Below the pieces are notes generated by a model that was not told the DNA's origin, did no database searches, and saw only the letters and a program-made list of their open reading frames with translations. Of a DNA stretch of 64,000 bases, positions 1 to 64,000 are shown piece after piece. The DNA comes from Bdellovibrio bacteriovorus (GTDB lineage: Bacteria > Bdellovibrionota > Bdellovibrionia > Bdellovibrionales > Bdellovibrionaceae): assembly GCF_025558485.1 (NCBI RefSeq), contig NZ_CP102930.1, positions 620,001-684,000 on the forward strand, in the 5' to 3' direction. Positions within the stretch are counted from its first letter, which is position 1. Each line of letters begins with the position of its first letter. A program made the position numbers and the translations under genes.

Positions 1-12
1 CCCTGCGCGATC

Positions 13-47
13 AAAAGGTACCTGCTTACTTTTGCAGAAGCGGCGCG
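13..47. repeat. Variant of the GGTAC...CTTACTTTT intergenic repeat
   Basis: This stretch resembles one arm of the palindrome at 20635-20705. It shares AAAAGGTAC at its left end and CTTACTTTTG further in, but has CTG where the other copies have GGA, and it continues with a G/C-rich tail. The CTG change lets CTGC pair with GCAG across TTACTTTT as a small hairpin. It may be a second subfamily of the same element. Only one arm is visible, because the window begins here. Confidence 0.4.
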
Positions 48-89
48 TCGTGAATCTGGGCTAGAATCTTTTTTTGCACTTAGTAGTAT

Positions 90-119
90 TTGATGATAAT
101 TCGATTGCTTTCATAAATT
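90..119 (+). promoter_or_regulatory. Candidate sigma-70 promoter for fusA
   Basis: TTGATG at 90-95 and TAAATT at 114-119 are 18 bases apart, about 50 bases before the fusA start. An alternative pairing is TTGCAC at 74-79 with GATAAT at 95-100, which has a short spacer. The region is A/T-rich and otherwise empty. The call rests on hexamer likeness only. Confidence 0.35.
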
Positions 120-167
120 TTGCTAATGAAAACAGCGGTTAAAACCATATAAACGAAGGGTAAAGAT

Positions 168-2276
168 ATGTCCAAAAATTGGAATATTGATATGGTCAGA
201 AACATCGGTATCTCGGCGCACATTGACTCCGGGAAAACCACGACTTCTGAGCGTATTTTGTTCTATGGAGGTAAGATCCACGCTATCCACGAAGTTCGTG
301 GTAAAGACGGCGTCGGCGCTACAATGGACTCCATGGATCTAGAGAGAGAAAAAGGTATTACGATCGCTTCTGCTGCGACTCAAGTTCAGTGGAAAGACTA
401 TACCATCAATTTGATCGACACACCGGGGCACGTGGACTTCACAGTTGAAGTTGAACGTTCTCTTCGCGTTCTTGACGGTGCGATCCTTTTGCTTTGCGGT
501 GTTGCGGGCGTTCAGTCCCAGTCCATCACTGTTGACCGTCAGATGAAACGTTACAACGTACCTCGTTTGGCCTTCGTAAATAAATTGGACCGTCAAGGTG
601 CCAATCCTTACCGTGTTACTGACGCTTTGATCGAAAAACTTCGTTTGAACGCTGTTATGATCACTATTCCAATTGGTCTTGAAGACCAGCACAGAGGTCA
701 CGTTGACCTTGTGGAAATGTGCTCTTACATAAACGAAGGTAAAGATGGTGAAAACGTTGTACGCGGCGAAATTCCACCAGACATGGTTGATCAAGCTAAG
801 AAATACCGTCAGATCATGATCGGTAAACTTGCTGATATCGACCCTACCATCGAAGAAAAATTCCTGATGGAAGAAGAACCAACTCTGGAAGAGATTCGCG
901 CTGCTATCCGTAAAGGCACTATCGGCTTGAAACTTGTTCCGGTTCTTTGTGGTTCTGCTTTCAAAAACAAAGGTGTTCAACGTCTTATCGACGCGGTTAC
1001 TTTCTATCTTCCGTCCCCTGCTGAGAAAAAAGAGCAAGCTCTTGATCTTGATAAGAACGAAGAAAAGTTTGACCTTGTTCCAGACAACAACAAACCATTG
1101 GTTTCCCTGGCGTTCAAACTTCAGGAAACTCCATTTGGTCAGTTGACTTACATGCGTATCTACCAAGGTAAGATGGGCAAAGGTGACTTCGTTATCAATC
1201 AGACAAACAAGAAATCTGTTAAGATTCCTCGTTTGGTGCGTATGCACTCTGATAAGATGGAAGACATCGACACAGCTTACGCTGGTGACATCGTTGCATT
1301 GTTCGGTATCGACTGTGCTTCCGGTGACACTTTCTGTGATGACAAAATTCACGCGTCCATGCAATCCATGCACGTGCCTGAACCAGTTATCAGCTTGGCT
1401 GTTGCGCCTAAAGATAAAACTGCGGCAAACAACTTCTCCAAAGCTCTTCAAAAATTCCGTAAGGAAGACCCTACATTCCGCGTTCACCGTGACGAGGAAT
1501 CCAACGAGACTATCATCTCTGGTATGGGTGAGCTTCACTTGGAGATCTACGTTGAGCGTATGAAGCGTGAGTTCAACTGTGAAGTTATCGTGGGTCAACC
1601 TCAGGTTGCTTACCGTGAGACTATCTCCGTTGAAGCTCCGTATGACTACACTCACAAAAAACAAACTGGTGGTTCCGGTCAATACGCGAAAATCGTTGGT
1701 AAGATCGTTCCACTTCCACCACAAGAAGACGGCTCTGTATTCAAATTTGAAAACAAAGTTGTCGGTGGTCGTATTCCTAAAGAATTCATCCCTGCGGTTG
1801 AAGAAGGCTTCAAAGAGCAGACTGTTAAAGGTCCTCTTATCGGCTTCCCAATTGTTGGTGTTGAAGTTGTTCTGGAAGACGGCGCGTACCACGATGTCGA
1901 TTCCTCATACATGGCGTTCAAAATCGCTGGTATGGCGGCACTTCGTGAAGTTTACACTAACGCGAAACCAACTGTTCTTGAGCCAATCATGAAGCTTGAG
2001 ACTACAGTTCCAGACGAATACCAAGGTGCAGCTGTTGGTCAAATCAACCAACGCCGTGGTTCTATCGTGGGTACAACTGCCTTCGAAGGAAACGCGGTTA
2101 TCGAAGCGGAAGTACCACTGACAGAAATGTTCGGTTACTCCACAGACCTTCGTTCTGCTACCAAAGGTAAAGGTGAGTTCTCTATGGAATTCGCGAAGTA
2201 CGCTCCAGTACCTCGTAACATCCAGGAAGAGCTTGCGAAGAAATACCAAGCTAAGCGCGCAGCTGAGCAGAAGTAA
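168..2276 (+). CDS. fusA: Elongation factor G, mitochondrial EF-G1 / spirochaete-delta type
   Basis: This GTPase drives translocation of tRNA and mRNA on the ribosome. The G1 motif lies at residues 17-25 (AHIDSGKTT), G3 at 84-90 (DTPGHVD) and G4 at 138-141 (NKLD); domains II to V follow, and 702 residues is full length. Phrases such as [30 protein letters not shown] and [14 protein letters not shown] match the class shared by mitochondrial EF-G1 and the spirochaete/planctomycete/delta-proteobacterial proteins more than the E. coli type. It stands alone, not beside rpsL, rpsG or tuf, so a second canonical fusA may exist elsewhere. An upstream AAGGG supports the ATG. Confidence 0.96.
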
Positions 2277-2290
2277 TTGCTTCAAACTTC

Positions 2291-2320
2291 AAAGCCCGGT
2301 GGAAACACCGGGCTTTTTTT
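2291..2320 (+). terminator. Intrinsic terminator of fusA
   Basis: AGCCCGGTG and CACCGGGCT form a perfect stem with a GAAA loop, followed by seven T residues, 15 bases after the fusA stop. Confidence 0.93.
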
Positions 2321-2459
2321 ATGCCCTCAAACCAAGACCTTCGGACATCCCGTCTGGACCTAGGACTTCATCTGTCCCACCCCGTCTAAACAATCCCGCC
2401 TTTCATGCCGAAAAGTCCTGCGTATTATTCCGGAGCAACTTCTTGAAGGGACAACCATC

Positions 2460-2690
2460 ATGGATCGCGATCAGCTTATCGCCGAAATCAAAAAACAACT
2501 GCAAGAAGAAATGAAGCAGTACACACAAACCCTGAAGGACAAGGTCCCTGCGGAACAGCGTGAACAGATCAAGGACGCCAAAGATGCCCTGACCACGCAA
2601 GTGAAAGAAAACCCCTGGGTCTCTGTGGGGATCGCCGCACTGGCGGGATTTGTAATTGCTCGCCTGCTTTACAAAAGAAAGGACGACTAG
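2460..2690 (+). CDS. DUF883 (ElaB/YqjD-like) small membrane-anchored protein
   Basis: The 76-residue protein has a charged, probably helical N-terminal half rich in Lys, Glu and Gln. It then has a proline-tryptophan turn (NPWVSVG) and one C-terminal membrane segment near residues 54-70, ending in KRKDD. That arrangement is typical of the ElaB/YqjD family, some members of which tie stationary-phase ribosomes to the inner membrane. AAGGGAC precedes the ATG. The next gene follows directly after its stop, so the two are almost certainly one transcript. The family call is firm; the role is only by analogy. Confidence 0.8.
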   Translation: MDRDQLIAEIKKQLQEEMKQYTQTLKDKVPAEQREQIKDAKDALTTQVKENPWVSVGIAALAGFVIARLLYKRKDD

Positions 2691-3137
2691 ATGAACTTTC
2701 TTCTGCCCATCATTTCTTTCTTTATCGGCAACGCTAAAAGCCTTTTCAAAGAACCCGGCACTGCCATCACTCAACAGCTGGTTCTGCATCTTCGGGCCAT
2801 CACTTTCGTGCTGGTTTCAACAATTGGCTCTCTGGCTTTAAGCTGTGTGGGACTATCACTATTTATTGCCAGCATCGCCGGGCAATTGGATAAGGGTGAA
2901 GAGTTTCAAATTTCCGGTGGTATGATCGTCTATCTTGGCATGACGGTGATTTCTGCCGGTGTTCTGGCTTACAGTCTGAATCGTAAAACATGGCTGAAGG
3001 CACTGGGCTTCGAAGAACGTCCTACGCCTCCCAAACAAAGCGGCGCTTTGGAAAATGCCGTCGCCCTGCTGGTGATGGACTACATCGAAGAACGCCAGAA
3101 CAAACGAAATGAAAAACAGGAACAACAAGCGGGCTAA
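2691..3137 (+). CDS. YqjE/holin-superfamily-like inner-membrane protein
   Basis: The start codon follows the stop of the DUF883 gene with no gap. The 148-residue product has two strong membrane segments near residues 37-63 and 78-97, between a short N-terminal region and a charged C-terminal tail rich in Glu, Arg and Lys. In enterobacteria a YqjD-type protein is likewise followed by YqjE, a member of the Phage_holin_3_6 group, and the pairing is the main support here. I see no catalytic motif. Confidence 0.7.
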   Translation: MNFLLPIISFFIGNAKSLFKEPGTAITQQLVLHLRAITFVLVSTIGSLALSCVGLSLFIASIAGQLDKGEEFQISGGMIVYLGMTVISAGVLAYSLNRKTWLKALGFEERPTPPKQSGALENAVALLVMDYIEERQNKRNEKQEQQAG

Positions 3138-3154
3138 AGACCCGCTTCTTTTTT
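3127..3154 (+). terminator. Intrinsic terminator of the DUF883/YqjE-like pair
   Basis: AAGCGGG and CCCGCTT form the stem and a T-rich run follows. The left arm overlaps the last codons of the membrane protein gene. Confidence 0.85.
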
Positions 3155-3327
3155 GCCCCAAAACCTGCGGGGCAATTTTACCTCGTAGCCTATTTTTCCC
3201 ACCTGTACTATTGATTAAAACGAGCCTGGCGCTTCTGCCACCTGGCATATGCATTGCTTTTACGTCAAACCACAAAGAATGAGACCGTTGAACACTTCAG
3301 CGGTTAAAACGATATGAAAGGATTTTT

Positions 3328-3582
3328 ATGAAAAGCATCATCGTCGCCTTGGCTCTTTTTGGATTTATGTCTGTGTCTCACGCGGAAGAGACTGTTGCTG
3401 AAAAGGCCAAAGAAACCGTAAATGACGTCAAACGCGCCGGAAAAAAAGCAGTAAACAGAGCAGAGGAAGCTCTTTGTACTGAAGGCGACGTAAAATGTCT
3501 GGCGAAAAAAGGTCAGAACCGCGTTGAAGAAGGTGCGGATTACGTGAAAGACAAAGTTGACGAAGCGACTGACAAAAAATAG
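3328..3582 (+). CDS. Small exported Lys/Glu/Ala-rich helical protein
   Basis: The 84-residue protein opens with a signal peptide (hydrophobic core around residues 4-14, probable cleavage after SHA at about 19). The mature part is repetitive in Ala, Glu, Lys and Val, with two Cys residues close together (LCTEGDVKCL). The spacing suggests amphipathic helices of the apolipoprotein or LEA kind, perhaps closed by one disulphide. AAAGGA lies upstream. Its leader shares an 18-base motif with the fusA leader. Function is unknown. Confidence 0.75.
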   Translation: MKSIIVALALFGFMSVSHAEETVAEKAKETVNDVKRAGKKAVNRAEEALCTEGDVKCLAKKGQNRVEEGADYVKDKVDEATDKK

Positions 3583-3597
3583 TCGGTGCAAAAGAAA

Positions 3598-3630
3598 AAG
3601 GGCCGGAATATCCGGCCCTTTTTCTTTTTT
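3598..3630. terminator. Bidirectional terminator between convergent genes
   Basis: GGGCCGG and CCGGCCC pair around a short A/T loop, with A-rich sequence to the left and T-rich to the right. It can serve the helical-protein gene on the plus strand and the glycine-rich gene on the minus strand. Confidence 0.9.
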
Positions 3631-3647
3631 CATTTCTGATACATCAA

Positions 3648-4157
3648 TTACATTGGCCAACGATTGCAGTATTCGTTGCTTTCAGAAGAGATCACTTTAC
3701 CCGTGGATTTAGCCACAGTCAGAACTGTGATTGTCGTGCAGGTTTCATCATAGCTGATATCTTCCTGAGTGCGAGTCGTGTAAACCAGAATCTCACCACG
3801 GTCTTCAACAGTGGTATTGCTTGTTACAGGGTAGGTTTTACCTTTACCAGCCACAGAGAATATCTCACCGATCATTCCACCGCCGCCGCCATCACCACCA
3901 CCGTAACCGCCTCCGTCGAAGCCGCCACCACCGTAGCCACCGCCATCAAAGGAGCCACCACCACGGTCGTTGCCTTCATAGGTTTCTTCGCGAGGATCTT
4001 TTTCCTCACCACGCTCTTCACCATCTTTAGGAGCCGGTTCGCTTTTACCTTTTCCTTTTTTTGCAGAGATCACGTTCTGATCGCCAGAACCAACATTGGC
4101 AAAAGCAGGTGCCACAAATGCCACAGAAAGCAGGGCTGCCAACAGGATATTTTTCAT
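3648..4157 (-). CDS. Exported glycine-rich protein
   Basis: A signal peptide ends near residue 20 (AFA-N). After a charged Lys/Glu/Pro stretch there is a glycine-rich tract at about residues 66-97 built from GGG-[YF]-DGGG and GGGYGGG units. A compact C-terminal part with two Cys residues (ETCTTI and EYCNRW) follows, probably disulphide-linked. AAGGAG lies seven bases before the ATG. The product should be periplasmic or outside the cell. I recognise no family; the glycine tract looks like a flexible linker. Confidence 0.8.
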   Translation of the reverse strand: MKNILLAALLSVAFVAPAFANVGSGDQNVISAKKGKGKSEPAPKDGEERGEEKDPREETYEGNDRGGGSFDGGGYGGGGFDGGGYGGGDGGGGGMIGEIFSVAGKGKTYPVTSNTTVEDRGEILVYTTRTQEDISYDETCTTITVLTVAKSTGKVISSESNEYCNRWPM

Positions 4158-4309
4158 TCTAAGACTCCTTTTGTATTCAAAGCGAAGTCTTTAGCATAAG
4201 GCGGCCCCGAGAGCCATTCCACGACACCACCCTTGCCATATTTTCATGCTTGTTCAGAGTTTATACAGCTTAAAAGCCGTATATTGCGACCGGCCTGCGG
4301 CCAACCGAA

Positions 4310-5032
4310 CTACTTACTGGCATTGACGGTCTGATCCGGCAGGAATTCGACCTTACCAGAGGAGATGTCATACATCGCTCCGACCAGCCGCACTTTGCCC
4401 TGAGCTTCCAGGTCGCGGATGATTTTGCTTTTTTTTCGAATCCGCTCAACAGTCAATTTCACGTTCAGCTCAGAAGCATGATCCACATGTTCGTAGGATT
4501 CAGGATTGAAATTAGGGATTTCTTTTTTTGCCTGAGCCGCGGCCGGTTCAATCTTTTTCAGCAAACCAGTCAGATGTCCCAGCTTCACATTGTTACAGGC
4601 TCCTTTGACAGCACCGCATTTGGTGTGCCCCAGCACCACGATCAGCTTTGCTCCCATAGCCGCTGTACCGAACTCCATGCTGCCCAGGATGTCATCGTTT
4701 TCAATATTTCCCGCAACTCTGGCAACAAAGAGCTCACCAATCCCCTGATCAAATACGATTTCCACCGGAACACGGGAATCAAGACAACTTAGAACCACAG
4801 CATAGGGCTTTTGACCATTTTTGGTTTTATCGATCTGCTGATGGTAGTCCTGCCCGCGCATCTCGTTCTGAACAAAGCGGCGATTGCCTGCCGTCAGAGC
4901 ATCCAGTCCTTCCTGCGGCGTTGCCGCCTGAACTTTGACAACCGACGGAAGTGACTCCGCCTGAGGAGTTGGTCGGGATGCGCAAGACGACAAAAATGCC
5001 GTCGCCAGCAATGCTAATATCAATGCTTTCAT
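4310..5032 (-). CDS. Beta-class carbonic anhydrase, predicted lipoprotein
   Basis: The enzyme interconverts CO2 and bicarbonate using zinc. The beta-class ligand motif CxDxR is at about residues 83-87 (SCLDSR) and HxxC at 136-139 (GHTKCG), both intact. The start is placed at the second ATG because AAGGA lies eight bases before it; a start at 5047 would put five residues ahead of the signal. The N-terminus is a lipoprotein signal with lipobox LSSC (Cys about 17), so the enzyme should sit in the periplasm on a lipid anchor. It lies 27 bases after the dienelactone hydrolase gene in the same orientation, probably one operon. Confidence 0.9.
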   Translation of the reverse strand: MKALILALLATAFLSSCASRPTPQAESLPSVVKVQAATPQEGLDALTAGNRRFVQNEMRGQDYHQQIDKTKNGQKPYAVVLSCLDSRVPVEIVFDQGIGELFVARVAGNIENDDILGSMEFGTAAMGAKLIVVLGHTKCGAVKGACNNVKLGHLTGLLKKIEPAAAQAKKEIPNFNPESYEHVDHASELNVKLTVERIRKKSKIIRDLEAQGKVRLVGAMYDISSGKVEFLPDQTVNASK

Positions 5033-5059
5033 GTAGTTTTCCTTCATTGCAAAAAATGG

Positions 5060-5848
5060 TTATTTTACAGGTGCCACTTCATTCAGAAATAGAAGCAAGG
5101 CCTGCCAAGATCGACGAGCGGCGGCCTCATTGTAGGCAGCCCCTTTACTTGGGTCATTGCCCGCTTCCTTCTGAGTAAAAGCATGAACAGCTCCCGAGTA
5201 AGCCACAAACTGATAGTCAACTTTAGCCTCATTCATCTCTTTCATGAAACCGTTCACCTCTGCAGGAGGAACGTGTGGATCTATGGCCCCATGAAGAACA
5301 AGGATTTTGCCTTTGATGTTCCTGGCATCTTCCGGGTTTGATGTCGCTAGTCCTCCGTGCACACTGACGGCCCCCACGACCGGAAGCCCCGAGCGGGCCG
5401 CCTCAAGAGCGCCTGTACCGCCAAAGCAATAGCCCATGATCACAATGTGTTTGGCATCGACATTTTTATTCTTTTTCAGGAATTCAAATGCGGCCTTTTC
5501 CCGTTCACGGAAAAGTTTGATATTGCCTTTATACTCCCCTGCCAGTTTCCCGGCCTCGGCCGGGCTGCCGGGAAGTTTACCTTTACCATAAATATCCGCA
5601 GCCAGAACCACATAGCCCTTTTCAGCGAGCATACGGGCACTGTTCTTCTCGTGATCAGTCAGGCCCATCCATTGATGGACAATGATGACCGCCGGGCGAG
5701 GCCCCTTCGCAGACTCGTCGTAGGCCATAAAACCCTCAAGGACTGTTTTGCCATCTTTATAATCGACGGCTTCTGTTTTTACGTCCGCCATTGCCATTGC
5801 TCCTGACAAAATGGTCACCACCGCCATTGCGAAATTTTGTAGTCTCAT
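5060..5848 (-). CDS. Dienelactone hydrolase family protein, exported
   Basis: This is an alpha/beta hydrolase with the dienelactone hydrolase arrangement: nucleophile Cys at about 141 in GYCFGG, Asp at about 190 in HGAIDPHVP and His at about 222 in VHAFT. AGGAG five to six bases before the ATG at 5848 fixes the start, which gives a signal peptide ending near AMA. Cytoplasmic members of the family open cyclic lactones; an exported one more likely acts on esters in the periplasm or in prey, but the substrate cannot be read. It is upstream of the carbonic anhydrase gene, probably cotranscribed. Confidence 0.88.
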   Translation of the reverse strand: MRLQNFAMAVVTILSGAMAMADVKTEAVDYKDGKTVLEGFMAYDESAKGPRPAVIIVHQWMGLTDHEKNSARMLAEKGYVVLAADIYGKGKLPGSPAEAGKLAGEYKGNIKLFREREKAAFEFLKKNKNVDAKHIVIMGYCFGGTGALEAARSGLPVVGAVSVHGGLATSNPEDARNIKGKILVLHGAIDPHVPPAEVNGFMKEMNEAKVDYQFVAYSGAVHAFTQKEAGNDPSKGAAYNEAAARRSWQALLLFLNEVAPVK

Positions 5849-6079
5849 CTGAACTCCTTCTGACTTTACCAAAGTCTATGAAGGCCCTGCTGAAAGGTCA
5901 AAAAACCCCACTTAAGGAGTGCCGAGTCACAAAAAGCTCAATTAAATCCAATATAGCAGGACCTCTTGCAAGTCGCGTTATAGACAGAGACCTTCCTGAT
6001 CGTGGTACACTAGGGTCTCTATGGAATATCACAGGCTTAGGCCCGTCACATTTAACTTCTCTGAATTAAGCATCACTCT

Positions 6080-7120
6080 ATGACAATTATTATTGTTCTG
6101 TTCATCAGTACCATTGGTATCTCGTTTTTATGTTCAATGTTGGAAGCGGTTCTTTTGACTTCAACTTCGGCCTACATCGGAGTTCTGGTCAAAGAGAACA
6201 AAAGAAGCGGCAAGCTTCTGGAGCACCTGAAAGAAAATATCGACCGCCCTATTTCCGCCATCCTGACCCTGAACACCGTTTCCCACACCCTTGGCTCTGC
6301 TGCAATCGCCTACCAAATCCAGATTCACTATGGCCACGAAATGGTCACTCTGGCTTCTTTCATCCTGACTTTCCTGATCCTGATCCTTTCTGAAATCATT
6401 CCTAAATCCATCGGGGCCGCACACTGGAAAGCTCTGGTTCCTTTTTCTGCTTACACCATCCAGTTTATGATTCTGATTTTGTACCCGCTGGTGATTATGT
6501 CAGAATGGCTGGGGCGCCTGTTTGCGAAAAATTCCGAAGACCCGGAAGTCACCCGCGAAGAAATTCTGATGACCGCGGAAATCGGTGTGGAAGAAGGCAC
6601 CCTGAAAGGCAAAGAATCCAACATTATCAAAAATCTGCTGATGCTGGATAAAATCTATGTGTCCGACATCATGACACCAAGATCGGTGTTCTTTGCTTTG
6701 GACAAAGACCAAACCGTGGAAGAGGTCTTTAACAAGTATCGTCCACTGCGTTTTTCACGCATCCCGGTTTACGATGGCAGCCTGGATAATATTATCGGCA
6801 TGACCTATCGCTATAAAATCCACGAGGCTCTGTCGAACGATCAGCACGATAAAGTGATCGGCGATATCGTGACTCCGATTTCCAGTATTCCAGAGCGCAT
6901 GACGGTGTCTCAGGTTCTGGATTTCTTCATTAAGGAAAAAGAACACGTCGCTTTGGCTGTGGATGAATACGGCATTGTTGCCGGCCTGGTCAGCTTGGAA
7001 GATGCCGTTGAAACCCTGTTGGGTGTGGAAATCGTCGATGAGCTGGACAGTGTGGAAGACATGCGTAAGTTCGCATTGGAACAATGGCAACTGCGCAAAC
7101 AAAAACTGCGCCGGAGCTAA
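6080..7120 (+). CDS. CNNM (DUF21) and CBS-pair membrane protein
   Basis: The N-terminal 150 residues hold several membrane segments of the CNNM/DUF21 domain, including the SExxPKxxG-type motif (SEIIPKSIG). Two CBS domains follow at about 190-320, with DIMTPR at the entry and VDEYGIVAGLVSLEDA in the second. The family is linked to magnesium/cobalt export or tolerance (CorB/CorC/YtfL/PaeA group). The usual C-terminal CorC_HlyC domain is absent; the protein ends with a basic tail. The cutA GTG start lies four bases after its stop, so the two are likely coupled. Confidence 0.88.
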   Translation: MTIIIVLFISTIGISFLCSMLEAVLLTSTSAYIGVLVKENKRSGKLLEHLKENIDRPISAILTLNTVSHTLGSAAIAYQIQIHYGHEMVTLASFILTFLILILSEIIPKSIGAAHWKALVPFSAYTIQFMILILYPLVIMSEWLGRLFAKNSEDPEVTREEILMTAEIGVEEGTLKGKESNIIKNLLMLDKIYVSDIMTPRSVFFALDKDQTVEEVFNKYRPLRFSRIPVYDGSLDNIIGMTYRYKIHEALSNDQHDKVIGDIVTPISSIPERMTVSQVLDFFIKEKEHVALAVDEYGIVAGLVSLEDAVETLLGVEIVDELDSVEDMRKFALEQWQLRKQKLRRS

Positions 7121-7123
7121 TCT

Positions 7124-7432
7124 GTGATCCTGTTCTATATCCCCTGCCCTGACAAAGCGTGCGCCGCACAGATCGCCAAAACTCTTTTGGAAGAAAAGCT
7201 TGTCGGCTGCGCCAACATCATTCCCGGAATGGACTCGATGTACTGGTGGGAAGGAAAAATAGAAACAAGCTCTGAGCATATCTTAATCCTGAAAGTCTTG
7301 AAAACCTCTGACGCACAGGACTTAGTCACAAAAAGAGTGAAAGAGCTTCACCCCTATGATGCCCCCTGCATCATGACTCTGCCAGTCCTCGGAATTAACC
7401 CCGAATTCAAGAAGTGGCTTGAAGAAATCTAG
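7124..7432 (+). CDS. cutA: CutA1 family protein
   Basis: The 102-residue protein is a full-length CutA1, a small trimeric ferredoxin-like protein linked to divalent cation tolerance. Family signatures are visible: CPDKACAAQIAKTLLEEKLVGCANIIPG cut into its usual segments, then SMYWWEGKIE and the terminal HPYDAPCI. The start is GTG four bases after the stop of the CNNM gene. It follows a putative cation-export membrane protein, which fits a metal-homeostasis pair. The intergenic repeat starts within its stop codon. Confidence 0.92.
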   Translation: MILFYIPCPDKACAAQIAKTLLEEKLVGCANIIPGMDSMYWWEGKIETSSEHILILKVLKTSDAQDLVTKRVKELHPYDAPCIMTLPVLGINPEFKKWLEEI

Positions 7433-7466
7433 GTACGGACTTACTTTTGGTAGTGCAAGCGCAGCA
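7431..7466. repeat. Single arm of the GGTACGGACTTACTTTTGG repeat
   Basis: From the cutA stop codon onward the sequence matches one arm of the palindrome at 20635-20705 over about 28 bases, including AGGTACGGACTTACTTTTGG and GTAGTGCA. The opposite arm is missing; instead there is unrelated G/C-rich sequence up to pyrE. It is a partial copy or a decayed palindrome. Confidence 0.75.
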
Positions 7467-7511
7467 TAGACTTTTGCGCCTGCGCCAACCCTTAGCAAAA
7501 GGCTTATCCGG

Positions 7512-8027
7512 ATGACTCGACAAGAACTTGCCAGGAAAATCTATGACATTGCCCACCTGACTGGAGAATTTAAATTACGCTCCGGACAGATCTCGAACGA
7601 GTACTTCGACAAGTATCGTTTTGAGGCACAACCTGCTTTGCTTCGTGAAATCGCCAAACAGATGGCTCCTCTGATTCCTGCGGGCACAGAAGTTTTGGCC
7701 GGACTTGAAATGGGCGGCATCCCTATCGCCACGGCCCTGTCGCTGGAAACCGGCATCCCCTGTGTCTTCGTTCGTAAAGAAGCCAAGGAATATGGAACCT
7801 GCAAGTTCGCTGAAGGCCTGGAAATCAAAGACAAGAAGGTCTGCGTGATTGAAGACGTCGTCACAACCGGCGGTCAGGTGGTTCTTTCCACGGCGGATTT
7901 GCGCTCTATCGGTGCGGATGTTTCCACAGTTTTGTGCGTGATCCACCGGGGCCCATCATTCCCAGAGCCAAAGCTGGTTGAAATCGGGCTGGACCTTCGT
8001 CCGCTCTTCAAGAAATCCGATTTTTAG
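7512..8027 (+). CDS. pyrE: Orotate phosphoribosyltransferase
   Basis: The enzyme joins orotate to PRPP to make OMP in pyrimidine synthesis. The PRPP-binding motif is at residues 110-122 (VCVIEDVVTTGGQ), and the upstream region has the family's LRSGQISNEYFD and EMGGIPIA segments. At 171 residues it is shorter than the E. coli enzyme (about 213) but comparable to compact archaeal and deltaproteobacterial forms. No other pyr gene is adjacent. It probably has its own promoter beyond the repeat at 7431. Confidence 0.92.
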   Translation: MTRQELARKIYDIAHLTGEFKLRSGQISNEYFDKYRFEAQPALLREIAKQMAPLIPAGTEVLAGLEMGGIPIATALSLETGIPCVFVRKEAKEYGTCKFAEGLEIKDKKVCVIEDVVTTGGQVVLSTADLRSIGADVSTVLCVIHRGPSFPEPKLVEIGLDLRPLFKKSDF

Positions 8028-8069
8028 CCGATACAGAGAACTGGTTTATCTTATCGAGGAGAAGACGAG

Positions 8070-9023
8070 ATGAAACAGTTCTCTAAGGCACTTTTAGGCA
8101 CAGCTATTGTTTTCACCACATCGACCGCCATTGCGGGGTATGACGATTTTGATTGTCGCTCCAATGCACAGATGGAAATGTCGGGTCTAAAATGCGTCTC
8201 TTGCGGAATTCAAAAATACTATCAGGATCAGGGGCAGGAAGTTCAGGTTTCCGACAAGTGGCTGGCTTTGATGGGACTGCTGGCGCAAAAGCAGTATAAC
8301 ACCAATACAGTAACATCCGGCGAAGACCGTGAAAAATTCCAGATGTCCGTCATCAAACTTGTTCAGGCCTATGGGGTCTGCTCTGAATATCTGGGAAAAG
8401 ATACGCTGAAACAAGGTCGCAGCCCTGAATATCATGACATGAGCGCGCAAGACTGGCGTTTTATAAATGAGCTTCTCAATCGTAAACAGAAAGTCTCTGA
8501 CAAACAAATGGAGACAGCCGCAGAAATGTTTGGGTTTGATTCCTTCTTCTGGCGAAGACAGGACAGCAAAGACAGTTTGGATTATCTATTTGATGGTGCC
8601 TTCGATGGCCAGTCCACTTTGGACTACAAACGTGACATCTTCAAAGAAAAGCTGAATCAGGCGACAATCCCCGATTACAATGTGTCCGGTGAAAAAATTG
8701 AACGCCCCAAGGACTACATCAAAAAGGGCGACAAAGACCAAGGCCTTCGTAAATGTCTTGCTGATGTAAAAGAGCGCTTCTTTAAAAAACAGATGACCGA
8801 CAAGACATCTCATAAATTCTGCGCCACGATTGCTGATGCCTGCGATCTGCCACGGAAGAATCTGTCCAACATGCGTGAGGATTTCTGTCTTAGACAAGGG
8901 ATGGCACTTCGCCCTGCTTCTGCAACTCAGCCAAAACCATTTGGCGGTAGCGGATCAAGTAGTGGCGGCGGCAAGGGCCCAACTCCTCCGGGACTCAGTC
9001 GTCCGGCAGGTGGAACCAGATAA
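8070..9023 (+). CDS. Exported protein of unknown function
   Basis: A signal peptide ends near residue 22 (AIA-G). The mature protein has a Cys-containing N-terminal part (FDCRS, LKCVSCGI) and further Cys in VCSEYL, RKCLAD, KFCATIADACDLP and DFCLRQG, so several disulphides are likely. The last 30 residues are Gly/Ser/Pro-rich. GAGGAGA precedes the ATG. I do not recognise the family. The start is 42 bases after pyrE and the gene ends in a strong terminator. Confidence 0.82.
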   Translation: MKQFSKALLGTAIVFTTSTAIAGYDDFDCRSNAQMEMSGLKCVSCGIQKYYQDQGQEVQVSDKWLALMGLLAQKQYNTNTVTSGEDREKFQMSVIKLVQAYGVCSEYLGKDTLKQGRSPEYHDMSAQDWRFINELLNRKQKVSDKQMETAAEMFGFDSFFWRRQDSKDSLDYLFDGAFDGQSTLDYKRDIFKEKLNQATIPDYNVSGEKIERPKDYIKKGDKDQGLRKCLADVKERFFKKQMTDKTSHKFCATIADACDLPRKNLSNMREDFCLRQGMALRPASATQPKPFGGSGSSSGGGKGPTPPGLSRPAGGTR

Positions 9024-9053
9024 AAAAAGGGGCTTGCCAGCCCCTTTTCTTTT
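9023..9053. terminator. Bidirectional terminator between convergent genes
   Basis: AAGGGGCT and AGCCCCTT pair around TGCC, with an A run on the left and a T run on the right. It serves the exported protein on the plus strand and the DUF2183 gene on the minus strand. Confidence 0.9.
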
Positions 9054-9840
9054 ACACTCCGCACTTCTTATCAATAGTGCTTTGGATGATCTGCAATTTT
9101 TGAGATGGATTTGTGATATTCCACTGCCATTTGAAATCGCGACAATCCTGCCACCAAGGGAAGACCATTTCTCCGAATCTTTCGTGACCGTCATCACGCA
9201 ACAGGCGCTTGTAAACAATACTTTCGATCGGCGCATAAGCCTTCTTGGACAACAGGCCTTTTGAAATCAGATCAATTGTCACTTCCACACTGGTTACAAA
9301 ACCAATCTGACCTTCCATTGTAGGATGCTTGGATCGAGCCAGCTTGGAATAAGCTTCGCGGATATAGCTGACCGCAGGAATCTGCGGGAACTCTTTCACC
9401 ATTTGATCATAAACAATGGCATCAAACTGACCGTTATCACCAAAATAAATCACCAGCTCCGGCTTTTTTTCCGCCAGTAACTTACGAATCACCTTCTGCT
9501 TCAGCTCCGGGTCCTGCTTCACGCCGGAATTCATATGTAACTGGGTAATAGGAAAGCCGCTTTCCTCCAGAAAGTCCGAGTGCTGTTCTTGCATCAGAAT
9601 CTTGGGCGCCAGACTGACATAGTGAAACTCGATATCCTCATGCTGATAGTTCAGCATCTGGAAGATTTCCGGCATACCAACAAAAAGACTGTCATCATCC
9701 AGGAAAGAGGTCGCAGCACCTTTCTTGGAAAGAACGTGGGACACCTTCAAAGTATCATCAATATCAGATACCACCAAAACTTTTGCCTCTGCTGCGGCCG
9801 CCATCATCAGGCCTGCAAAAAAAGCCAGATACTTTCTCAT
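9052..9840 (-). CDS. Exported DUF2183 (App1-like) phosphatase
   Basis: A signal peptide (about residues 1-19, ending AEA) is followed directly by the haloacid-dehalogenase motif DIDDTLK at 26-32, as in the App1/DUF2183 phosphatidate phosphatase catalytic domain. YFGDNGQFDA near residue 140 has the expected aspartates of the later acidic motif. App1 in yeast dephosphorylates phosphatidic acid to diacylglycerol. AGGAG precedes the ATG. It starts 11 bases after the stop of a phospholipase A2-like gene, so the two exported lipid-active enzymes form an operon. Confidence 0.85.
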   Translation of the reverse strand: MRKYLAFFAGLMMAAAAEAKVLVVSDIDDTLKVSHVLSKKGAATSFLDDDSLFVGMPEIFQMLNYQHEDIEFHYVSLAPKILMQEQHSDFLEESGFPITQLHMNSGVKQDPELKQKVIRKLLAEKKPELVIYFGDNGQFDAIVYDQMVKEFPQIPAVSYIREAYSKLARSKHPTMEGQIGFVTSVEVTIDLISKGLLSKKAYAPIESIVYKRLLRDDGHERFGEMVFPWWQDCRDFKWQWNITNPSQKLQIIQSTIDKKCGV

Positions 9841-9850
9841 AAGGATTCTC

Positions 9851-10348
9851 CTATCGTTTATTACCCAAGAAAATTGAATCGTAAATTGCTTCCCAGTTGA
9901 TCATCTTAAACTTGGCCTTCACCTGCTGTCGCTCTTCACGACTTAGCGGCTTGTAGCCTCTTTCTTCGACCCAGCCGTAGCCCCAGCGGAAAGGTGTATG
10001 CAACTTATTGGTCCCACCCACACGCACACCGCGATAGTAGGCATCGGCCATGTATTTGTTTGATGAAAATTCAACGCACTTGCGCAGCTCTTGATCTGCG
10101 CGCTCACGGTCGTCACGAGTGCCACCCTGCCAGTAAGCCACATCGTGGTCCACACAGCAGTCCAGGAAGGCATTCATATCCCAGGCAAAGCCATCCGGAC
10201 TCATGCTGCATCCATCGCTGGTGAAGTCATTAAGCGTGTTTTTGGAATAGGCCACAGGCGCCACAGCACTGACTATAAAATAGACAGCCAATGCCAACCA
10301 GCGTCCCTTAACGGGCTTAAAAGAGATTAGTTTGAGTTCAATGCTCAT
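9851..10348 (-). CDS. Exported phospholipase A2-like protein
   Basis: After an N-terminal hydrophobic segment (about residues 16-34) the protein carries the phospholipase A2 signature CCxxHD at 64-69, with His 68, Asp 69 and Tyr 72, and a preceding DGCS-PDG stretch that may take the place of a calcium loop. The family cleaves the sn-2 ester of phospholipids. A GG-rich Shine-Dalgarno sequence sits just before the ATG. The DUF2183 phosphatase gene follows 11 bases later. The superfamily call rests on the catalytic block, since the rest is divergent; activity is inferred. Confidence 0.78.
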   Translation of the reverse strand: MSIELKLISFKPVKGRWLALAVYFIVSAVAPVAYSKNTLNDFTSDGCSMSPDGFAWDMNAFLDCCVDHDVAYWQGGTRDDRERADQELRKCVEFSSNKYMADAYYRGVRVGGTNKLHTPFRWGYGWVEERGYKPLSREERQQVKAKFKMINWEAIYDSIFLGNKR

Positions 10349-10387
10349 GCCCCCTTAAGGAGCAAGAGCCAGACCAGATATTTAGGA

Positions 10388-11230
10388 CTACTTTTCGCCC
10401 ACTACGTAAGCAATCCAACTTTCACAAGCCTCCCCGTGATCCACACGGGTGAAGTTGCCATCCCCAGAGCCATCCGGAGCCGTGCCTTCCCAGAAGACAT
10501 GCACCTTGCGGAAGCCCACTTCCTGCATCAGATCCTTGATTTCCGAGATAGTCCACAGACGCCAGTCATAGGTGAACACTTGTTCCAGCTTCTTACCACC
10601 CACTTTGAAATGGATATGGAAAAGAGCCTCATTGGTTACAGGATCAAAGTTTGTCTGATCCCAGTAATAAGTGAAGCCTTCATGCTTGATTGTGTCTTCA
10701 ATGGCATCGTAACACTGACTGCCACCAAAAATATCCACCAGGAACATGCCATCTTTATTCAACGTCTTAAACACGTTGGTGAAGTACTTCTTCATCAAAT
10801 CACGCTGTTTAAAGCAGAAGTATGAAAAATTCATCGCCGCCACGATATCCGCCTTTGGCAGATTCGGGTCCAGCACATTGCCTTCGATCAGGCGCATACG
10901 GCGCTGCTGTTCCGGCTTCAACTTGGTCAGGTAATGAGTTTTTCCGTAAGCCATTGGTTCCGGATCAAGATCAATTCCCACAGCTTCATGACGCGGGTTC
11001 AGCTTAATCCACTCTGTGGATAGTGCGAAGGTTCCGCAGAAATCCTCACGGAACAAACGGGGATTTTTCCCCTTCAGTTCACGGTAGGTGTTCCAGATAA
11101 AAATCACGTCATTTTCCGCAGATTGCACAGACTTCCGATACAGTTCGTACTTATCAAACTGCATCTTGGAGGTTTTCTTGGCAACCCGACGGCGAACCTT
11201 CTTACGATGGGAAAGATCTTTTTTGCTCAT
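10388..11230 (-). CDS. Class I SAM-dependent methyltransferase
   Basis: The core Rossmann fold is visible: LFREDFCGTFALSTEW takes the place of motif I, then EAVGIDLDPEPM (acidic residue after beta 2), EGNVLD and ADIVAAMNFSYFCF. A very basic N-terminal stretch of about 25 residues (KKVRRRVAKK) precedes it. Its ATG overlaps the stop of the E1-beta gene by one base (TAATG), so it is the third gene of that operon. The substrate is unknown. No RNA-binding or lipoyl-related domain is visible. Confidence 0.82.
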   Translation of the reverse strand: MSKKDLSHRKKVRRRVAKKTSKMQFDKYELYRKSVQSAENDVIFIWNTYRELKGKNPRLFREDFCGTFALSTEWIKLNPRHEAVGIDLDPEPMAYGKTHYLTKLKPEQQRRMRLIEGNVLDPNLPKADIVAAMNFSYFCFKQRDLMKKYFTNVFKTLNKDGMFLVDIFGGSQCYDAIEDTIKHEGFTYYWDQTNFDPVTNEALFHIHFKVGGKKLEQVFTYDWRLWTISEIKDLMQEVGFRKVHVFWEGTAPDGSGDGNFTRVDHGEACESWIAYVVGEK

Positions 11231-12285
11231 TAAGGCACTTCCGCAACAACTTCACGAATTGCAGCTTCAATGTCATGCAATTGTGGGACAGAGTTCTTTT
11301 CAAGATTCGGATGCAAACCAATGCCTGGAAGGTTCTTACCTGCCAGAACACGAGGACGCGCCATCAATTGATAGAACAATTCCTGAGTCGCACGATAAGC
11401 CAAGTGCTCACCAAAGTTCGTCACTTCCGTATCTTCGTTCACGAACAACACGCGGCCTGTTTTTTCAATGGAAGACTTAATCAACTGCCAGTCATAAGGA
11501 TAAATAGAGCGCAGGTCGATCACCTCAACAGAGATACCCTCTTCCGCCAGTTTATCCGCAATCTCGTCACACAGGTGCACCATGCGACTGTAGGTCACAA
11601 CCGTGATGTGTTCACCGGCACGAGTGATCTTGCCTTTCCCAATTGGCACCATGTACTTTTCAAGTTCCGGCCAACGAGGTTTCCAGCCATCCGCATTCTG
11701 CACCGGCTTGTCGATCATGGCTTTCAGCTCTTTTTCATCCACTGGTTCACCCGGGATCAGTTCATCACCTTTATGGCGCATCAACGCCTTGGATTTCAAA
11801 TAAAGAACCGGATTTGGATCTTCAATCGCAGACAACATCAAACCGTAAGCATCCAACGGATTGGACGGCATCACGATCTTCCAGCCCGGCAAGCGGGAAG
11901 CCCAGGCATCAAAAGAGTGAGAATGATAAACAGAGCCAAAGATCCCCGCACCCACAGGAGTCATCACAACCATAGGAAGCTGAATCTGACCATTGGTACA
12001 CCACAGGGTGTTCCCGGCAATTTTCAAAAGGTCCATGGTGTTGAAGATATAATCCGCAAACTGGATTTCAGCCACGCAGCGATCACCCGCCATGGCAATA
12101 CCCATCGCCATACCAATGATCCCACGTTCATCCAGAGTGGAGTTCCAAGCCGTCTGCAAACCTTGAGTCGCCGTGAATACACCACCCAATGGTGCACCCA
12201 CGTCCTGACCAAAGATATCTTTTACGCCCATGTTTTCTTCACCGTAGTGAAGGGCCATTCTGATGGCCTGCGCAATACTTGCCAT
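11230..12285 (-). CDS. 2-oxo acid dehydrogenase E1 component, beta subunit
   Basis: This is the beta subunit of the thiamine-diphosphate-dependent E1 of a pyruvate or branched-chain 2-oxo acid dehydrogenase. The N-terminal transketolase-like pyrimidine domain has MALHYGEENMGVKDIFGQDVG and ERGIIGMAMG. The C-terminal transketolase domain has VVTYSRMVH and VIDLRSIYPYD. Its ATG overlaps the stop of the alpha gene (TAATG), so I place the start at 12285; an upstream start would reach into the alpha gene. No E2 or E3 gene is in the window. Confidence 0.93.
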   Translation of the reverse strand: MASIAQAIRMALHYGEENMGVKDIFGQDVGAPLGGVFTATQGLQTAWNSTLDERGIIGMAMGIAMAGDRCVAEIQFADYIFNTMDLLKIAGNTLWCTNGQIQLPMVVMTPVGAGIFGSVYHSHSFDAWASRLPGWKIVMPSNPLDAYGLMLSAIEDPNPVLYLKSKALMRHKGDELIPGEPVDEKELKAMIDKPVQNADGWKPRWPELEKYMVPIGKGKITRAGEHITVVTYSRMVHLCDEIADKLAEEGISVEVIDLRSIYPYDWQLIKSSIEKTGRVLFVNEDTEVTNFGEHLAYRATQELFYQLMARPRVLAGKNLPGIGLHPNLEKNSVPQLHDIEAAIREVVAEVP

Positions 12286-13415
12286 TAGAATTTTCTCCAA
12301 TCTGCATTTTCATTGTTAACGTAAACGTGATCCCAAACAGATTCCGGTGTCGGCGAAGGCTCCTGACGAGCCTGCTCTTGAGCATTCACGCCCTCTGTTT
12401 CGTAGATCTCCCAGATTTTCTTCGCGGCTTTTTCAGACAGAATGCCAGCGTCGATCAGGCGTTTTTCAAAACTCAAAACCGGATCAAACAAAGCAGGTTT
12501 CTTGTTGGCACCATCCGCAGAAGAGTGACCGTACAAACGAGTCACCATCGCCTCGATGAAGGATGGCTTACCGGTTTTACGGATGTATTCCATCTCTTCT
12601 TTCAAGGCCAGATAAGTTTCAACAGGATCATTTCCGTTGATCACGCGTGAGCGGATGTTAAACGCACGTGCACGATCCGCAATGTGAGTTTCCCCATGCT
12701 GACCATCATACGGAGTGGAAATACCATAGCCATTGTTTTGAACAGTGATCAGAACCGGAAGTTCCTGCCCCTTACGGGAAGCCAGAATCAAGCAGGACGC
12801 GAAATCACCTTCCGCAGTCCCCGCATCACCACCAGTCACAATAGACAGTGCACCTTTACCCACACGCTTTTGCGCCTGAGCTGTACCACACGCGATAGGG
12901 TACTGAACTTCCAAAGGAGAAGTCACAGGAGCCACATTCCATTCCGGGAAACAATAGTGACTGGAGAAGTTACGACCGCCTGTTGAAGGATCTGTCGCAC
13001 GATTCATCATCAGACGAATGGAATCAATCATGGTCATACCCATGGCAACCATCGTTGGCGTACAACGGTAGTGCAAGTGCAACCAGTCATTCTCTGGACC
13101 GAAACCTTTACGCGCCAGCATCCCCAGTGGAACACCCCAGGCTTCTTCGCCTGGTCCGCCGATCCAGAAGTAAGCTTCACCAGCTTTGTAGATTTTAATT
13201 AAACGCTCTTCAAGAACGCGCGACTTGACCATCAGGTCATGCATACGCAAAAGAATTTCTTCAGACAATCCACCGAAGCTCTGCTTCTTTTTCGCAGGAA
13301 CAGCAGCTTTCTTGGAAGTTTTCACAGTGGACTTCGCAGCAGGTTTCGCAGCTTTTTTGGTCGTCTTACCAGCAACTGCCTTACCCCCTGTTTTCACAGT
13401 GGTCTTTTTAGACAT
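12285..13415 (-). CDS. 2-oxo acid dehydrogenase E1 component, alpha subunit, with Lys/Ala-rich N-terminal extension
   Basis: This partner of the E1-beta subunit binds thiamine diphosphate through the motif beginning GGDAGTAEGDF and ending QNNGYGIST (about residues 195-218). The overall pattern is closer to branched-chain 2-oxoacid dehydrogenase E1-alpha than to heterodimeric pyruvate E1, though substrate choice cannot be settled. GGAGG eight bases before the ATG at 13415 supports this start. Residues 1-45 are almost only Lys, Ala, Thr, Val and Pro, like a histone H1 tail, which is unusual for this enzyme. Confidence 0.9.
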   Translation of the reverse strand: MSKKTTVKTGGKAVAGKTTKKAAKPAAKSTVKTSKKAAVPAKKKQSFGGLSEEILLRMHDLMVKSRVLEERLIKIYKAGEAYFWIGGPGEEAWGVPLGMLARKGFGPENDWLHLHYRCTPTMVAMGMTMIDSIRLMMNRATDPSTGGRNFSSHYCFPEWNVAPVTSPLEVQYPIACGTAQAQKRVGKGALSIVTGGDAGTAEGDFASCLILASRKGQELPVLITVQNNGYGISTPYDGQHGETHIADRARAFNIRSRVINGNDPVETYLALKEEMEYIRKTGKPSFIEAMVTRLYGHSSADGANKKPALFDPVLSFEKRLIDAGILSEKAAKKIWEIYETEGVNAQEQARQEPSPTPESVWDHVYVNNENADWRKF

Positions 13416-13649
13416 CTTCAGGGCCTCCATTAATCGGGTCTATCTAAGCGAAAACACAACCCTTTGTCACGCCCAATCAACCCTCAAAAACCACCCCAGC
13501 CCCAAACCCAATAAACCAGCCCCAACTCCTATAAAACCCATCAAAAATGCCCACTTTTTAAGCTCCCCTTGCCTATCTGAAAACCAACCACGGCGGCGGC
13601 AAGCCCCCAAAGGGCGCCCAGCCAATCCCCTCCCCAAAAACAGGAAAGA
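13416..13649. other. Intergenic region before the E1 operon, strongly C-rich on the plus strand
   Basis: This stretch must hold the promoter of the E1-alpha/beta operon on the minus strand, but I see no convincing -35/-10 pair. The plus strand is markedly rich in C and A and poor in G. A minus-strand frame here would give a hydrophobic C-terminus, but it runs back into the palindrome at 13650-13774 and has no good start, so I do not call a gene. Confidence 0.5.
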
Positions 13650-13774
13650 GCGAGTGGTCAAAAGGGTCCATATCCAAGGCGGAGGGTCGCCCTCGCAGCG
13701 CAGGCGTGCTCCTGGCACGTCGGAGCGAGAAGGCGATCCGACAACGCAGGAGATGGGCCCTTTTCACCACTCGC
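13650..13774. repeat. 125-bp long imperfect palindrome
   Basis: The outer arms, 13650-13675 and 13749-13774, are inverted copies with 23 of 26 bases matching, starting GCGAGTGGT. Inside, TCGCC pairs with GGCGA and CTCGC with GCGAG, and GTGC...GCAC closes the centre, so the whole element can fold into one long branched hairpin. It sits right after the prc terminator and before the E1 operon. It could be a non-autonomous mobile element or a structured RNA. No target duplication is obvious. Confidence 0.65.
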
Positions 13775-13778
13775 GGAT

Positions 13779-13807
13779 AAAAAAAGCCCGGGGTTTGCCC
13801 GGGCTTT
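13779..13807 (-). terminator. Intrinsic terminator of prc
   Basis: AAAGCCCGGG and CCCGGGCTTT pair around a short loop. Read on the minus strand, a run of T follows. It lies about 30 bases after the protease gene's stop. Confidence 0.9.
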
Positions 13808-13837
13808 AACAACAACGTATCGCTCTATTAAGTCGCA

Positions 13838-15856
13838 CTACTTGGCATTAGCCTGCTTCTGAGGAACCAGGGATTTCCCGTCTTCCAACTGAATCAGATC
13901 CAAAAGAACACTTTCGGCTTCCTGAATATCAGGACGCTTCAGGTACTCTTCGTTTTTCTTCGCCTTACTAGCGGTCTTTTTAGCCTTTTCTTTTTTCTCT
14001 TTTTCGTTCTTATCTTTAAGAACTTCGCTGACGCGGATTACTTTGCCGCGGGCTTTCGCCTTGTTCAGCTCATCAACAATCTTCTTGAAATCATCGCTTT
14101 TCGCCACACGCTCAGAGGATCTTTCACGCAAAGACTTCAACCACTCTGGTTTGATTTCTTTCCAGGCCCCCGGGCCTTCTTTCACGTAAGCATCCGGAGA
14201 AAGGAACGCCTCGATTGTTTTTGGCGGCAAAGAATAGTCCATGTACTTTTCACCGATATCATCCGTGCTGAACGGACCTGGCAGAACCACGTCAGCATCA
14301 ACACCACGGTGCTGAGTCGATTTGCCGCCCGGGATAAAGAACATGCCCACTGTTACTTTGATCGCACCCAAATTATTCGGGATTGGAAGAACAGATTGAA
14401 CGCTGCCTTTACCATAAGTGTGATCACCACCAACGATCACCGCACGTTTGTAGTCCTGCAAAGTGCCGGACACAATTTCAGAGGCGGACGCAGAAATACG
14501 GCTGGTCAATACAACCAGCGGCCCCCCCCAATCAACCATTGGGTCTGTATCGCGCAAAGCGGATTCCGCACGGCCTTCATTTTTAGAGGACTGTTTTACC
14601 ACGTTCCCCGTTTGGAAGAACAAACCGGCGATTTTTACAGCATCTTCAAGTGAGCCACCACCATTGTTGGAAAGATCCAACACCAGTCCGTCCACTTTTT
14701 TCTCGTTGGCTTCTTTGATCAGCTTTTTCATGTCAGCCGCAGATGATCTGCCGCCACGACGGGAATCAGCATAGAAAGATGGGAAATTGATAATGCCCAC
14801 TTTTTTCTTCTGACCGTTGATTTCATGATCCTGATAAATGATGGAAGCTGCTTCGTCCTCCAAATTCACTTTTTCACGAGTCAATGTGACATCGAAACGT
14901 TTTTTGCCGTCACCGGCTTTTCTTAGGATCGTCAGGCGAACTTTTGTGCCTTTGTTGCCACGGATCTTTTTAACAACGTCTTTCAAATCCTGGTCGATCA
15001 CATTTTCCATAGCGCCTTTTTCCTGGCCTACGGCAATGATCTTGTCCTGTGGTTCAATCAAACCGGATTTTGCAGCAGCACCACCCGGAACCAGTTGTTC
15101 AACAACTGTGAAACCATCCTGAGAGGAAAGAGTCGCCCCGATACCTTCCAAGGACAGACGCATCTGGATTTCAAAGTCCTCCAGAACGTCACGAGAGAAG
15201 AAGCTGGAATGCGGGTCCAAAGCGCGTGCGAAAGAATCCAGATAGCCGGAGAACAAATCATCCTGAGTGGTTTCCTGAGTTCTCTTCACTGCGCGTTCGT
15301 AGTTTTTAATCACATTCTTTTTGGCTTCATCCATTTTCATGTCTGTTGCCATGTAGTTTCCGATTTGGAACTGAATGTATTTTTTCAGATACTCGTTTGC
15401 TTCAGCAGCATCTTTCGGCCACGCTTTTTTCTCCGGATCGAAAGTGAATTCTGTTTTTTCATCAAACTTGAAGTCTTTGCCCAGATATTTTTTAGCAAAT
15501 TCAGAACGGTCTTTCACACGCTCAAGAACAATTTTTTGTGCTTGATCAAGGAAAGTACAGTCACGATTTTTAGTCTTTTCAAAAACATTTCCAGCAGCTT
15601 TGCGGATCGCATCCACATCAGCCTGGGTCATATAGATTTTTGAAGGATCAAGGCGTTTCAGATATTGTTCAACCACGCGATTCTGCAAATCTGTATCTCG
15701 ATTCGTGTACTTAACGTGATTTGCCAAAAAGCCCTGTTCAATGACTGTCAGATAACGGCACTCTAGGCCTTCTTTTAGTTGTGCGGAGGCAAGTGAAGAA
15801 ACTGCCAGTGAACCAGCAACAACCAAACCTCTAATGCCTTTTGAGAATGAACTCAT
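13838..15856 (-). CDS. prc: Prc/Tsp-type C-terminal processing protease (S41)
   Basis: This periplasmic protease degrades or trims proteins from their C-terminus. A signal peptide ends near residue 25 (ASA). A Tsp-type N-terminal helical domain follows, then a PDZ domain at about 235-325 and the S41 catalytic domain. The Ser-Lys dyad is in SASASEI (nucleophile Ser about 457) and YGKGSVQ (Lys about 483). At 672 residues it matches the long Prc class rather than the short CtpA class. GGAAGGA precedes the ATG. A Lys-rich tract lies near the C-terminus (about 610-640). Confidence 0.94.
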   Translation of the reverse strand: MSSFSKGIRGLVVAGSLAVSSLASAQLKEGLECRYLTVIEQGFLANHVKYTNRDTDLQNRVVEQYLKRLDPSKIYMTQADVDAIRKAAGNVFEKTKNRDCTFLDQAQKIVLERVKDRSEFAKKYLGKDFKFDEKTEFTFDPEKKAWPKDAAEANEYLKKYIQFQIGNYMATDMKMDEAKKNVIKNYERAVKRTQETTQDDLFSGYLDSFARALDPHSSFFSRDVLEDFEIQMRLSLEGIGATLSSQDGFTVVEQLVPGGAAAKSGLIEPQDKIIAVGQEKGAMENVIDQDLKDVVKKIRGNKGTKVRLTILRKAGDGKKRFDVTLTREKVNLEDEAASIIYQDHEINGQKKKVGIINFPSFYADSRRGGRSSAADMKKLIKEANEKKVDGLVLDLSNNGGGSLEDAVKIAGLFFQTGNVVKQSSKNEGRAESALRDTDPMVDWGGPLVVLTSRISASASEIVSGTLQDYKRAVIVGGDHTYGKGSVQSVLPIPNNLGAIKVTVGMFFIPGGKSTQHRGVDADVVLPGPFSTDDIGEKYMDYSLPPKTIEAFLSPDAYVKEGPGAWKEIKPEWLKSLRERSSERVAKSDDFKKIVDELNKAKARGKVIRVSEVLKDKNEKEKKEKAKKTASKAKKNEEYLKRPDIQEAESVLLDLIQLEDGKSLVPQKQANAK

Positions 15857-15976
15857 GATGATCCTTCCGTGTCTCCCCCCCGAGGGAGCAATCCTAATTG
15901 CATTAGATTATCAAAGATTTAGCAGAGAGCATTCAATTTATGAAGCTCGTCATAAATTAGGACGTAGAAAGGAATC

Positions 15977-16876
15977 TTAAGACTTTCGTCGGCCGTCTTC
16001 GAAGAAAGACAGTTGTGAGAGGTTGTCCGCTTTGTCACCACGAAGGCCGCTCAATTTGACTTCATGCTTAATGAAACTTCCGTGTTGAGTCTCAATCATG
16101 AAGAAGGACATCTCCGGGAACCTGGCCTTAAGTCGAGTCATTTCCTCGACGATCAGCTGGATATTTTTAGGATCATCGTCGGACATACCGAATCGATGGT
16201 GGGCATTGTAACCATAAGTTTCAATCGCCTGTTCAACACTGGCGCGGATAGCTCGTTGTTTCAACTCGGCAGTACCTGCTTTGAAGTCCGAATCACCCAG
16301 CAAAACGCGCGTCTCTTTATGGCTCACCGGATAGACGCTCAAATAGTTGGGCTCCAATGGTAAAACCTTGTTCTGGACAAAAACGCGGATACCGTCTTTC
16401 AAAGTTTCAGGATGATGCCCGCGGGCTGTGATCACGGAAAGAGGACGCTGATTGAAGGCCGCATGATAGAAACATTCCCAGGAAGGCCCCTTCCATTGGA
16501 AGTCCGGGTACCCCAGAGCGGCGGCTACGTCCTGCACAAATATCTGTTTTTTGCCGCCCATTTTTTCCAGCTCATCCACATGAACATCACGGAAGTTTCT
16601 GAATGTCCCGGTCACATCACAGAAATCAATTTCATAGTCCGCATAGGGCCCCGATTCACCAATGGACTGGTGATACTGGGCAAAATCCCCGCTGGAGATT
16701 TGCACTTCAGAGCGATCTTTTTTATGGAATAGAATCAAAGGTGTGGTCAGGAACGCAATATTGTCGTCGAAGTCGAAGAAATAGAAACTGCGACCTCCAA
16801 GATGGAAGTTTCTATCCTTTTCCTTAGGGCGGTTAAGCCCCAGTTCCAATTGTCCCTTCAGGGGACTGTCACCCAT
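15977..16876 (-). CDS. HAD-like protein of unknown function
   Basis: Near the N-terminus FYFFDFDDNIAFL has the DxDxN form of a haloacid-dehalogenase motif I, and VLLGDSDFKAG and RFGMSDDDPKN could supply the later acidic motif. An ATG with GGAAGGA nine bases upstream fixes the start at 16876; a TTG further upstream is less likely. It lies between prc and topA with its own flanking spaces. The family is not one I can name. A phosphatase or nuclease-repair role is possible, but no more than that. Confidence 0.7.
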   Translation of the reverse strand: MGDSPLKGQLELGLNRPKEKDRNFHLGGRSFYFFDFDDNIAFLTTPLILFHKKDRSEVQISSGDFAQYHQSIGESGPYADYEIDFCDVTGTFRNFRDVHVDELEKMGGKKQIFVQDVAAALGYPDFQWKGPSWECFYHAAFNQRPLSVITARGHHPETLKDGIRVFVQNKVLPLEPNYLSVYPVSHKETRVLLGDSDFKAGTAELKQRAIRASVEQAIETYGYNAHHRFGMSDDDPKNIQLIVEEMTRLKARFPEMSFFMIETQHGSFIKHEVKLSGLRGDKADNLSQLSFFEDGRRKS

Positions 16877-16931
16877 AACGACCGTTCCTTCCAAGATTTT
16901 CAAGCTAAACAGTGGTTGGAATTTACCAAAT

Positions 16932-16955
16932 AAAAAAGGCCCCGAAAAGGGGCCT
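16932..16955 (-). terminator. Intrinsic terminator of topA
   Basis: AGGCCCC and GGGGCCT pair around GAAAA, followed by six T residues on the minus strand, just after the topA stop. Confidence 0.9.
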
Positions 16956-16962
16956 GAACAAT

Positions 16963-19683
16963 TTACTTCTTCGCCTTGCGAGTGACTACTTTTTTGACAC
17001 CCAGGGCGCTGGCCTTCTCTTTTGCAGAGGCTGCCTTCTTCAACTCGGGCTTTTTAGGAGCCACCTTTTCACCCGATACTTTTGCGGCCTTGGCTTTCGG
17101 AGCAGCTTTCGCCTTCTTCCCTTTGCCTTTGACCGGACCCTTTTCATTGATCAAAGCCACGGCTTGCTCAAGCGTCACCGTGTCCGGGGTTGCCCCCTCT
17201 GGCAAAGACGCATTGACCTTGCCGGACTTGATGTAAGGACCATAAGGACCGTTGAAGACCTGAATCGCATCACCCGTTTCTGGATGCGCCCCCAGTTCTT
17301 TCAATGGAGCTGCACGGCCACGGCCTTTTTTAGGTTGCGCCAGCATTTCCAAAGCTTTTTCCAAAGTGATATTGAAGATACTTTCGCCCTTCGGAATAGA
17401 ACGATAGTCCCCGTCATGAACCACGAACGGACCAAAACGTCCCAAGCCCGCTTTAATATCCTTGCCCGTACCCGGATGAGTTCCCAAAGTTTTTGGCAAA
17501 GACAGAAGGCTTAACGCCATCGCCAGATCCACTTGTTCTGGCTGAGTGCCCGGAGGCAGCGACGCACGTTTCGGTTTGTCGTCTTCCGGAGTCACATCAC
17601 CCAATTGCACGTATGGCCCATAGCGGCCATTCAGAACATACACTGGCAGGTCGGTCTCTGGATCATTCCCCAAAGAGTCCGCTCCGTTAATTTTTTGATC
17701 AATTAATTTTTCAGCAATTTCCGGAGTGATATCCGCCGGAGATTCATTATCCGGCAAAGACGCACTGACATCTTCACCGTCGCGCTGAGTGGTCACATAG
17801 GCACCGTAACGACCGACATGGAATTTGTATTTATCCATGCCTTCCAAAGTCATAGTTCGCGCTTCATTCGGATCAATCTTGTCACCTTGATTGTCCACCA
17901 AAGCACGCAAACCTTTTGGACCTTTGTAAATGGAAGCCAGATAACTTTCCCAGTCCAATTCGCCATCCGCGATATTATCCAGGCTTTGTTCCATTTCAGA
18001 AGTGAATCCCAGATCCACGTACTGAGACAAATACTGACTAAGCAATTTGGACACAATCATCGCTGTGAACGTCGGCACCAGCGCCGTTCCGTTTTTACGA
18101 ACATAGCCACGGTCAATGATAGTCCCGATAACAGAGGCGTACGTGGAAGGACGACCAATGCCCTCTTTTTCCATTGTCTGGACAAGGCTGGCCTCGGTGT
18201 ATCGAGCCGGTGGTTTGGTTTCATGGGAAGTCGGATCCAACTTCGCGCATTTCACAGCGTCTTTAACCACCAACGCTGGCAAACGCACTTCACGTTCAGC
18301 CAAATCTGCTTCTGGATCATCACTGCCTTCCACGTAGGCTCTCAAGAAGCCCGGGAATTCAATGGTCATACCGGAAGCCCCAAACAACGCCTCACCCACG
18401 GTGATCTTCGCACTAACTTGCTTCTGGCGAGCATCCACCATCTGGGACGCAATCGTACGTTTCCAGATCAGGTCATACAGACGGAACTGAGTTCCCGTAA
18501 GCCCCGTTTCATCCGGGTCCATAAACTGATTACCGGCAGGACGAATCGCTTCGTGGGCCTCTTGTGCGCCTTTGACTTTTTTAGCGGCGTAATTGCGCGG
18601 CTGCGGAGTCAGATATTCTTTTCCGTACTTGCTTTCGATACAATCACGAGAAGCTGTAATCGCCTCATTAGACAGGAAGGTGGAGTCCGTACGCATATAG
18701 GTGATGAAACCCTGTTCGTACAATTTCTGTGCGACCTGCATGGTTTCACGGGAACTTAATCCCAGCTTTCTATTGGATTCCTGTTGCAAAGTGGAAGTGA
18801 TAAACGGTGGAGCCGGTTTACGGAAGGTTGGTTTTTCCTCGACATCCGTCACCTGCCAGTTGCCGGATTTCAAATCTAGGGACAACTTGCCTGCTGTTTT
18901 TTCATCCAGAACCAGAACGTCTTTACCTGCTGTCAACTGACCCGTCAGACCATCAAAGTCCTTACCAGTTGCCACACGTTGGTTTTTATATTGTTGCAGA
19001 CGGGATTCAAAGTTCACACCGTCTTTGCTCAGTTCTGCAAGCACGCCCCAGTAAGAGGACTTTTTAAAGCGCACGCGCTCTAGTTCTCTTTCCACGATCA
19101 GGCGCACGGCCACGGACTGCACACGACCTGCAGAAAGACCGTAGGCCACTTTTTTCCAAAGCAGCGGAGAAATCGTGTAACCCACCAAACGATCCAATAC
19201 ACGACGCGCTTCCTGAGCACGCACCAGATTGAAGTCAATCTCTCGCGTGTCTTTCAAGGCTTTTTGAATCGCGTCTTTGGTGATCTCATGGAACACCATG
19301 CGCTTGGTTGGAACTTTTGGTTTTAACACTTCCAACAAATGCCAGCTGATAGATTCTCCTTCGCGGTCTTCATCCGTCGCGAGATACAGCTCTGAGGCAT
19401 CTTCAAGTTTGTCTTTCAGATTCTTAACGACTTTGGTTTTGTCTTTGGGAACACAGTACAAAGGTTCAAAGTTCTTATCGACGTTGACACCCAACTGGGC
19501 CCATTTTTCTTTTTTGACCTTTTCAGGGATATCTTTGGCGGATTGAGGCAGATCGCGGATGTGTCCCATGCAGGATTCCACGACATAATCTTTACCCAGG
19601 AACTTACGGATGGTCTTGGCCTTCGTGGGAGACTCCACGATGACTAACTTAATACCGTCTGATGCGTCGCTTTTTTTTGCCAT
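16963..19683 (-). CDS. topA: DNA topoisomerase I
   Basis: Type IA topoisomerase that relaxes negative supercoils. The TOPRIM domain is at the N-terminus (VESPTKAKTIRKFLG, then DEDREGESISWHL). The active-site Tyr is in FITYMRTDS, about residue 327. The C-terminal part has several glycine-rich repeat units (GRYGPYVQLGD, GRFGPFVVHDG, GPYGPYIKSG) in place of the E. coli zinc fingers. The last 50 residues are a Lys/Ala-rich tail. At 906 residues it is a normal length for this architecture. Confidence 0.96.
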   Translation of the reverse strand: MAKKSDASDGIKLVIVESPTKAKTIRKFLGKDYVVESCMGHIRDLPQSAKDIPEKVKKEKWAQLGVNVDKNFEPLYCVPKDKTKVVKNLKDKLEDASELYLATDEDREGESISWHLLEVLKPKVPTKRMVFHEITKDAIQKALKDTREIDFNLVRAQEARRVLDRLVGYTISPLLWKKVAYGLSAGRVQSVAVRLIVERELERVRFKKSSYWGVLAELSKDGVNFESRLQQYKNQRVATGKDFDGLTGQLTAGKDVLVLDEKTAGKLSLDLKSGNWQVTDVEEKPTFRKPAPPFITSTLQQESNRKLGLSSRETMQVAQKLYEQGFITYMRTDSTFLSNEAITASRDCIESKYGKEYLTPQPRNYAAKKVKGAQEAHEAIRPAGNQFMDPDETGLTGTQFRLYDLIWKRTIASQMVDARQKQVSAKITVGEALFGASGMTIEFPGFLRAYVEGSDDPEADLAEREVRLPALVVKDAVKCAKLDPTSHETKPPARYTEASLVQTMEKEGIGRPSTYASVIGTIIDRGYVRKNGTALVPTFTAMIVSKLLSQYLSQYVDLGFTSEMEQSLDNIADGELDWESYLASIYKGPKGLRALVDNQGDKIDPNEARTMTLEGMDKYKFHVGRYGAYVTTQRDGEDVSASLPDNESPADITPEIAEKLIDQKINGADSLGNDPETDLPVYVLNGRYGPYVQLGDVTPEDDKPKRASLPPGTQPEQVDLAMALSLLSLPKTLGTHPGTGKDIKAGLGRFGPFVVHDGDYRSIPKGESIFNITLEKALEMLAQPKKGRGRAAPLKELGAHPETGDAIQVFNGPYGPYIKSGKVNASLPEGATPDTVTLEQAVALINEKGPVKGKGKKAKAAPKAKAAKVSGEKVAPKKPELKKAASAKEKASALGVKKVVTRKAKK

Positions 19684-19740
19684 GACTCAAGCCCTTCGTC
19701 TAGGAGCCGTCATCAAGATGAGAAGCTGTAGCGGCCCCTA

Positions 19741-19746
19741 TATAAT
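19741..19746 (+). promoter_or_regulatory. Candidate -10 element between topA and the HAD gene
   Basis: A perfect TATAAT lies in the 160-base divergent gap, 99 bases before the chosen HAD start. No good -35 hexamer is found at the usual distance, so this is a weak call. Confidence 0.3.
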
Positions 19747-19844
19747 AGACAAAACATGAAGGTGAATGTCTTCGGGCGCAAGTCTAAACTTTGACGAGCC
19801 ATATCAACTTAGACCTTGGCTCGATGTCCAGCTATACTGCGGAA

Positions 19845-20630
19845 ATGAAAAATGCCTCTGAATTCTCAAGCCCGTTGCGCTTTTTGCTGACTGATATCGA
19901 CGACACTTTGACTGACGAAGGACAGTTGGGGCCAGAGGCCTATGAAGCCCTATGGGCCCTTCATCGTGCGGGGATTCACGTCATCCCCGTAACAGGACGC
20001 CCAGCTGGCTGGTGTGAAATGATCGCCCGCGTCTGGCCCGTCAGCGGCATTGTCGGAGAAAACGGCGGCTTCTACTTCCGCTATCACAACAAAACCATGC
20101 AGCGCCATTTTTTCTTTGATGAAAAAACTCAAAAAGAAAATCGCACAAAACTTCAGCAGCTTGAAAAAGAAATTCTGCAAAAGGTTCCGGGCTGCGATCT
20201 GGCCAGTGATCAGTTCTGCCGCTTGATGGATCTGGCCATCGACTTCTGCGAAGACGTTCCGGCCCTGCCGAAATCCGAAGTGCAAAAGATCGTGGACATC
20301 TTCCATCAGCATGGCGCTCAAGCCAAAGTCAGCTCCATTCACGTCAACGGCTGGTTCGGCAGCTATGACAAACTGACCATGTCATTAAGATTCCTGGAAA
20401 AAGAATTCGGCGTGACTGCGGAAGAAGCCAAAAAAGTCTGCGGCTTCTCGGGCGATTCCCCGAATGATGAACCTATGTTCACTTATTTCCCGCACAGTTT
20501 CGCGGTCGCGAACATTCAGAATTTTATTGATCAGATAAAAAACAAACCCACCTATGTCTCCAAAGACCGAGGTGGGTTGGGCTTTACAGAAATCGCCAAA
20601 GCGATTTTAAAAAGTCACACGAAGACCTAA
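19845..20630 (+). CDS. HAD-IIB family phosphatase
   Basis: Motif I is FLLTDIDDTLTDEG near the N-terminus, and the late motif is GFSGDSPNDEPMF with the two aspartates. GENGGFYF and the large cap region place it with the HAD-IIB (Cof, sucrose-6-phosphate phosphatase, mannosyl-3-phosphoglycerate phosphatase) group. The substrate is probably a phosphosugar but cannot be read. Starts at TTG 19791, ATG 19824 and ATG 19845 are all in frame; I chose the last for its nearby GGA, but the choice is not firm. A palindromic repeat begins four bases after the stop. Confidence 0.85.
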   Translation: MKNASEFSSPLRFLLTDIDDTLTDEGQLGPEAYEALWALHRAGIHVIPVTGRPAGWCEMIARVWPVSGIVGENGGFYFRYHNKTMQRHFFFDEKTQKENRTKLQQLEKEILQKVPGCDLASDQFCRLMDLAIDFCEDVPALPKSEVQKIVDIFHQHGAQAKVSSIHVNGWFGSYDKLTMSLRFLEKEFGVTAEEAKKVCGFSGDSPNDEPMFTYFPHSFAVANIQNFIDQIKNKPTYVSKDRGGLGFTEIAKAILKSHTKT

Positions 20631-20634
20631 AACC

Positions 20635-20705
20635 AGGTACGGACTTACTTCTGGTAGCAATAGCGCGTCTAACGCTGCTGCACTACCAAAAGTAAGTCCG
20701 TACCT
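20635..20705. repeat. 71-bp palindromic intergenic element
   Basis: The arms 20635-20657 and 20683-20705 are inverted copies with 22 of 23 bases matching (AGGTACGGACTTACT, then C or T, then TGGTAG). They surround a partly paired G/C-rich loop. Single arms of the same family are at 7431 and, as a variant, at 13. Like the copy after cutA it begins at the stop codon of the gene before it. The form is that of a REP-like element. It could also end transcripts from both sides, though it lacks a T run. Confidence 0.85.
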
Positions 20706-20711
20706 TTTGGA

Positions 20712-21158
20712 TTAGCGGAGTTCTACTTTTCCTTCTTTGGAGAAGGGGATTCTGAAGAATGAGAGCTTTGCATCGCCTTCGATGCGATAGCTCACTTCAC
20801 GGGCCATCAGGATACTGCCGATATTACCCAGCAATGCCGTGTATTTCACAGGCAGCGGAACCTCGACCTTTGCCGACTGTTTTGCTGGAACCGTCACTGG
20901 CTTTTCGGTTTTGGCTTCCGTCAGCTCTTTGCCAGACAAGAAGACCTTGTAGGTGATTTCATCCACCTTAATGTCGCGCTCATTAGGATTTTCCACGTCG
21001 ATCACAAACACCAGCGTTGTTCCGACCAGATCCGCATCTTTGGCATAGACCTCGTGCAACTGAACTTTGGGTTCTTCTTTATAGCCCAGCAGGCTGGCAC
21101 AGCCCAACCCACTGACCGCCATCCATCCTGTCATCACAAGTGCCAAAACAGACTTCAT
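20712..21158 (-). CDS. LEA14/WHy-domain lipoprotein
   Basis: A lipoprotein signal has its lipobox at GLGC (Cys about 20). The rest is one LEA type 2 / WHy domain, with the usual ENPNERDIKVDEITYKV region and the hydrophobic strand pattern. The domain occurs in stress proteins of plants and bacteria. The ATG follows directly after the pmbA stop with AGGTG upstream, so it is the third gene of the tldD-pmbA operon. Confidence 0.83.
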   Translation of the reverse strand: MKSVLALVMTGWMAVSGLGCASLLGYKEEPKVQLHEVYAKDADLVGTTLVFVIDVENPNERDIKVDEITYKVFLSGKELTEAKTEKPVTVPAKQSAKVEVPLPVKYTALLGNIGSILMAREVSYRIEGDAKLSFFRIPFSKEGKVELR

Positions 21159-22502
21159 CTAGGCACCTGCAAAGCTTAAGGATTTAATCAGCACATCCGG
21201 ACAAATAAAGGAACTGCCCGGCTTGTTATATTCGTTCCCCATCGCTTCGATTTCACGAAGTAGATCCAGAACATTCCCTGACATCACAAACTGATCCACA
21301 GGTGCGATCTTTTTGCCATTTTCATACAGGAAACCTTCTGCGGGCATCGAGAAGTCACCAGTGGATTCTTTAAAACCCGCATGCAATCCGCCAGAGAACT
21401 CTGTCAAATACACAACTTTATCGTGAGAGGACAACAATTCCTGCAATGACTGTTCCCCCTTGGCCACCACAAGATTTGTCGGTCCAATCGCCTGCTGTGA
21501 AGCCGGACTGCGACGGGCATGTGCGGTGTGCGGCAGGTTCATTTTCTTTGCATATTCCAAGTTGGAAAGGAAGTTTTTCAGAACACCTTTTTCAAACAGA
21601 ACCGTTTTCTGCGAAGCTGCACCTTCATCATCAAAAGGACGTACCGCAGTTCCGCGTGTTTCAAATGGATCATCCAGAAGTTCAAACTTTTCGCTGGCAA
21701 TTTTTTGTCCCAGCTTGCCCTGGAACAGGGATTTCCCCTCGTGAACCTCTTTGGCAGAGAAGTACTGATAAATCATCTGTAACACCATCGGGAATTCGTC
21801 ACGGCTGATCACAACCGCATAATTTCCTGTCGGCAGCTTCTGGGCGCCCAAGCGGGAAACGGCTTTATCCACACCGTCATGCGCCACTTTTTCCGCGTTA
21901 ATATCCGCGAAGTTGCGCGCAAAGAATCCTTCGCCGCCCATTTTGGAGCTTTCGCCCTCTTTTGCCAGCGGATACGCATAGCCGGAATAATAACTCTGTT
22001 TGAATTCCTGATCCAGGCCCTCAGAATTTAGCACACGCTTAAAGCTGACATTTTCACTGAATCCGGAATAAGGAACCGCCGTAATGCGCGCATCCTTATC
22101 CAGACATTTTTCTTCCAGCAAACGTGCGACTTCCAATTTCTTATCCATCGCCACGGTTTCTGTTTTAAACAGACCCTCCATCACCTTCACAGACTGTGGC
22201 TTTACCAGCTCCACCGCTGCGGCATCACCACTTTGCACAGTTTTGGCGTTGTTCAAGGCCTCCACATAAGTGCGCAGCAACGATTCTTCAGAAAGATTTT
22301 CGGTATAGGCATACCCCTGACTGGCCCCCAAAATCACACGCAGACCGGCCATTTGGGATTGCGTGGATTCAAAGGATTCCAGTTTCTTTTTGGAATAACC
22401 AATGCTCAGGCTTTCCCCGCCCGAGATCAGCATTTCCACTTTGGCGCCGTCGTGACGGGCTTTTTCAACAATTGTTTGGAAGGTTGTTTTAACTGTATCC
22501 AT
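21159..22502 (-). CDS. pmbA: TldE/PmbA family protein
   Basis: This is the non-catalytic partner of TldD. In E. coli the TldD/E pair matures microcin B17 and degrades CcdA. The C-terminal half has the family blocks SRDEFPMVLQM, DDPFETRGTAVRPFDDEG and FMSGNVLDLL-like (QFVMSGNVLDLLREI), and the HExxxH metal motif is absent as expected. The ATG overlaps the tldD stop (TAATG). The order tldD then pmbA in one operon is common outside enterobacteria. Confidence 0.93.
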   Translation of the reverse strand: MDTVKTTFQTIVEKARHDGAKVEMLISGGESLSIGYSKKKLESFESTQSQMAGLRVILGASQGYAYTENLSEESLLRTYVEALNNAKTVQSGDAAAVELVKPQSVKVMEGLFKTETVAMDKKLEVARLLEEKCLDKDARITAVPYSGFSENVSFKRVLNSEGLDQEFKQSYYSGYAYPLAKEGESSKMGGEGFFARNFADINAEKVAHDGVDKAVSRLGAQKLPTGNYAVVISRDEFPMVLQMIYQYFSAKEVHEGKSLFQGKLGQKIASEKFELLDDPFETRGTAVRPFDDEGAASQKTVLFEKGVLKNFLSNLEYAKKMNLPHTAHARRSPASQQAIGPTNLVVAKGEQSLQELLSSHDKVVYLTEFSGGLHAGFKESTGDFSMPAEGFLYENGKKIAPVDQFVMSGNVLDLLREIEAMGNEYNKPGSSFICPDVLIKSLSFAGA

Positions 22503-23890
22503 TATTTTGCTCTCCCCCCAACCATCAGGCTGGAAACAAGAATCTGTGGCTGCCCCACGGCTGCCGGGATGCTACCACTGACAGACCCGCACATACCGCG
22601 TGCCAATTTTAGATCATCAGAAACCTTAGTGATCTTACCCAAAGTGTCGATACCACGACCAATCAGGCAGGCCCCTTTTACAGGTTCTTCGATACGACCA
22701 TTACGAATGATGTAGGCTTCACCCACCTGGAAATTGTAGTCACCTGTTCCCGGGTTCACGGAACCACCACCCATTTTTTTGGCGTAAAGGCCGTAATCCA
22801 CGTCGCGGATCATGTCTTCAAACTTATCCTTACCCGCAGCAATAAACGTGTTACGCATACGGGATGCCGGAGCATATTTATACGACTGACGGCGTCCGCT
22901 GCCAGTAATATCATAGCCCGTCTGACGAGCGCCCATTTCATCCACAATATAGGATTTCAAAACACCATTTTCAATCAATGTGGTTTTTTTGGTTCTATTT
23001 CCCTCGTCGTCCATATTCAGGGAGCCCCAGCCGTTTTCGATGGTGCCATCGTCAATGGCCGTCACACTTTCGTGTGCGATTTTCTGTCCCAGCTTCCCGC
23101 AAAAGACAGAGGCATCCTTTGCCACTGACGTTGTTTCCAGACCGTGGCCACAGGCTTCGTGGAAAATCACTCCACCAAAGGCATTATCAATCACCACCGG
23201 CATTTCACCTGCGGGTGCATAAGCTGCGGTCGTCAGCATCATCGCACGATCCACAGACTGTTCTGCCAGGGATTTCAAATCGATATTGTCATAGATTTCT
23301 GATGTTCCCATGTGACCTTCATCTTCACTGGCGCTTTCTTTCACGCCATTATGTTCAACAAAGGTCTGCATGCGAATACGTGTGTAAGCCCGTTCATCAT
23401 AGGCCATCAAACCACGGGAGTTGGCGATCTGCACACGCTGGAATTTTTCATTCAAGCCCGCATCCACCTGTGTCACCGCGGAATTGCGTGCACGGGACAC
23501 CTGATCAATCGTATTCAACCAGCGGAACTTGCGATCACGGTTCATTTCCCAAGGTTTTTCTCCGTAGGTGTGGATCGTATCGAAAGGCACCTGCAATAAA
23601 GGCATGGACTTGGACGCTGCTCCGGCCCCACGGCTCTGAGCCGCGTTCAACGCCGCCTTTACCAGACCGGTCTCTGACAAATCGTTGGTCGTCACATAGA
23701 CGATCTCATGACCAAAGAACAAACGAATACCCGCACCGTACAACTGGCCGACAATGGCCTGTTCGGGCTTGGAATTAAGAACACTCAATTGCGAGGAATA
23801 TGTATCTTCCAAAAAGATATCTGCGAAATCAGCACCTGTACTCAAAGCCGCATCCAGAGCTTTTGTCAGGATATGAGGTTGAACGATCAT
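22502..23890 (-). CDS. tldD: TldD family metalloprotease
   Basis: The catalytic subunit of TldD/E. The zinc motif HExxxH is present as HEACGH, followed by GLETTSVAKD. The C-terminal half has GYDITGSGRRQSYKYAP and RMRNTFIAAG, conserved in the family. Length (462) is normal. AAGGAGG precedes the ATG. It heads an operon with pmbA and the LEA14 lipoprotein. The complex unfolds and cuts small unstructured peptides; its target here is unknown. Confidence 0.95.
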   Translation of the reverse strand: MIVQPHILTKALDAALSTGADFADIFLEDTYSSQLSVLNSKPEQAIVGQLYGAGIRLFFGHEIVYVTTNDLSETGLVKAALNAAQSRGAGAASKSMPLLQVPFDTIHTYGEKPWEMNRDRKFRWLNTIDQVSRARNSAVTQVDAGLNEKFQRVQIANSRGLMAYDERAYTRIRMQTFVEHNGVKESASEDEGHMGTSEIYDNIDLKSLAEQSVDRAMMLTTAAYAPAGEMPVVIDNAFGGVIFHEACGHGLETTSVAKDASVFCGKLGQKIAHESVTAIDDGTIENGWGSLNMDDEGNRTKKTTLIENGVLKSYIVDEMGARQTGYDITGSGRRQSYKYAPASRMRNTFIAAGKDKFEDMIRDVDYGLYAKKMGGGSVNPGTGDYNFQVGEAYIIRNGRIEEPVKGACLIGRGIDTLGKITKVSDDLKLARGMCGSVSGSIPAAVGQPQILVSSLMVGGRAK

Positions 23891-24158
23891 GAGGACCTCC
23901 TTAAGAGCTTCAAGAGTATCCTACCTGAGCCCTCCTCCAAAGTGAAAAACCCCACAGGTCGTGTCATCACGCCCTGGAGTATCACCAGATAGATCTTTTA
24001 ATTTGGTCTCTTATGGAACAGGTCTTGAAGACTCTCTGCGCAGGAGTAATGAATGAGCTCTCAACTCAAATGAACCCCCTTCCAATGTCGAGTCCTTTGA
24101 CAAAGTGCCGACTATTGCCGGCAGGGTGATGAAATTTGAGGAATTGTAAGGAAATAGT

Positions 24159-25529
24159 ATGAACGTGCTTTCTGTGATTCTTGCGATCGCGATGCTGTCC
24201 GCCTCTGCCGGGGCCAGCACGCAGCCCTCTTTGACAGCAGACCAAGAGGCTCTGCTAACAGAGATTAAAACCAAAACCATCAGTCTGGTGGAAAAACAAA
24301 AAACCGAAGCAGAAAAGTTGCGCCGCTGCTTTGCCTTCATCAATTTGTGCGATGAAGACATCAAGTCCAAACTTCCCCTGATCCGCTCCGCCATCAAGCA
24401 GAAGTCAGAAGAATATCGCCTGCTTGTGGGACTTGCCAACGGCAAAACCGTAGCTGGCCAGGGGGTTTATACGACTGTGACCTCGGCCCGGTTGGGAATG
24501 ACCCTGCCCTTTGTGCGCTACGAAACCAGATTCGATCAGGATCAGTCCGAGCTGTCTCTGTTACGTCGTATCTATAAAGATGACCTTCAGGCCATTTCAG
24601 ACAAAGCCGAGCAAAAATATCTGAACTTTCCGAAAAGCCCTCGCTTTGATCCCACAGGCTACGTGATAGAAAATGAACTTAAACAGGCCGCAGAGTTTTA
24701 TCGTCTGCAAGCTTTCCTGATCATCCATCAGGTGCCGTTTGTGATTTATCTTCCCACCGACAAACCCACCGATCAGCAGGTGGCCAGCGCCATTGGCAAG
24801 TACATTGAACATGTTCAAAAAGCTCTGGGCGAACTTTACGACACCGAGAAAAATCCTCTGCTAAGTTTTTTGGTGTATGAACCAGTGGTCGCCAATGTCG
24901 TGGCCGGAAATCCGGTCAAGCAGCGCATGGTGCAACTGATGCTGATAAACCAGAAACACACTGTGGGCCTGAAAGCGTGGATCGAAAGAAACTCGCCAAG
25001 CATCAAGCTGGCAGCATTTTCAACTTGCTCGCTGGTTGCCGCTGTTTTACAGGCATGGCCGGTGTCTTTGGCCTGCGGCGGTACAGTGACGGCCATCACT
25101 GGGAAACAGCTTTATGATGATTATCACAAGATGAAAGACAATTTCGCCCTGTGGCTGACCGGGGCCCAAAGCCATACCGCCGTGAAAAATGCCGAAGCCC
25201 GTGTGATGTATTCCACTCTGGCCTTGTTCTTTGCCGGCCAGTCTGTCGGGAACACCATTGTGGCGATTGAAACCAGCTTGGTGGCAACACTCAGCTCCCT
25301 GCCGACCGTGGCAGCAGCCCGCTTTACCAGTTTAACGGCGTTAAGAGAAGGCGGTATCCGCTTTGCCTCAAGAACGATTGAAATGAAGGGCAAGGACCTG
25401 GGTGCCAGCTTGTTTGCGGCGTCCTACGCCAATGTGACAGACAAGGATTTGCACACGTCCCGCGAGGAACGAATCTTTACTTATAAGGATTTGTTGTTGT
25501 TGCAACAGACGGCTGAAAAACAGCCCTAG
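24159..25529 (+). CDS. Exported protein of unknown function
   Basis: A signal peptide ends near residue 19 (AGA). The mature part is largely helical. It has a Cys pair early on (RRCFAFINLC), and near residue 290 a hydrophobic stretch with two more Cys (FSTCSLVAAVLQAWPVSLAC cut at this point) that may cross or enter a membrane. AAGGAAATAGT precedes the ATG. I recognise no family. It ends in a strong terminator shared with the gene on the other strand. Confidence 0.8.
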   Translation: MNVLSVILAIAMLSASAGASTQPSLTADQEALLTEIKTKTISLVEKQKTEAEKLRRCFAFINLCDEDIKSKLPLIRSAIKQKSEEYRLLVGLANGKTVAGQGVYTTVTSARLGMTLPFVRYETRFDQDQSELSLLRRIYKDDLQAISDKAEQKYLNFPKSPRFDPTGYVIENELKQAAEFYRLQAFLIIHQVPFVIYLPTDKPTDQQVASAIGKYIEHVQKALGELYDTEKNPLLSFLVYEPVVANVVAGNPVKQRMVQLMLINQKHTVGLKAWIERNSPSIKLAAFSTCSLVAAVLQAWPVSLACGGTVTAITGKQLYDDYHKMKDNFALWLTGAQSHTAVKNAEARVMYSTLALFFAGQSVGNTIVAIETSLVATLSSLPTVAAARFTSLTALREGGIRFASRTIEMKGKDLGASLFAASYANVTDKDLHTSREERIFTYKDLLLLQQTAEKQP

Positions 25530-25552
25530 TGATTTCCGGTCGAATTTGAGAA

Positions 25553-25586
25553 TAAAAAAAGCGCCCTTCTACGGGGCGCTTTTTTA
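25553..25586. terminator. Bidirectional terminator
   Basis: AGCGCCC and GGGCGCT form the stem with A and T runs on either side. It can stop both the exported-protein gene and the 31-codon gene that converges on it. Confidence 0.9.
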
Positions 25587-25593
25587 GCAAAAC

Positions 25594-25689
25594 CTATTTA
25601 CGGATTTTTGCTCTGTACATACGCTTCTTGGTCAAGATGCGTTTTTTTCTAGCGCGGATACCTTTTCTGGATTTACCTTTTGCTGCCAT
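25594..25689 (-). CDS. 31-residue very basic peptide, ribosomal-protein-like
   Basis: A 31-codon reading frame begins at an ATG preceded by AAGGAG at eight bases, one of the best Shine-Dalgarno sequences here. The product has about 16 Lys/Arg residues, with short runs such as RARKKR and LTKKRMYRAKIRK. It lies 14 bases after the tex stop on the same strand and ends before a terminator. Composition and size recall tiny ribosomal proteins such as bTHX or the AURKAIP1/COX24 (bL38/mS38) group, but I cannot assign a family. Confidence 0.75.
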   Translation of the reverse strand: MAAKGKSRKGIRARKKRILTKKRMYRAKIRK

Positions 25690-25703
25690 TTTAGTTCTCC
25701 TTG

Positions 25704-27023
25704 TTATTTCTTATTTGTCGGAACATTCATCAAAGCTGCAAACGGGTTGTTGAACGGGTTTGCTGGTTTCATTGGAGCCTGAGCCGGTCTGCCAGCCGGT
25801 GGACGCTGACCCTGACCCATTGGGCGGGAAGCACCACGGTTTTCCGGACGTCTTTCGCCACGAGGAGCCGACGCTTCCGGAGCATCGTCCATTTTCATCG
25901 TCAATGAAATCTGGTTCTTAACCACATCCACTTTCAAAACCTTTACGGTCACATGGTCACCTGGGTTCACCACTTTACGAGGGTCATCCACGAACTTGTG
26001 AGACAATGCAGAGATATGCACCAGACCATCCTGGTGAACACCGATATCCACGAACGCACCAAAGTTGGTCACATTCGTCACGATACCCGGGCAGATCATA
26101 CCCTCAGTCAGATCCTTCACTTCCATGATATCATCACGGAACTGGAACACCTTGAACGGATCACGCGGATCGCGGCCTGGTTTTTCAAGTTCTTTTACGA
26201 TGTCATCAAAGGTGAACTCACCCACCAGCTGCGCCCATTTGCTTCTTTGGGAAACCAGTTTCTTCGCACCTTCGCCGATAACATCAGACAAAGACACGCC
26301 CAGGTCTTTCGCCATGTCCGTCACCGCCTGGTAACGCTCAGGGTGAATACCAGTGGAATCCAGAACATGTTTGCTTTGTGGGATTCTTAGGAAACCCGCC
26401 GCCTGTTCGAAAACTTTGGCAGAGAATTTTGGAACTTTCAAAAGCTCAGAACGCTCGTTGAACAGGGCTTTCTTACGAGCCTCAACGATCCCTTTTGCCA
26501 ATGCCGGGCCGATACCCGCCACGTGCGAAAGAAGCGCTGCTGATGCCGTGTTCACGTCAACACCCACGTTATTCACGCAGGACTCAACTACGGCTTCCAG
26601 GGACTTTTTCAACTGAGACTGATTCACATCGTGCTGGTACTGACCAACGCCGATGGATTTTGGATCGACCTTAACAAGCTCAGCCAATGGATCCTGCAAA
26701 CGACGTGCGATAGAGATCGCACCCTTAACAGTGACATCCAGATCCGGGAACTCTTCACGAGCCACTTCGGAAGCCGAGTACACGGATGCACCGGACTCAG
26801 AAACCATCACAACCGGGATGTTTTTACCCAGGTCTTTCAGAACTTTCTTCAGGAAGGCTTCAGTCTCGCGACCGGCAGTTCCGTTACCGACAGCAATCGC
26901 CTCGATCTGGATCTGCTTCATCACGTCGCCGAACAGAACTTTGGCTTTTCTGTCAGCATCGTCACCCAAAGTGTAAAGAACCGTGTGGGAAATGAAGGCG
27001 CCGGATTTGTCGATCAGGGCCAC
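25704..27023 (-). CDS. tex: Tex, C-terminal fragment (YqgF remainder, helix-hairpin-helix, S1)
   Basis: Tex is a nucleic-acid-binding transcription accessory factor. This frame begins inside its YqgF-like domain (ALIDKSGAF, then AVGNGTAGRETEAF), continues through the helix-hairpin-helix region (NTASAALLSHVAGIGPALA) and ends with an S1 domain (GIVTNVTNFGAFVDIGVHQDGLVH) and a Pro/Arg-rich tail. It can start at GTG 27023, which lies just after the stop of the N-terminal fragment (TAAAGTG), so reinitiation is conceivable. The split results from the rearrangement at 26896-27202. Confidence 0.88.
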   Translation of the reverse strand: MALIDKSGAFISHTVLYTLGDDADRKAKVLFGDVMKQIQIEAIAVGNGTAGRETEAFLKKVLKDLGKNIPVVMVSESGASVYSASEVAREEFPDLDVTVKGAISIARRLQDPLAELVKVDPKSIGVGQYQHDVNQSQLKKSLEAVVESCVNNVGVDVNTASAALLSHVAGIGPALAKGIVEARKKALFNERSELLKVPKFSAKVFEQAAGFLRIPQSKHVLDSTGIHPERYQAVTDMAKDLGVSLSDVIGEGAKKLVSQRSKWAQLVGEFTFDDIVKELEKPGRDPRDPFKVFQFRDDIMEVKDLTEGMICPGIVTNVTNFGAFVDIGVHQDGLVHISALSHKFVDDPRKVVNPGDHVTVKVLKVDVVKNQISLTMKMDDAPEASAPRGERRPENRGASRPMGQGQRPPAGRPAQAPMKPANPFNNPFAALMNVPTNKK

Positions 27024-27039
27024 TTTACAGCCTGTTCTT
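26896..27039. repeat. Direct repeat within tex, copy A
   Basis: 144 bases matching 27059-27202 at 131 positions. All 13 differences are silent: both copies encode the same 44 or so residues. Copy A is in frame with the C-terminal fragment. At 11 of the differences copy A has G or C where copy B has A or T. Confidence 0.95.
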
Positions 27040-28209
27040 TACACTTTGGGTGACGATGATCGCCTCGATCTGGATCTGCTTCATCACATCACCGAATAAA
27101 ACTTTCGCTTTTCTGTCAGCATCATCACCCAAAGTGTAAAGAACAGTGTGAGAAATGAAAGCACCGGATTTATCGATCAAGGCCACTTTACAGCCCGTTC
27201 TTAAACCAGGGTCCACACCCAGAACACATTTAGGTCCATACGGAGAAGCCAACAACAGCTTACGCACGTTTTCAGCAAAGACCGTGATGGCATCCTGATC
27301 CGCTTTTTCTTTCAACTGACGGTGAACCTCGTTCACAACAGAAGGCAGAACATAAACGTTCAGCGCCAGACGAGCGCACTGTTTCAGATAATCGCCGATG
27401 GCATTGTCCGGAGTGCTGGTTGCGAAGTTTTCATAGGATTTCAAAATAGCTTCGTCGTCACCTTTAACGTCAACGGAAAGCTCTTCTTCCTGCCAGCCGC
27501 GTCTCATCGCCAGATAGCGGTGATTGTTTTTCGCGTCCATCAGGTTTTTAACCGGCTCTTCAAATTCCTTGTACATTTCGTACTTGGAGTTTGCCTTGTA
27601 GCCCTTGGCTGCTTTCGCCACCACACGACCGCTGTCGTTGTAGTTTTTCGCCACCATCGCACGAAGGTCGGCATCATTGGCGATTTTTTCGACGATGATG
27701 TCCTGAGCACCTTTAAGCGCTTCTTCGTAGGTGTTGATTTTTGCAGTTGGATTGAGGAAGTTTTTCGCCTTCATCTCCATAGTCTGATCGTCTTTGATCA
27801 GGCCATGGCCCATTTCCCAGATCCAGTTTGCCAAAGGTTCCAAGCCCGCTTCGCGCGCGATGGTTGCTTTGGTTTTCTTTTTCTTTTTGAATGGTTTGTA
27901 GATTTCTTCCAACTCGCCCAGATCCCAGGAAAGCTCGATACGCTTCTGGATTTCTGCCGTCAGGTTGTTTTGTTCGCCGATTTCTTTAATCAGGAACGCC
28001 TTACGCTTGACGATTTCGTTGAAAGTTTCGTGACCTTCGATCACAGCGCGGATCTGAACCTCGTCCAGATTGCCTGTTTTCTCTTTACGGTAACGTGCGA
28101 TGAACGGAACGGTCGCTCCTTCTGCCGCTAGTTCGATCACAGCCTGTGCTGACTTAGCGGGAACGGTTGGAGCAATACGAGCCAAATAACTCTGAAGAGC
28201 CTGATCCAT
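27025..28209 (-). CDS. tex: Tex, N-terminal fragment (Tex_N and YqgF start)
   Basis: The first 380 or so residues of Tex are intact: the helical N-terminal domain (TVPFIARYRKEKTGNLDEVQ) and the start of the YqgF RNase H-like domain (VLGVDPGLRTGCKVALIDK). The frame then runs into the inverted segment and ends after ten unrelated residues. AGAGGT precedes the ATG. It lies 47 bases after infA. Together the two fragments and one repeat copy would make a normal Tex of about 780 residues, so the gene is rearranged rather than partial. Confidence 0.88.
   Translation of the reverse strand: MDQALQSYLARIAPTVPAKSAQAVIELAAEGATVPFIARYRKEKTGNLDEVQIRAVIEGHETFNEIVKRKAFLIKEIGEQNNLTAEIQKRIELSWDLGELEEIYKPFKKKKKTKATIAREAGLEPLANWIWEMGHGLIKDDQTMEMKAKNFLNPTAKINTYEEALKGAQDIIVEKIANDADLRAMVAKNYNDSGRVVAKAAKGYKANSKYEMYKEFEEPVKNLMDAKNNHRYLAMRRGWQEEELSVDVKGDDEAILKSYENFATSTPDNAIGDYLKQCARLALNVYVLPSVVNEVHRQLKEKADQDAITVFAENVRKLLLASPYGPKCVLGVDPGLRTGCKVALIDKSGAFISHTVLYTLGDDADRKAKVLFGDVMKQIQIEAIIVTQSVKNRL
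27034..27058. repeat. 25-base inverted copy at the tex junction
   Basis: These 25 bases are the exact reverse complement of 26957-26981 inside copy A, and match copy A rather than copy B where the two differ. The segment shares its first six bases (GTTCTT) with the end of copy A and abuts copy B, as expected for a fold-back or template switch at a short homology. Confidence 0.95.
27059..27202. repeat. Direct repeat within tex, copy B
   Basis: The second 144-base copy, in frame with the N-terminal fragment. It joins the inverted 25-mer directly. Reading from the N-terminal fragment through the junction gives about ten foreign residues (IVTQSVKNRL) and then a stop. Confidence 0.95.
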
Positions 28210-28256
28210 AGAACCTCTAGATTTAATTGGAAATGTTAGAAGATATTAAATCGGTA

Positions 28257-28475
28257 TTATTTATGACGGAATTGGATCAAGCCATGAGAAGGATCGTAAG
28301 GAGAAACCCCCACGCTCACACGGTCACCAACAACCACACGGATATTAAAGCGTCTCATTTTTCCGCAAAGCTTTGCGTTAATGATAACTTTATTATCAAG
28401 TTCAATTTTGTATAGACCACCCGCAAGGGCGTCGATCACTTTTCCGTCAATTTGTACCAAATCGTCTTTTGCCAT
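28257..28475 (-). CDS. infA: Translation initiation factor IF-1
   Basis: This small OB-fold protein binds the ribosomal A site during initiation. The 72-residue length is exact for the family, and the segments GKVIDALAGGLYKIEL, KMRRFNIRVVVGDRV and VSPYDPSHG correspond to the known strands. It lies 72 bases after the Lys/Ala-rich protein gene and 47 bases before tex on the same strand. There is no clear Shine-Dalgarno sequence before the ATG. Confidence 0.95.
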   Translation of the reverse strand: MAKDDLVQIDGKVIDALAGGLYKIELDNKVIINAKLCGKMRRFNIRVVVGDRVSVGVSPYDPSHGLIQFRHK

Positions 28476-28547
28476 GCAGATAAATTTCTAGGTCAGTTTC
28501 TGGTGCCTTGCAATACTTTTCTGCCCGGCACCCGGTGAAACATCAGA

Positions 28548-29153
28548 TTAGGACAGCTTTCTGTTGCTGATCAGCATACGCTTGCTGTCCTCAAAAAGAA
28601 CTTCCAAACGATCGTATTCATTGGAAAGAATGAAACCCCAGCCAAAGATTTTATGTTGTAGCGGAGTCTTTGCCTCAAATTGACCCGAAATGCTGTAGGT
28701 CGGGGCTTTCATGGCCTTGTACTTCTCATGAAGCTCGTGCCATTTCACCTGATCGTCGGACATGCCGGTCTTGTCGATTTTGACTTTCTTTTCTTTTTTC
28801 GGAGCCTCGACAACTTCCGCCGCCGGAGCAGCTTCCACCAGCTTCAACTTTTTCTCAGGTTTTTCAGCCTTCGGAGCTTTTGCCGGAGCAGGAGCTTTTT
28901 CAACCGGCTTCGCCGCCTTCGGAGCTGGCTTGGCAGGAGCCGCAGACTTAACTTCCTTTTTCGCAGGAGCCTTTGTCGCTTTGACTTCCTTTACAGGTTT
29001 AGCAGGTTTTGCAGCAGGCTTCGCAGGTTTAGCCGCCTTCGCAGGGGCTTTTGCCGGAGCTTTCTTCGCTACCGGTTTTGCCGTGGGCTTTGCTGTCTTC
29101 TTTGCCTTTGCCTTTGCCGCAGGTGCTTCCTTTTTCGCAGCCTTTTTCGCCAT
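28548..29153 (-). CDS. Histone H1-like Lys/Ala/Pro-rich protein with C-terminal beta domain
   Basis: Residues 1-120 or so are built of repeated AKPAAKPAK-like units, as in histone H1-type DNA-binding proteins. The last 50 residues form a compact domain (KIFGWGFILSNEYDRLEVLFEDSKRMLIS) that resembles the Tudor-like fold seen in CarD/UvrD-type C-termini, where a conserved G-x-G and an EVLFED strand recur. GAGAGGAAACGAG precedes the ATG. A role in binding DNA or RNA polymerase is an inference. It is upstream of infA. Confidence 0.78.
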   Translation of the reverse strand: MAKKAAKKEAPAAKAKAKKTAKPTAKPVAKKAPAKAPAKAAKPAKPAAKPAKPVKEVKATKAPAKKEVKSAAPAKPAPKAAKPVEKAPAPAKAPKAEKPEKKLKLVEAAPAAEVVEAPKKEKKVKIDKTGMSDDQVKWHELHEKYKAMKAPTYSISGQFEAKTPLQHKIFGWGFILSNEYDRLEVLFEDSKRMLISNRKLS

Positions 29154-29233
29154 CTCGTTTCCTCTCCAAAATTAAAGGTGAGAAAGAATCAAAAAGTGTC
29201 TATATAAGCAGCTTTATACTATCACCCAGTGTC

Positions 29234-29260
29234 TTGACATCAAAAAAATAATAGTAAAGT
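29234..29260 (+). promoter_or_regulatory. Candidate lpxD promoter
   Basis: A perfect TTGACA at 29234-29239 is followed after 15 bases by TAAAGT. The -10 match and the spacing are poor, so only the -35 element is convincing. It is about 40 bases upstream of the chosen start codon. Confidence 0.35.
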
Positions 29261-29279
29261 GTTAGCGCGAGGCATCACT

Positions 29280-30326
29280 ATGATTACAGCACAAGTTATC
29301 AAAGAGCTAAATTCCCCTGATCTTAACTTCGTTTCCGGCTCTATGGAAGCTATTGCTTCCAAAGTTCTTCCTCCGGAACTCTGCGATTCAGAAAGTTTGG
29401 TTTTTGTTTCCAAGCCCGAGCAACTTGCAGCAGCGTTGACGGCACAGGCCCCAATCATTGTAGCGCACAAAGCACTGACACTTCCTGCTGACAGCAAGTC
29501 CACTTTATTCCTGGCCAATTCTGCACAACTGGCGATGGCTGCCATCCTGCCTTTGTTCGATGGAAAAATGAACCGCTTCAATCAGACGGAAAAAATCCAT
29601 CCCACGGCAGTGATCCACCCGACCGCACATTTGGGGAAAAACGTCTGCCTTGGCCCCTATGCGGTTATCGGAGAACAAGCCAAAATCGGTGAAGGCACGA
29701 CCATCGGCGCCCACACCGTGGTTGAATCCTTTGCCGAAGTCGGTGATCACAGCTTGTTGCATCCCCATGTTTTCCTGGGTTCACACTGTGTTCTGGGAGC
29801 TCGCTGCGAAATTCATCCTCACACTACGATCGGCTCTGACGGCTTTGCCTTTGTCATGAATAAAGAAGGGCATCAGAAGAAAATCCCGCAGATCGGCCGC
29901 GTGGTTATCGGTAACGACGTGGAACTGGGTGCGAACTGCGCCATCGACCGCGCCGCCCTGACTGAAACCCGCATTGGCAATGGCACCAAAATGGATAACT
30001 TCTGCCACATCGCCCACAACGTGATCATCGGTGAAAACTGCGTGATGGCGGCAAAATTCAGCGTGGCGGGATCAAGTAAAATTGGCAACAACTGCATGTT
30101 CGGCGGTGAAGTCGCGGTTTCTGACCACGTCACCATCACAGATCGCGTGGTTATCGCAGGGCGTGGCGCTGTGACCTTCAATCTAACAGAGTCCGGCCAG
30201 TACGGCGGCTACCCGCTGGAGCCTTTGCGTGACGCCCTTAAAACATTGACCAACAAAACCCACATCACACGCATCCGCAAAGACCTTGCCCGTGTGATCA
30301 AACATCTTGGCCTTAAAGAAGAATAA
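29280..30326 (+). CDS. lpxD: UDP-3-O-acylglucosamine N-acyltransferase
   Basis: LpxD adds the second acyl chain to UDP-3-O-acylglucosamine in lipid A synthesis. An N-terminal uridine-binding domain is followed by a left-handed beta-helix of hexapeptide repeats from about residue 100. The catalytic His is in HIAHNVIIG. Other family marks are IGSDGFAF and the C-terminal [11 protein letters not shown] helix. The ATG at 29280 has GAGG seven bases upstream and is preferred to an in-frame TTG at 29259. No other lpx gene is adjacent. Confidence 0.95.
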
Positions 30327-30341
30327 CAAGGAGACTTCTTA

Positions 30342-30707
30342 ATGACGTATCAGTTCTATAAAATCATGCACTTCCTGGGTCTTATGACTCTGTTCTTCGG
30401 CTTGGGCGGACTTCTGGTTGCGAACTACGCACGCGTGCAACTGAACAAACAAGCACGCATCATGTGCTTTGCGACTCACGGTTTGGGTTTGATGTTATTG
30501 CTGGTCGGTGGCTTCGGCATGATGGCCAAACTGGGCATCATGGGTGCCATGCCGGGCTGGTTGTACGGCAAACTTCTGATCTGGGTGCTTCTGGGCGTTG
30601 CTGTATCCCTGATCAAAAGAAAAGGCTACATCGGCTGGCCTATCGCCATCCTGCTTTTGGTTCTGGGAACCACAGCTGCGATCTTTGCGATCAACAAACC
30701 TTTCTAA
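30342..30707 (+). CDS. Small inner-membrane protein with four membrane segments
   Basis: The 121-residue protein is nearly all hydrophobic, with segments at about residues 8-28, 42-62, 74-90 and 97-116. The first begins with FYKIMHFLGLM. The pattern and a His in segment one recall SirB/DUF-type small membrane proteins, but I cannot assign it. AAGGAGA precedes the ATG. It lies 16 bases after lpxD and is probably cotranscribed. Confidence 0.8.
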   Translation: MTYQFYKIMHFLGLMTLFFGLGGLLVANYARVQLNKQARIMCFATHGLGLMLLLVGGFGMMAKLGIMGAMPGWLYGKLLIWVLLGVAVSLIKRKGYIGWPIAILLLVLGTTAAIFAINKPF

Positions 30708-30728
30708 AAAATTATGACAGCTTAAAAT

Positions 30729-30763
30729 AAAAAACCGAGGTCAAGGCCTCGGTTTTTTATTTT
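30729..30763. terminator. Bidirectional terminator
   Basis: AAAACCGAGG and CCTCGGTTTT pair closely with A and T runs on the two sides. It serves lpxD and the membrane gene from one side and the exported-protein genes from the other. Confidence 0.9.
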
Positions 30764-30766
30764 CAA

Positions 30767-31135
30767 CTATTTGCACTTCACTTGGGCTTCAACGAAGTAT
30801 TCCCAGCCGGAATCATCCTCTTCGTAAACCAGGCTGCCTGTACCATCATCAGAAACCTCCAGTTTTACGAAATATTCCGTGCGGCTGCCGTAAGCAGTGG
30901 TGATTTTAGTACGACCACCGATCGTACGATACACACGGGTGTTTTCACCGACCCATTCATTTTCATAGTCCGCACCCGCGAATTTCACGGTCGCATAGTC
31001 GTTGTTATCAACAGAAATTTCCAGATGTACTGGAGCCTGTTCTTCTGTCCTGCCTTCGCAGACATAGGATTTCGCCGCAAAGCTTTCTGCGGAAAACAAC
31101 ATCATCACAGCAACTGCACTCATCCAACGTTTCAT
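30767..31135 (-). CDS. Small exported protein of unknown function
   Basis: A signal peptide ends near residue 20 (SFA-A). The mature part is about 100 residues of alternating polar and hydrophobic strands, with a Cys near each end (YVCEGR and VKCK) that probably form a disulphide. GGAG seven bases before the ATG at 31135 fixes the start, in preference to one 18 bases upstream. A beta-sandwich-like domain is likely. The next upstream gene has a similar size and layout. Confidence 0.75.
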   Translation of the reverse strand: MKRWMSAVAVMMLFSAESFAAKSYVCEGRTEEQAPVHLEISVDNNDYATVKFAGADYENEWVGENTRVYRTIGGRTKITTAYGSRTEYFVKLEVSDDGTGSLVYEEDDSGWEYFVEAQVKCK

Positions 31136-31164
31136 TTTAATCTCCATAAACACTGGTTGAAATA

Positions 31165-31560
31165 TTACTTAATCGGTTCCGGAAGGTTGCACTGAACCAT
31201 GTAACCTTCGTTTGTTGTGCGCACCCAGTTCACCTGCTGGGCTGAAAACTCCTGCGTCGCTTCGCGCTCACCGACCTTCAGGTTTTGCAGGAAGATCATC
31301 GAACCCGGAACTGTCGCTTCAGGATCGTTTTCAATCAACAACTGATACTGAATCACCGTACTTTCATCACCGAACTGGATCTGGATAAATTTTCCGTAAT
31401 CCTGATCAATGACGATATTCATCATGTAGGCTTCGCGCTCTTTCAGCACCACACCGTCATTTGAAAGACGGCATTCCACTTTTTGAACCACTTCATTCGA
31501 GGTCAATCCGGCCCAGGCCATCCCCGGTAAAAGACTGATCAGCAAAAACACAATCTTCAT
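31165..31560 (-). CDS. Small exported protein of unknown function
   Basis: The start at 31560 has GAGGGGG just upstream and gives a clean signal peptide (MKIVFLLISLLPGMAWA). The mature part has one Cys near the start (VECRLSND) and one near the end (MVQCNLPE), like the protein from the downstream gene, and about the same length. The two genes are 29 bases apart and may be diverged duplicates acting in the same compartment. Confidence 0.75.
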   Translation of the reverse strand: MKIVFLLISLLPGMAWAGLTSNEVVQKVECRLSNDGVVLKEREAYMMNIVIDQDYGKFIQIQFGDESTVIQYQLLIENDPEATVPGSMIFLQNLKVGEREATQEFSAQQVNWVRTTNEGYMVQCNLPEPIK

Positions 31561-31614
31561 AAAATCCCCCTCTAAGGATACAGCAGGCAGCCCCGCAAGA
31601 CCGCCCACGGGCAA

Positions 31615-32739
31615 CTAGAACATGGAATACTTCAGGAAGCGGCATTCGATATTGCCGTTAAATACGAAGTGCTTACGGGTGGATTTCAACTTCAGATCCG
31701 CAATCAGCTCTTTGTTGCCGGATAGAATCCATGCATCCCACCCCTTGAATCGGTGCTTCAGGGTAAAGCCCAGATCACGATACACGTCACGCAGGTTGTC
31801 CTCGTCACCGATACGAGCACCATACGGCGGATTCACGACAATCAGACCTTTTTCAACCGGTGGCTCCACCGTTGCGACAGATTCTTTTTTGAATTCGATC
31901 ACCTGATCCACACCAGCACGTTTGGCGTTATCTTTGGCATTCATCAAAACGCGTTTGTCGATATCAAAGCCGTAGAACTTAAATGGAAGCTCCTCTTTTT
32001 CCGCGTCCATGGCTTCCTGAACAACCTTTTCCCAGGCGTCCTCTTCATAGTTCAGCCAGTTTTGGAAACCGAAACGTTTGCGATTCACACCCGGAGCAAT
32101 GTTCATGGACATCATCGCCGCTTCGATCAGGAAAGTGCCGGAACCGCACATGAAATCCACCAGCGGACTTTGACCGTCCCATTCAGACAGACGCAACAGA
32201 CCCGCCGCCAGATTTTCCTTCAAAGGGGCATCGCCCACTTCCTTGCGGTAACCGCGCTTAAACAAGCTGTCACCGGAAGTGTCAATCGCCACGTTGAATT
32301 GATTTTTAATCGCACGAACATGGATGCGCAAAGACGGATTTTCGTTATCGACGTCAGGACGCACACCGAATTTTTCACGGAATTGATCGACGATAGCGTC
32401 TTTGACCTTCATCGCAACAAAGCGCTGGTCACGCATTTTGGAATCGGACACGCTGGCATCAATGGAAATAGTCTGCGTCGGTTTGATGTATTTGGTGAAA
32501 TCATGGCGAAGAATTTGATTGTACAATTCTTCGGGTTGATAAGCCGTGAAATCCAAAACAGGTTTCAGGATACGGCTGGCAAGGCGGGAGTGAAGGTTGG
32601 CTTTATAGCAGCCTTCCCAGTTACTCTCAAAGAACACGCCCCCGATGTAACGATTGGTGACTTTAAGTCCCAGATCTTTCAATTCTTGTTCTAACGGTTC
32701 AACAAGTCCACGGGCTGTGGAAGCAAAAAACTCAGGCAT
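31615..32739 (-). CDS. rlmL: THUMP-domain RlmL-type RNA methyltransferase
   Basis: The N-terminal ferredoxin-like and THUMP domains (residues 1-160) are followed by a class I methyltransferase domain with VDFMCGSGTFLIEAA as motif I, FYGFDIDKR and the catalytic VNPPYGARIG. This is the arrangement of the RlmL N-terminal half, which makes m2G2445 in 23S rRNA. The second (RlmK) methyltransferase half of the E. coli fusion is absent. The exact target base is inferred. AAAGGA precedes the ATG. Confidence 0.87.
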   Translation of the reverse strand: MPEFFASTARGLVEPLEQELKDLGLKVTNRYIGGVFFESNWEGCYKANLHSRLASRILKPVLDFTAYQPEELYNQILRHDFTKYIKPTQTISIDASVSDSKMRDQRFVAMKVKDAIVDQFREKFGVRPDVDNENPSLRIHVRAIKNQFNVAIDTSGDSLFKRGYRKEVGDAPLKENLAAGLLRLSEWDGQSPLVDFMCGSGTFLIEAAMMSMNIAPGVNRKRFGFQNWLNYEEDAWEKVVQEAMDAEKEELPFKFYGFDIDKRVLMNAKDNAKRAGVDQVIEFKKESVATVEPPVEKGLIVVNPPYGARIGDEDNLRDVYRDLGFTLKHRFKGWDAWILSGNKELIADLKLKSTRKHFVFNGNIECRFLKYSMF

Positions 32740-32823
32740 GGGGCAGTCCTTTCTGTGGTTTAAGAAAGCCCAGTCCCTATGCGCTGAGCTTCCCTCCGCC
32801 AGCCAGGACTCCCCAATGGAATC

Positions 32824-34560
32824 CTAGACTTCGCGGTACTGTGGTCCACCGCCCCCTTCAGGAACGGTCCACTCGATGTTTTCGAATGGGCACTTAATAT
32901 CACAAGTCTTGCAGTGAATACAGTTCGTATAATTGATTTGTAAGTCCTTCTTACCTGCTTCTTTTGTGGACGGCACCATCTCATAAACAGAGGCCGGGCA
33001 GAAATGATTACATGGTGATTTGTACTGAGGCTCACATACCGTGCGGCAGATATCCCCGTCCTTCAAAATAAGGTGGTTTGGGGAATCCTCGTCATGCATG
33101 GTGCCCGTCAAATAAACGCTGGAAAGCTTATCAAAGAACAGCTCGCTATCCGGTTTCGGAAGCTTGTTGTCCTCGTGGTCCAAACCATAAGGTCCCCAGA
33201 TATCCACCACCTTTTCGGTCGTTTCGGCGTCTATATGGTCAATAGGCATTGGGTCCTGAAGGCCACGGCCGCCCGTGATCTCTTGCAGGGCCAGCAAAGG
33301 CATGCTTTCCACGATGCCCTTGCTTAGTGCCTGGTGGAAGTTACGCACACGATAAAGCTCAGATTTCACATAACCCGCTTCAATACGGTCAGAATAAGCC
33401 TTGGTGGTGCTTTCAGAGAAATCAGCACCCTTAGCCAAACCATCCACGATAGTTTCCGCCGCCTGCATACCCGACTTCATTGCCAAGTGGATGCCTTTTA
33501 GCTTCTGAACATCCACCATGCTGGCAGAGTCCCCGCACACCATAAAGCCATCGCCGTAAAGCTTCGGCATGGAATACCAACCCCCGGCCGGCAAAGTCTT
33601 ACCGCCGTATGCGACAACCTTGCCGCCCTTCAACATGCTTTTCAGGAACGGGTGAGTTTTCAATTTTTGCAGTTCACGGTGCGGGTCCAACAAAGGATCG
33701 TTGGTATCCAGGTACGCGACCAAGCCCACGATGATCTTATCACCCGGCAAAGTGTAGATGAAAGTACCACCGATGGACTTGGACAACGGGAAGCCCATGG
33801 TATGGATAACCTGACCTGCTTCCACCGTGCCCGGAGGCATCTGAATGATCTCTTTCACGCCCTCTTCAAAAACCTCTTTGTTTTTGCCAGCGCGAAGATC
33901 CAGCTTCTTTTCAACTTGTTTGAACAAAGATCCACGCGTGCCTTCAGCGAAGATCACCACTTTAGATTTCAGGATCAAACCCGGCTCGAAGTTGGCTTTT
34001 GGATTGCCATTCTTGTCGCGGCCCTTATCGCCCGTGCGAACACCGACGATTTTGTTGCCTTCATACAAAGCCTCCACAGCCGCAAAGCCCGGGAAGATGT
34101 TGATGCCTTTTTCTTCACATTTTGTTCCCAGCCAGCGGTTGAACTTGCTTAAAGAAACAATGTAGTTGCCTTCGTTATGGAACGGCGGCGGAGTGATTGG
34201 CAGTTTGAAAGAAAAATCAGAGCCCAGATAATAAACAGCATCTTTTTTCACTTCAGAGTCCAGAGGGCAGCCCTCGTCCTTGAAGTTCGGAATCAGTTCC
34301 TGCAAAGCTTTTGGATTTAGAACCGCGCCCGAGAAACTGTGGGCACCGACTTCGGAAGCTTTTTCCAGAACCACGATCATTTGTTCAGGAATCTGTTCGC
34401 CCTGTTTGCGGCCCGTAGAAACATCTTCGTTGTGTTTCTGAATTTGATTTTGCAGGTGAAGGGCACAGGACAATCCCGCGGCACCACCACCGACGATCAG
34501 AACATCGACGTCCATCGTTTCGCGTGTAACACCTTCAGGCAGTTGATCGTTTACAGACAT
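32824..34560 (-). CDS. Electron transfer flavoprotein:ubiquinone oxidoreductase
   Basis: The enzyme passes electrons from ETF, reduced in fatty acid and amino acid breakdown, to the quinone pool. An FAD-binding GGGAAGLSCALHLQ motif is at the N-terminus. GEMVVCGD-like segments (GDGFMVCGDSASMVD) bind FAD further on. The C-terminal 4Fe-4S ferredoxin-like domain has its cysteines in NCIHCKTCDIKCP. The length (578) is typical. GGAG precedes the ATG at 34560, which replaces a longer in-frame start. No etfAB genes are in the window. Confidence 0.95.
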   Translation of the reverse strand: MSVNDQLPEGVTRETMDVDVLIVGGGAAGLSCALHLQNQIQKHNEDVSTGRKQGEQIPEQMIVVLEKASEVGAHSFSGAVLNPKALQELIPNFKDEGCPLDSEVKKDAVYYLGSDFSFKLPITPPPFHNEGNYIVSLSKFNRWLGTKCEEKGINIFPGFAAVEALYEGNKIVGVRTGDKGRDKNGNPKANFEPGLILKSKVVIFAEGTRGSLFKQVEKKLDLRAGKNKEVFEEGVKEIIQMPPGTVEAGQVIHTMGFPLSKSIGGTFIYTLPGDKIIVGLVAYLDTNDPLLDPHRELQKLKTHPFLKSMLKGGKVVAYGGKTLPAGGWYSMPKLYGDGFMVCGDSASMVDVQKLKGIHLAMKSGMQAAETIVDGLAKGADFSESTTKAYSDRIEAGYVKSELYRVRNFHQALSKGIVESMPLLALQEITGGRGLQDPMPIDHIDAETTEKVVDIWGPYGLDHEDNKLPKPDSELFFDKLSSVYLTGTMHDEDSPNHLILKDGDICRTVCEPQYKSPCNHFCPASVYEMVPSTKEAGKKDLQINYTNCIHCKTCDIKCPFENIEWTVPEGGGGPQYREV

Positions 34561-34599
34561 ATTTTCTCCATTCAATTCAATACACTTCTGGCAAAAGGC

Positions 34600-34845
34600 C
34601 TATTCTTCCATCGGCTCGTCTTTGACTTCAGCCTGCGGGGCCAACTTGCGCGGCGGAGTCGACAACTGGGACTGCACTTTCAAATCCTCTTCGTCACGAC
34701 CACCGGGATAAAGGCGTTTTTTAGCCTTTGCAGCGATCTCTGCTTCGCGAGCCTCATCGTACTGAGGCTCTACCGCATCCTGAGCCAGCGCGGATTGAAC
34801 ACCTACTGAGGATAGCAGAAATAAACATAAGAAAACTCGGATCAT
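34600..34845 (-). CDS. Short exported charged protein
   Basis: A signal peptide ends near residue 22 (ALA-Q). The remaining 60 residues are mainly Glu, Lys, Ala and Arg without hydrophobic strands, so the protein is probably disordered or a single helix. GGAG before the ATG at 34845 sets the start. It is 40 bases upstream of the ETF:quinone oxidoreductase gene on the same strand and may share its transcript. No family is recognised. Confidence 0.65.
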   Translation of the reverse strand: MIRVFLCLFLLSSVGVQSALAQDAVEPQYDEAREAEIAAKAKKRLYPGGRDEEDLKVQSQLSTPPRKLAPQAEVKDEPMEE

Positions 34846-34961
34846 ATCCAGCTCCATCTTCTGCGCTCGGGCGCATATTAAAAGCTAACTGAGAATGTTG
34901 TCATTGAAATATTGCAGGAATTCCGGAACTCAGTCCAGAAAGTTCTGGACCACGCCATGCT

Positions 34962-35792
34962 CTAGGGCACAGGCAATCGGCGATGAAACTTCATCGGGAT
35001 CTGGCGGCGCACAGACTCAATGCGATCGCGAGTTAATTTGGAAATGGTCACACCGGGGGTCCTTTTTTCGATCTGCCCGACAACAGTACCCCAAGGATCA
35101 ATGATCAGAGTATGGCCATAGGTCTCGCGCGTGCCTCCGCGCAGTCCATGATGGGTGCCCCCTTGAGCGGCCGCAATCACATAAGATTGATTCTCAATCG
35201 CACGGGCCCGCAACAGGATCTCCCAATGCGCCTCCCCGGTTTTTACCAGGAATGCCGCTGGCAGCAGAATCACATCCACTTCCTTACGCGCATACTGGGA
35301 AAACAGCTCGGCAAAACGCACATCGTAACAGATCGCCTCACCGATTTTAAATCCGTCCACCTCAATCATGCTTGGAGTCTGCCCATGGCGAAACACATCG
35401 GATTCGCGCAGCGGGGCCTGCCCATCAAGCTGAATGTCGAACAAATGCATTTTCTGGTATGTGGGATGGATGTCCCCCTGATCTGTGATCAGCACGGACG
35501 AATTATAAAGATGCCCTTCCAGATACAGTGGCACTGATCCCAGATGCAGATAAGTATTATGTTTTTTGGCAAGGTCTGCGAGTTGGGCAAAGGCCGGATG
35601 ACTGACCGTCATGCCTTCGATTTTTTCGCCCTCTTTCAGTCGTAGATACAGACAGTTTTCAGGAAAGCTGACAAAGCGCGGAGAGGCATTTTTAAAAGCC
35701 TCTCTCAGAAGTTCTTCCATCTGAGTGACGTTGGTTGCGACGTCATCCACAGACGTCATTTGAATCGCGGCAACAACCAGCTCTGCACTCAT
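34962..35792 (-). CDS. Carbon-nitrogen hydrolase (Nit family)
   Basis: The nitrilase-superfamily catalytic triad is intact: Glu in FPENC, Lys in YQKMHLFD and Cys in EAICYDVRF. The length (276) and the surrounding blocks match the Nit1/Nit2/deaminated-glutathione amidase branch. That branch removes the amide of deaminated glutathione or of 2-oxoglutaramate-type compounds as metabolite repair. AAGGAG precedes the ATG. An exported-protein gene is directly downstream-facing on its 5' side with a 15-base gap. Confidence 0.9.
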   Translation of the reverse strand: MSAELVVAAIQMTSVDDVATNVTQMEELLREAFKNASPRFVSFPENCLYLRLKEGEKIEGMTVSHPAFAQLADLAKKHNTYLHLGSVPLYLEGHLYNSSVLITDQGDIHPTYQKMHLFDIQLDGQAPLRESDVFRHGQTPSMIEVDGFKIGEAICYDVRFAELFSQYARKEVDVILLPAAFLVKTGEAHWEILLRARAIENQSYVIAAAQGGTHHGLRGGTRETYGHTLIIDPWGTVVGQIEKRTPGVTISKLTRDRIESVRRQIPMKFHRRLPVP

Positions 35793-35807
35793 AATGGCTC
35801 CTTTTTA

Positions 35808-36173
35808 TTATTCTGCTGAATTCAGCAGAACATTGGACGTGCGTGCCTCTTTAACCTCGCGGCAATTCCATTTGGCGTCTTCCAGATTTTTTCTGACATT
35901 GGAAACAAATTCCGCACAGGAATTATGATTCTGACCGGAGCCGATGACTTCATCCACACCCTGCTTGGTGTAGATTGTGCGGCAGATTTGATCTTTGTCG
36001 ATTTCAACACGCAGAGTGCGCACTGTTTTATTATGTTTGCACAAAACCAAAGAATCGCCCAGTTCAGCAGCCTGAGCTAAAGACGAACCTAGGGACGAAA
36101 AAAAAAGCACCGTCATCGTTACCGAGAACAGTGCTTTTAGTTTATTTGCTTTAAAGATTTGGTCCTGTTTCAA
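35808..36173 (-). CDS. Small exported protein, TTG start
   Basis: I place the start at TTG 36173, because AGGAG lies five bases upstream and the result is a classic signal peptide (basic start, then LFSVTMTVLFFSS, cleavage near AQA). The mature part of about 85 residues has four Cys (VLCKH, QICRT, NSCAEF, WNCREV), probably two disulphides. The family is not recognised. It precedes the nitrilase gene by 15 bases on the complementary side and is probably transcribed with it. Confidence 0.7.
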   Translation of the reverse strand: MKQDQIFKANKLKALFSVTMTVLFFSSLGSSLAQAAELGDSLVLCKHNKTVRTLRVEIDKDQICRTIYTKQGVDEVIGSGQNHNSCAEFVSNVRKNLEDAKWNCREVKEARTSNVLLNSAE

Positions 36174-36345
36174 GCTGCTCTCCTCTTTTAACAAGTTGGC
36201 CGAAATTAATACTTCTAAACTCAACTTAGATTTTACGCAGCTATGTAAGAGACTAAAACGAAGAGATCGCTTTAAGGACCAAATTTAGACTTTGTCTTAG
36301 GCAAACTTTGCCCGGTTGATCTCGTCAGAACAACCGGATGAAAGA

Positions 36346-36603
36346 CTATGCAGATTTAGACTTAGTCGCTTTTTTAGTCTTCTTTTCTTTAGAAGCGCCT
36401 TCAACCAACTTCACATTGGAGTAGTCGATGAAGCCTTCTTTTTTCAAAAGACCGTCTTTTTTGTCGTAGTGTGTTTGTACTTTCACACCTTGAACTTGGA
36501 TTTTCATAGCTTTTGCATCAACAGCAATTACAGAACCCTTCTTACCTTTGTCAGAGCCTGTGATAACTTGTACTGTCGCGCCTTTTTTGATTTTCAATTT
36601 CAT
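36346..36603 (-). CDS. rplX: Ribosomal protein L24 (short form)
   Basis: The KOW motif region is intact (KIKKGATVQVITGSDKGKKGSVIAV), followed by the QGVKVQTHY loop and GFIDYSNVKLV. The C-terminal RVGF block of standard L24 is missing and replaced by a Lys-rich tail, so the protein is short (85 residues). It is 14 bases after rpmB, not in an spc-type operon with rplN and rplE. It may be the only L24 or a paralogue; the window cannot tell. Confidence 0.85.
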   Translation of the reverse strand: MKLKIKKGATVQVITGSDKGKKGSVIAVDAKAMKIQVQGVKVQTHYDKKDGLLKKEGFIDYSNVKLVEGASKEKKTKKATKSKSA

Positions 36604-36617
36604 GTCGGCCAGCCTTA

Positions 36618-36899
36618 TTAGTTCTTAATTTTCTTCTTAATTCTCATTTTAACTGCCAAAGCTCTTTTAGAAAGCTTGGAGTCATCTTGATTAAGAATGA
36701 AGTTATCGAAACCGCCAACGTGTTCCATGTCACGGATAGCGCTTGCTGCGATTTGCAATCTAACCATTTGGTTCAGAACGCGGCTAAAGATGCGTTTTTT
36801 CTGAACATTTGGTAGAGCAGTTGACTTCGTTTTAATGTTGGAGTGGCTGACCAAGTTCTTAACAATGGGGCCTTTTCCCGTTACTTCACATTTGCTCAT
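36618..36899 (-). CDS. rpmB: Ribosomal protein L28
   Basis: The family signature is seen at the start (MSKCEVTGKGPIVKNLVSHSNIKTK, cut at its loops) and in NVQKKRIFSRVLNQMVRLQIAASAIRD. With 93 residues it is longer than E. coli L28 through a basic C-terminal tail (KMRIKKKIKN). It has a single Cys, so it does not bind zinc. AGAGGAG precedes the ATG. It forms an operon with the L24 gene and is divergent from rpsR. Confidence 0.9.
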   Translation of the reverse strand: MSKCEVTGKGPIVKNLVSHSNIKTKSTALPNVQKKRIFSRVLNQMVRLQIAASAIRDMEHVGGFDNFILNQDDSKLSKRALAVKMRIKKKIKN

Positions 36900-37090
36900 T
36901 CTAAGCTCCTCTGGCTCATCTCTTACAGGCAGGCCTAAGGCCCGCTAACTGGCTACAAGTCTGGATTGGCGCCTATTGGCGCGGCAAAACAAGAAACAAC
37001 CATATAAAGTAAAAAGACACTTGATGGCAACTGTTTTTTCTCGTATACACAAGAACTCGCTAACCAATAGGAAATCGAAAGAGGATAGTA

Positions 37091-37360
37091 ATGAAAAAGA
37101 CAACTCGTAGCAAATACCGTCAGGAATTCTCTGGTGACCACGTATTCGATTACAAAGATCCAGCATCTTTGACTCGTTTCATCGGTGACGGTGGTAAAAT
37201 CACTCCATCCAGAATCTCTAAACTTTCCGTTGCTCAACAGAAAAAAGTTGCTGCAGCTGTTAAGAAATCCCGCAATTTGGCTCTATTGCCATCTGGCTCT
37301 GACTCTTACGATACATTCCACAGAGCAGAAGCAATTTCTCCAGTTCCTTTCGAGATCTAA
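37091..37360 (+). CDS. rpsR: Ribosomal protein S18
   Basis: DYKDPASLTRFIGDGGKITPSRISKLSVAQQKKVAAAVKKSRNLALLP, divided into its usual blocks, is a clear S18 core. The extra 18 or so residues at the C-terminus are unusual. It has no Cys. In most bacteria rpsR lies between rpsF and rplI; here it stands alone with its own terminator, divergent from rpmB-rplX. AGAGGAT precedes the ATG. Confidence 0.93.
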   Translation: MKKTTRSKYRQEFSGDHVFDYKDPASLTRFIGDGGKITPSRISKLSVAQQKKVAAAVKKSRNLALLPSGSDSYDTFHRAEAISPVPFEI

Positions 37361-37400
37361 TTCGATCTGAACTAAATAGAGATTTCCTGATTGGAAAGAC

Positions 37401-37429
37401 AAAAAAGCCGGTGATGAACCGGCTTTTTT
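37401..37429 (+). terminator. Intrinsic terminator of rpsR
   Basis: AAAAGCCGGT and ACCGGCTTTT pair around GATGA, followed by T residues, 40 bases after the rpsR stop. It can also act on the minus-strand membrane gene. Confidence 0.9.
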
Positions 37430-37455
37430 GCGTTTTAAACCTGCTTTTTAAGCCC

Positions 37456-37848
37456 CTACGACTTCTTCCGGGACAATTTCCACCAGCACCAGGCCGTCAC
37501 AGCCACCATCGCCATGTAACTTTTACTGGACCATTGATGCAGCACAGGACCCGGAATTCCAATAAATGAAAGCTGCTCAAAAGGTATCCCCCAGTTCGCC
37601 AGCCGAATCCCCAAAATAGGGAGCGCAAACAATGTCCAAAACTGCATAACTATGACAAACCACAGCATTTGACTGAGCTGTGCCCGGCGATATTCCCAAA
37701 CCATCAAAATAGCCGGAAGGATCACAAACAAGGTCCCCGCCATTGTCGCCGCGATCTGGCGATCCTCAACGCCCCGGAACAGGGCCACGACAGCGATGAT
37801 AACTATAAACTGGGCAATCAAATATCCAAGGAAGGCATTTCGTCTCAT
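37456..37848 (-). CDS. Small multi-pass membrane protein
   Basis: The 130-residue protein has about four membrane segments (residues 7-25, 32-50, 58-77 and 100-122). Its tail ends in SRKKS. No motif points to a family. The signal for translation is weak (AGGA almost touching the ATG). It is convergent with rpsR. Confidence 0.68.
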   Translation of the reverse strand: MRRNAFLGYLIAQFIVIIAVVALFRGVEDRQIAATMAGTLFVILPAILMVWEYRRAQLSQMLWFVIVMQFWTLFALPILGIRLANWGIPFEQLSFIGIPGPVLHQWSSKSYMAMVAVTAWCWWKLSRKKS

Positions 37849-37990
37849 ATCCTAGAAGCTAGACCAGCCCCAAAGACAACTCAAGACCCAGGGCAGCCGA
37901 AACCCCTTTAAATTGCAGCAGACGTCCGGCACCGTCCGGTCCCCGGCTTGCACTAAGAGGTTCCCAACAACTTAAACAAATGGGGGAACC

Positions 37991-38194
37991 ATGAAACTGT
38001 CATCACTAAATCTTCTGCTTCTGCAAAACCAACTTAAAAACTTTGGCTTGAATCCTGCCGAATGGAGTCTGTTCAAGATTCAGAACTTCGGCTTCCGCAT
38101 TCAGCATCGCGACGACCATGATCTGGTCCTGTATGGCCAAATGGAATATCGCGATCAAAGACCTCGTTGGAAGTCTTTGGAAATCTCTTTGTAA
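37991..38194 (+). CDS. 67-residue protein of unknown function
   Basis: GGGGGAACC precedes the ATG. The product is leucine-rich at the N-terminus and carries alternating aromatic and charged residues later (KIQNFGFRIQHRDDHDLVLYGQMEY), perhaps a small beta sheet. It has no signal peptide. It converges with the gene at 38199 with a five-base gap. No family is recognised. Confidence 0.6.
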   Translation: MKLSSLNLLLLQNQLKNFGLNPAEWSLFKIQNFGFRIQHRDDHDLVLYGQMEYRDQRPRWKSLEISL

Positions 38195-38198
38195 TTAA

Positions 38199-38861
38199 CT
38201 AATAAACTTCACAGCGCACGGAAAACAGACTGCGATTCCAGATGTCCTGTTCAGACAGGACCAGCGTGACCTTGCGAGGCTCTGCTGCCACATAATTAGG
38301 GTCTGCAGAGGGAGGAATCTCTTCACCCGGGAACTTTTCGTAAACTCTTCTGCGGAAGTTGGTCCAGGCCTCTTCTCCGTTAGCGCGTGTGTAGATGTTC
38401 TTCAGACGACAAAAAATTGCGATTTCTGCGTCTTGCATCCATCCGAATCTCTCCAATCCCGGCTCTGGAGGCTTAGTCCCCCACGCCAGCCGCGCCATCA
38501 ACTCCATCCCGTCATTCAGGGCGGAGCGGACTTCGGCCATCTCATAAAGCTGAGGTGTGCATTCCGCTGACGCCTTGCCGACCCCTTCCGCCACTTGACG
38601 CAGAATCGTAAAGTATTCATAACAGGACCCGGCACTATTCCCCAACTGACATGCCTCTTTTGCACGCACAATCGTCGGCGGGATTTTGTTCTTCTTGTAG
38701 AGCGTTGGGAAGATGTTGCCTTTTTGCAACTCCTTGAAGGTTTCAGCTTGAGTGTCGCACACGGAATGAGGCGGACTCATGACCATAAAGACAAAAATAG
38801 CTGCGACCAGAACAAGGATGGCAAGGACAGGCTTCGGCAACGAGTTCAAAAAGTTTTCCAT
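38199..38861 (-). CDS. Membrane-anchored periplasmic protein of unknown function
   Basis: One N-terminal membrane segment (about residues 10-30, PVLAILVLVAAIFVFMVM) anchors a mature domain with Cys residues at VCDTQ, EACQLG, GSCYEY, AECTPQ, IFCRLK and VRCEVY, so an oxidised periplasmic fold with three disulphides is likely. There is no good Shine-Dalgarno sequence, and the start could lie elsewhere. It is divergent from tRNA-Pro. Confidence 0.72.
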   Translation of the reverse strand: MENFLNSLPKPVLAILVLVAAIFVFMVMSPPHSVCDTQAETFKELQKGNIFPTLYKKNKIPPTIVRAKEACQLGNSAGSCYEYFTILRQVAEGVGKASAECTPQLYEMAEVRSALNDGMELMARLAWGTKPPEPGLERFGWMQDAEIAIFCRLKNIYTRANGEEAWTNFRRRVYEKFPGEEIPPSADPNYVAAEPRKVTLVLSEQDIWNRSLFSVRCEVY

Positions 38862-38944
38862 GGAAAAAAGGATAGCTTATATTGCGCGTTAGAATCTAGT
38901 AGTTTGACAAGTGCCCACCCAATTATGTAGTTTCCATTACCTGT

Positions 38945-39021
<77 letters not shown>

Positions 39022-39027
39022 ATTTAC

Positions 39028-39067
39028 AAAAAAGCCGAGTGCAATCGAAGATTGTAGTCGGCTTTTT
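39028..39067 (+). terminator. Intrinsic terminator of tRNA-Pro
   Basis: A long stem between AAAAAAGCCGA and TCGGCTTTTTT continues inward with imperfect pairs around CGAAG and ends in T residues. Confidence 0.88.
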
Positions 39068-39069
39068 TG

Positions 39070-39392
39070 TTTTTCGGACCTGGTGATAGGTTTCGAAGTT
39101 ACAGGTCAAGCTTGGGTCGTGGGTTCGCTCGCCCTAGCAGGATGCTAGCACGAGCCCCATCCCCGCTGACACCCTTGAGGATTTCACAAGCACCCTCATG
39201 GAAAGCCTGACGGCAAAACTTCACTCCAATATTGATGAGATATTCAAAAACAAATAGCTTTGTCAGGATTCTGTTTTCTTATCTGAGCCGCACCAAGACA
39301 TCCCACCTTTCAAGATTGAAACACTAAAACCCCTTTGATACTCGTCAGATATCTTCTCGTTGAAGATATTGTACGACCAACAAGGGGGAAAT
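39070..39392. other. Gap after tRNA-Pro with a hairpin and an open-frame remnant
   Basis: No gene is called in these 320 bases. A perfect hairpin at 39127-39155 pairs GCTCG and CTAGCA with TGCTAG and CGAGC. After it a plus-strand frame is open at 39138-39257 without a usable start; its product (ending KLHSNIDEIFKNK) looks like the tail of a lost gene. The site next to a tRNA is where integrated elements often leave remnants, but no integrase or att duplication is visible. Confidence 0.45.
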
Positions 39393-40136
39393 GTGGGCCG
39401 TTCTTTGATTCTATTGTCAGCCGCACTGGTTTTAACATCTATCACAGCCAAAGCAGACCTTCGCAGTGATCTGAAAAAACAGGTCACTTCCGACCACCAC
39501 CCGATTTCTTACGACAAAGCCCAGGTAGAGCTTCTTGGAAATGTTGCACTTATTAGACTAAGTGACGGCTCTTACGCCATTGACGAAGTTTATTGCTCCA
39601 CTCCTTATGGTCAAACCCACCTTGGTAACGGAGTTGGCCCAAGAAAAGAGCCTTCTTCCATGATCATCAACGTCGAACACACCGTCGCCCAGTCCTGGTT
39701 CAAGGGACGCCACTATTTCAATGTCGGCAAAGCGGATCTTCACCATCTTTACCCGACAGATTCCAGAGCCAATTCCATGCGCGGTAATTTCGCATTTGGC
39801 GATGTCAGCACAATTAAAAATGCACCAAGATGTTTTGACGAACAAAGACAGGACATCTCCACAGAGTCAAAACTAGGCAAAGGCGGCGGCAGCGAACTGG
39901 TTTTTGAACCGCCCACTAAACACAAAGGCAATGTTGCCAGAGCCGTATTTTACTTTGCCGTTCGCTATGACTTCCCGTTGCCTGCTGCTCAGGAAGCAAC
40001 TCTGCGCCGCTGGAATAAGCTTGATCCTGTGGACCAGTCAGAACTGGAACGCAATAACGCCATTGAAAGAATTCAAGGCAATCGCAATCCATTCATTGAT
40101 CACCCCGAGTACGTTGATCAAATCTCCAAGTTTTAG
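39393..40136 (+). CDS. Endonuclease I family nuclease, exported
   Basis: The core NVEHTVAQSWF and KADLHHLYPTDSRANSMRGN has the conserved His and Asn of the EndA/Vvn/NucM family, periplasmic or secreted nucleases that cut DNA and often RNA without sequence preference. GTG at 39393 is the likely start, since AGGGGG sits just before it and gives a signal peptide (GRSLILLSAALVLTS, ending AKA); an ATG two bases earlier is out of frame. Such an enzyme fits digestion of prey DNA. Confidence 0.9.
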   Translation: MGRSLILLSAALVLTSITAKADLRSDLKKQVTSDHHPISYDKAQVELLGNVALIRLSDGSYAIDEVYCSTPYGQTHLGNGVGPRKEPSSMIINVEHTVAQSWFKGRHYFNVGKADLHHLYPTDSRANSMRGNFAFGDVSTIKNAPRCFDEQRQDISTESKLGKGGGSELVFEPPTKHKGNVARAVFYFAVRYDFPLPAAQEATLRRWNKLDPVDQSELERNNAIERIQGNRNPFIDHPEYVDQISKF

Positions 40137-40347
40137 CCCACAAGGCTAAAACACGCGGCCCCAACACCTCGCTGACAGTTTCCGCACGCCTGATGGGGCT
40201 TAAACAACAGCCACACCTTCAAGTCCATTAAATACGTCCTGAAGTGGGAATGGTTATCGCACCATTCCCCTTCGAAAGCTCTGTTCTTGTGGAGTTGGGA
40301 AATCCGTCCCAAGGCCACGGAGCAGAATCAACCCTTTAGGAGTATTT

Positions 40348-40728
40348 ATGAATACATTCGTAAAAGCCCTGCTGTTTTCCACGACTTTTCTAACGATCAC
40401 GACGGCACAGGCCGACACTGCCACATCCGAAATCTGCCGAATCGTCAGCCCGGTGGCACACACAACAAAGTATCTAAGCGTAAGCGGGGATGACAATTTA
40501 AAGACCGTGCAAATCCTGAATGGCTTTTCCAACCACAGAAAATCGCAGGATGCTGTCCTGAAAACATATCATGTAAAGTATCGCAACCAAACAGGCCCTA
40601 TGATTTACTACACTGGCTCCGGCGTCCAGTTCCGTGCCGTGACAGACGATTCCAGTGGCTACGACTATGCATTGATCATCTTCGATTCTTTGGGGGAAAT
40701 GACAACTCTTCTGGCGACCTGCAAATAG
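40348..40728 (+). CDS. Small exported protein of unknown function
   Basis: AGGAG precedes the ATG. A signal peptide ends near residue 21 (AQA-D). The mature part is about 105 residues with a Cys near each end (SEICRIV and LATCK), a likely disulphide. It includes HTTKYLSVSGDDNLKTVQ and GSGVQFRAVTDDS, which suggest beta strands. No family is recognised. It converges on the RCC1 lipoprotein gene. Confidence 0.75.
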   Translation: MNTFVKALLFSTTFLTITTAQADTATSEICRIVSPVAHTTKYLSVSGDDNLKTVQILNGFSNHRKSQDAVLKTYHVKYRNQTGPMIYYTGSGVQFRAVTDDSSGYDYALIIFDSLGEMTTLLATCK

Positions 40729-40788
40729 AATCGCCAGATTGCAGTTTCAAGGCCTTGAGACCGCTGATCTCAAGGCCCATCATCTCAT

Positions 40789-42675
40789 CTACAAACCAAA
40801 AACCGTCTTGGCGAACTTGGTTGAATCACCACTGGCGAAGACTTCGGCTTTGCCGCCCATACACTTCATCTCTCCGGATTCCTGCATCACAAAACAATTA
40901 TATCCGGGTCCAGAGGACACATCTTTCACGCCTTCAGTCACCACCGTGACAGGGCCATCGGCAAAGCTTCGGGCGATTTTGGTTCCATCCCCCATTTCGC
41001 CGGAGCTATTCTCACCCCAGCATTTCAGGGACCTCTGGTCTCCGACAATCGCACAAACAGAGTTATATCCACCAAATGAAACTTTTTTAGCACCTTCCAA
41101 CATTTTCTGCGGCGTCGAAGTTAAACCAAGACCAAAACCGGATCCCCAACAATACAGATCGCCGTTGGTTTTTATCGCACAGGCCTGGGACGATTGCTGG
41201 CGACCACCGGCAAAAATGCTCTGAACATCCGTCAAAATCGGGTCTGACGGAATACTTAAAAGATTCGTGGTGTTTCCCTGACCCAACTCTCCATTGGCAC
41301 CACGCCCCCAACAGCGAACCTCACCTGCCTGATTTAAATAGCAACTCGAACTGTCCATCAGCGCAACGTCCGTCACACCACCTGCAACCACCTCAAATGG
41401 TGTGGTTTGACTCGTGGTCGTGCCCGGCTGAATTTGCCCAAAGTCATTTTTACCCCAGCACTTCAATGCTCCTGAATTCAGAACTGCACAGCCGCCGTTT
41501 GAACTCATCGCGACCTTGACCACATCCTTTTCCAAGATCATCGCCTTGTTTATAATCGACAATCTTTGGTGCCACCAAAATCTGATCACGGATATTGATC
41601 TCTGTCATGGACAGCACACCGCCGGTGCCAAGCTGATTCTGCGCCAACACCAGACGCAAACGTCTTTCCGGTCCGGCCGTCGAATGGCTAAGAAGGCGGA
41701 CCGTCAGATACTCGACACTCGAGCCTATTCCAAAACTGACATACTTTGAAGACAGCTGAAAATCTGAAGCTGTCGCTTCGCCCATTGTTTCAATCGACAC
41801 TTTAAAAGGAATCGGGGCCGGCGCATTTAAAACCACCGGGATCAGAATATCCACGGCACTGCTGTCAACCTCGACGGTCTGTGTGCTGGATGCAAATGAT
41901 GCGGTTAAAATCGATGTGTAAGTAAGAACCTGTGATGTTCACTGGGGGAAATCTGCGCCACAAAATTCGCATTTCTGGTGTTGCTGGCCACCTGAATCGG
42001 CAAACGCGGACTGCCTGACACCGAAACTGGTTGATCATATTTAACCACGACTTCCAAACTGGTTCCGTCCAGATAGACATCCGTATCCGGCGATTTCAAC
42101 GATTTAACTTCCGGCACGGTGTTAATCAGTACAGGCGTTGTGCCCGCCAAAGATTTATCAGAGCCCGGATCTGGTAATTTTAAAGCTTCTTGAAGTTCCA
42201 GGGCAGTAAACTCATTTTCCTGATTTATCGGCAGGATCTCGCCACCATTCAGACTTATGGCCATGGCCTCGGTATAGTCCAACTTCGCGGCGGAATCACC
42301 GGCAACCACCGTATATTCAAAAATCAAAGTGGATGTTCCCGACCCCGATACATAGGCTGCCTTTCGAAGAATGGCCCCCGTGGAAAGTTCCAGCGTCGGA
42401 CTGCCATTCACCACCATGGCACGATCGAACTCAATCGAAATTGGAATCACTTGTGCTGTTGTAGCCCGAGGTAATGACAAACTTGATATCTCGGAAGTGC
42501 TGGCAATCCCCGTCAGGTCTGCCGTAACTTGAGTGACTTTTGGAGGAGTTAATCTGGAGGAAAAGCTGCCTGAAGCCGGACCGTACATCTCTAAATTAAG
42601 TGAACAGCCGATCATAAACCAAGCTGTGATCAGCAAAACAGAAATATTTCCCCAAACGTTCCACGAAATATACAT
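40789..42675 (-). pseudogene. RCC1-repeat/Calx-beta lipoprotein gene with two apparent frameshifts
   Basis: Three adjoining frames make up one surface protein. 42675-41905 has a lipoprotein signal (IGC) and bacterial Ig-like units (FDRAMVVNGSPTLELSTG). A middle frame ending near 41450 has a Calx-beta domain (ILIPVVLNAPAPIPFKVSIETMG cut at this point). 41589-40789 has RCC1 repeats (CWGKNDFGQIQPG, CWGRGANGELGQG, CWGENSSGEMGDG). The first and last are in the same frame and the middle one is shifted, so one shift near 41930 is undone near 41560. The intact product would be about 629 residues. Decay, sequencing errors or phase variation are all possible. Confidence 0.8.
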
Positions 42676-42789
42676 GATACTATTTATGGTCTAATTTGGA
42701 ATTCTTCTTAAGATCCCAGACCTCTTTTACCCAATCTGAGACACAAACTCTCGTTTGCCTTTTTGAAAAAGCAGCGGCACCTTATATCC

Positions 42790-43350
42790 ATGAGCAAAAA
42801 GAAACTTTCCCCAAAACAATCCGAAAGCCTTCTCACAACTCTTCAGGAACGATTCGAGAACAATATGCCTCGCCACAAAGGCCTAAAGTGGTCTCAAGTC
42901 CAGTCCCGCCTGGAAGCCCACCCTGACAAACTGTGGTCCCTGCAAGAAATGGAAAGTTCCGGCGGTGAACCAGATGTGATCGGATATGATAAGAAAGCGG
43001 ACAAATTTCTTTTCTGTGATTGTTCAGAAGAAACCCCGAAAGGCCGCCGCAGCATTTGTTATGACCGCCAGGCCCTCAATTCCCGCAAAGAACACAAACC
43101 AAAAAACAGCGCCATGGATCTGGCCGCAGAAATGGGCGTGGAAATTCTGACTGAAGAACAGTACCGGGAACTACAAAGCCTGGGTGAATTCGATCTGAAA
43201 AGCTCCAGTTGGGTGCTGACCCCGCCTGCTATCCGCAAGCTGGGTGGTGCGATTTTTTGTGACCGCCGCTATGACCATGTCTTTACCTATCATAATGGCG
43301 CGGAATCCTACTATGCCGTTCGCGGCTTCCGCGGGTTGTTGAAGGTTTAG
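42790..43350 (+). CDS. DUF4256 family protein
   Basis: Family blocks run through the whole length: ERFENNMPRHKGLKW, LWSLQEMESSGGEPDVIGYD, DCSEETPKGRRSICYDR, TEEQYRELQSLG and HNGAESYYAVRGFRG. The function of the family is not known. No signal peptide is present, so it is cytoplasmic. I place the start at ATG 42790 by comparison with family length; an in-frame TTG at 42763 is possible and neither has a good Shine-Dalgarno sequence. It overlaps the convergent decarboxylase gene by four bases. Confidence 0.85.
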   Translation: MSKKKLSPKQSESLLTTLQERFENNMPRHKGLKWSQVQSRLEAHPDKLWSLQEMESSGGEPDVIGYDKKADKFLFCDCSEETPKGRRSICYDRQALNSRKEHKPKNSAMDLAAEMGVEILTEEQYRELQSLGEFDLKSSSWVLTPPAIRKLGGAIFCDRRYDHVFTYHNGAESYYAVRGFRGLLKV

Positions 43351-45119
43351 ATCTTTAATGAGTCCAAGCCTCTGACCCGTTCTTGCAGCGACTGAACAAA
43401 GAGATCCTGAAAATCCACATTCATCTCTTTGGTTTTAAAGAACGGGTTCATAATACAAATCCTTGCCAGCACCAGTTCATCGGCGTCGATCCTGCCCTGC
43501 CATGAGCTGACAACATTTTCAAAATATCGCGAATAACATTTCTTATAAATCCGGGTTTTTGAAATAAAAAAGTCACTGTGATTATCCGCTGCAAAGGTTT
43601 CATAAAGCCGCAAAGTTCGTTCATTCACCTTTTGCAAAGAATCCCCTGGCTGAGCCACGCAGAACCCCAGAAGATTGGCGTCCCCACTGGGAGCCACACG
43701 AATATTCGGCACATTTTCCCGCAGGACCTCTTCCATCTCTTTTCTTAGACGAATTGTGCGTGCAATCAGCCGCCCATAACCTTCCTGAGAAAACCCCACA
43801 CACTGCGCTGTCATCCAGGTCGCAACCGCTCCCGCCGCCGACCGAGAGCCTTCCAATGTAAAAGGCCCCTTGTCCTTGTTAACAGAAAAATTCACGTAAG
43901 GTGCCCCAAAGGACCTTTGATAATAGTCCTTTTCGTCAGCAGTGATAAAAGCCCCTGATGAATACGGCACATACCCCAGCTTGTGAGGATCAATGGTGAC
44001 CGATGTCGCCCGCCCCATCGCTTCAATGGCCTTAAGGCTTTGTTCCGACAGAACACCGCTGACTTCCTGATTTTCCCCTTTTAAAGAACAAAGAAATCCC
44101 CCGTAAGCTGCATCCACATGATGCCAGATGTGCCAGCCTTCAACATGGCGGTACATATCCAGCAGCTCTTGCACCTCATGAATCGGATCAATCATGCCCA
44201 GCTCTGTTGTTCCTAAAACCGACACCACCATCACAATGGGGCGATCCTCAAGCTGAGCACGCCGAATCTGCCTCTTTAAATCCTGAATATCCAGATGCCC
44301 GTGAGCATCCAGTTGCACCGGCCACAAAGCCTCGGCACCCAGGCCAAAAACGTGGGCCGACTTTGTCCAGGAATAATGTTTGTGTTCCGGAATTAACAAC
44401 ACAGGCCCCAGAAAATCACGCCCGATTTTCTGCGAAATTTCCTGTGCTGCTATAAAGGGATTGCCTTCAAATGGGTTCAATCTTTCTGCAGAAGCCTTTA
44501 CCCCGTGGGAAATTTCGTTATAACTTCGATAACCCATGGCCGCACTGGCAAACGCGGAACAACAACCCTGTTCCAACCCCGCAGCCATCCAATTAACACA
44601 TCGTGTACGTGCACGATAGACAGCCTCAAAATTTGCAATGGTTCCGCCCGAAGTGAAATGTCCAATACCTTTTCTAAAACCCATCATTTGCGCCAAAGCG
44701 GTGATGGCCTCTTCCTCGACGGTGACTCCGACCCAAGAGGACTCACCAGAGATATTATTTGGATTATGTAGCAAAGTCAGAATATGACCGAACAAGGCCG
44801 GCAGTGAGGTCTCTGAAAACATGTGACCAATGTAGCGTGGGGAAAATTTTGGAATTTCCTGTTCAAAACGTGATGCCAGTTCCTGCAAGACATCGTCCGT
44901 ATGCTGACGGCGTTTTATATAATCCGCGGATTCCATATCGGCTGAGGAAACCGCTCTGCCATCACCCGGCCGAAAACTGCGCCGCCATTCAAACCAGGAA
45001 TTTAAAAGGGCATTGATCTGCGCAGAAACCCACTGACTGTTTTCCGCCTGCGGCCCCAGAAAAAGCCCCTTTAAAGCGGCTTCTTCGGACAGACAGAGCG
45101 TTGCTAATTTGTCTTTCAT
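43347..45119 (-). CDS. Group II PLP-dependent decarboxylase
   Basis: The pyridoxal-phosphate Lys lies in DPHKLGYVPYSSGAF, and the cofactor-binding HHVDAAYGG is upstream of it. The scaffold is that of glutamate/aspartate/aromatic amino acid decarboxylases. The substrate cannot be read. AAGG precedes the ATG at 45119, which I prefer to a GTG nine bases upstream. It is the third gene behind a hemerythrin-PAS gene and an FmdE-like gene on the same strand (gaps 28 and 54 bases), so a role in low-oxygen metabolism is suggested by context. Confidence 0.88.
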   Translation of the reverse strand: MKDKLATLCLSEEAALKGLFLGPQAENSQWVSAQINALLNSWFEWRRSFRPGDGRAVSSADMESADYIKRRQHTDDVLQELASRFEQEIPKFSPRYIGHMFSETSLPALFGHILTLLHNPNNISGESSWVGVTVEEEAITALAQMMGFRKGIGHFTSGGTIANFEAVYRARTRCVNWMAAGLEQGCCSAFASAAMGYRSYNEISHGVKASAERLNPFEGNPFIAAQEISQKIGRDFLGPVLLIPEHKHYSWTKSAHVFGLGAEALWPVQLDAHGHLDIQDLKRQIRRAQLEDRPIVMVVSVLGTTELGMIDPIHEVQELLDMYRHVEGWHIWHHVDAAYGGFLCSLKGENQEVSGVLSEQSLKAIEAMGRATSVTIDPHKLGYVPYSSGAFITADEKDYYQRSFGAPYVNFSVNKDKGPFTLEGSRSAAGAVATWMTAQCVGFSQEGYGRLIARTIRLRKEMEEVLRENVPNIRVAPSGDANLLGFCVAQPGDSLQKVNERTLRLYETFAADNHSDFFISKTRIYKKCYSRYFENVVSSWQGRIDADELVLARICIMNPFFKTKEMNVDFQDLFVQSLQERVRGLDSLKI

Positions 45120-45173
45120 AAAAGCCACCTTAACAAACTCCCTGACATCTGGAATCCAACGCCCCGGTGGATT

Positions 45174-45764
45174 CTAGTGAGCCGACTGGGATACTTTAAC
45201 CATCAGCACCTTGTCAGCTTCCATCACGATTCGGCGAATTTTCATTCTCCAGACCTCTTGAAAAGAAAGATCCGACAAGTCCCCTTTCAGATCCACCTGG
45301 GAAGAGTCATAGAAAACTTCAATCGTCTTTCCTGTTCCCAAATGCTTAAATCTGTATGTACCCGGGGGCAGATCTGAAACTTCATAGGAAAGCAGTCCCC
45401 GGCGCACAAAATTTCCCTGAATGCCACCAAAACCACTTTTTTCCCATGCGCCAAATATCATGGAAAATACGTTCGATATCGGGCCCGTTGCCCCCCGATC
45501 CACGGCCGACCCCATTTCCACCGACACTTGCCCGCGGATCAGTACACCTGTTTCAGGAAAAAGTTCTCGCACCGCTCTCTGTGAAATTACAAAGGCTCCG
45601 ACCATCGAAGGACAGGCGTGCCCCGCAAATCTCACGACATCCAAAAGGGAGATCGGAAAGCTGTACTCCTCCTGATCCGCGCGAAGAAATTCCGCGAAGG
45701 GTTCACGCACCAAAATTTGCGGCAGCTTCATGTCCTCGGCTGTCATCATGACTCTGTTTTCCAT
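45174..45764 (-). CDS. FmdE-like protein
   Basis: VVRFAGHACPSMVGAFV carries the GHxCP motif that starts the FmdE (formylmethanofuran dehydrogenase subunit E-like) domain, and VSVEMGSAVDRGATGPISNV is its second conserved block. FmdE-type domains bind metal. The C-terminal 80 residues (LSYEVSDLPPGTYRFKHLG) are not familiar. There is no methanogenesis here, so the name marks the fold only. AAGGGAG precedes the ATG. It sits between the hemerythrin-PAS gene and the decarboxylase gene. Confidence 0.7.
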   Translation of the reverse strand: MENRVMMTAEDMKLPQILVREPFAEFLRADQEEYSFPISLLDVVRFAGHACPSMVGAFVISQRAVRELFPETGVLIRGQVSVEMGSAVDRGATGPISNVFSMIFGAWEKSGFGGIQGNFVRRGLLSYEVSDLPPGTYRFKHLGTGKTIEVFYDSSQVDLKGDLSDLSFQEVWRMKIRRIVMEADKVLMVKVSQSAH

Positions 45765-45792
45765 ACCGTCTCTCCCTTAAAAAAGGACAAGG

Positions 45793-46740
45793 CTATTGAT
45801 CCCAGCTCAACAGTCTTTTTTCTCCCTGAATTTTCTGAATGTCGGTGATGTCCTGGGACATTTCCAAAACGCCTTTGTAGTTTTTCTCTTTATCGCGAAC
45901 CGCAAAGTATCTGATGTGAATGGTGCGCCCCTTGAACTGAATCCAAAACTCGGCCTCGTCTTTCCGACCGGCTTTAAATTCCTCCAGAATGCGCAAAACG
46001 GTATCAACACTTTTCGGAGGATGACAGAAACGAACTTCGCGTCCTATCACCCCCGCGCTGCGCGGAAACACCCGCTCTTCACCCCGGTTGTAAAAAGCCA
46101 CCTTGTCATTTTCATCCACAAAGGTCACATCCACAGGAAGGAATTTCAATATCAGATTAATCTGTTCTAAGTTCAAAAACCCTTCGTCCATTTTCAGCTT
46201 TGAAAGATCCAGGGGACCGGTTGTTTTCTCAGGCTGCTCTTTTGTCACTCGACGGTCCTGATCGACCCAGCCAATCTCTTCATCCCCCGCAATCATTGCG
46301 TCCCAGTCTTCAGGCTGCAACAGTTGTAAGGCATTGGGGAACAGGCGGTTTTCCTCCACATGAATCATGTGGTGCATGTTCTCAATCAGAATGCGGATAT
46401 TTTCAGTCACGCTGGCGATGTCTTTACTTTCTATTTGCACGCGGATCGCACGAATGATGTCGCGAATACTGTCATGAAACGCCCACATTCCCTGACTGGG
46501 ACCATACCAGCCGCGTTTTTCCAGAAACGGAAACAGTTGGTTTTCCTTGCGGGCATAGCGTTTTTCAATTGCGCAAACGTGATTAAAGACATTGATGAAT
46601 TTCTGAAAGTCCTGAACAGGGGAGGCCATTTGCAGCTCCACCAGCAGCTTTTTGATAAACTCATTTTCTTCAAAGTAAACCCTTAAAGAATGGTTTTCAG
46701 GAAGTCCTGTAATGTAGTCAGGAAGTTTTGGGTAATGCAT
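45793..46740 (-). CDS. Hemerythrin-like and PAS domain protein (DUF438 type)
   Basis: Residues 1-170 form a helical HHE domain with the iron ligands spread over FNHVCAIEKRYARKENQLFPFL, WAFHDSIRD and ENMHHMIHVEENRLFP. Residues 190-305 are a PAS domain (FLPVDVTFVDENDKVAFYN, then VRFCHPPKS and YKGVLEMSQDITDIQ). This arrangement is known in sensors or repair factors that respond to oxygen or nitric oxide. There is no output domain. An FNR-like box lies 54 bases upstream of its start. It heads a three-gene run. Confidence 0.87.
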   Translation of the reverse strand: MHYPKLPDYITGLPENHSLRVYFEENEFIKKLLVELQMASPVQDFQKFINVFNHVCAIEKRYARKENQLFPFLEKRGWYGPSQGMWAFHDSIRDIIRAIRVQIESKDIASVTENIRILIENMHHMIHVEENRLFPNALQLLQPEDWDAMIAGDEEIGWVDQDRRVTKEQPEKTTGPLDLSKLKMDEGFLNLEQINLILKFLPVDVTFVDENDKVAFYNRGEERVFPRSAGVIGREVRFCHPPKSVDTVLRILEEFKAGRKDEAEFWIQFKGRTIHIRYFAVRDKEKNYKGVLEMSQDITDIQKIQGEKRLLSWDQ

Positions 46741-46793
46741 CGACCGAACCTCTATCTATGCTGACAGACTAACGCCAATGCTTGCGGGACTCC

Positions 46794-46807
46794 TTGATTC
46801 AGATCAT
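46794..46807. promoter_or_regulatory. FNR/Dnr-like binding box upstream of the hemerythrin-PAS gene
   Basis: TTGATTCAGATCAT matches the FNR/CRP-family consensus TTGAT-N4-ATCAA at nine of ten fixed positions. The box centre is about 60 bases before the start codon, which leaves room for a promoter downstream of it. The gene it precedes encodes an oxygen/NO-type sensor. No other such box was found by eye in the window. Confidence 0.6.
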
Positions 46808-46882
46808 TTTTCTACGATTCCCCATTAAGGATGTGTCACATAACTCATGTTGTAATACTGCCCCTTGAAGGCATGCCCGCGT

Positions 46883-47671
46883 CTATTCAAAGAGTGGCAA
46901 TGAAACAGCACCGCGAATCCAGATGAACATTTCTTGCGACACCGGGATAAAGTAAGTGGCCGCTTCTCCGCATGGGTGATTGGAAATAGATGTTTCCACA
47001 CCCACAAACTTCACCTGACCGTCTTTATCCAGCAAATATGCACTGCCACCAGAGTCCCCATGACATGCCCCCGGGCCCGGTTCAAAAATCTTGCCGATTT
47101 CCAATCCGCTGTATCCTGTGATGGCACGCAAAGGCAGGCTAACGGAAGCCTTTGTCCCTTTCACGCCCTGATGAACAGTCATTCCATAGCCGACGTGAGT
47201 CAGCTCACGACCGATCATGTCTTTATTCGCCAAAGTCATCGGAGCCGACTGAATCTGATACTCTACCAGATCCACATCCTGCTCCAACACCAACAAAGCC
47301 AGATCGCCACGAGGAATGTCCGGCTGAGGATGCACATGGGCCCGGGCCACTTTCAATTGCGGTGTCACCCACGGATGTGACTGCGGGTCTGTCGAATCAC
47401 CAATATAAATCCAGATTTTTTGAGGAAACTCTTCCACCGGTGTTTTAAAAGCCTTGGCTCCCAGTGAAATACAGTGGGCCGCCGTCAAAACCAGACGAGG
47501 TCCGATCAAAGTTCCACTGCAATACGTTTCACCTTGAAGTTGCGCGGAGGATTCTTTGAAGGTCAAAGCCACCGTTTGGCGATAAGAGCCATCCGTAATA
47601 GTACGACCACCCACCACACCCCAGGACAAAGCCGGGACCAGCAACAACAATGATAAAAGACCTGTTTTCAT
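46883..47671 (-). CDS. Secreted trypsin-like serine protease
   Basis: The signal peptide (about 1-16) is followed by VVGGRTI in place of the usual activation site. The catalytic His is in LTAAHC, Asp in RGDLALLVL and Ser in GACHGDSGGSAYL. Cys residues pair as in S1 proteases. The length (262) is that of a single S1 domain with no extra domain. It diverges from a second trypsin-like gene with a gap of about 115 bases, so the two probably share control. Prey protein digestion is the natural inference. Confidence 0.9.
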   Translation of the reverse strand: MKTGLLSLLLLVPALSWGVVGGRTITDGSYRQTVALTFKESSAQLQGETYCSGTLIGPRLVLTAAHCISLGAKAFKTPVEEFPQKIWIYIGDSTDPQSHPWVTPQLKVARAHVHPQPDIPRGDLALLVLEQDVDLVEYQIQSAPMTLANKDMIGRELTHVGYGMTVHQGVKGTKASVSLPLRAITGYSGLEIGKIFEPGPGACHGDSGGSAYLLDKDGQVKFVGVETSISNHPCGEAATYFIPVSQEMFIWIRGAVSLPLFE

Positions 47672-47787
47672 ATGGTTGTTCTATCATTCCCGTCCGGGTT
47701 CCCAAACGACCTCGAGAAAGCCTGGAAAAATATTCAGACCCTCCTTGCGATCGAATATTTAGTGTGAAGTCCGGACCGGACTCGAAT

Positions 47788-48660
47788 ATGACGAGGGACA
47801 TGTCGTATCGCAGCCTTTTCTTTCTTCCAATTCTGCTCCTTACCCTGACCTCCTGCCAACCGGCACAGCGCCCGGAGGCTCAAAAAGCTGCCTTTGCGAA
47901 TGGCATTATCGGTGGGTCCCCAACTGTTTTGGGCGAGTTCCCGTTTATGGTCAACATCTGGTTCAATGATCCCAAAGAAGACTATGTATCCCATCACTGT
48001 GGCGGCAGTTTGATTGCCTCCCGTTGGGTGCTGACGGCCGCGCACTGTGTTTTGGAAGATGAATCGGAAACCCGCCAGCGCATTGTGGCTCCCAGCAAGT
48101 TAATGCTCTTTATCGGCGGCATTGAACAGTCCGGTAAAGATGGACATCCTTTGAAAATCCGCTCTATCCAGACTCACCCTGATTTTGCCTGGCCCAAGGC
48201 TGACATCGCATTGATCGAACTTTCAGAAGCTGTCACGGACATTGTCCCCTTGGCTTTGAATGATCTGGACTTGGGAAGCTCCACGCAGAAAGTTCTGGTG
48301 ACTGGCTGGGGGTTGACCGACAGCGAGGGGCACAAAGAAAGTCCGTGGTTGCAAAAGCTGGAGGCCCCACTTTTACCCCGCGCTCTTTGCGCACAAGACG
48401 ATTTTCCCAAAAAAAGAGGCTATGAACTAGGCCCTGAAACCCTGTGCATCGAAACCTATCAACATCTGAAATCCTCCTGCCCCGGCGACAGTGGCGGGCC
48501 CGTATTTCTTCAGCGGGACAACCTCTATGTTCAAGTCGGCGTTGTCAGTTGGGGTTCTGCCTGCTCTGGATTCCGCGCCAAGGGGTCTTCAGTCGGAGGC
48601 TATGCCGCCGTTTCCTATGCCCTGCCTTGGATTAAAAAGGTTCTGACTGGCAGTAAATAA
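47788..48660 (+). CDS. Trypsin-like serine protease, predicted lipoprotein
   Basis: The N-terminus has a lipoprotein signal (LLLTLTSC) and then IIGGSPTVLGEFPFMV as the zymogen cleavage site. The triad is complete: LTAAHC, ADIALIEL and SCPGDSGGPVF. The GWGLTDSEG loop and GVVSWGSACSG are typical S1. Two starts are close together (47788 and 47800, the second with GAGGG very near), and the longer is given. It diverges from the protease gene at 46883-47671. Confidence 0.9.
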   Translation: MTRDMSYRSLFFLPILLLTLTSCQPAQRPEAQKAAFANGIIGGSPTVLGEFPFMVNIWFNDPKEDYVSHHCGGSLIASRWVLTAAHCVLEDESETRQRIVAPSKLMLFIGGIEQSGKDGHPLKIRSIQTHPDFAWPKADIALIELSEAVTDIVPLALNDLDLGSSTQKVLVTGWGLTDSEGHKESPWLQKLEAPLLPRALCAQDDFPKKRGYELGPETLCIETYQHLKSSCPGDSGGPVFLQRDNLYVQVGVVSWGSACSGFRAKGSSVGGYAAVSYALPWIKKVLTGSK

Positions 48661-48678
48661 TACTGCAAAGTAATGACC

Positions 48679-48694
48679 ATAGGTTTTAGACTAT
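48679..48694. promoter_or_regulatory. LysR-type operator candidate before the LysR gene
   Basis: ATAGGTTTTAGACTAT has ATAG and CTAT as an inverted pair eight bases apart. It matches the operator candidate at 49574-49589 at 13 of 16 positions. It lies 30 bases before the LysR start and could carry autoregulation. Confidence 0.55.
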
Positions 48695-48724
48695 ATTGGA
48701 TTCCCCATTTGAAAGGATAATCCA

Positions 48725-49567
48725 ATGTTACCTAGCGCTACGGATCTGGAATACTTTCTGGAAGTTTCTCGCACGTTAAACATCTCTCGTGCCGCTGAAC
48801 GCATCGGGATTTCCCAACCCACCCTGACCCAGTCTATTCATAAGCTTGAGTCCGCAGTCGGCGCACAGCTATTGATCCGCACCCGCACCGGAGTTCGCCT
48901 GACCAAGCCGGGCTTGCGCATCTCAGGCCAGATTATGACTTTACTGGAATCCTGGGCCAGTCTGCAAAAGGAAGCTCAGCAGGATGAACACGAGCTTCAG
49001 GGGAAGTTCCGTCTGGGAGTGCACCCTTCCGTGGCCCGCTATACCTTGCCGAAGTTTTTCAAAGAACTTTCCCGTCGGGCTCCGCGCATTGAAATTGAAC
49101 TGGTGCATGACCTTTCCCGCCACATCACGGAATCAATCATCAATTTCAAAGTCGATCTGGGATTGGTTATCAATCCTGCCAATCATCCCGATCTGGTTCT
49201 GAGAAAAATCTGCGACGACCATGTGACGGTCTTTCAAAGTCGTCACCGCACCGGAAAAATTCTTTTCGGCGATCCGGATCTGGCACAGACCCAATGGATT
49301 TTAAAACGTCTTAAAAGGCCCTCTTTGGATTTCACGCACTTTGTACCAACCCCCAATCTGGAGGTGGTTCAATGTATGGTGGCCTCGGGCGCTGGCTACG
49401 GAGTTTTGCCGACACGCGTGGCTCAAAGTGAAGGTGGGCACCAGCTGACCGTGGTGGACGCGAAGCTTCCGGCATTTAAGGACGAGCTTTTTGTCGCTTA
49501 CCGCAAGGAAGTCATGACCTCCCGAGCCGCCAAAACCCTGATTGAGATCGCCAAAGACTGTCTGTAA
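48725..49567 (+). CDS. LysR family transcriptional regulator
   Basis: The N-terminal winged helix-turn-helix (residues 3-60; FLEVSRTLNISRAAERIGISQPTLTQSIHKLE, divided at its turn) is standard for LysR. The rest is a substrate-binding domain with YTLPKFFKELSRRAP and the second lobe CMVASGAGYGVLPTRVA. It lies directly before the isonitrile operon in the same direction. In Pseudomonas aeruginosa a LysR protein, PtxR, controls the pvc isonitrile operon, which supports a matching role here. The effector is unknown. Confidence 0.9.
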   Translation: MLPSATDLEYFLEVSRTLNISRAAERIGISQPTLTQSIHKLESAVGAQLLIRTRTGVRLTKPGLRISGQIMTLLESWASLQKEAQQDEHELQGKFRLGVHPSVARYTLPKFFKELSRRAPRIEIELVHDLSRHITESIINFKVDLGLVINPANHPDLVLRKICDDHVTVFQSRHRTGKILFGDPDLAQTQWILKRLKRPSLDFTHFVPTPNLEVVQCMVASGAGYGVLPTRVAQSEGGHQLTVVDAKLPAFKDELFVAYRKEVMTSRAAKTLIEIAKDCL

Positions 49568-49571
49568 GCAT

Positions 49572-49602
49572 ATATAGGTTTTTACCTATATCATAAATAG
49601 GT
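49572..49602. promoter_or_regulatory. Operator region of the isonitrile operon
   Basis: ATATAGGT and ACCTATAT form a perfect eight-base inverted repeat around TTTT at 49572-49591. A further half site (ATAGGT) starts at 49597, 23 bases after the corresponding bases of the first half, or about two helical turns. LysR proteins often bind such a strong site and a nearby weaker one. The first gene of the operon starts 64 bases later, behind CTAGGAGG. Confidence 0.6.
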
Positions 49603-49665
49603 CCTTATTATTTTACCCAATATGTGAAATCTCCTAGAAACAAGTCTGTTCTCTAGGAGGTTTGT

Positions 49666-50616
49666 ATGTCCCTGTCCGAACAAATACTGAATCTGGTTTT
49701 TGAAATCCGCAATGTCATAGCTCTTCCCGATGAAACGAACTTGCAAAGTGAGATTCTCAAAATCCGGGCGCAGCAGTTAGAAAAGATCGACAGCTTTATT
49801 CGCGACGGAAAGCCCGTGCATATGATTCTGCCCGCGTTTCCGGCCAAATCCCCAAATCCACAAAAGACAGTCACTAACCGCCCGGACTATGGCGAAGTCC
49901 TGGCTCTTAAAAAACTGCAAAGTCTCTGCGAGCACATCCAAAACATTTACCCTGCTGGCGCTCATATCACGATTTGCTCAGACGGACGCGTCTTTAGCGA
50001 TGTGGTTGAAGTCAGTGATGGCGCTGTCGATGTGTACGGGCGCGAAATCAAAGAAATTCTGCGGGATCATGATCTGACCCACCTTTCCACCTTCAGTCTG
50101 GATGATGTTTTTTCTTCCCACAATTACGATTTAATGAGGCAGCGCCTGACCACCGAATTTGCCGAGCCCGTGGCAACGATTCGCCAGCGCACTTTAAAAG
50201 ATGCCGAAGCTCGTTCCATGTTCAATGGAATCCACCGCTTTATGTTCGAAGATCAAACAGCTCTGTATCCTGAAAAGTCCCGAACCTCTCTGCGCGAACA
50301 TGCCAAAGATTTGGCGTATGAGGTGATCCGCCGATCCAATGCCTGGAGTCGTCTGGTGGAAAAAAAGTTCGCCAACTCCCTGCGCCTGTCTATTCATCCG
50401 CAGCCTTTACATTCCATAAAAATTGGAATTCGTCTGCTGCCGTCGTCAGACCTTTGGCGTACACCCTGGCATTCAGTCACAGTTTTTGACGGACACGATT
50501 ACTATCTGGCACCGCGATCTCAAGTCGAAGCCGCAGGAGGTGTTCTGACCTATGCTGCCGAAAAATATCCTTACTACTTCCTGCCAACTTCCCAAGCGGC
50601 AATGGAGGCCCTATGA
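49666..50616 (+). CDS. pvcA: Isonitrile (isocyanide) synthase, PvcA/IsnA/DIT1 family
   Basis: Family enzymes convert the amino group of Tyr or Trp to an isonitrile using ribulose-5-phosphate as carbon source. The diagnostic blocks are LPAFPAKSPNPQKT (residues 55-68), PDYGEVLALKKLQSLC and ICSDGRVFSDVV (about 103-113, with the charged DGR). 316 residues is normal for the single-domain enzyme. AGGAGG precedes the ATG. It is the first of four genes joined by ATGA overlaps. Choice of Tyr or Trp cannot be read. Confidence 0.93.
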   Translation: MSLSEQILNLVFEIRNVIALPDETNLQSEILKIRAQQLEKIDSFIRDGKPVHMILPAFPAKSPNPQKTVTNRPDYGEVLALKKLQSLCEHIQNIYPAGAHITICSDGRVFSDVVEVSDGAVDVYGREIKEILRDHDLTHLSTFSLDDVFSSHNYDLMRQRLTTEFAEPVATIRQRTLKDAEARSMFNGIHRFMFEDQTALYPEKSRTSLREHAKDLAYEVIRRSNAWSRLVEKKFANSLRLSIHPQPLHSIKIGIRLLPSSDLWRTPWHSVTVFDGHDYYLAPRSQVEAAGGVLTYAAEKYPYYFLPTSQAAMEAL

Positions 50617-51407
50617 AACAGGTGTCCCTGAATCCCTTCGGTATGATGTTAGTTTCCGATGACCACACAACCGGGTTGGCGCAGTTGTCCATTGCCACCG
50701 TCAAAGAACTTTTGCACCAGCACAAGCTGGTGGTCATCCGGGGAATTTCAGCCCCGGCCCGTGATCAATTTCTGGCATTCTGTGCAGGTATTTCAGAAAT
50801 GCGCCCCCTGGAATGGAGCTTTGGCCCTGTCATGGAAATGAAAGAAGACCAGAACCCGCAGAACTATCTTTTTTCCCGGGAAAAAGTACCGTTCCACTGG
50901 GATGGAGCTTTTCATCAGGTTCCCGACTATCTGGTTTTTTCCTGCGTGCAGGCCCCCAACGAAGCCGCTGGGGGAGAAACACTTTTTACCAATACAGAAC
51001 CTCTTTATCAGGAAGCTTCCGAAGAGATTCGTAACCACTGGGCCTTACTGGAGTTGCAATATCAAACCGACAAAAAAGCGCACTATGGCGGATCAATCAA
51101 AGCCCCGTTGGTGCAAAAGCATCCCATCACACAAGCCCCTATCTTGCGTTTTGCAGAACCCGTGGAAACCGAACTCAACCCCGTAAGCCTGAAAATCAGC
51201 GGTGGAGATCTTTCACTGCATCCTCATTTTCTCAGCGACATGGTCCAGAAAATATATGCAGCCGAATACTGTTATAAACACCAATGGCAAGCCGGGGATC
51301 TTCTTTTCGCCGACAACCATTCACTGATTCACGGACGAACCGCCTTTGAAAAGAATTGCCCCCGCCATTTGCGTCGCATTCAGCTTATTAAGGAGACCTC
51401 CCTATGA
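50613..51407 (+). CDS. pvcB: Fe(II)/2-oxoglutarate-dependent oxygenase, PvcB/IsnB (TauD) family
   Basis: The partner of the isonitrile synthase. PvcB-type enzymes oxidise the isonitrile amino acid, usually losing CO2 to give a vinyl isonitrile. The iron ligands are His 95 and Asp 97 in FHWDGAF and His about 240 in IHGRTAF, with the 2-oxoglutarate Arg in the closing RHLRRIQ block. The length (264) is typical. The ATG overlaps the previous stop (ATGA), so translation is coupled. Product geometry cannot be predicted. Confidence 0.92.
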   Translation: MKQVSLNPFGMMLVSDDHTTGLAQLSIATVKELLHQHKLVVIRGISAPARDQFLAFCAGISEMRPLEWSFGPVMEMKEDQNPQNYLFSREKVPFHWDGAFHQVPDYLVFSCVQAPNEAAGGETLFTNTEPLYQEASEEIRNHWALLELQYQTDKKAHYGGSIKAPLVQKHPITQAPILRFAEPVETELNPVSLKISGGDLSLHPHFLSDMVQKIYAAEYCYKHQWQAGDLLFADNHSLIHGRTAFEKNCPRHLRRIQLIKETSL

Positions 51408-52606
51408 CCGATCTTTATCACCGTAAAATGTCGTCTTCACCGGAAAGTTTTGCTCATTTTCTGAAATCCCAGGGGCCGGTCTTCTGGGCTGAAGCGGAAC
51501 AAATCTGGGTCCTCACAGATCATGAACTGGCCCAGGGGGTTCTGAAAAGCCCTGACTTCAGTGCCGATCGATCTTCGTTCTTTATGGCCAAGATATCAGG
51601 CTGCCCGTTTGCCAAAGTTTCCAACTTCTTCGGGGTAGTGAAAAAGATGATGGTCACCAGTGATCCCCCCCACCATACAGCGCGGCGCCGTTTGGGAAAT
51701 TCCGGGATCACCGATCATATTCTGGATCGCTTTCTGCCTCAGGTCGATGCGGTTGTTAATGAGCTGATCAATCAGCTACCTCGCACATTCAGTTTCGACT
51801 TTGTGGAAAAGGTGGCCCTGCCACTACCGAATATCGTTCTGGCGGATTTATTTTCTATTCCAACAGACAAACGCAAAGATTTCTATTTGTGGTCCAATCA
51901 TATGACCCAATTTTTTGGCGGAGCCTCTGACAATCTGGAACTGGATGCTTTCAATGCGGACTCCGGGGCTGCCCACTTGCGCGATTACTTCAAACAACTG
52001 ATGCAAGAGCGCCGGGAACAACCACAGGACGACTTCATCAGCCACTTGCTGCGCTCGCAAGGAAGTCTGGATGATGACGAGGTCGTGTCTCAGGCCGCAA
52101 TAATGTTGGTGGCTGGCACTGTCACAACGACCGATCAGATCTGCAACAATCTTCATACATTCTTGCAAAATAATATCTGGCGGGATCTGGTACAAAATCC
52201 GGGCCTCTTGGAAAAAGCCATCGAGGAGGCAACTCGCCTGGACCCGTCCGTGAACTTTATTTTCCGTATTGCAAAGAAGGATATGACCTTAAACGGGGCT
52301 TCTATCAAAGCTGGCCAGTTGGTGTTCGTCGCAAATCACGCAGTCAACCGGGACGACAATGTCTTTACCAAGCCTCATGAATTTGTTCTGAACCGCGATC
52401 GCAATCCCCATTTGTCTTACGGTGCTGGCATTCATTACTGTCTGGGGGCCCGACTGGGACGCATTCAGATGCAACGTCTGTTTACTCGCCTGCTACAAGA
52501 TTTCCCGGATCTTTCTTTGGACACCTCACAGGTCTCTTTGCGCAAACATCAAAGCCTGGCGTTTTCCGGTTTTGAAAACCTGCATCTGACCACGGAGTCT
52601 TTATGA
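51404..52606 (+). CDS. Cytochrome P450
   Basis: A soluble bacterial class I P450. The heme Cys is at about 346 in SYGAGIHYCLGARLGR, the I-helix oxygen motif is MLVAGTVTTTDQ, and the ExxR of helix K is in EEATRLDPS. The tyrosine three before the Cys region is slightly unusual. No ferredoxin or reductase gene is in the window, so electrons must come from elsewhere. It overlaps both neighbours by ATGA. In this setting it probably hydroxylates, epoxidises or couples the aromatic isonitrile. Confidence 0.93.
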   Translation: MTDLYHRKMSSSPESFAHFLKSQGPVFWAEAEQIWVLTDHELAQGVLKSPDFSADRSSFFMAKISGCPFAKVSNFFGVVKKMMVTSDPPHHTARRRLGNSGITDHILDRFLPQVDAVVNELINQLPRTFSFDFVEKVALPLPNIVLADLFSIPTDKRKDFYLWSNHMTQFFGGASDNLELDAFNADSGAAHLRDYFKQLMQERREQPQDDFISHLLRSQGSLDDDEVVSQAAIMLVAGTVTTTDQICNNLHTFLQNNIWRDLVQNPGLLEKAIEEATRLDPSVNFIFRIAKKDMTLNGASIKAGQLVFVANHAVNRDDNVFTKPHEFVLNRDRNPHLSYGAGIHYCLGARLGRIQMQRLFTRLLQDFPDLSLDTSQVSLRKHQSLAFSGFENLHLTTESL

Positions 52607-53772
52607 AAATAGTTTTCTGCCTTCTTTCTGATCAGGGGCATATCAATCCTTATATCGGGCCAGCACAAGCCCTGCTGGACCGCGGTCATGATGTGACGGT
52701 GATCTCTGCCGGAAATCTGGAAGGACAAATGAAAAAAGCAGGCATCCCCTTCTGTGGGAAGCTGGTTCAAGCAGATCAAGGCAGTCCCCGCGGACGTTCC
52801 TTGGTGGAGATGATTGAAAACCGCGCCCTGCATCGCTCTATCATTCAAACCTTCTTTTTAAAGGGCATCAAAGAACAGGTTCCTCTTGTACAAAAATGGC
52901 TTAAAGTGCACCAACCTGATGTTGTGGTCGCAGATCCGATGAACTATGCGGCAATCATTGCGGCTCACAATCTAAAACTTCCCTGGGTTTCAATGTCCAG
53001 CTCCTTGACCTCGGTGATTCCAGACGACTTGCAAAGTGATGTTCTGGATATAGTGCGCAGCCTTGACCACGACCGCCAGCAACTGTTTCAGTCATTAGGC
53101 GCTGAAAGTCTGCGCTTTCGCGCCGTGGACTGCCTGTCCCCGTGGTTGAATATCACCTTTGCCACAAAGTCCTTTATCAAATCGCCGCCGGCAGGAGTGC
53201 AGCTTGTCGGTCCGTCGGTCCCCCTTCGTGATCGGGGTGATTCTGCCGGAACCTACAGCCCGGTCGATGGACTCACAACCATTTACGTGTCTTTTGGAAG
53301 TCAGGTATTTTATTATCCTGAACTTTTCAAAAAAATTACCGCCGCTGTCCAAGACCTGCCAGTTCATTTGGAAATATCCATTGGTGATTTGATTGACGAG
53401 CCGGGCTGGAAAAACACATCCCAGTGTCGCTTTTATCGTTATGCCCCTCAGTTGGATATTCTGCCCCAGGCTTCTTTATTTATCACACATGGCGGAGCCA
53501 ACTCGATCATGGAAGGTCTGCGCGCTGGAACTCCCCTGCTGGTCTTCCCAATCTGCAACGATCAAGCCCATCAAGCTTATTTTGTCGAGAAAAGCGGAAC
53601 AGGCCAGTCTATCAACCTGCGAACAGCCATGATCCCAGAAATTCGTAAAGCGATTATCGACATGCTCGAAAATCATGAACTCCACCAACAAGTGAAGGCA
53701 GTGGCTCAGGACTATCAACAAAACGGTTCTATAAAAGCAGCGCAGTTGATTGAAGAAACAATGGCAATATAA
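52603..53772 (+). CDS. GT1 family glycosyltransferase (UGT/MGT type)
   Basis: The N-terminal domain starts with FCLLSDQGHINPYIGPAQAL and the acceptor region follows. The C-terminal nucleotide-sugar domain has YVSFGSQ and the conserved THGGANSIMEGLRAGTPLLVFP, then NDQAHQAYFVEKSGTG. The fold is that of macrolide and sterol glucosyltransferases, so a UDP- or dTDP-sugar is added to a small molecule. In rhabduscin synthesis a glycosyltransferase also follows isnA and isnB. A strong hairpin ends the operon. Confidence 0.92.
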   Translation: MKIVFCLLSDQGHINPYIGPAQALLDRGHDVTVISAGNLEGQMKKAGIPFCGKLVQADQGSPRGRSLVEMIENRALHRSIIQTFFLKGIKEQVPLVQKWLKVHQPDVVVADPMNYAAIIAAHNLKLPWVSMSSSLTSVIPDDLQSDVLDIVRSLDHDRQQLFQSLGAESLRFRAVDCLSPWLNITFATKSFIKSPPAGVQLVGPSVPLRDRGDSAGTYSPVDGLTTIYVSFGSQVFYYPELFKKITAAVQDLPVHLEISIGDLIDEPGWKNTSQCRFYRYAPQLDILPQASLFITHGGANSIMEGLRAGTPLLVFPICNDQAHQAYFVEKSGTGQSINLRTAMIPEIRKAIIDMLENHELHQQVKAVAQDYQQNGSIKAAQLIEETMAI

Positions 53773-53776
53773 AAAA

Positions 53777-53829
53777 GCCCCCTCTCAATGTGTCCATTTG
53801 CAGGACAGGCAAAAAGAGGGGGCCTTTTG
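53777..53829. terminator. Terminator at the end of the isonitrile operon
   Basis: GCCCCCTCT and AGAGGGGGC form the outer stem and GTCC/GGAC an inner one around ATTTGCA, with T residues after. A-rich sequence on the left lets it act on the minus-strand gene too. Confidence 0.8.
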
Positions 53830-53841
53830 CAATTTCTATAA

Positions 53842-54639
53842 TTATTGTTCGTCTTCCGCTTTTTGGTTTACGAACCAATTCGCAAAGCCATCCAAAGATT
53901 CAACGATCTTAGCCAGACTATCATAGGTTTCACGATCATCACTAAGAAGTTTTTCGATCAGCTCTTTCATTCCGGTCTGCTCGGAAGCAAAACCTTTATA
54001 GGCCGGATTGATGACCACTTGAATATTTCCGCGGGCACCCGCAGTTGAAATATGCAAGGCCGCCTGAATAGAGCGCACTTCAACATCCTCCGCCTTCAAA
54101 TCAGCTGGCAGTTTGGTCATATCAATTGTCGCATTCATGCGCATGCTGACGGACTTCAAATGACCCTGCTGATCTTTCTGAACGTCTTCCATGACAATAT
54201 CCAAAACAGCGGCTTCGCCGTATTTCTTGATATAATCAGCCGCCAATTCCTGCGCGACCTTGTCCAGTTCCTCGCCGAACTGATCCAGCGTTTCCTGTCC
54301 GAAAGCTTTTTTCAGATCCGTCTGCATCACCAGATCCGCCGTGGCTGTGGGAGCACTGCCATCGCCGTACTGGTATTTCGCATTTTCGATAGTCAGCGCC
54401 AGCTCATTTTCCGGACCTTTCTTTTTGATGGCGACCTTGACGCCGAAATCCAGGGCTCGCACGTCATTCACCAAAAGATCGGTAAACTGAATATCCATTG
54501 CTGTGGTTTGATTATTGTAAGGGGCCACTATGGCAGAGACTCTTTTATTTACCTCTTCTTTAGAAATAAGCCCGGCGGCAACCGCCAGAGAAGATCCCAC
54601 CAATAAGAAAGACAAAGTTTTTTGAATCAATGGTTTCAC
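53842..54639 (-). CDS. Exported protein of unknown function
   Basis: A GTG start with AAGGAG eight bases upstream gives a signal peptide ending near residue 22 (VAAG region). The mature part, about 240 residues, has no Cys and a regular alternation of beta strands and charged helices, with an acidic tail (QKAEDEQ). The pattern is a little like the YdgA/DUF945 group of periplasmic proteins but not enough to name it. Confidence 0.75.
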   Translation of the reverse strand: MKPLIQKTLSFLLVGSSLAVAAGLISKEEVNKRVSAIVAPYNNQTTAMDIQFTDLLVNDVRALDFGVKVAIKKKGPENELALTIENAKYQYGDGSAPTATADLVMQTDLKKAFGQETLDQFGEELDKVAQELAADYIKKYGEAAVLDIVMEDVQKDQQGHLKSVSMRMNATIDMTKLPADLKAEDVEVRSIQAALHISTAGARGNIQVVINPAYKGFASEQTGMKELIEKLLSDDRETYDSLAKIVESLDGFANWFVNQKAEDEQ

Positions 54640-54749
54640 TGAAATATCTCCTTGTTTGGAGACCAGTTTTAAAGAAGACCCCGCTTGGGGTCAAAGATAC
54701 AAGAATTAAATAAATTCAATCCAACTACCAGGGCACGATCTTCCTTACA

Positions 54750-54777
54750 AAAAAGAAAAAACCCCGCTATTGCGAGG
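54750..54777 (-). terminator. Terminator overlapping the stop of the lipoprotein gene
   Basis: On the minus strand CCTCGC pairs with GCGGGG around AATA, followed by TTTTTTC. The TAG stop codon of the gene lies in the loop, so translation ends inside the hairpin. Confidence 0.82.
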
Positions 54778-55318
54778 CTCTTTGTTTCTGTGAAGTCAGT
54801 TCCATCTGGCAGACTTTAACTTTGGTTTCGTATTCATCCTGACGCTTTTCCAGGGTTGATTTATACCCACGGAAACGGTTCATGCGATCTTTCAGGAACT
54901 CTTCAGAAACACCCACGATACGTTTTTTATCTTCAACACCGATAGACGAAAAATCGTCATCCGGAGTCACATACTCGCGGGATTCCGTCCAGCGCACCTT
55001 GCCGTCACCGCCATTTTTTACATCGCCCAGCTGCACCCGGCAATCACGCAAAACTCCATACAGGCCACGGTTGTCCAAATAACGAGGACCGCCAAACACA
55101 TTGGCTTCCAAATTGTAAACATCCAGTTCCAAACGACGCAGTTCTTCGTTCATTGCCACTTTGCGCTGATAAACCATATCTCCGTCTTTAACGCCGACAA
55201 CAGAATCTCCACGCACGGGAGCCGACATATCCACCTTCGTATCAACATCCTTGGCTTTGTGTTGAGAAGCACATCCTGCCAAAACCAAAGCAACAAGAGC
55301 AAAAACTATAGAACGCAT
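54767..55318 (-). CDS. Lipoprotein of unknown function
   Basis: A lipoprotein signal has lipobox LAGC (Cys about 16) followed by ASQ. The mature 165 residues are charged and probably helical (MNEELRRLELDVYNLEANVF, later RFRGYKSTLEKRQDEYETKV) with two further Cys (RDCRVQ and KVCQMEL). GGAGGAAAT precedes the ATG. Sorting to the outer membrane is likely, since no Asp follows the Cys. No family is recognised. Confidence 0.78.
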   Translation of the reverse strand: MRSIVFALVALVLAGCASQHKAKDVDTKVDMSAPVRGDSVVGVKDGDMVYQRKVAMNEELRRLELDVYNLEANVFGGPRYLDNRGLYGVLRDCRVQLGDVKNGGDGKVRWTESREYVTPDDDFSSIGVEDKKRIVGVSEEFLKDRMNRFRGYKSTLEKRQDEYETKVKVCQMELTSQKQRASQ

Positions 55319-55480
55319 ATTTCCTCCATATGAGTTTGAAAAGCTTAAAATTCTCTCTTAAGAACGTCAAATTTTTGCTCTTAATGCAGGACTGCAAGAT
55401 ACTGTTTGACGGGCATGTTTCTTAATCAGAAACGGTATTTTAAGTTATTATCCATCCTGCAATGAGCTATCACTTGAAGA

Positions 55481-56350
55481 ATGGAAATTCGCATAGGCAC
55501 ATCCGGATGGGTTTATCCTCCGTGGCGAAAAACGTTTTATCCTGAAGACCTTCCACAAAAGAAGGAGCTCTTTCATGCCAGCCGGTGTTTAACGTCCATT
55601 GAGATCAATGGCTCTTTTTATTCCTATCAAAAGCCGTCCACTTACCAGCACTGGTACAATGAAACTCCTGCGAACTTTATTTTTTCTGTGAAAGGCCCGC
55701 AGTATATCACGCATATCAACCGTCTTAAGGACGTTGAAGAACCTTTGTTTAACTTTTTAGCCTCTGGGGTTTTACTTTTAAAAGAAAAACTGGGCTGTAT
55801 TCTTTGGCAGTTGCCTCCCAGTTTTGTCTTCAATGAAGACAAACTTCCACGACTGGAAACCTTTTTCAGCCTGTTGCCAAAAACAGTCAGCGAAGCCGCA
55901 AGTCTGGCCAAAAATTCCCGGCGTTTTACCCCCACTTACCCGAACGATATTATTCACTCAGCCCAACCCTTGCGCCATGCTTTGGAGGTTCGTCATCACA
56001 GCTTTGAAAATCCGGCTTTCATTGATCTTTTACGCAAATATCAGGTGGCCTTGGTGTTTGCCGATACTGCGGGCAAATGGCCCTATATGGAGGACATCAC
56101 CAGCGATTTCATCTATCTGCGTCTGCATGGCGATGAAACATTCTATGACAACGGCTATGATAGAAATGCTTTGAAGTTCTGGGCACAAAGACTGCAAGAC
56201 TGGTCCCATCACAAAATACCCAGCCATGCACAGAATTTAACTGACCCCAAAGAAGTCCCTGACCTTAAAACAGCCTTTATTTATTTCGATAATGATCTAA
56301 AAATCAAAGCCCCTCTGGATGCCCAGCAGCTACAAAAGCTCACTCTTTAA
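55481..56350 (+). CDS. DUF72 family protein
   Basis: The opening IRIGTSGWVYPPWRKTFYP and the later FIYLRLHGDETFYDNGYD are the hallmarks of DUF72 (YecE family), a TIM-barrel fold whose function is unknown. NFIFSVKGPQYITH and LEVRHHSFENPAF are further family blocks. Length (289) is somewhat longer than the usual 240-280. It overlaps the convergent pterin dehydratase gene by four bases. Confidence 0.9.
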   Translation: MEIRIGTSGWVYPPWRKTFYPEDLPQKKELFHASRCLTSIEINGSFYSYQKPSTYQHWYNETPANFIFSVKGPQYITHINRLKDVEEPLFNFLASGVLLLKEKLGCILWQLPPSFVFNEDKLPRLETFFSLLPKTVSEAASLAKNSRRFTPTYPNDIIHSAQPLRHALEVRHHSFENPAFIDLLRKYQVALVFADTAGKWPYMEDITSDFIYLRLHGDETFYDNGYDRNALKFWAQRLQDWSHHKIPSHAQNLTDPKEVPDLKTAFIYFDNDLKIKAPLDAQQLQKLTL

Positions 56351-56709
56351 TGAGACACCGGCGCATACTGATTAGAGGCAACCGCATCCACTTTGGCGGC
56401 ACAGATAAAGTCATTTTCGGAAAGCCCGCCGAACCCCTCATTGACTGAATGAGTATTGAACTTCACCAGACAGCGATTATAGGAAACTTCCAGTTCCGGA
56501 TGATGATCTTCCGTGTGGGCCACATAGGCGATGGCATTTACAAAAGCCATCGTTTGATAGTAGTTGGTGAAATGGAAGGTCTTGGCGATATGCGGACCCA
56601 TTAAAACCCAGCCATCTAAAATAGTCAGGTACTGATCAATTTCTTCTGGCGCCAAAGCCTGGTCAACAGGATGGCTGCGCTTTCTAAGCAAATCGGTTTG
56701 ACTGATCAT
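56347..56709 (-). CDS. Pterin-4a-carbinolamine dehydratase
   Basis: The enzyme restores the pterin cofactor after aromatic amino acid hydroxylation and can double as a dimerisation factor. The signature HTEDHHPELEVSYNRCLVKF with the catalytic His residues is complete, followed by NTHSVNEGFGGLSENDFICA. No phenylalanine hydroxylase gene is in the window. GGAAAGGGG lies upstream of the ATG. Confidence 0.93.
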   Translation of the reverse strand: MISQTDLLRKRSHPVDQALAPEEIDQYLTILDGWVLMGPHIAKTFHFTNYYQTMAFVNAIAYVAHTEDHHPELEVSYNRCLVKFNTHSVNEGFGGLSENDFICAAKVDAVASNQYAPVSH

Positions 56710-56769
56710 GGTGGGGGCCCCTTTCCAAGAACCCCCATTGTCCCTCAGTCCGCGAGGGCTCTCAATTTG

Positions 56770-58833
56770 TTATTTCTCATGTGCCACCTGAACTTCGCGG
56801 CGGTCAAATCTTGCGAATAGACTGTAAACGCAAGGAACCACATACAAAGTCAGGAATGTGGAAACCAAAACACCCCCGATAACGGCAATCGCCATCGGCT
56901 GACGCGCTTCCGCTCCGGGCCCCAGACTCATGGCAGCTGGCACAGCTCCAGCGATGGTCGCAAAGGATGTCATCAGAATCGGGCGCAAACGCGTCGGGCA
57001 TGCCTCAAGCAAAGCCTGATGAACATGTACCTTTTCCGCATCCCGACGCTGATTGGTGAAGTCCACCAGCAAAATCGAATTCTTCTTCACAATACCCATC
57101 AGCAAAATCAAGCCGATCATACTGAAGATATTCAAGGACTGCCCGCCAATCCACAGCGCCAAGAACGCTCCGGAGAAACTAAATGGCAACGCCATAAACA
57201 CCGTCACCGGGTCGATAAAGCTGTTAAACTGCGATGCCAGAATCATGTAAGCCACGACAAATCCCAGTACCAGAGCAAACAACAAGCTGATAAAGCTCTG
57301 CTGGAATTCCTCGGCAGAACCGCTCAGGACCACTTTGTATTCTGCGGGCAGAATCTTTCGCGCCACTTCCTGTGCTTTTTCCATGGATTGCTGCTGGCTT
57401 AGTCCCTGCCCCATGTTACCGTAGATGATAATCGAACGCTGACGGTTTTTACGGGAAATACTAGAAGCCACAGAGGCCTCTTTAATATCCACGACCGAGG
57501 CAATCGGCACCAGTTCCCCACGGTTATTACGCACCTTCAATTCACGAATACGTTCCTGAGGATTTTTGCCGTTTTCTTTCATTTTCACGCGGATGTCATA
57601 GCGGTGGCCGCCTTTTTCGTAGCTTCCCACAACCACACCACCCATCATGGCATTTAAGACTTCGCCGATGGCAATAACACTAACACCGCGATCCGCCGCC
57701 TTCTGACGGTTTGGAATAATCTGCACTTCCGGCGCACCCGCCTGATAATCAGAGCTGACATCTGTCATGACTTTGCTGGTTTTTAGCTCTTCCACAATTT
57801 GTTCAGAAAACTCACCCAGTTTCGCCCAGTCAGGTCCCTGAATACTGAACTCCACGGGGAAGCCCTTTCCGCCCCCGCCGCCAAAGCCCTGGGTTGACGG
57901 GTCCTGTACCTGCGGCTTGGATTCCGGAATGGTCTTATTCAGATAGTCACGCACCACTTCGATGAATTCCTGCTGACTTAGTTCATGCCCTTTTTCAGCC
58001 GACTTGCCACGCTGGCCTTTGGGCTTCAAATCCACAAACACGATCGCATTATTTGCCTCACCACCAGTGAACCCCCCGGCAGCCACGAAGGTGGAATTCA
58101 CCTCTGAACGGCTTAACAGGAAATCCTCGATCACTTTCACCTTTTCATCAGTAAATGAAATAGCGGACTTCGGGGGATTGCTGATCTGAACCATCAGGGA
58201 ACTTTGATCCTGTGAGGGCTGGAATTCCCCTTTAAGAAAGGCCACCGAACCAAAGCTGAAGATAAAGAACACCAAGGAGGCCCCGATCACCTTCCAGCGG
58301 TGATTCAAAGAAACTTCCAGGGTTTTAGTGTAAGCGCCGTGCAGACGATCAAACAGGGATTCAAAAGCACGCCCCAAGCGCGTGGTTCTTTCTCCAGATT
58401 CCACAAACTGTGACGCACGCATCGGTGTCAGCGTCAAAGCTTCCAGTAATGAGATCATCACCGCCGCACTCATGGTCACACCAAACTGGAACAGGAAGCG
58501 ACCGATCAGACCTTCCATAAAGGCAATTGGAAGGAAAATCGCCACCAATGAAACCGAGGCTGCCATTGCCGCAAAAGTAATTTCACGCGCACCAATCAAA
58601 GCGGCTTCGCGCTTGCTTTTACCCATTTCCAAATGGCGGATGATATTTTCCAAAACCATGATGGCATCATCCACGACAATCCCGATGGCAAGACTGAGTC
58701 CCATCAGCGTAAAGATGTTCAAGGTGAAGCCTGCGAAATACAGAATAATGAAGCTTCCCAGAACCGAGGTCGGAATGGCCAAAAGCACGTTGACGGTTGA
58801 AGACCACGAGCCCAGAAACAGCCAACAAAGCAC
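56770..58833 (-). CDS. RND efflux transporter, N-terminal third missing
   Basis: The frame matches an AcrB-type inner-membrane pump from about residue 345 onward. It has the VDDAIMVLEN segment of TM4 with the proton-relay aspartates, then the second large periplasmic loop and the C-terminal membrane half (MGIVKKNSILLVDFTNQRR). About 340 residues (TM1 and the first periplasmic loop) are absent. The 5' end meets unrelated DNA at 58834, and a stop codon lies just upstream in frame, so the gene is broken. GTG at 58833 has no ribosome site. Confidence 0.88.
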   Translation of the reverse strand: MLCWLFLGSWSSTVNVLLAIPTSVLGSFIILYFAGFTLNIFTLMGLSLAIGIVVDDAIMVLENIIRHLEMGKSKREAALIGAREITFAAMAASVSLVAIFLPIAFMEGLIGRFLFQFGVTMSAAVMISLLEALTLTPMRASQFVESGERTTRLGRAFESLFDRLHGAYTKTLEVSLNHRWKVIGASLVFFIFSFGSVAFLKGEFQPSQDQSSLMVQISNPPKSAISFTDEKVKVIEDFLLSRSEVNSTFVAAGGFTGGEANNAIVFVDLKPKGQRGKSAEKGHELSQQEFIEVVRDYLNKTIPESKPQVQDPSTQGFGGGGGKGFPVEFSIQGPDWAKLGEFSEQIVEELKTSKVMTDVSSDYQAGAPEVQIIPNRQKAADRGVSVIAIGEVLNAMMGGVVVGSYEKGGHRYDIRVKMKENGKNPQERIRELKVRNNRGELVPIASVVDIKEASVASSISRKNRQRSIIIYGNMGQGLSQQQSMEKAQEVARKILPAEYKVVLSGSAEEFQQSFISLLFALVLGFVVAYMILASQFNSFIDPVTVFMALPFSFSGAFLALWIGGQSLNIFSMIGLILLMGIVKKNSILLVDFTNQRRDAEKVHVHQALLEACPTRLRPILMTSFATIAGAVPAAMSLGPGAEARQPMAIAVIGGVLVSTFLTLYVVPCVYSLFARFDRREVQVAHEK

Positions 58834-58945
58834 TAATCTTTAAGAATCAAAAAACAAAAAGCTCTTCGCAACAAACGAAGAGCTTTTTTAACGCGATTCC
58901 TAAATACACCTTGCCAGATTTAATGCGTGGTGGTGAGATATTCCT
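58834..58945. other. 112-bp junction between two 5'-truncated genes
   Basis: This stretch links the broken 5' ends of the RND and porin genes, which point away from each other. It has no promoter that I can see and contains a strong terminator, which would be out of place between divergent genes. It appears to be a piece of DNA from the 3' end of another gene, so at least two joins have happened. Confidence 0.7.
58856..58888. terminator. Orphan bidirectional terminator in the junction
   Basis: AAAAAGCTCTTCG and CGAAGAGCTTTTT form a perfect 13-base stem around CAACAAA. It is not downstream of any complete gene in this window. Confidence 0.88.
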
Positions 58946-59926
58946 ATGAGCGACTACAGAGACTCTGCATTGAAGGACTTTACAAAGTTCTACTTCAAAA
59001 CAGGCCGCCTGGACTATCAAGGCAAGGCGACGGACGATTTGTCCTTCCGCGTGCGCTTGGCTTTCAACAAGGATGCCACCACAGGTGTTGATAGCACACA
59101 AACGGCTGTTGAGTACGCTTTCCTGACTCACAAAATGTCTGACATGTTCTCTTTGAGCGTGGGTAAAGTGAATTCCGATATCGGTGGTTTCGAAGGTGCA
59201 ACCAGCGGTGCGGATCTTTATCTGACTTCTCAGTTCTACACTTTGAAAGGACCTAACGGAGACCTTGCGACTCGTGCGGCAACGGCGGCGGGCACTGGCC
59301 ACAACATCGGCACCACCGATCTTCTTTATATGACTGGTGTTAAAGGGACTTTCACCTTTGCTGATCAAAACATCACCTTGCTGGCAACAGATGAAGCCAC
59401 TCCGGTACGTGCCTCTGGGGTAGCTGCCGAACAAAACTCCAGCCTGATGGGCGCGATCTGGAGAGGCGCCTTCATGGACAAAGCCTTCATGACCAACCTT
59501 TCCTACCACACCATGAACGGCCCGGCAGATGGTGACAAACACCAATTGATGGCAGCAGGTGTGATGTGGAACGCCAATCCTTGGATGTTCTCTGCGGACT
59601 ACCTGATGTCTGAGTTCAAAGAAGACGCTTCCGGCGACAAAGACACTGTCACTTCCATCGTGGCGAAATTTGCATACTCCGGTTGGGAAAAATGGACACC
59701 TCGTCTTGAGTTCCAGACTTCCGAAGAAAAAATCGAAATCGGTGGCACAGCAACCAACAAGTTCATCGGTTATGGCGCGGTTCTTGAGTACAAACCATAC
59801 ACAGACACAAACTTCCGTTACCACCTGGCCTACAACAACGTGAAAGAAGAGCCTGAAACTGGCGACGACATCACCAGCCAGGAAATCGTTCTGGGCGCTC
59901 GTTTGATGGCAGATTTCTTGAAGTAA
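58946..59926 (+). CDS. Outer-membrane porin, N-terminus missing
   Basis: The protein is a series of amphipathic beta strands with aromatic girdles (FTKFYFKTGRLDYQGKA, DLSFRVRLAFNKD, YAFLTHKMSDMFSLSVGKV) and ends in LGARLMADFLK, as in a 16-strand-like porin. There is no signal peptide: the frame opens mid-barrel, perhaps 50-60 residues in, and a stop lies four codons upstream. The ATG has only a weak Shine-Dalgarno sequence. It would not be exported as it stands. A terminator follows its stop. Confidence 0.82.
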   Translation: MSDYRDSALKDFTKFYFKTGRLDYQGKATDDLSFRVRLAFNKDATTGVDSTQTAVEYAFLTHKMSDMFSLSVGKVNSDIGGFEGATSGADLYLTSQFYTLKGPNGDLATRAATAAGTGHNIGTTDLLYMTGVKGTFTFADQNITLLATDEATPVRASGVAAEQNSSLMGAIWRGAFMDKAFMTNLSYHTMNGPADGDKHQLMAAGVMWNANPWMFSADYLMSEFKEDASGDKDTVTSIVAKFAYSGWEKWTPRLEFQTSEEKIEIGGTATNKFIGYGAVLEYKPYTDTNFRYHLAYNNVKEEPETGDDITSQEIVLGARLMADFLK

Positions 59927-59955
59927 GATACAGTCACAACTAGGACTTAGATCGA

Positions 59956-59982
59956 GGGAGGCTTCCGAGCCTCCCTTTTTTT
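59956..59982 (+). terminator. Intrinsic terminator of the porin gene
   Basis: GGGAGGCT and AGCCTCCC pair around a short loop, followed by seven T residues, 30 bases after the stop. Confidence 0.92.
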
Positions 59983-60129
59983 CGCACCGCACCCCACCGC
60001 AAAAGCCCTGAAGGGCACTTTGACCCAGTTCCTCCATTTGGCCCTATCCCAAAAAGCTTGAATTTGTTAGCCTCTAAGGGTTAAAAACGTAAGCATTTCA
60101 TGTCCTTAAACCTGCAGAGGTCTTTACAA

Positions 60130-62808
60130 ATGTCAGAGCAGTTATCAGATCGTTACAATCCCGCAGATGTTGAATCTCGCACTTATGAATGGTGGGAAAA
60201 AAACGGCTACTTCAAAGCCCAGGATCAATCCACCAAACCTCCGTTTTCCATCATCCTTCCTCCACCGAACGTCACAGGCTTCCTGCACATGGGTCATGCT
60301 TTGGATCACACGATTCAGGATATGCTGATTCGCTGGAAAAGAATGAATGGCTACAACACCATGTGGCTGCCGGGAACAGATCACGCCGGAATCGCGACTC
60401 AATCTGTGGTTGAGCGTGAATTGAAAAAAGAAAATATCACTCGTCATGATTTGGGCCGCGAAAAGTTCGTGGAAAAAGTTTGGGATTGGAAACATCAATA
60501 CGGTAACCGCATTTACAATCAAATGCGTCGCCTGGGGGATTCCTGTGACTGGGATCGCGCTGTTTTCACATTGGACGAAGGCGTTTCCAAAGCTGTTCGC
60601 AAAGTCTTCGTGTCTTTGCATAAAAAAGGCCTGATCTACCGCGGTCAGCGTCTGGTGAACTGGTCGGGTCCTTTGGAAACTGCAATCTCAGATCTGGAAG
60701 TTGAACACAAGCAGATCAAAGGTTCCTTGTACCATATCAATTATTCTCTTGAAGACGGCTCCGGCTTCCTGACTGTGGCAACAACACGTCCGGAAACAAT
60801 GCTGGGAGATTCTGCGTTGTGTGTTCATCCTGAAGATGAACGCTACAAACACCTGATCGGCAAAAATGTTCTGATCCCTTTGATCAACAGAAAGATCAAG
60901 ATCATCGCAGACACCTACGTGGATAAAGAGTTTGGTTCGGGCGTGGTGAAGATCACTCCAGCTCATGATTTCAACGATTACAAAATCGGTAAATCGCACA
61001 ATCTGGAATTCATCAATATCCTGACTAAAAAAGCTGAATTGAACGAAAATGCCGGCGTTTACAAGGGCCTGAAGGTTCAAGAGGCTCGCAAACGCATTCT
61101 GGAAGACCTGAAAGCCCAAAACCTGCTGGCAAAAGAAGAACCTCACGTTCACTCTGTGGGTCACTGCTCTCGTTCCGGCGCCGTTGTTGAGCCTTTCCTG
61201 TCCGAACAATGGTTCGTAAAAATGGAAGCCTTGGCCACACCGGCAAAACGCGTGGTCGAAAGCGGCACCATCCGTTTTGAACCGGAGTCCTGGACAAAAG
61301 TTTACCTGCACTGGCTGAACAACATCGAAGACTGGTGTATTTCCCGTCAGTTGTGGTGGGGTCACCGTATTCCGGTTTGGTATTGTGCTGATTGCAATCA
61401 CCAAACTGTCAGCGAATCCGATGCCGCCACTTGTGAAAAATGTGGCAGCACCAAATTGCATCAGGACGACGACGTTCTGGACACTTGGTTTAGTTCTGCT
61501 TTGTGGCCGTTTTCCACAATGGGCTGGCCAAACGAAACTGAGACCTTGAAAACATTCTACCCAACCAGCTATCTGGTAACGGGTCACGATATCATCTTCT
61601 TCTGGGTGGCCCGCATGATCATGATGGGTCTGGAATTCCAAAGGGACGTTCCATTCCGCACGGTTTACATCCACGGTCTGGTGCGCGACTCTCAAGGTCG
61701 CAAGATGTCCAAGTCTTTGGGGAACTCCATTGATCCGGTGGAAATGATTGAAAAGCACGGCGCCGATGCTTTGCGCTTCACGTTTGCGGCGCACTTGTTC
61801 TCTGGAAAAGACTTCAAGTTCAGTGAACAGCGCCTTGAAGGCTATCGTAACTTTATGAACAAAATCTGGAATGCGGCTCGCTTTGCCCTTTCCAATCTGT
61901 CGGACTTCAAAGCTCCGGCGGAAGGCGTGAAGGCCCTGCCAAATCAGGCGCACATCAGCGTGTTTGATCAGTGGATCATCACCAAACTTGCGGAAGTGAC
62001 CAAAGAAGTCGAAGAAGCGATGGAGCAGGAAAGATTCTCTGACGCTTCCATGGCGCTTTATCAGTTCATCTGGAATCAGTTCTGTGACTGGTATATCGAG
62101 TTCACAAAACCGATCCTGAATGGCAATAACGCTGAAGAAAAAGCGGCAACTCAACTAGTGATTGCGCAGGTTCTAAACCGCATCACCCGTTTGTTGCATC
62201 CATTCACACCGTTTATTTCTGAAGAAATCTATCAGAAGCTGCCAATCAAAGGCGAAGCGTGCATCATGGATCAATACCCAAATGTCCGTAACGACAAAGA
62301 CTTCCTGTCCTTGGGTTCAAGCCAAGCCGCTTTGGAAATCGATATCGTGAAGGAAGTGATCACTGCCATCCGTAACATCCGCGGAGAAAACCGCATCAGT
62401 CCGGCTGTGAAACTGAATGTCCGTCTGGGTGTGACCAATGATCAGACTCAGAAAATTCTGGGTAACAACCGCACCGCCCTGATGACAATGGGCCGCCTTG
62501 AAAACATGGAAATCGGCCCTGAAGGCGACATGATGAAATGTGCCGTGGCTCCGGTGGTGGTTAAGGATGCCAGTGTGAAAGTGATCATCCCATTGGAAGG
62601 CCTGGTGGACTTTGATGAGGAAATCAAACGCATCAACAAATCCATCGAAAAGCTGACTCGCGACATCGGCATGCTGACCGGCAAACTTTCCAACGAAAAA
62701 TTTGTGGCAAATGCGGATGAAGATGTGATCGCAGCAGACCGTGCTTTGTTGGCGCAATCCAAAGTTCAACTGGATTCACTGCGCGACGCTTTGACCCGTT
62801 TCCAGTAA
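60130..62808 (+). CDS. valS: Valyl-tRNA synthetase
   Basis: Class I synthetase that charges tRNA-Val. The HIGH-like motif is in PNVTGFLHMGHALDHT and KMSKS in GRKMSKSLGNS. The editing (CP1) domain contains TTRPETMLGDSA. Near residue 440 a zinc-like CADC...CEKC pair is present. A C-terminal coiled coil (DEEIKRINKSIEKLTRDIG) is typical of ValS. GAGG lies about ten bases before the ATG at 60130; an ATG at 60100 has no site. About 892 residues is a normal length. Confidence 0.97.
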   Translation: MSEQLSDRYNPADVESRTYEWWEKNGYFKAQDQSTKPPFSIILPPPNVTGFLHMGHALDHTIQDMLIRWKRMNGYNTMWLPGTDHAGIATQSVVERELKKENITRHDLGREKFVEKVWDWKHQYGNRIYNQMRRLGDSCDWDRAVFTLDEGVSKAVRKVFVSLHKKGLIYRGQRLVNWSGPLETAISDLEVEHKQIKGSLYHINYSLEDGSGFLTVATTRPETMLGDSALCVHPEDERYKHLIGKNVLIPLINRKIKIIADTYVDKEFGSGVVKITPAHDFNDYKIGKSHNLEFINILTKKAELNENAGVYKGLKVQEARKRILEDLKAQNLLAKEEPHVHSVGHCSRSGAVVEPFLSEQWFVKMEALATPAKRVVESGTIRFEPESWTKVYLHWLNNIEDWCISRQLWWGHRIPVWYCADCNHQTVSESDAATCEKCGSTKLHQDDDVLDTWFSSALWPFSTMGWPNETETLKTFYPTSYLVTGHDIIFFWVARMIMMGLEFQRDVPFRTVYIHGLVRDSQGRKMSKSLGNSIDPVEMIEKHGADALRFTFAAHLFSGKDFKFSEQRLEGYRNFMNKIWNAARFALSNLSDFKAPAEGVKALPNQAHISVFDQWIITKLAEVTKEVEEAMEQERFSDASMALYQFIWNQFCDWYIEFTKPILNGNNAEEKAATQLVIAQVLNRITRLLHPFTPFISEEIYQKLPIKGEACIMDQYPNVRNDKDFLSLGSSQAALEIDIVKEVITAIRNIRGENRISPAVKLNVRLGVTNDQTQKILGNNRTALMTMGRLENMEIGPEGDMMKCAVAPVVVKDASVKVIIPLEGLVDFDEEIKRINKSIEKLTRDIGMLTGKLSNEKFVANADEDVIAADRALLAQSKVQLDSLRDALTRFQ

Positions 62809-62829
62809 AAAAGAATTCCTAAAAAGACA

Positions 62830-62866
62830 AATCCTCCGTGATTCAAAACCACGGAGGATTTTTTTT
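62830..62866. terminator. Terminator between valS and the Arg/Asp-rich gene
   Basis: AATCCTCCGTG and CACGGAGGATT form a long perfect stem with a T run after it. It can end both convergent genes. Confidence 0.92.
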
Positions 62867-62875
62867 GCCCAAAAA

Positions 62876-63409
62876 TCAATACCCGCGGCGCGCCCGTCGC
62901 GAATGGCGATGATGTCGGCGGCGTGGTTCTGCTCGTTCTTCACGACTGTCAAAATCAATGTCATCGCTGCCATAACGATAATCAAAATGACGGTCAAAAT
63001 GCGGATCCATTTGCGGATGAGAGGCCTCAAAAGAATGACGATAGCCATTGGCTCGTCTTTCCGCCTCGAATGAATCTCGCGGAGACCAGTCGGATTGATT
63101 GTAGGCTTCATCCGCCTCCCAATCCCCCCGCACATAGTCCCGATTCATGTGATAATCACGATTGTCAAATTCATCGCGGCGACGCTGACGCTGCTGATAT
63201 TCGTCATATCGCTCACCCCGTCGGGATGAACCATGGCCACCCCTAGTGTAATTGGAAGGCCTTGGATCACTGCGGTCGCGGTAATCGCGATAGTCATCCG
63301 GCATCTGGGATTCGTGGCGGGGCCGTGAGTATTCATCCATGAATTCGCCGTAATCGCGCTCTGGATCTCGTCTGCGGGAATCCTCCCGATACCAACGATC
63401 TCGATTCAT
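62876..63409 (-). CDS. Arg/Asp/Tyr-rich low-complexity protein
   Basis: AAGGAGG precedes the ATG at 63409, which I use instead of a longer frame. The whole 177-residue protein is made of Arg, Asp, Tyr, Glu, Ser and His with hardly any hydrophobic residues (DDYRDYRDRSDPRPSNY, EERAEPRRRHHRHSRRARRGY), so it must be disordered. The alternation of Arg/Tyr and acids recalls proteins that condense with RNA. No homologue is recognised. Confidence 0.75.
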   Translation of the reverse strand: MNRDRWYREDSRRRDPERDYGEFMDEYSRPRHESQMPDDYRDYRDRSDPRPSNYTRGGHGSSRRGERYDEYQQRQRRRDEFDNRDYHMNRDYVRGDWEADEAYNQSDWSPRDSFEAERRANGYRHSFEASHPQMDPHFDRHFDYRYGSDDIDFDSREERAEPRRRHHRHSRRARRGY

Positions 63410-63540
63410 ACAAACCTCCTTGTTTGTGCAGGACATCTTATTTTAAAAGTCCCTTTTCACACGAACAAGAAAGCAAAGGGCCCTTTGCCAAAGCAAAAGA
63501 CCCTTACTGTAGTCTGACATTTAGACTGCGCTTGCAGGTT

Positions 63541-63969
63541 TTAAAATGTGATCTTAATCGAGTCTGCAGACCTGTTCGCCGGACCGTGGAAAACTGCCTC
63601 AATATTATTCCCATCCGGGTCCAAAAGGAAGGCCGCGTAGTAGCCCGGATGATAAGGACGTTCACCCGGACCACCGTTGTCTTTGCCTCCAGAGGCCAAA
63701 CCGGCTTCATAGAATTTCTTTACAGCATCGCGATCCTGCGCCTGAAATGCCAAGTGCGTTCTGCCAGTCAGCTTCCCCGCGCTGGCCTGACTATCAACGG
63801 CTGAAATAAACAGCTCGTCACACCAGAAAAAACCCGGGCCTTCGCCACCCATAGAAATCCCCAAAGATCCCAAAACCGCTGAATAAAACTTCTTACTTTT
63901 TTCAAGATCCGCAACCACCAACTGAAGGTGATCAATCAAACGGCCTCTATGCAACTCATTTGTTTCCAC
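63541..63969 (-). CDS. VOC (glyoxalase/bleomycin resistance) family protein
   Basis: The fold is seen as two beta-alpha-beta-beta-beta units: RLIDHLQLVVADLEKSKKFY and the matching THLAFQAQDRDAVKKFYEAG, ending in FLLDPDGNNIEAVFHGP. Metal ligands are His in DHLQL and Glu in NIEAVF. A GTG start with AAGGAG six bases upstream is clear. The substrate cannot be predicted from this family. The plus-strand end of the window carries nothing further. Confidence 0.9.
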   Translation of the reverse strand: METNELHRGRLIDHLQLVVADLEKSKKFYSAVLGSLGISMGGEGPGFFWCDELFISAVDSQASAGKLTGRTHLAFQAQDRDAVKKFYEAGLASGGKDNGGPGERPYHPGYYAAFLLDPDGNNIEAVFHGPANRSADSIKITF

Positions 63970-64000
63970 TTATTTCTCCTTTATTTGCACTGACACTGGA

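What the first reader, a model, noticed from the sequence alone, without database searches (positions are those of the whole stretch)
45174..46807. FNR-box-controlled hemerythrin-PAS, FmdE-like and PLP-decarboxylase genes
TTGATTCAGATCAT lies before a hemerythrin-PAS protein that would sense oxygen or NO. The next two genes on the strand encode an FmdE-like metal protein and an amino acid decarboxylase. I know of no described unit with these three. It could be a response to low oxygen or nitrosative stress, as in prey or biofilms.
Basis: partly seen in the sequence, partly recalled or inferred. Interest (0 to 1): 0.58.

Follow-up and report, generated by a model that had tools for sequence, protein, structure and literature searches.

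The report
Probable nitric-oxide-response operon in Bdellovibrio
A predatory bacterium carries three adjacent genes behind a low-oxygen-type control site; relatives of these genes sit beside nitric-oxide-respiration genes in other predators, so the trio is probably a small operon for coping with nitric oxide or lack of oxygen.

Summary
The box and genes are real. TTGATTCAGATCAT (46794-46807) matches 9 of 10 FNR positions, 60 bp before a hemerythrin-PAS gene; an FmdE-like gene and a PLP decarboxylase follow on the same strand. The box alone is no more than chance in the window (4 found, 4.09 expected). Comparison makes it credible: 16 of 44 closer relatives of the hemerythrin-PAS gene carry such a box upstream (0.9 expected). 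In Bdellovibrionota all three families recur beside nitric oxide genes (norCBQD, nnrS, norE, nirK) or cbb3 genes; in one Bdellovibrio the PLP and hemerythrin-PAS genes bracket norCBQD on one strand. No norB, nnrS or nirK was found in this genome. The nitrosative/low-oxygen reading is supported. Weaker: no Fe-S FNR was found (two CRP-type regulators, one with an FNR-type recognition helix); the hemerythrin domain has Arg where many relatives have a likely iron-ligand His; the FmdE label is below Pfam's cut-off; the contiguous trio was seen only here. New variant of a known kind: an NO/low-oxygen accessory operon. Transcription and biochemistry are untested.

The parts
46794..46807 (-). FNR/DNR-type palindrome, ATGATCTGAATCAA on the coding strand, centre 60 bp before the ATG
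46766..46771 (-). possible -10 hexamer TAGTCT, 29 nt after the box centre, where a class II activated promoter would need it; only 3 of 6 bases match TATAAT
   Evidence: weak, positional argument
45793..46740 (-). hemerythrin-PAS protein, 315 aa; HHE four-helix bundle plus PAS_10, no output domain found
45174..45764 (-). FmdE-like protein, 196 aa; GHxCP motif with H49 and C51 invariant in 8 aligned sequences; remote and below the FmdE cut-off
43347..45128 (-). group II PLP decarboxylase, tyrosine-decarboxylase-like; probable start is the ATG at 45119; HVDAAYGG and DPHK motifs visible in the translation

Best explanation
The three genes form one operon switched on under low oxygen or nitric oxide by a CRP/FNR-family activator that binds ATGATCTGAATCAA (operon, activator and signal inferred). 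The operon is an accessory set of the nitric oxide/denitrification regulon of Bdellovibrionota: in relatives its members sit in or next to norCBQD, norE, nnrS and cbb3 oxidase gene groups. In this genome it is kept although no NO reductase, NnrS or copper nitrite reductase was found, so its job is probably tolerance of outside NO or of hypoxia rather than NO respiration. Most likely steps, all inferred from families: the hemerythrin-PAS protein handles or repairs iron centres under NO, as proposed for Ddes_1165; the FmdE-like protein binds a metal through its invariant His-x-Cys motif and serves the same respiratory or repair task; the decarboxylase turns an amino acid, probably aromatic, into an amine, for a reason unknown. 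Shown here: gene order, box, conservation of the box, neighbourhoods, co-occurrence. Not shown: co-transcription, induction, biochemistry.
For: Same-strand order with gaps of 28 and 45 bp. Boxes with at most 1 mismatch, 20-150 bp upstream, at 16 of 44 hemerythrin-PAS genes of 50% identity or more (0.9 expected) and 1 of 15 below 50% (0.12 expected). Boxes also upstream of norC (2 of 4), NnrS (2 of 10), CRP-type genes (3 of 3) and PLP (1 of 10) in Bdellovibrionota loci. In G003 the run DGC-PLP-U217-norC-norB-norQ-norD-hemerythrin-PAS is on one strand; NorB of G014 matches solved NO reductase subunit B at 5e-111, NirK of G008 is over the TIGR02376 cut-off. Of 23 same-genus relatives, FmdE is in 5, all among the 6 with hemerythrin-PAS (chance 1.8e-4), and those 6 are all among the 10 with strong norB (chance 0.0021). 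Nor, NnrS, NorE or NirK genes lie near FmdE in 12 of 23 regions, against 0 of 17 other stretches. Two more of the 4 intergenic box sites of this genome precede a lone NorE-like COX3 gene and a universal stress protein gene. NO induction of a hemerythrin-PAS protein is published (PMC5701242, passages).
Against: No NorB, NnrS or NirK match in this genome. The DNR-like regulator that sits with nor in relatives has no close counterpart here: the two CRP-type proteins are about 20-24% identical to it over long alignments. Within Bdellovibrionota only 3 of the hemerythrin-PAS loci scanned (about 14) carry the box at 1 mismatch or less: this one, L006 and L015. FmdE genes had a box in 0 of 33 matches scanned, redundant matches included. 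Outside Bdellovibrionota the hemerythrin-PAS gene has almost none of the query genes beside it. Neighbour and co-occurrence counts come from related genomes and are not independent.
Confidence: 0.6

Rival explanations
1. The operon is a leftover of a nor/denitrification island: the genome lost nor, nnrS and nirK, and the three genes, brought together by rearrangement, are drifting with little present function.
For: No norB, nnrS or nirK match; members bracket nor in relatives; the contiguous trio was seen only here; trees place the own FmdE in a clade of mixed families and the own hemerythrin-PAS with a Leptospiraceae MAG row rather than with G003/G014, so the parts may have different histories.
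Against: All three frames are intact, the decarboxylase keeps its motifs and 77% identity to G003/G014, start signals and the box are in place, and separate box sites precede a NorE-like and a Usp gene.
Confidence: 0.2
2. Only the hemerythrin-PAS gene is under the FNR-type box; the FmdE-like and decarboxylase genes have their own promoters and lie there by chance.
For: In most loci outside Bdellovibrionota the hemerythrin-PAS gene stands without the query genes although the box is conserved. The contiguous trio is unique to this genome in the sets examined.
Against: Pairs recur: hemerythrin-PAS near FmdE in G241 and G223, hemerythrin-PAS with PLP in G003 and L033, FmdE-NnrS-PLP in G046. Gaps are short, and the consensus scan lists no promoter-like site on the minus strand between the genes.
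Confidence: 0.15
3. The box is a chance match, and the genes are driven by another promoter or by read-through from the protease gene upstream (46883-47671).
For: Window count equals expectation (4 against 4.09); 36 of 40 genome sites are inside called ORFs; no terminator-like site was listed on the minus strand between the protease gene and the box.
Against: Position 60 bp before the start, and conservation in orthologues far above expectation.
Confidence: 0.05

Closest known systems
Ddes_1165 of Desulfovibrio desulfuricans 27774, a YtfE-like hemerythrin-PAS protein (PMC5701242, passages read)
   Same: Hemerythrin plus PAS architecture; NO-induced gene; proposed to repair nitrosative damage.
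   Different: From an anaerobic sulfate reducer. Its named ligand H234 corresponds by spacing to position 61 here, which is Arg. No direct sequence comparison was made.
PF0695 of Pyrococcus furiosus (3cax) and SMU_1151c C-terminal domain (2qkp), solved but uncharacterised
   Same: Best sequence matches (5e-45 and 2e-25) and best structure matches (Z 17.3 over 297 residues, rmsd 19.1, so the domain arrangement differs; Z 16.1 over 133 residues, rmsd 2.7).
   Different: 3cax is longer (355-369 residues); no function known from the titles seen.
Accessory genes of NO regulons reconstructed by Rodionov et al. 2005 (PMC1274295, passages read)
   Same: FNR-like palindromes before NO-metabolism genes; hemerythrin-like genes named among HcpR regulon members.
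   Different: Bdellovibrio does not occur in its main text; the trio is not described in the passages I saw.
Putative NO reductase cluster bd2597-bd2602 of B. bacteriovorus HD100 (PMC3539863, passages read)
   Same: A Bdellovibrio with a small NO reductase cluster, absent from strain Tiberius.
   Different: The genes of this trio are not named in the passages I saw.

Membership tests
FNR regulon promoter | TTGAT-N4-ATCAA palindrome | tested here: met
   9 of 10 positions; conserved in orthologues
FNR regulon promoter | Box centred at -41.5 with a -10 hexamer | tested here: inconclusive
   TAGTCT at the right spacing, 3 of 6 matches; transcription start unknown
FNR regulon promoter | Fe-S FNR protein in the genome | tested here: not met
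   Two HTH_Crp_2 matches; the one with an ExxSR helix has a single Cys, the other has Pro in place of the Glu. The ExxSR and cysteine rules are recalled
RIC/YtfE iron-repair family | Hemerythrin HHE domain | tested here: met
   44.6 bits, cut-off 25.3; helical bundle in the model
RIC/YtfE iron-repair family | N-terminal ScdA domain (recalled feature) | tested here: not met
   No such Pfam match up to E 1; HHE match starts at residue 25
RIC/YtfE iron-repair family | Full di-iron ligand set | tested here: inconclusive
   H17, E66 and E129 in 30 of 30 rows and H89 in 27 of 30, but position 61 is His in 16 and Arg in 13, this protein included
HHE-PAS proteins of the PF0695/Ddes_1165 type | HHE followed by PAS_10 | tested here: met
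FmdE (PF02663) | Score over the curated cut-off | tested here: not met
   12.9 bits against 22.9; of 7 relatives scanned only L130 shows FmdE, at E 0.14; profile comparison with one true FmdE gave 24% probability
FmdE (PF02663) | GHxCP start and later conserved Cys | tested here: inconclusive
   GHxC kept; C51 is the only invariant Cys in 8 rows; the later cysteines seen in the true FmdE of L218 are absent
Group II PLP decarboxylase | Pyridoxal_deC domain with DPHK lysine | tested here: met
Tyrosine decarboxylase (TIGR03811) | Score over the equivalog cut-off | tested here: not met
   253.4 bits against 905.3
nor-operon accessory genes | Adjacent to norCBQD | tested here: not met
   Met in G003 and G014 for hemerythrin-PAS and in G003 and G008 for PLP, not in this genome, where norB was not found

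The most novel reading that the evidence does not exclude
An undescribed NO-tolerance module (hemerythrin-PAS, a new FmdE-like metal-protein family and an amino acid decarboxylase, in relatives also with the DGC protein) that normally accompanies nor/NnrS/cbb3 respiration in Bdellovibrionota and that here works on its own, without an NO reductase, to let a predator survive NO or lack of oxygen.
Probability: 0.25. Interest if true: 0.65.

Novelty: new variant of a known kind. Interest (0 to 1): 0.42.

Why it matters
It ties three poorly understood families to nitric oxide and low-oxygen metabolism in predatory bacteria and gives two of them (the FmdE-like family and the tyrosine-decarboxylase-like enzyme) a testable context. 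It also singles out a genome where these helpers persist although no NO reductase was found, so their own contribution to NO tolerance could be measured there without that background.

Tried and rejected
Single-sequence structure prediction of the FmdE-like protein failed (mean pLDDT 33.6), so no fold search was made with it. A PDB profile search with its 8-row alignment gave one match at E 1.2. A phylum search with PF02663 found one FmdE in 290 genomes, too few for a good profile comparison. In the second-look structure list no YtfE entry appeared among the 50 rows shown; that proves nothing.

Literature searches for COG2461 plus denitrification, FmdE plus nitric oxide plus hemerythrin, DUF438 plus hemerythrin, and NnrS plus formylmethanofuran dehydrogenase subunit E returned no papers. 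Bdellovibrio plus hemerythrin returned 5, of which I saw only the listing. The other searches gave the papers cited or only listings. The statement that I found no description of the trio rests on these ten searches.

Considered and set aside: that the decarboxylase belongs with the isonitrile-type gene cluster at 48725-53772; it is on the other strand, and its relatives sit with nor genes. One perfect box at L195:9399 lies between convergent genes and was not counted as a promoter. The 'NirK' hits of 29-36% beside FmdE in L131, L132, L223 and L224 are probably cbb3 cytochrome c subunits and were not counted as nirK. In the FmdE region count L234 (no FmdE found at the threshold) was dropped, leaving 23. 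Three of 20 requested control stretches did not exist, leaving 17. The split 12 of 23 and the count 7 of 13 hemerythrin-PAS loci used were made by hand; flank lengths differ between loci. One search was a script that failed and was repeated.

Full report
Setting. The window is G000:C1:620001-684000 of a 3.34 Mb single-contig genome of estimated completeness 91%.

Observation. The box TTGATTCAGATCAT is at 46794-46807. With one mismatch allowed, the window has 4 such palindromes against 4.09 expected, so rarity says nothing. It lies 60 bp before the ATG of the hemerythrin-PAS gene, with a purine-rich ribosome-binding stretch and a weak -10 hexamer at the spacing of a class II activated promoter. 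The three genes run on the minus strand with gaps of 28 and 45 bp; a convergent DUF4256 gene follows the unit and a protease gene lies 142 bp upstream.

Families. The 315-aa protein has Hemerythrin and PAS_10 domains over cut-off, and its model (mean pLDDT 84.6) matches 3cax and 2qkp best. In 30 aligned sequences H17, E66 and E129 are invariant and H89 is in 27, but position 61 is His in 16 and Arg in 13, including this protein. For Ddes_1165 the paper names H234, E239 and H262 as equivalents of YtfE iron ligands; the H-E spacing matches positions 61 and 66 here, though I made no direct alignment. A classical di-iron site is therefore not assured. The 196-aa protein is only remotely FmdE-like: 12.9 bits against a cut-off of 22.9, one of 7 relatives with a similar weak hit, invariant H49 and C51 but no later conserved Cys. 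The decarboxylase is a group II PLP enzyme nearest to tyrosine decarboxylases, far below that equivalog's cut-off.

Conservation of the box. Scanning 20-150 bp upstream of projected starts, 16 of 44 hemerythrin-PAS genes with 50% identity or more have a box with at most one mismatch (0.9 expected from first-order Markov shuffles), and 1 of 15 more distant ones (0.12 expected). Many are Arcobacter and relatives with near-identical spacing, so they are not independent, and the own gene is one of the 16. Among the Bdellovibrionota scanned only this locus, L006 (G008) and L015 (G016) have it. Boxes also precede norC in G003 and G008, NnrS in G008 and G009, CRP-type genes in 3 of 3, and the PLP gene of G008.

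Neighbourhoods. In G003 the contig reads, on one strand, DGC, PLP, an unknown 217-aa gene, norC, norB, norQ, norD, hemerythrin-PAS. In G014 norCBQD is followed by hemerythrin-PAS, and another contig carries DGC, PLP and the 217-aa gene. In G008 PLP precedes norCBQD, with a divergent CRP-type gene and nirK. G001 has nor, hemerythrin-PAS, NorE and COX15; G009 has NorE, hemerythrin-PAS and DGC; L033 has DGC, hemerythrin-PAS, COX15 and PLP. G046 has nrdGD, FmdE, NnrS, PLP and nirK. G241 has hemerythrin-PAS near FmdE and NnrS; G223 has hemerythrin-PAS, NorE and FmdE; G054, G317 and G194 have cbb3 genes, NnrS and FmdE. Gene names were checked by Pfam, NCBIfam or PDB matches for one representative of several types (NorC, NorB, NorQ, NorD, DGC, NorE as COX3, COX15, NirK, CRP); NnrS calls agree with the PF05940 places; NrdG, NrdD, Rrf2 and CcoN were named by eye. 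Of 23 FmdE regions, 12 hold nor, NnrS, NorE or NirK genes; of 17 other stretches from a subset of the same genomes none does (one has NrdG and a CRP-like match).

Co-occurrence. In 23 same-genus relatives hemerythrin-PAS is in 6, FmdE in 5 (all among those 6), strong norB in 10 (all 6 included), strong PLP in 10 (5 of the 6 included). Relatives share history, so the probabilities are optimistic.

This genome. NorB, NnrS and NirK were not found. Forty WTGATNNNNATCAW sites exist, 36 inside called ORFs; the 4 intergenic ones precede this operon, a lone NorE-like COX3 gene, a universal stress protein gene and a 61-aa ORF. Two CRP-type regulators were found. L002, about 10 kb beyond the window, has a recognition helix with the FNR-type ExxSR pattern (recalled rule) but one cysteine only; the other, L001, has Pro in place of the Glu. 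L002 is the candidate activator, untested.

History. Trees put the own hemerythrin-PAS with the Leptospiraceae MAG row L013 (support 100/99) and the own FmdE in a clade with G008, G046, G188, G213 and G241 (91/88), apart from G009, G014 and G016, while PLP is closest to G003 and G014 at 77%. The trio was thus probably assembled from parts.

Verdict. An accessory operon of NO/low-oxygen metabolism under an FNR-type box is the best reading; a vestige of a lost nor island is the main rival. The literature gives NO induction of a hemerythrin-PAS protein (PMC5701242, passages), hemerythrin-like genes in HcpR regulons (PMC1274295, passages) and a nor cluster in HD100 (PMC3539863, passages); I found no description of the trio in the ten searches made.

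Noticed in passing
window 48725-53772 (+): LysR gene, DIT1_PvcA isocyanide-synthase-type gene, TauD-type oxygenase, cytochrome P450 and UDP-glucosyltransferase in a row: looks like a glycosylated isonitrile pathway in a Bdellovibrio.
   Followed up: partly
window 40789-42675 (-): An RCC1-repeat protein and two upstream frames look like one gene broken by frameshifts, perhaps sequencing errors, in line with 91% completeness.
   Followed up: no
L194:9617-10204 (-), box at 10231: Lone NorE-like COX3 gene behind TTGATCCGGATCAT in a genome where norB was not found.
   Followed up: partly
L196:9455-10381 (-), box at 10434: Universal stress protein gene behind ATGATTCAGATCAT, 59 bp upstream.
   Followed up: no
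L122:3261-3899 (-), L221:6647-7279 (-), L222:2040-2705 (-): A small winged-helix regulator (DeoR/MarR-like for L122; the others judged by eye) lies near FmdE in three genomes.
   Followed up: no
L119:5597-6250 (-), L128:6275-6928 (+): Unknown 217-aa family next to PLP and, in G003, between PLP and norC; no Pfam match up to 0.01; recurs in L122 and L129.
   Followed up: no
L013: The closest hemerythrin-PAS relative (67%) is on a contig titled Leptospiraceae MAG, with a perfect box: transfer or misbinning.
   Followed up: partly
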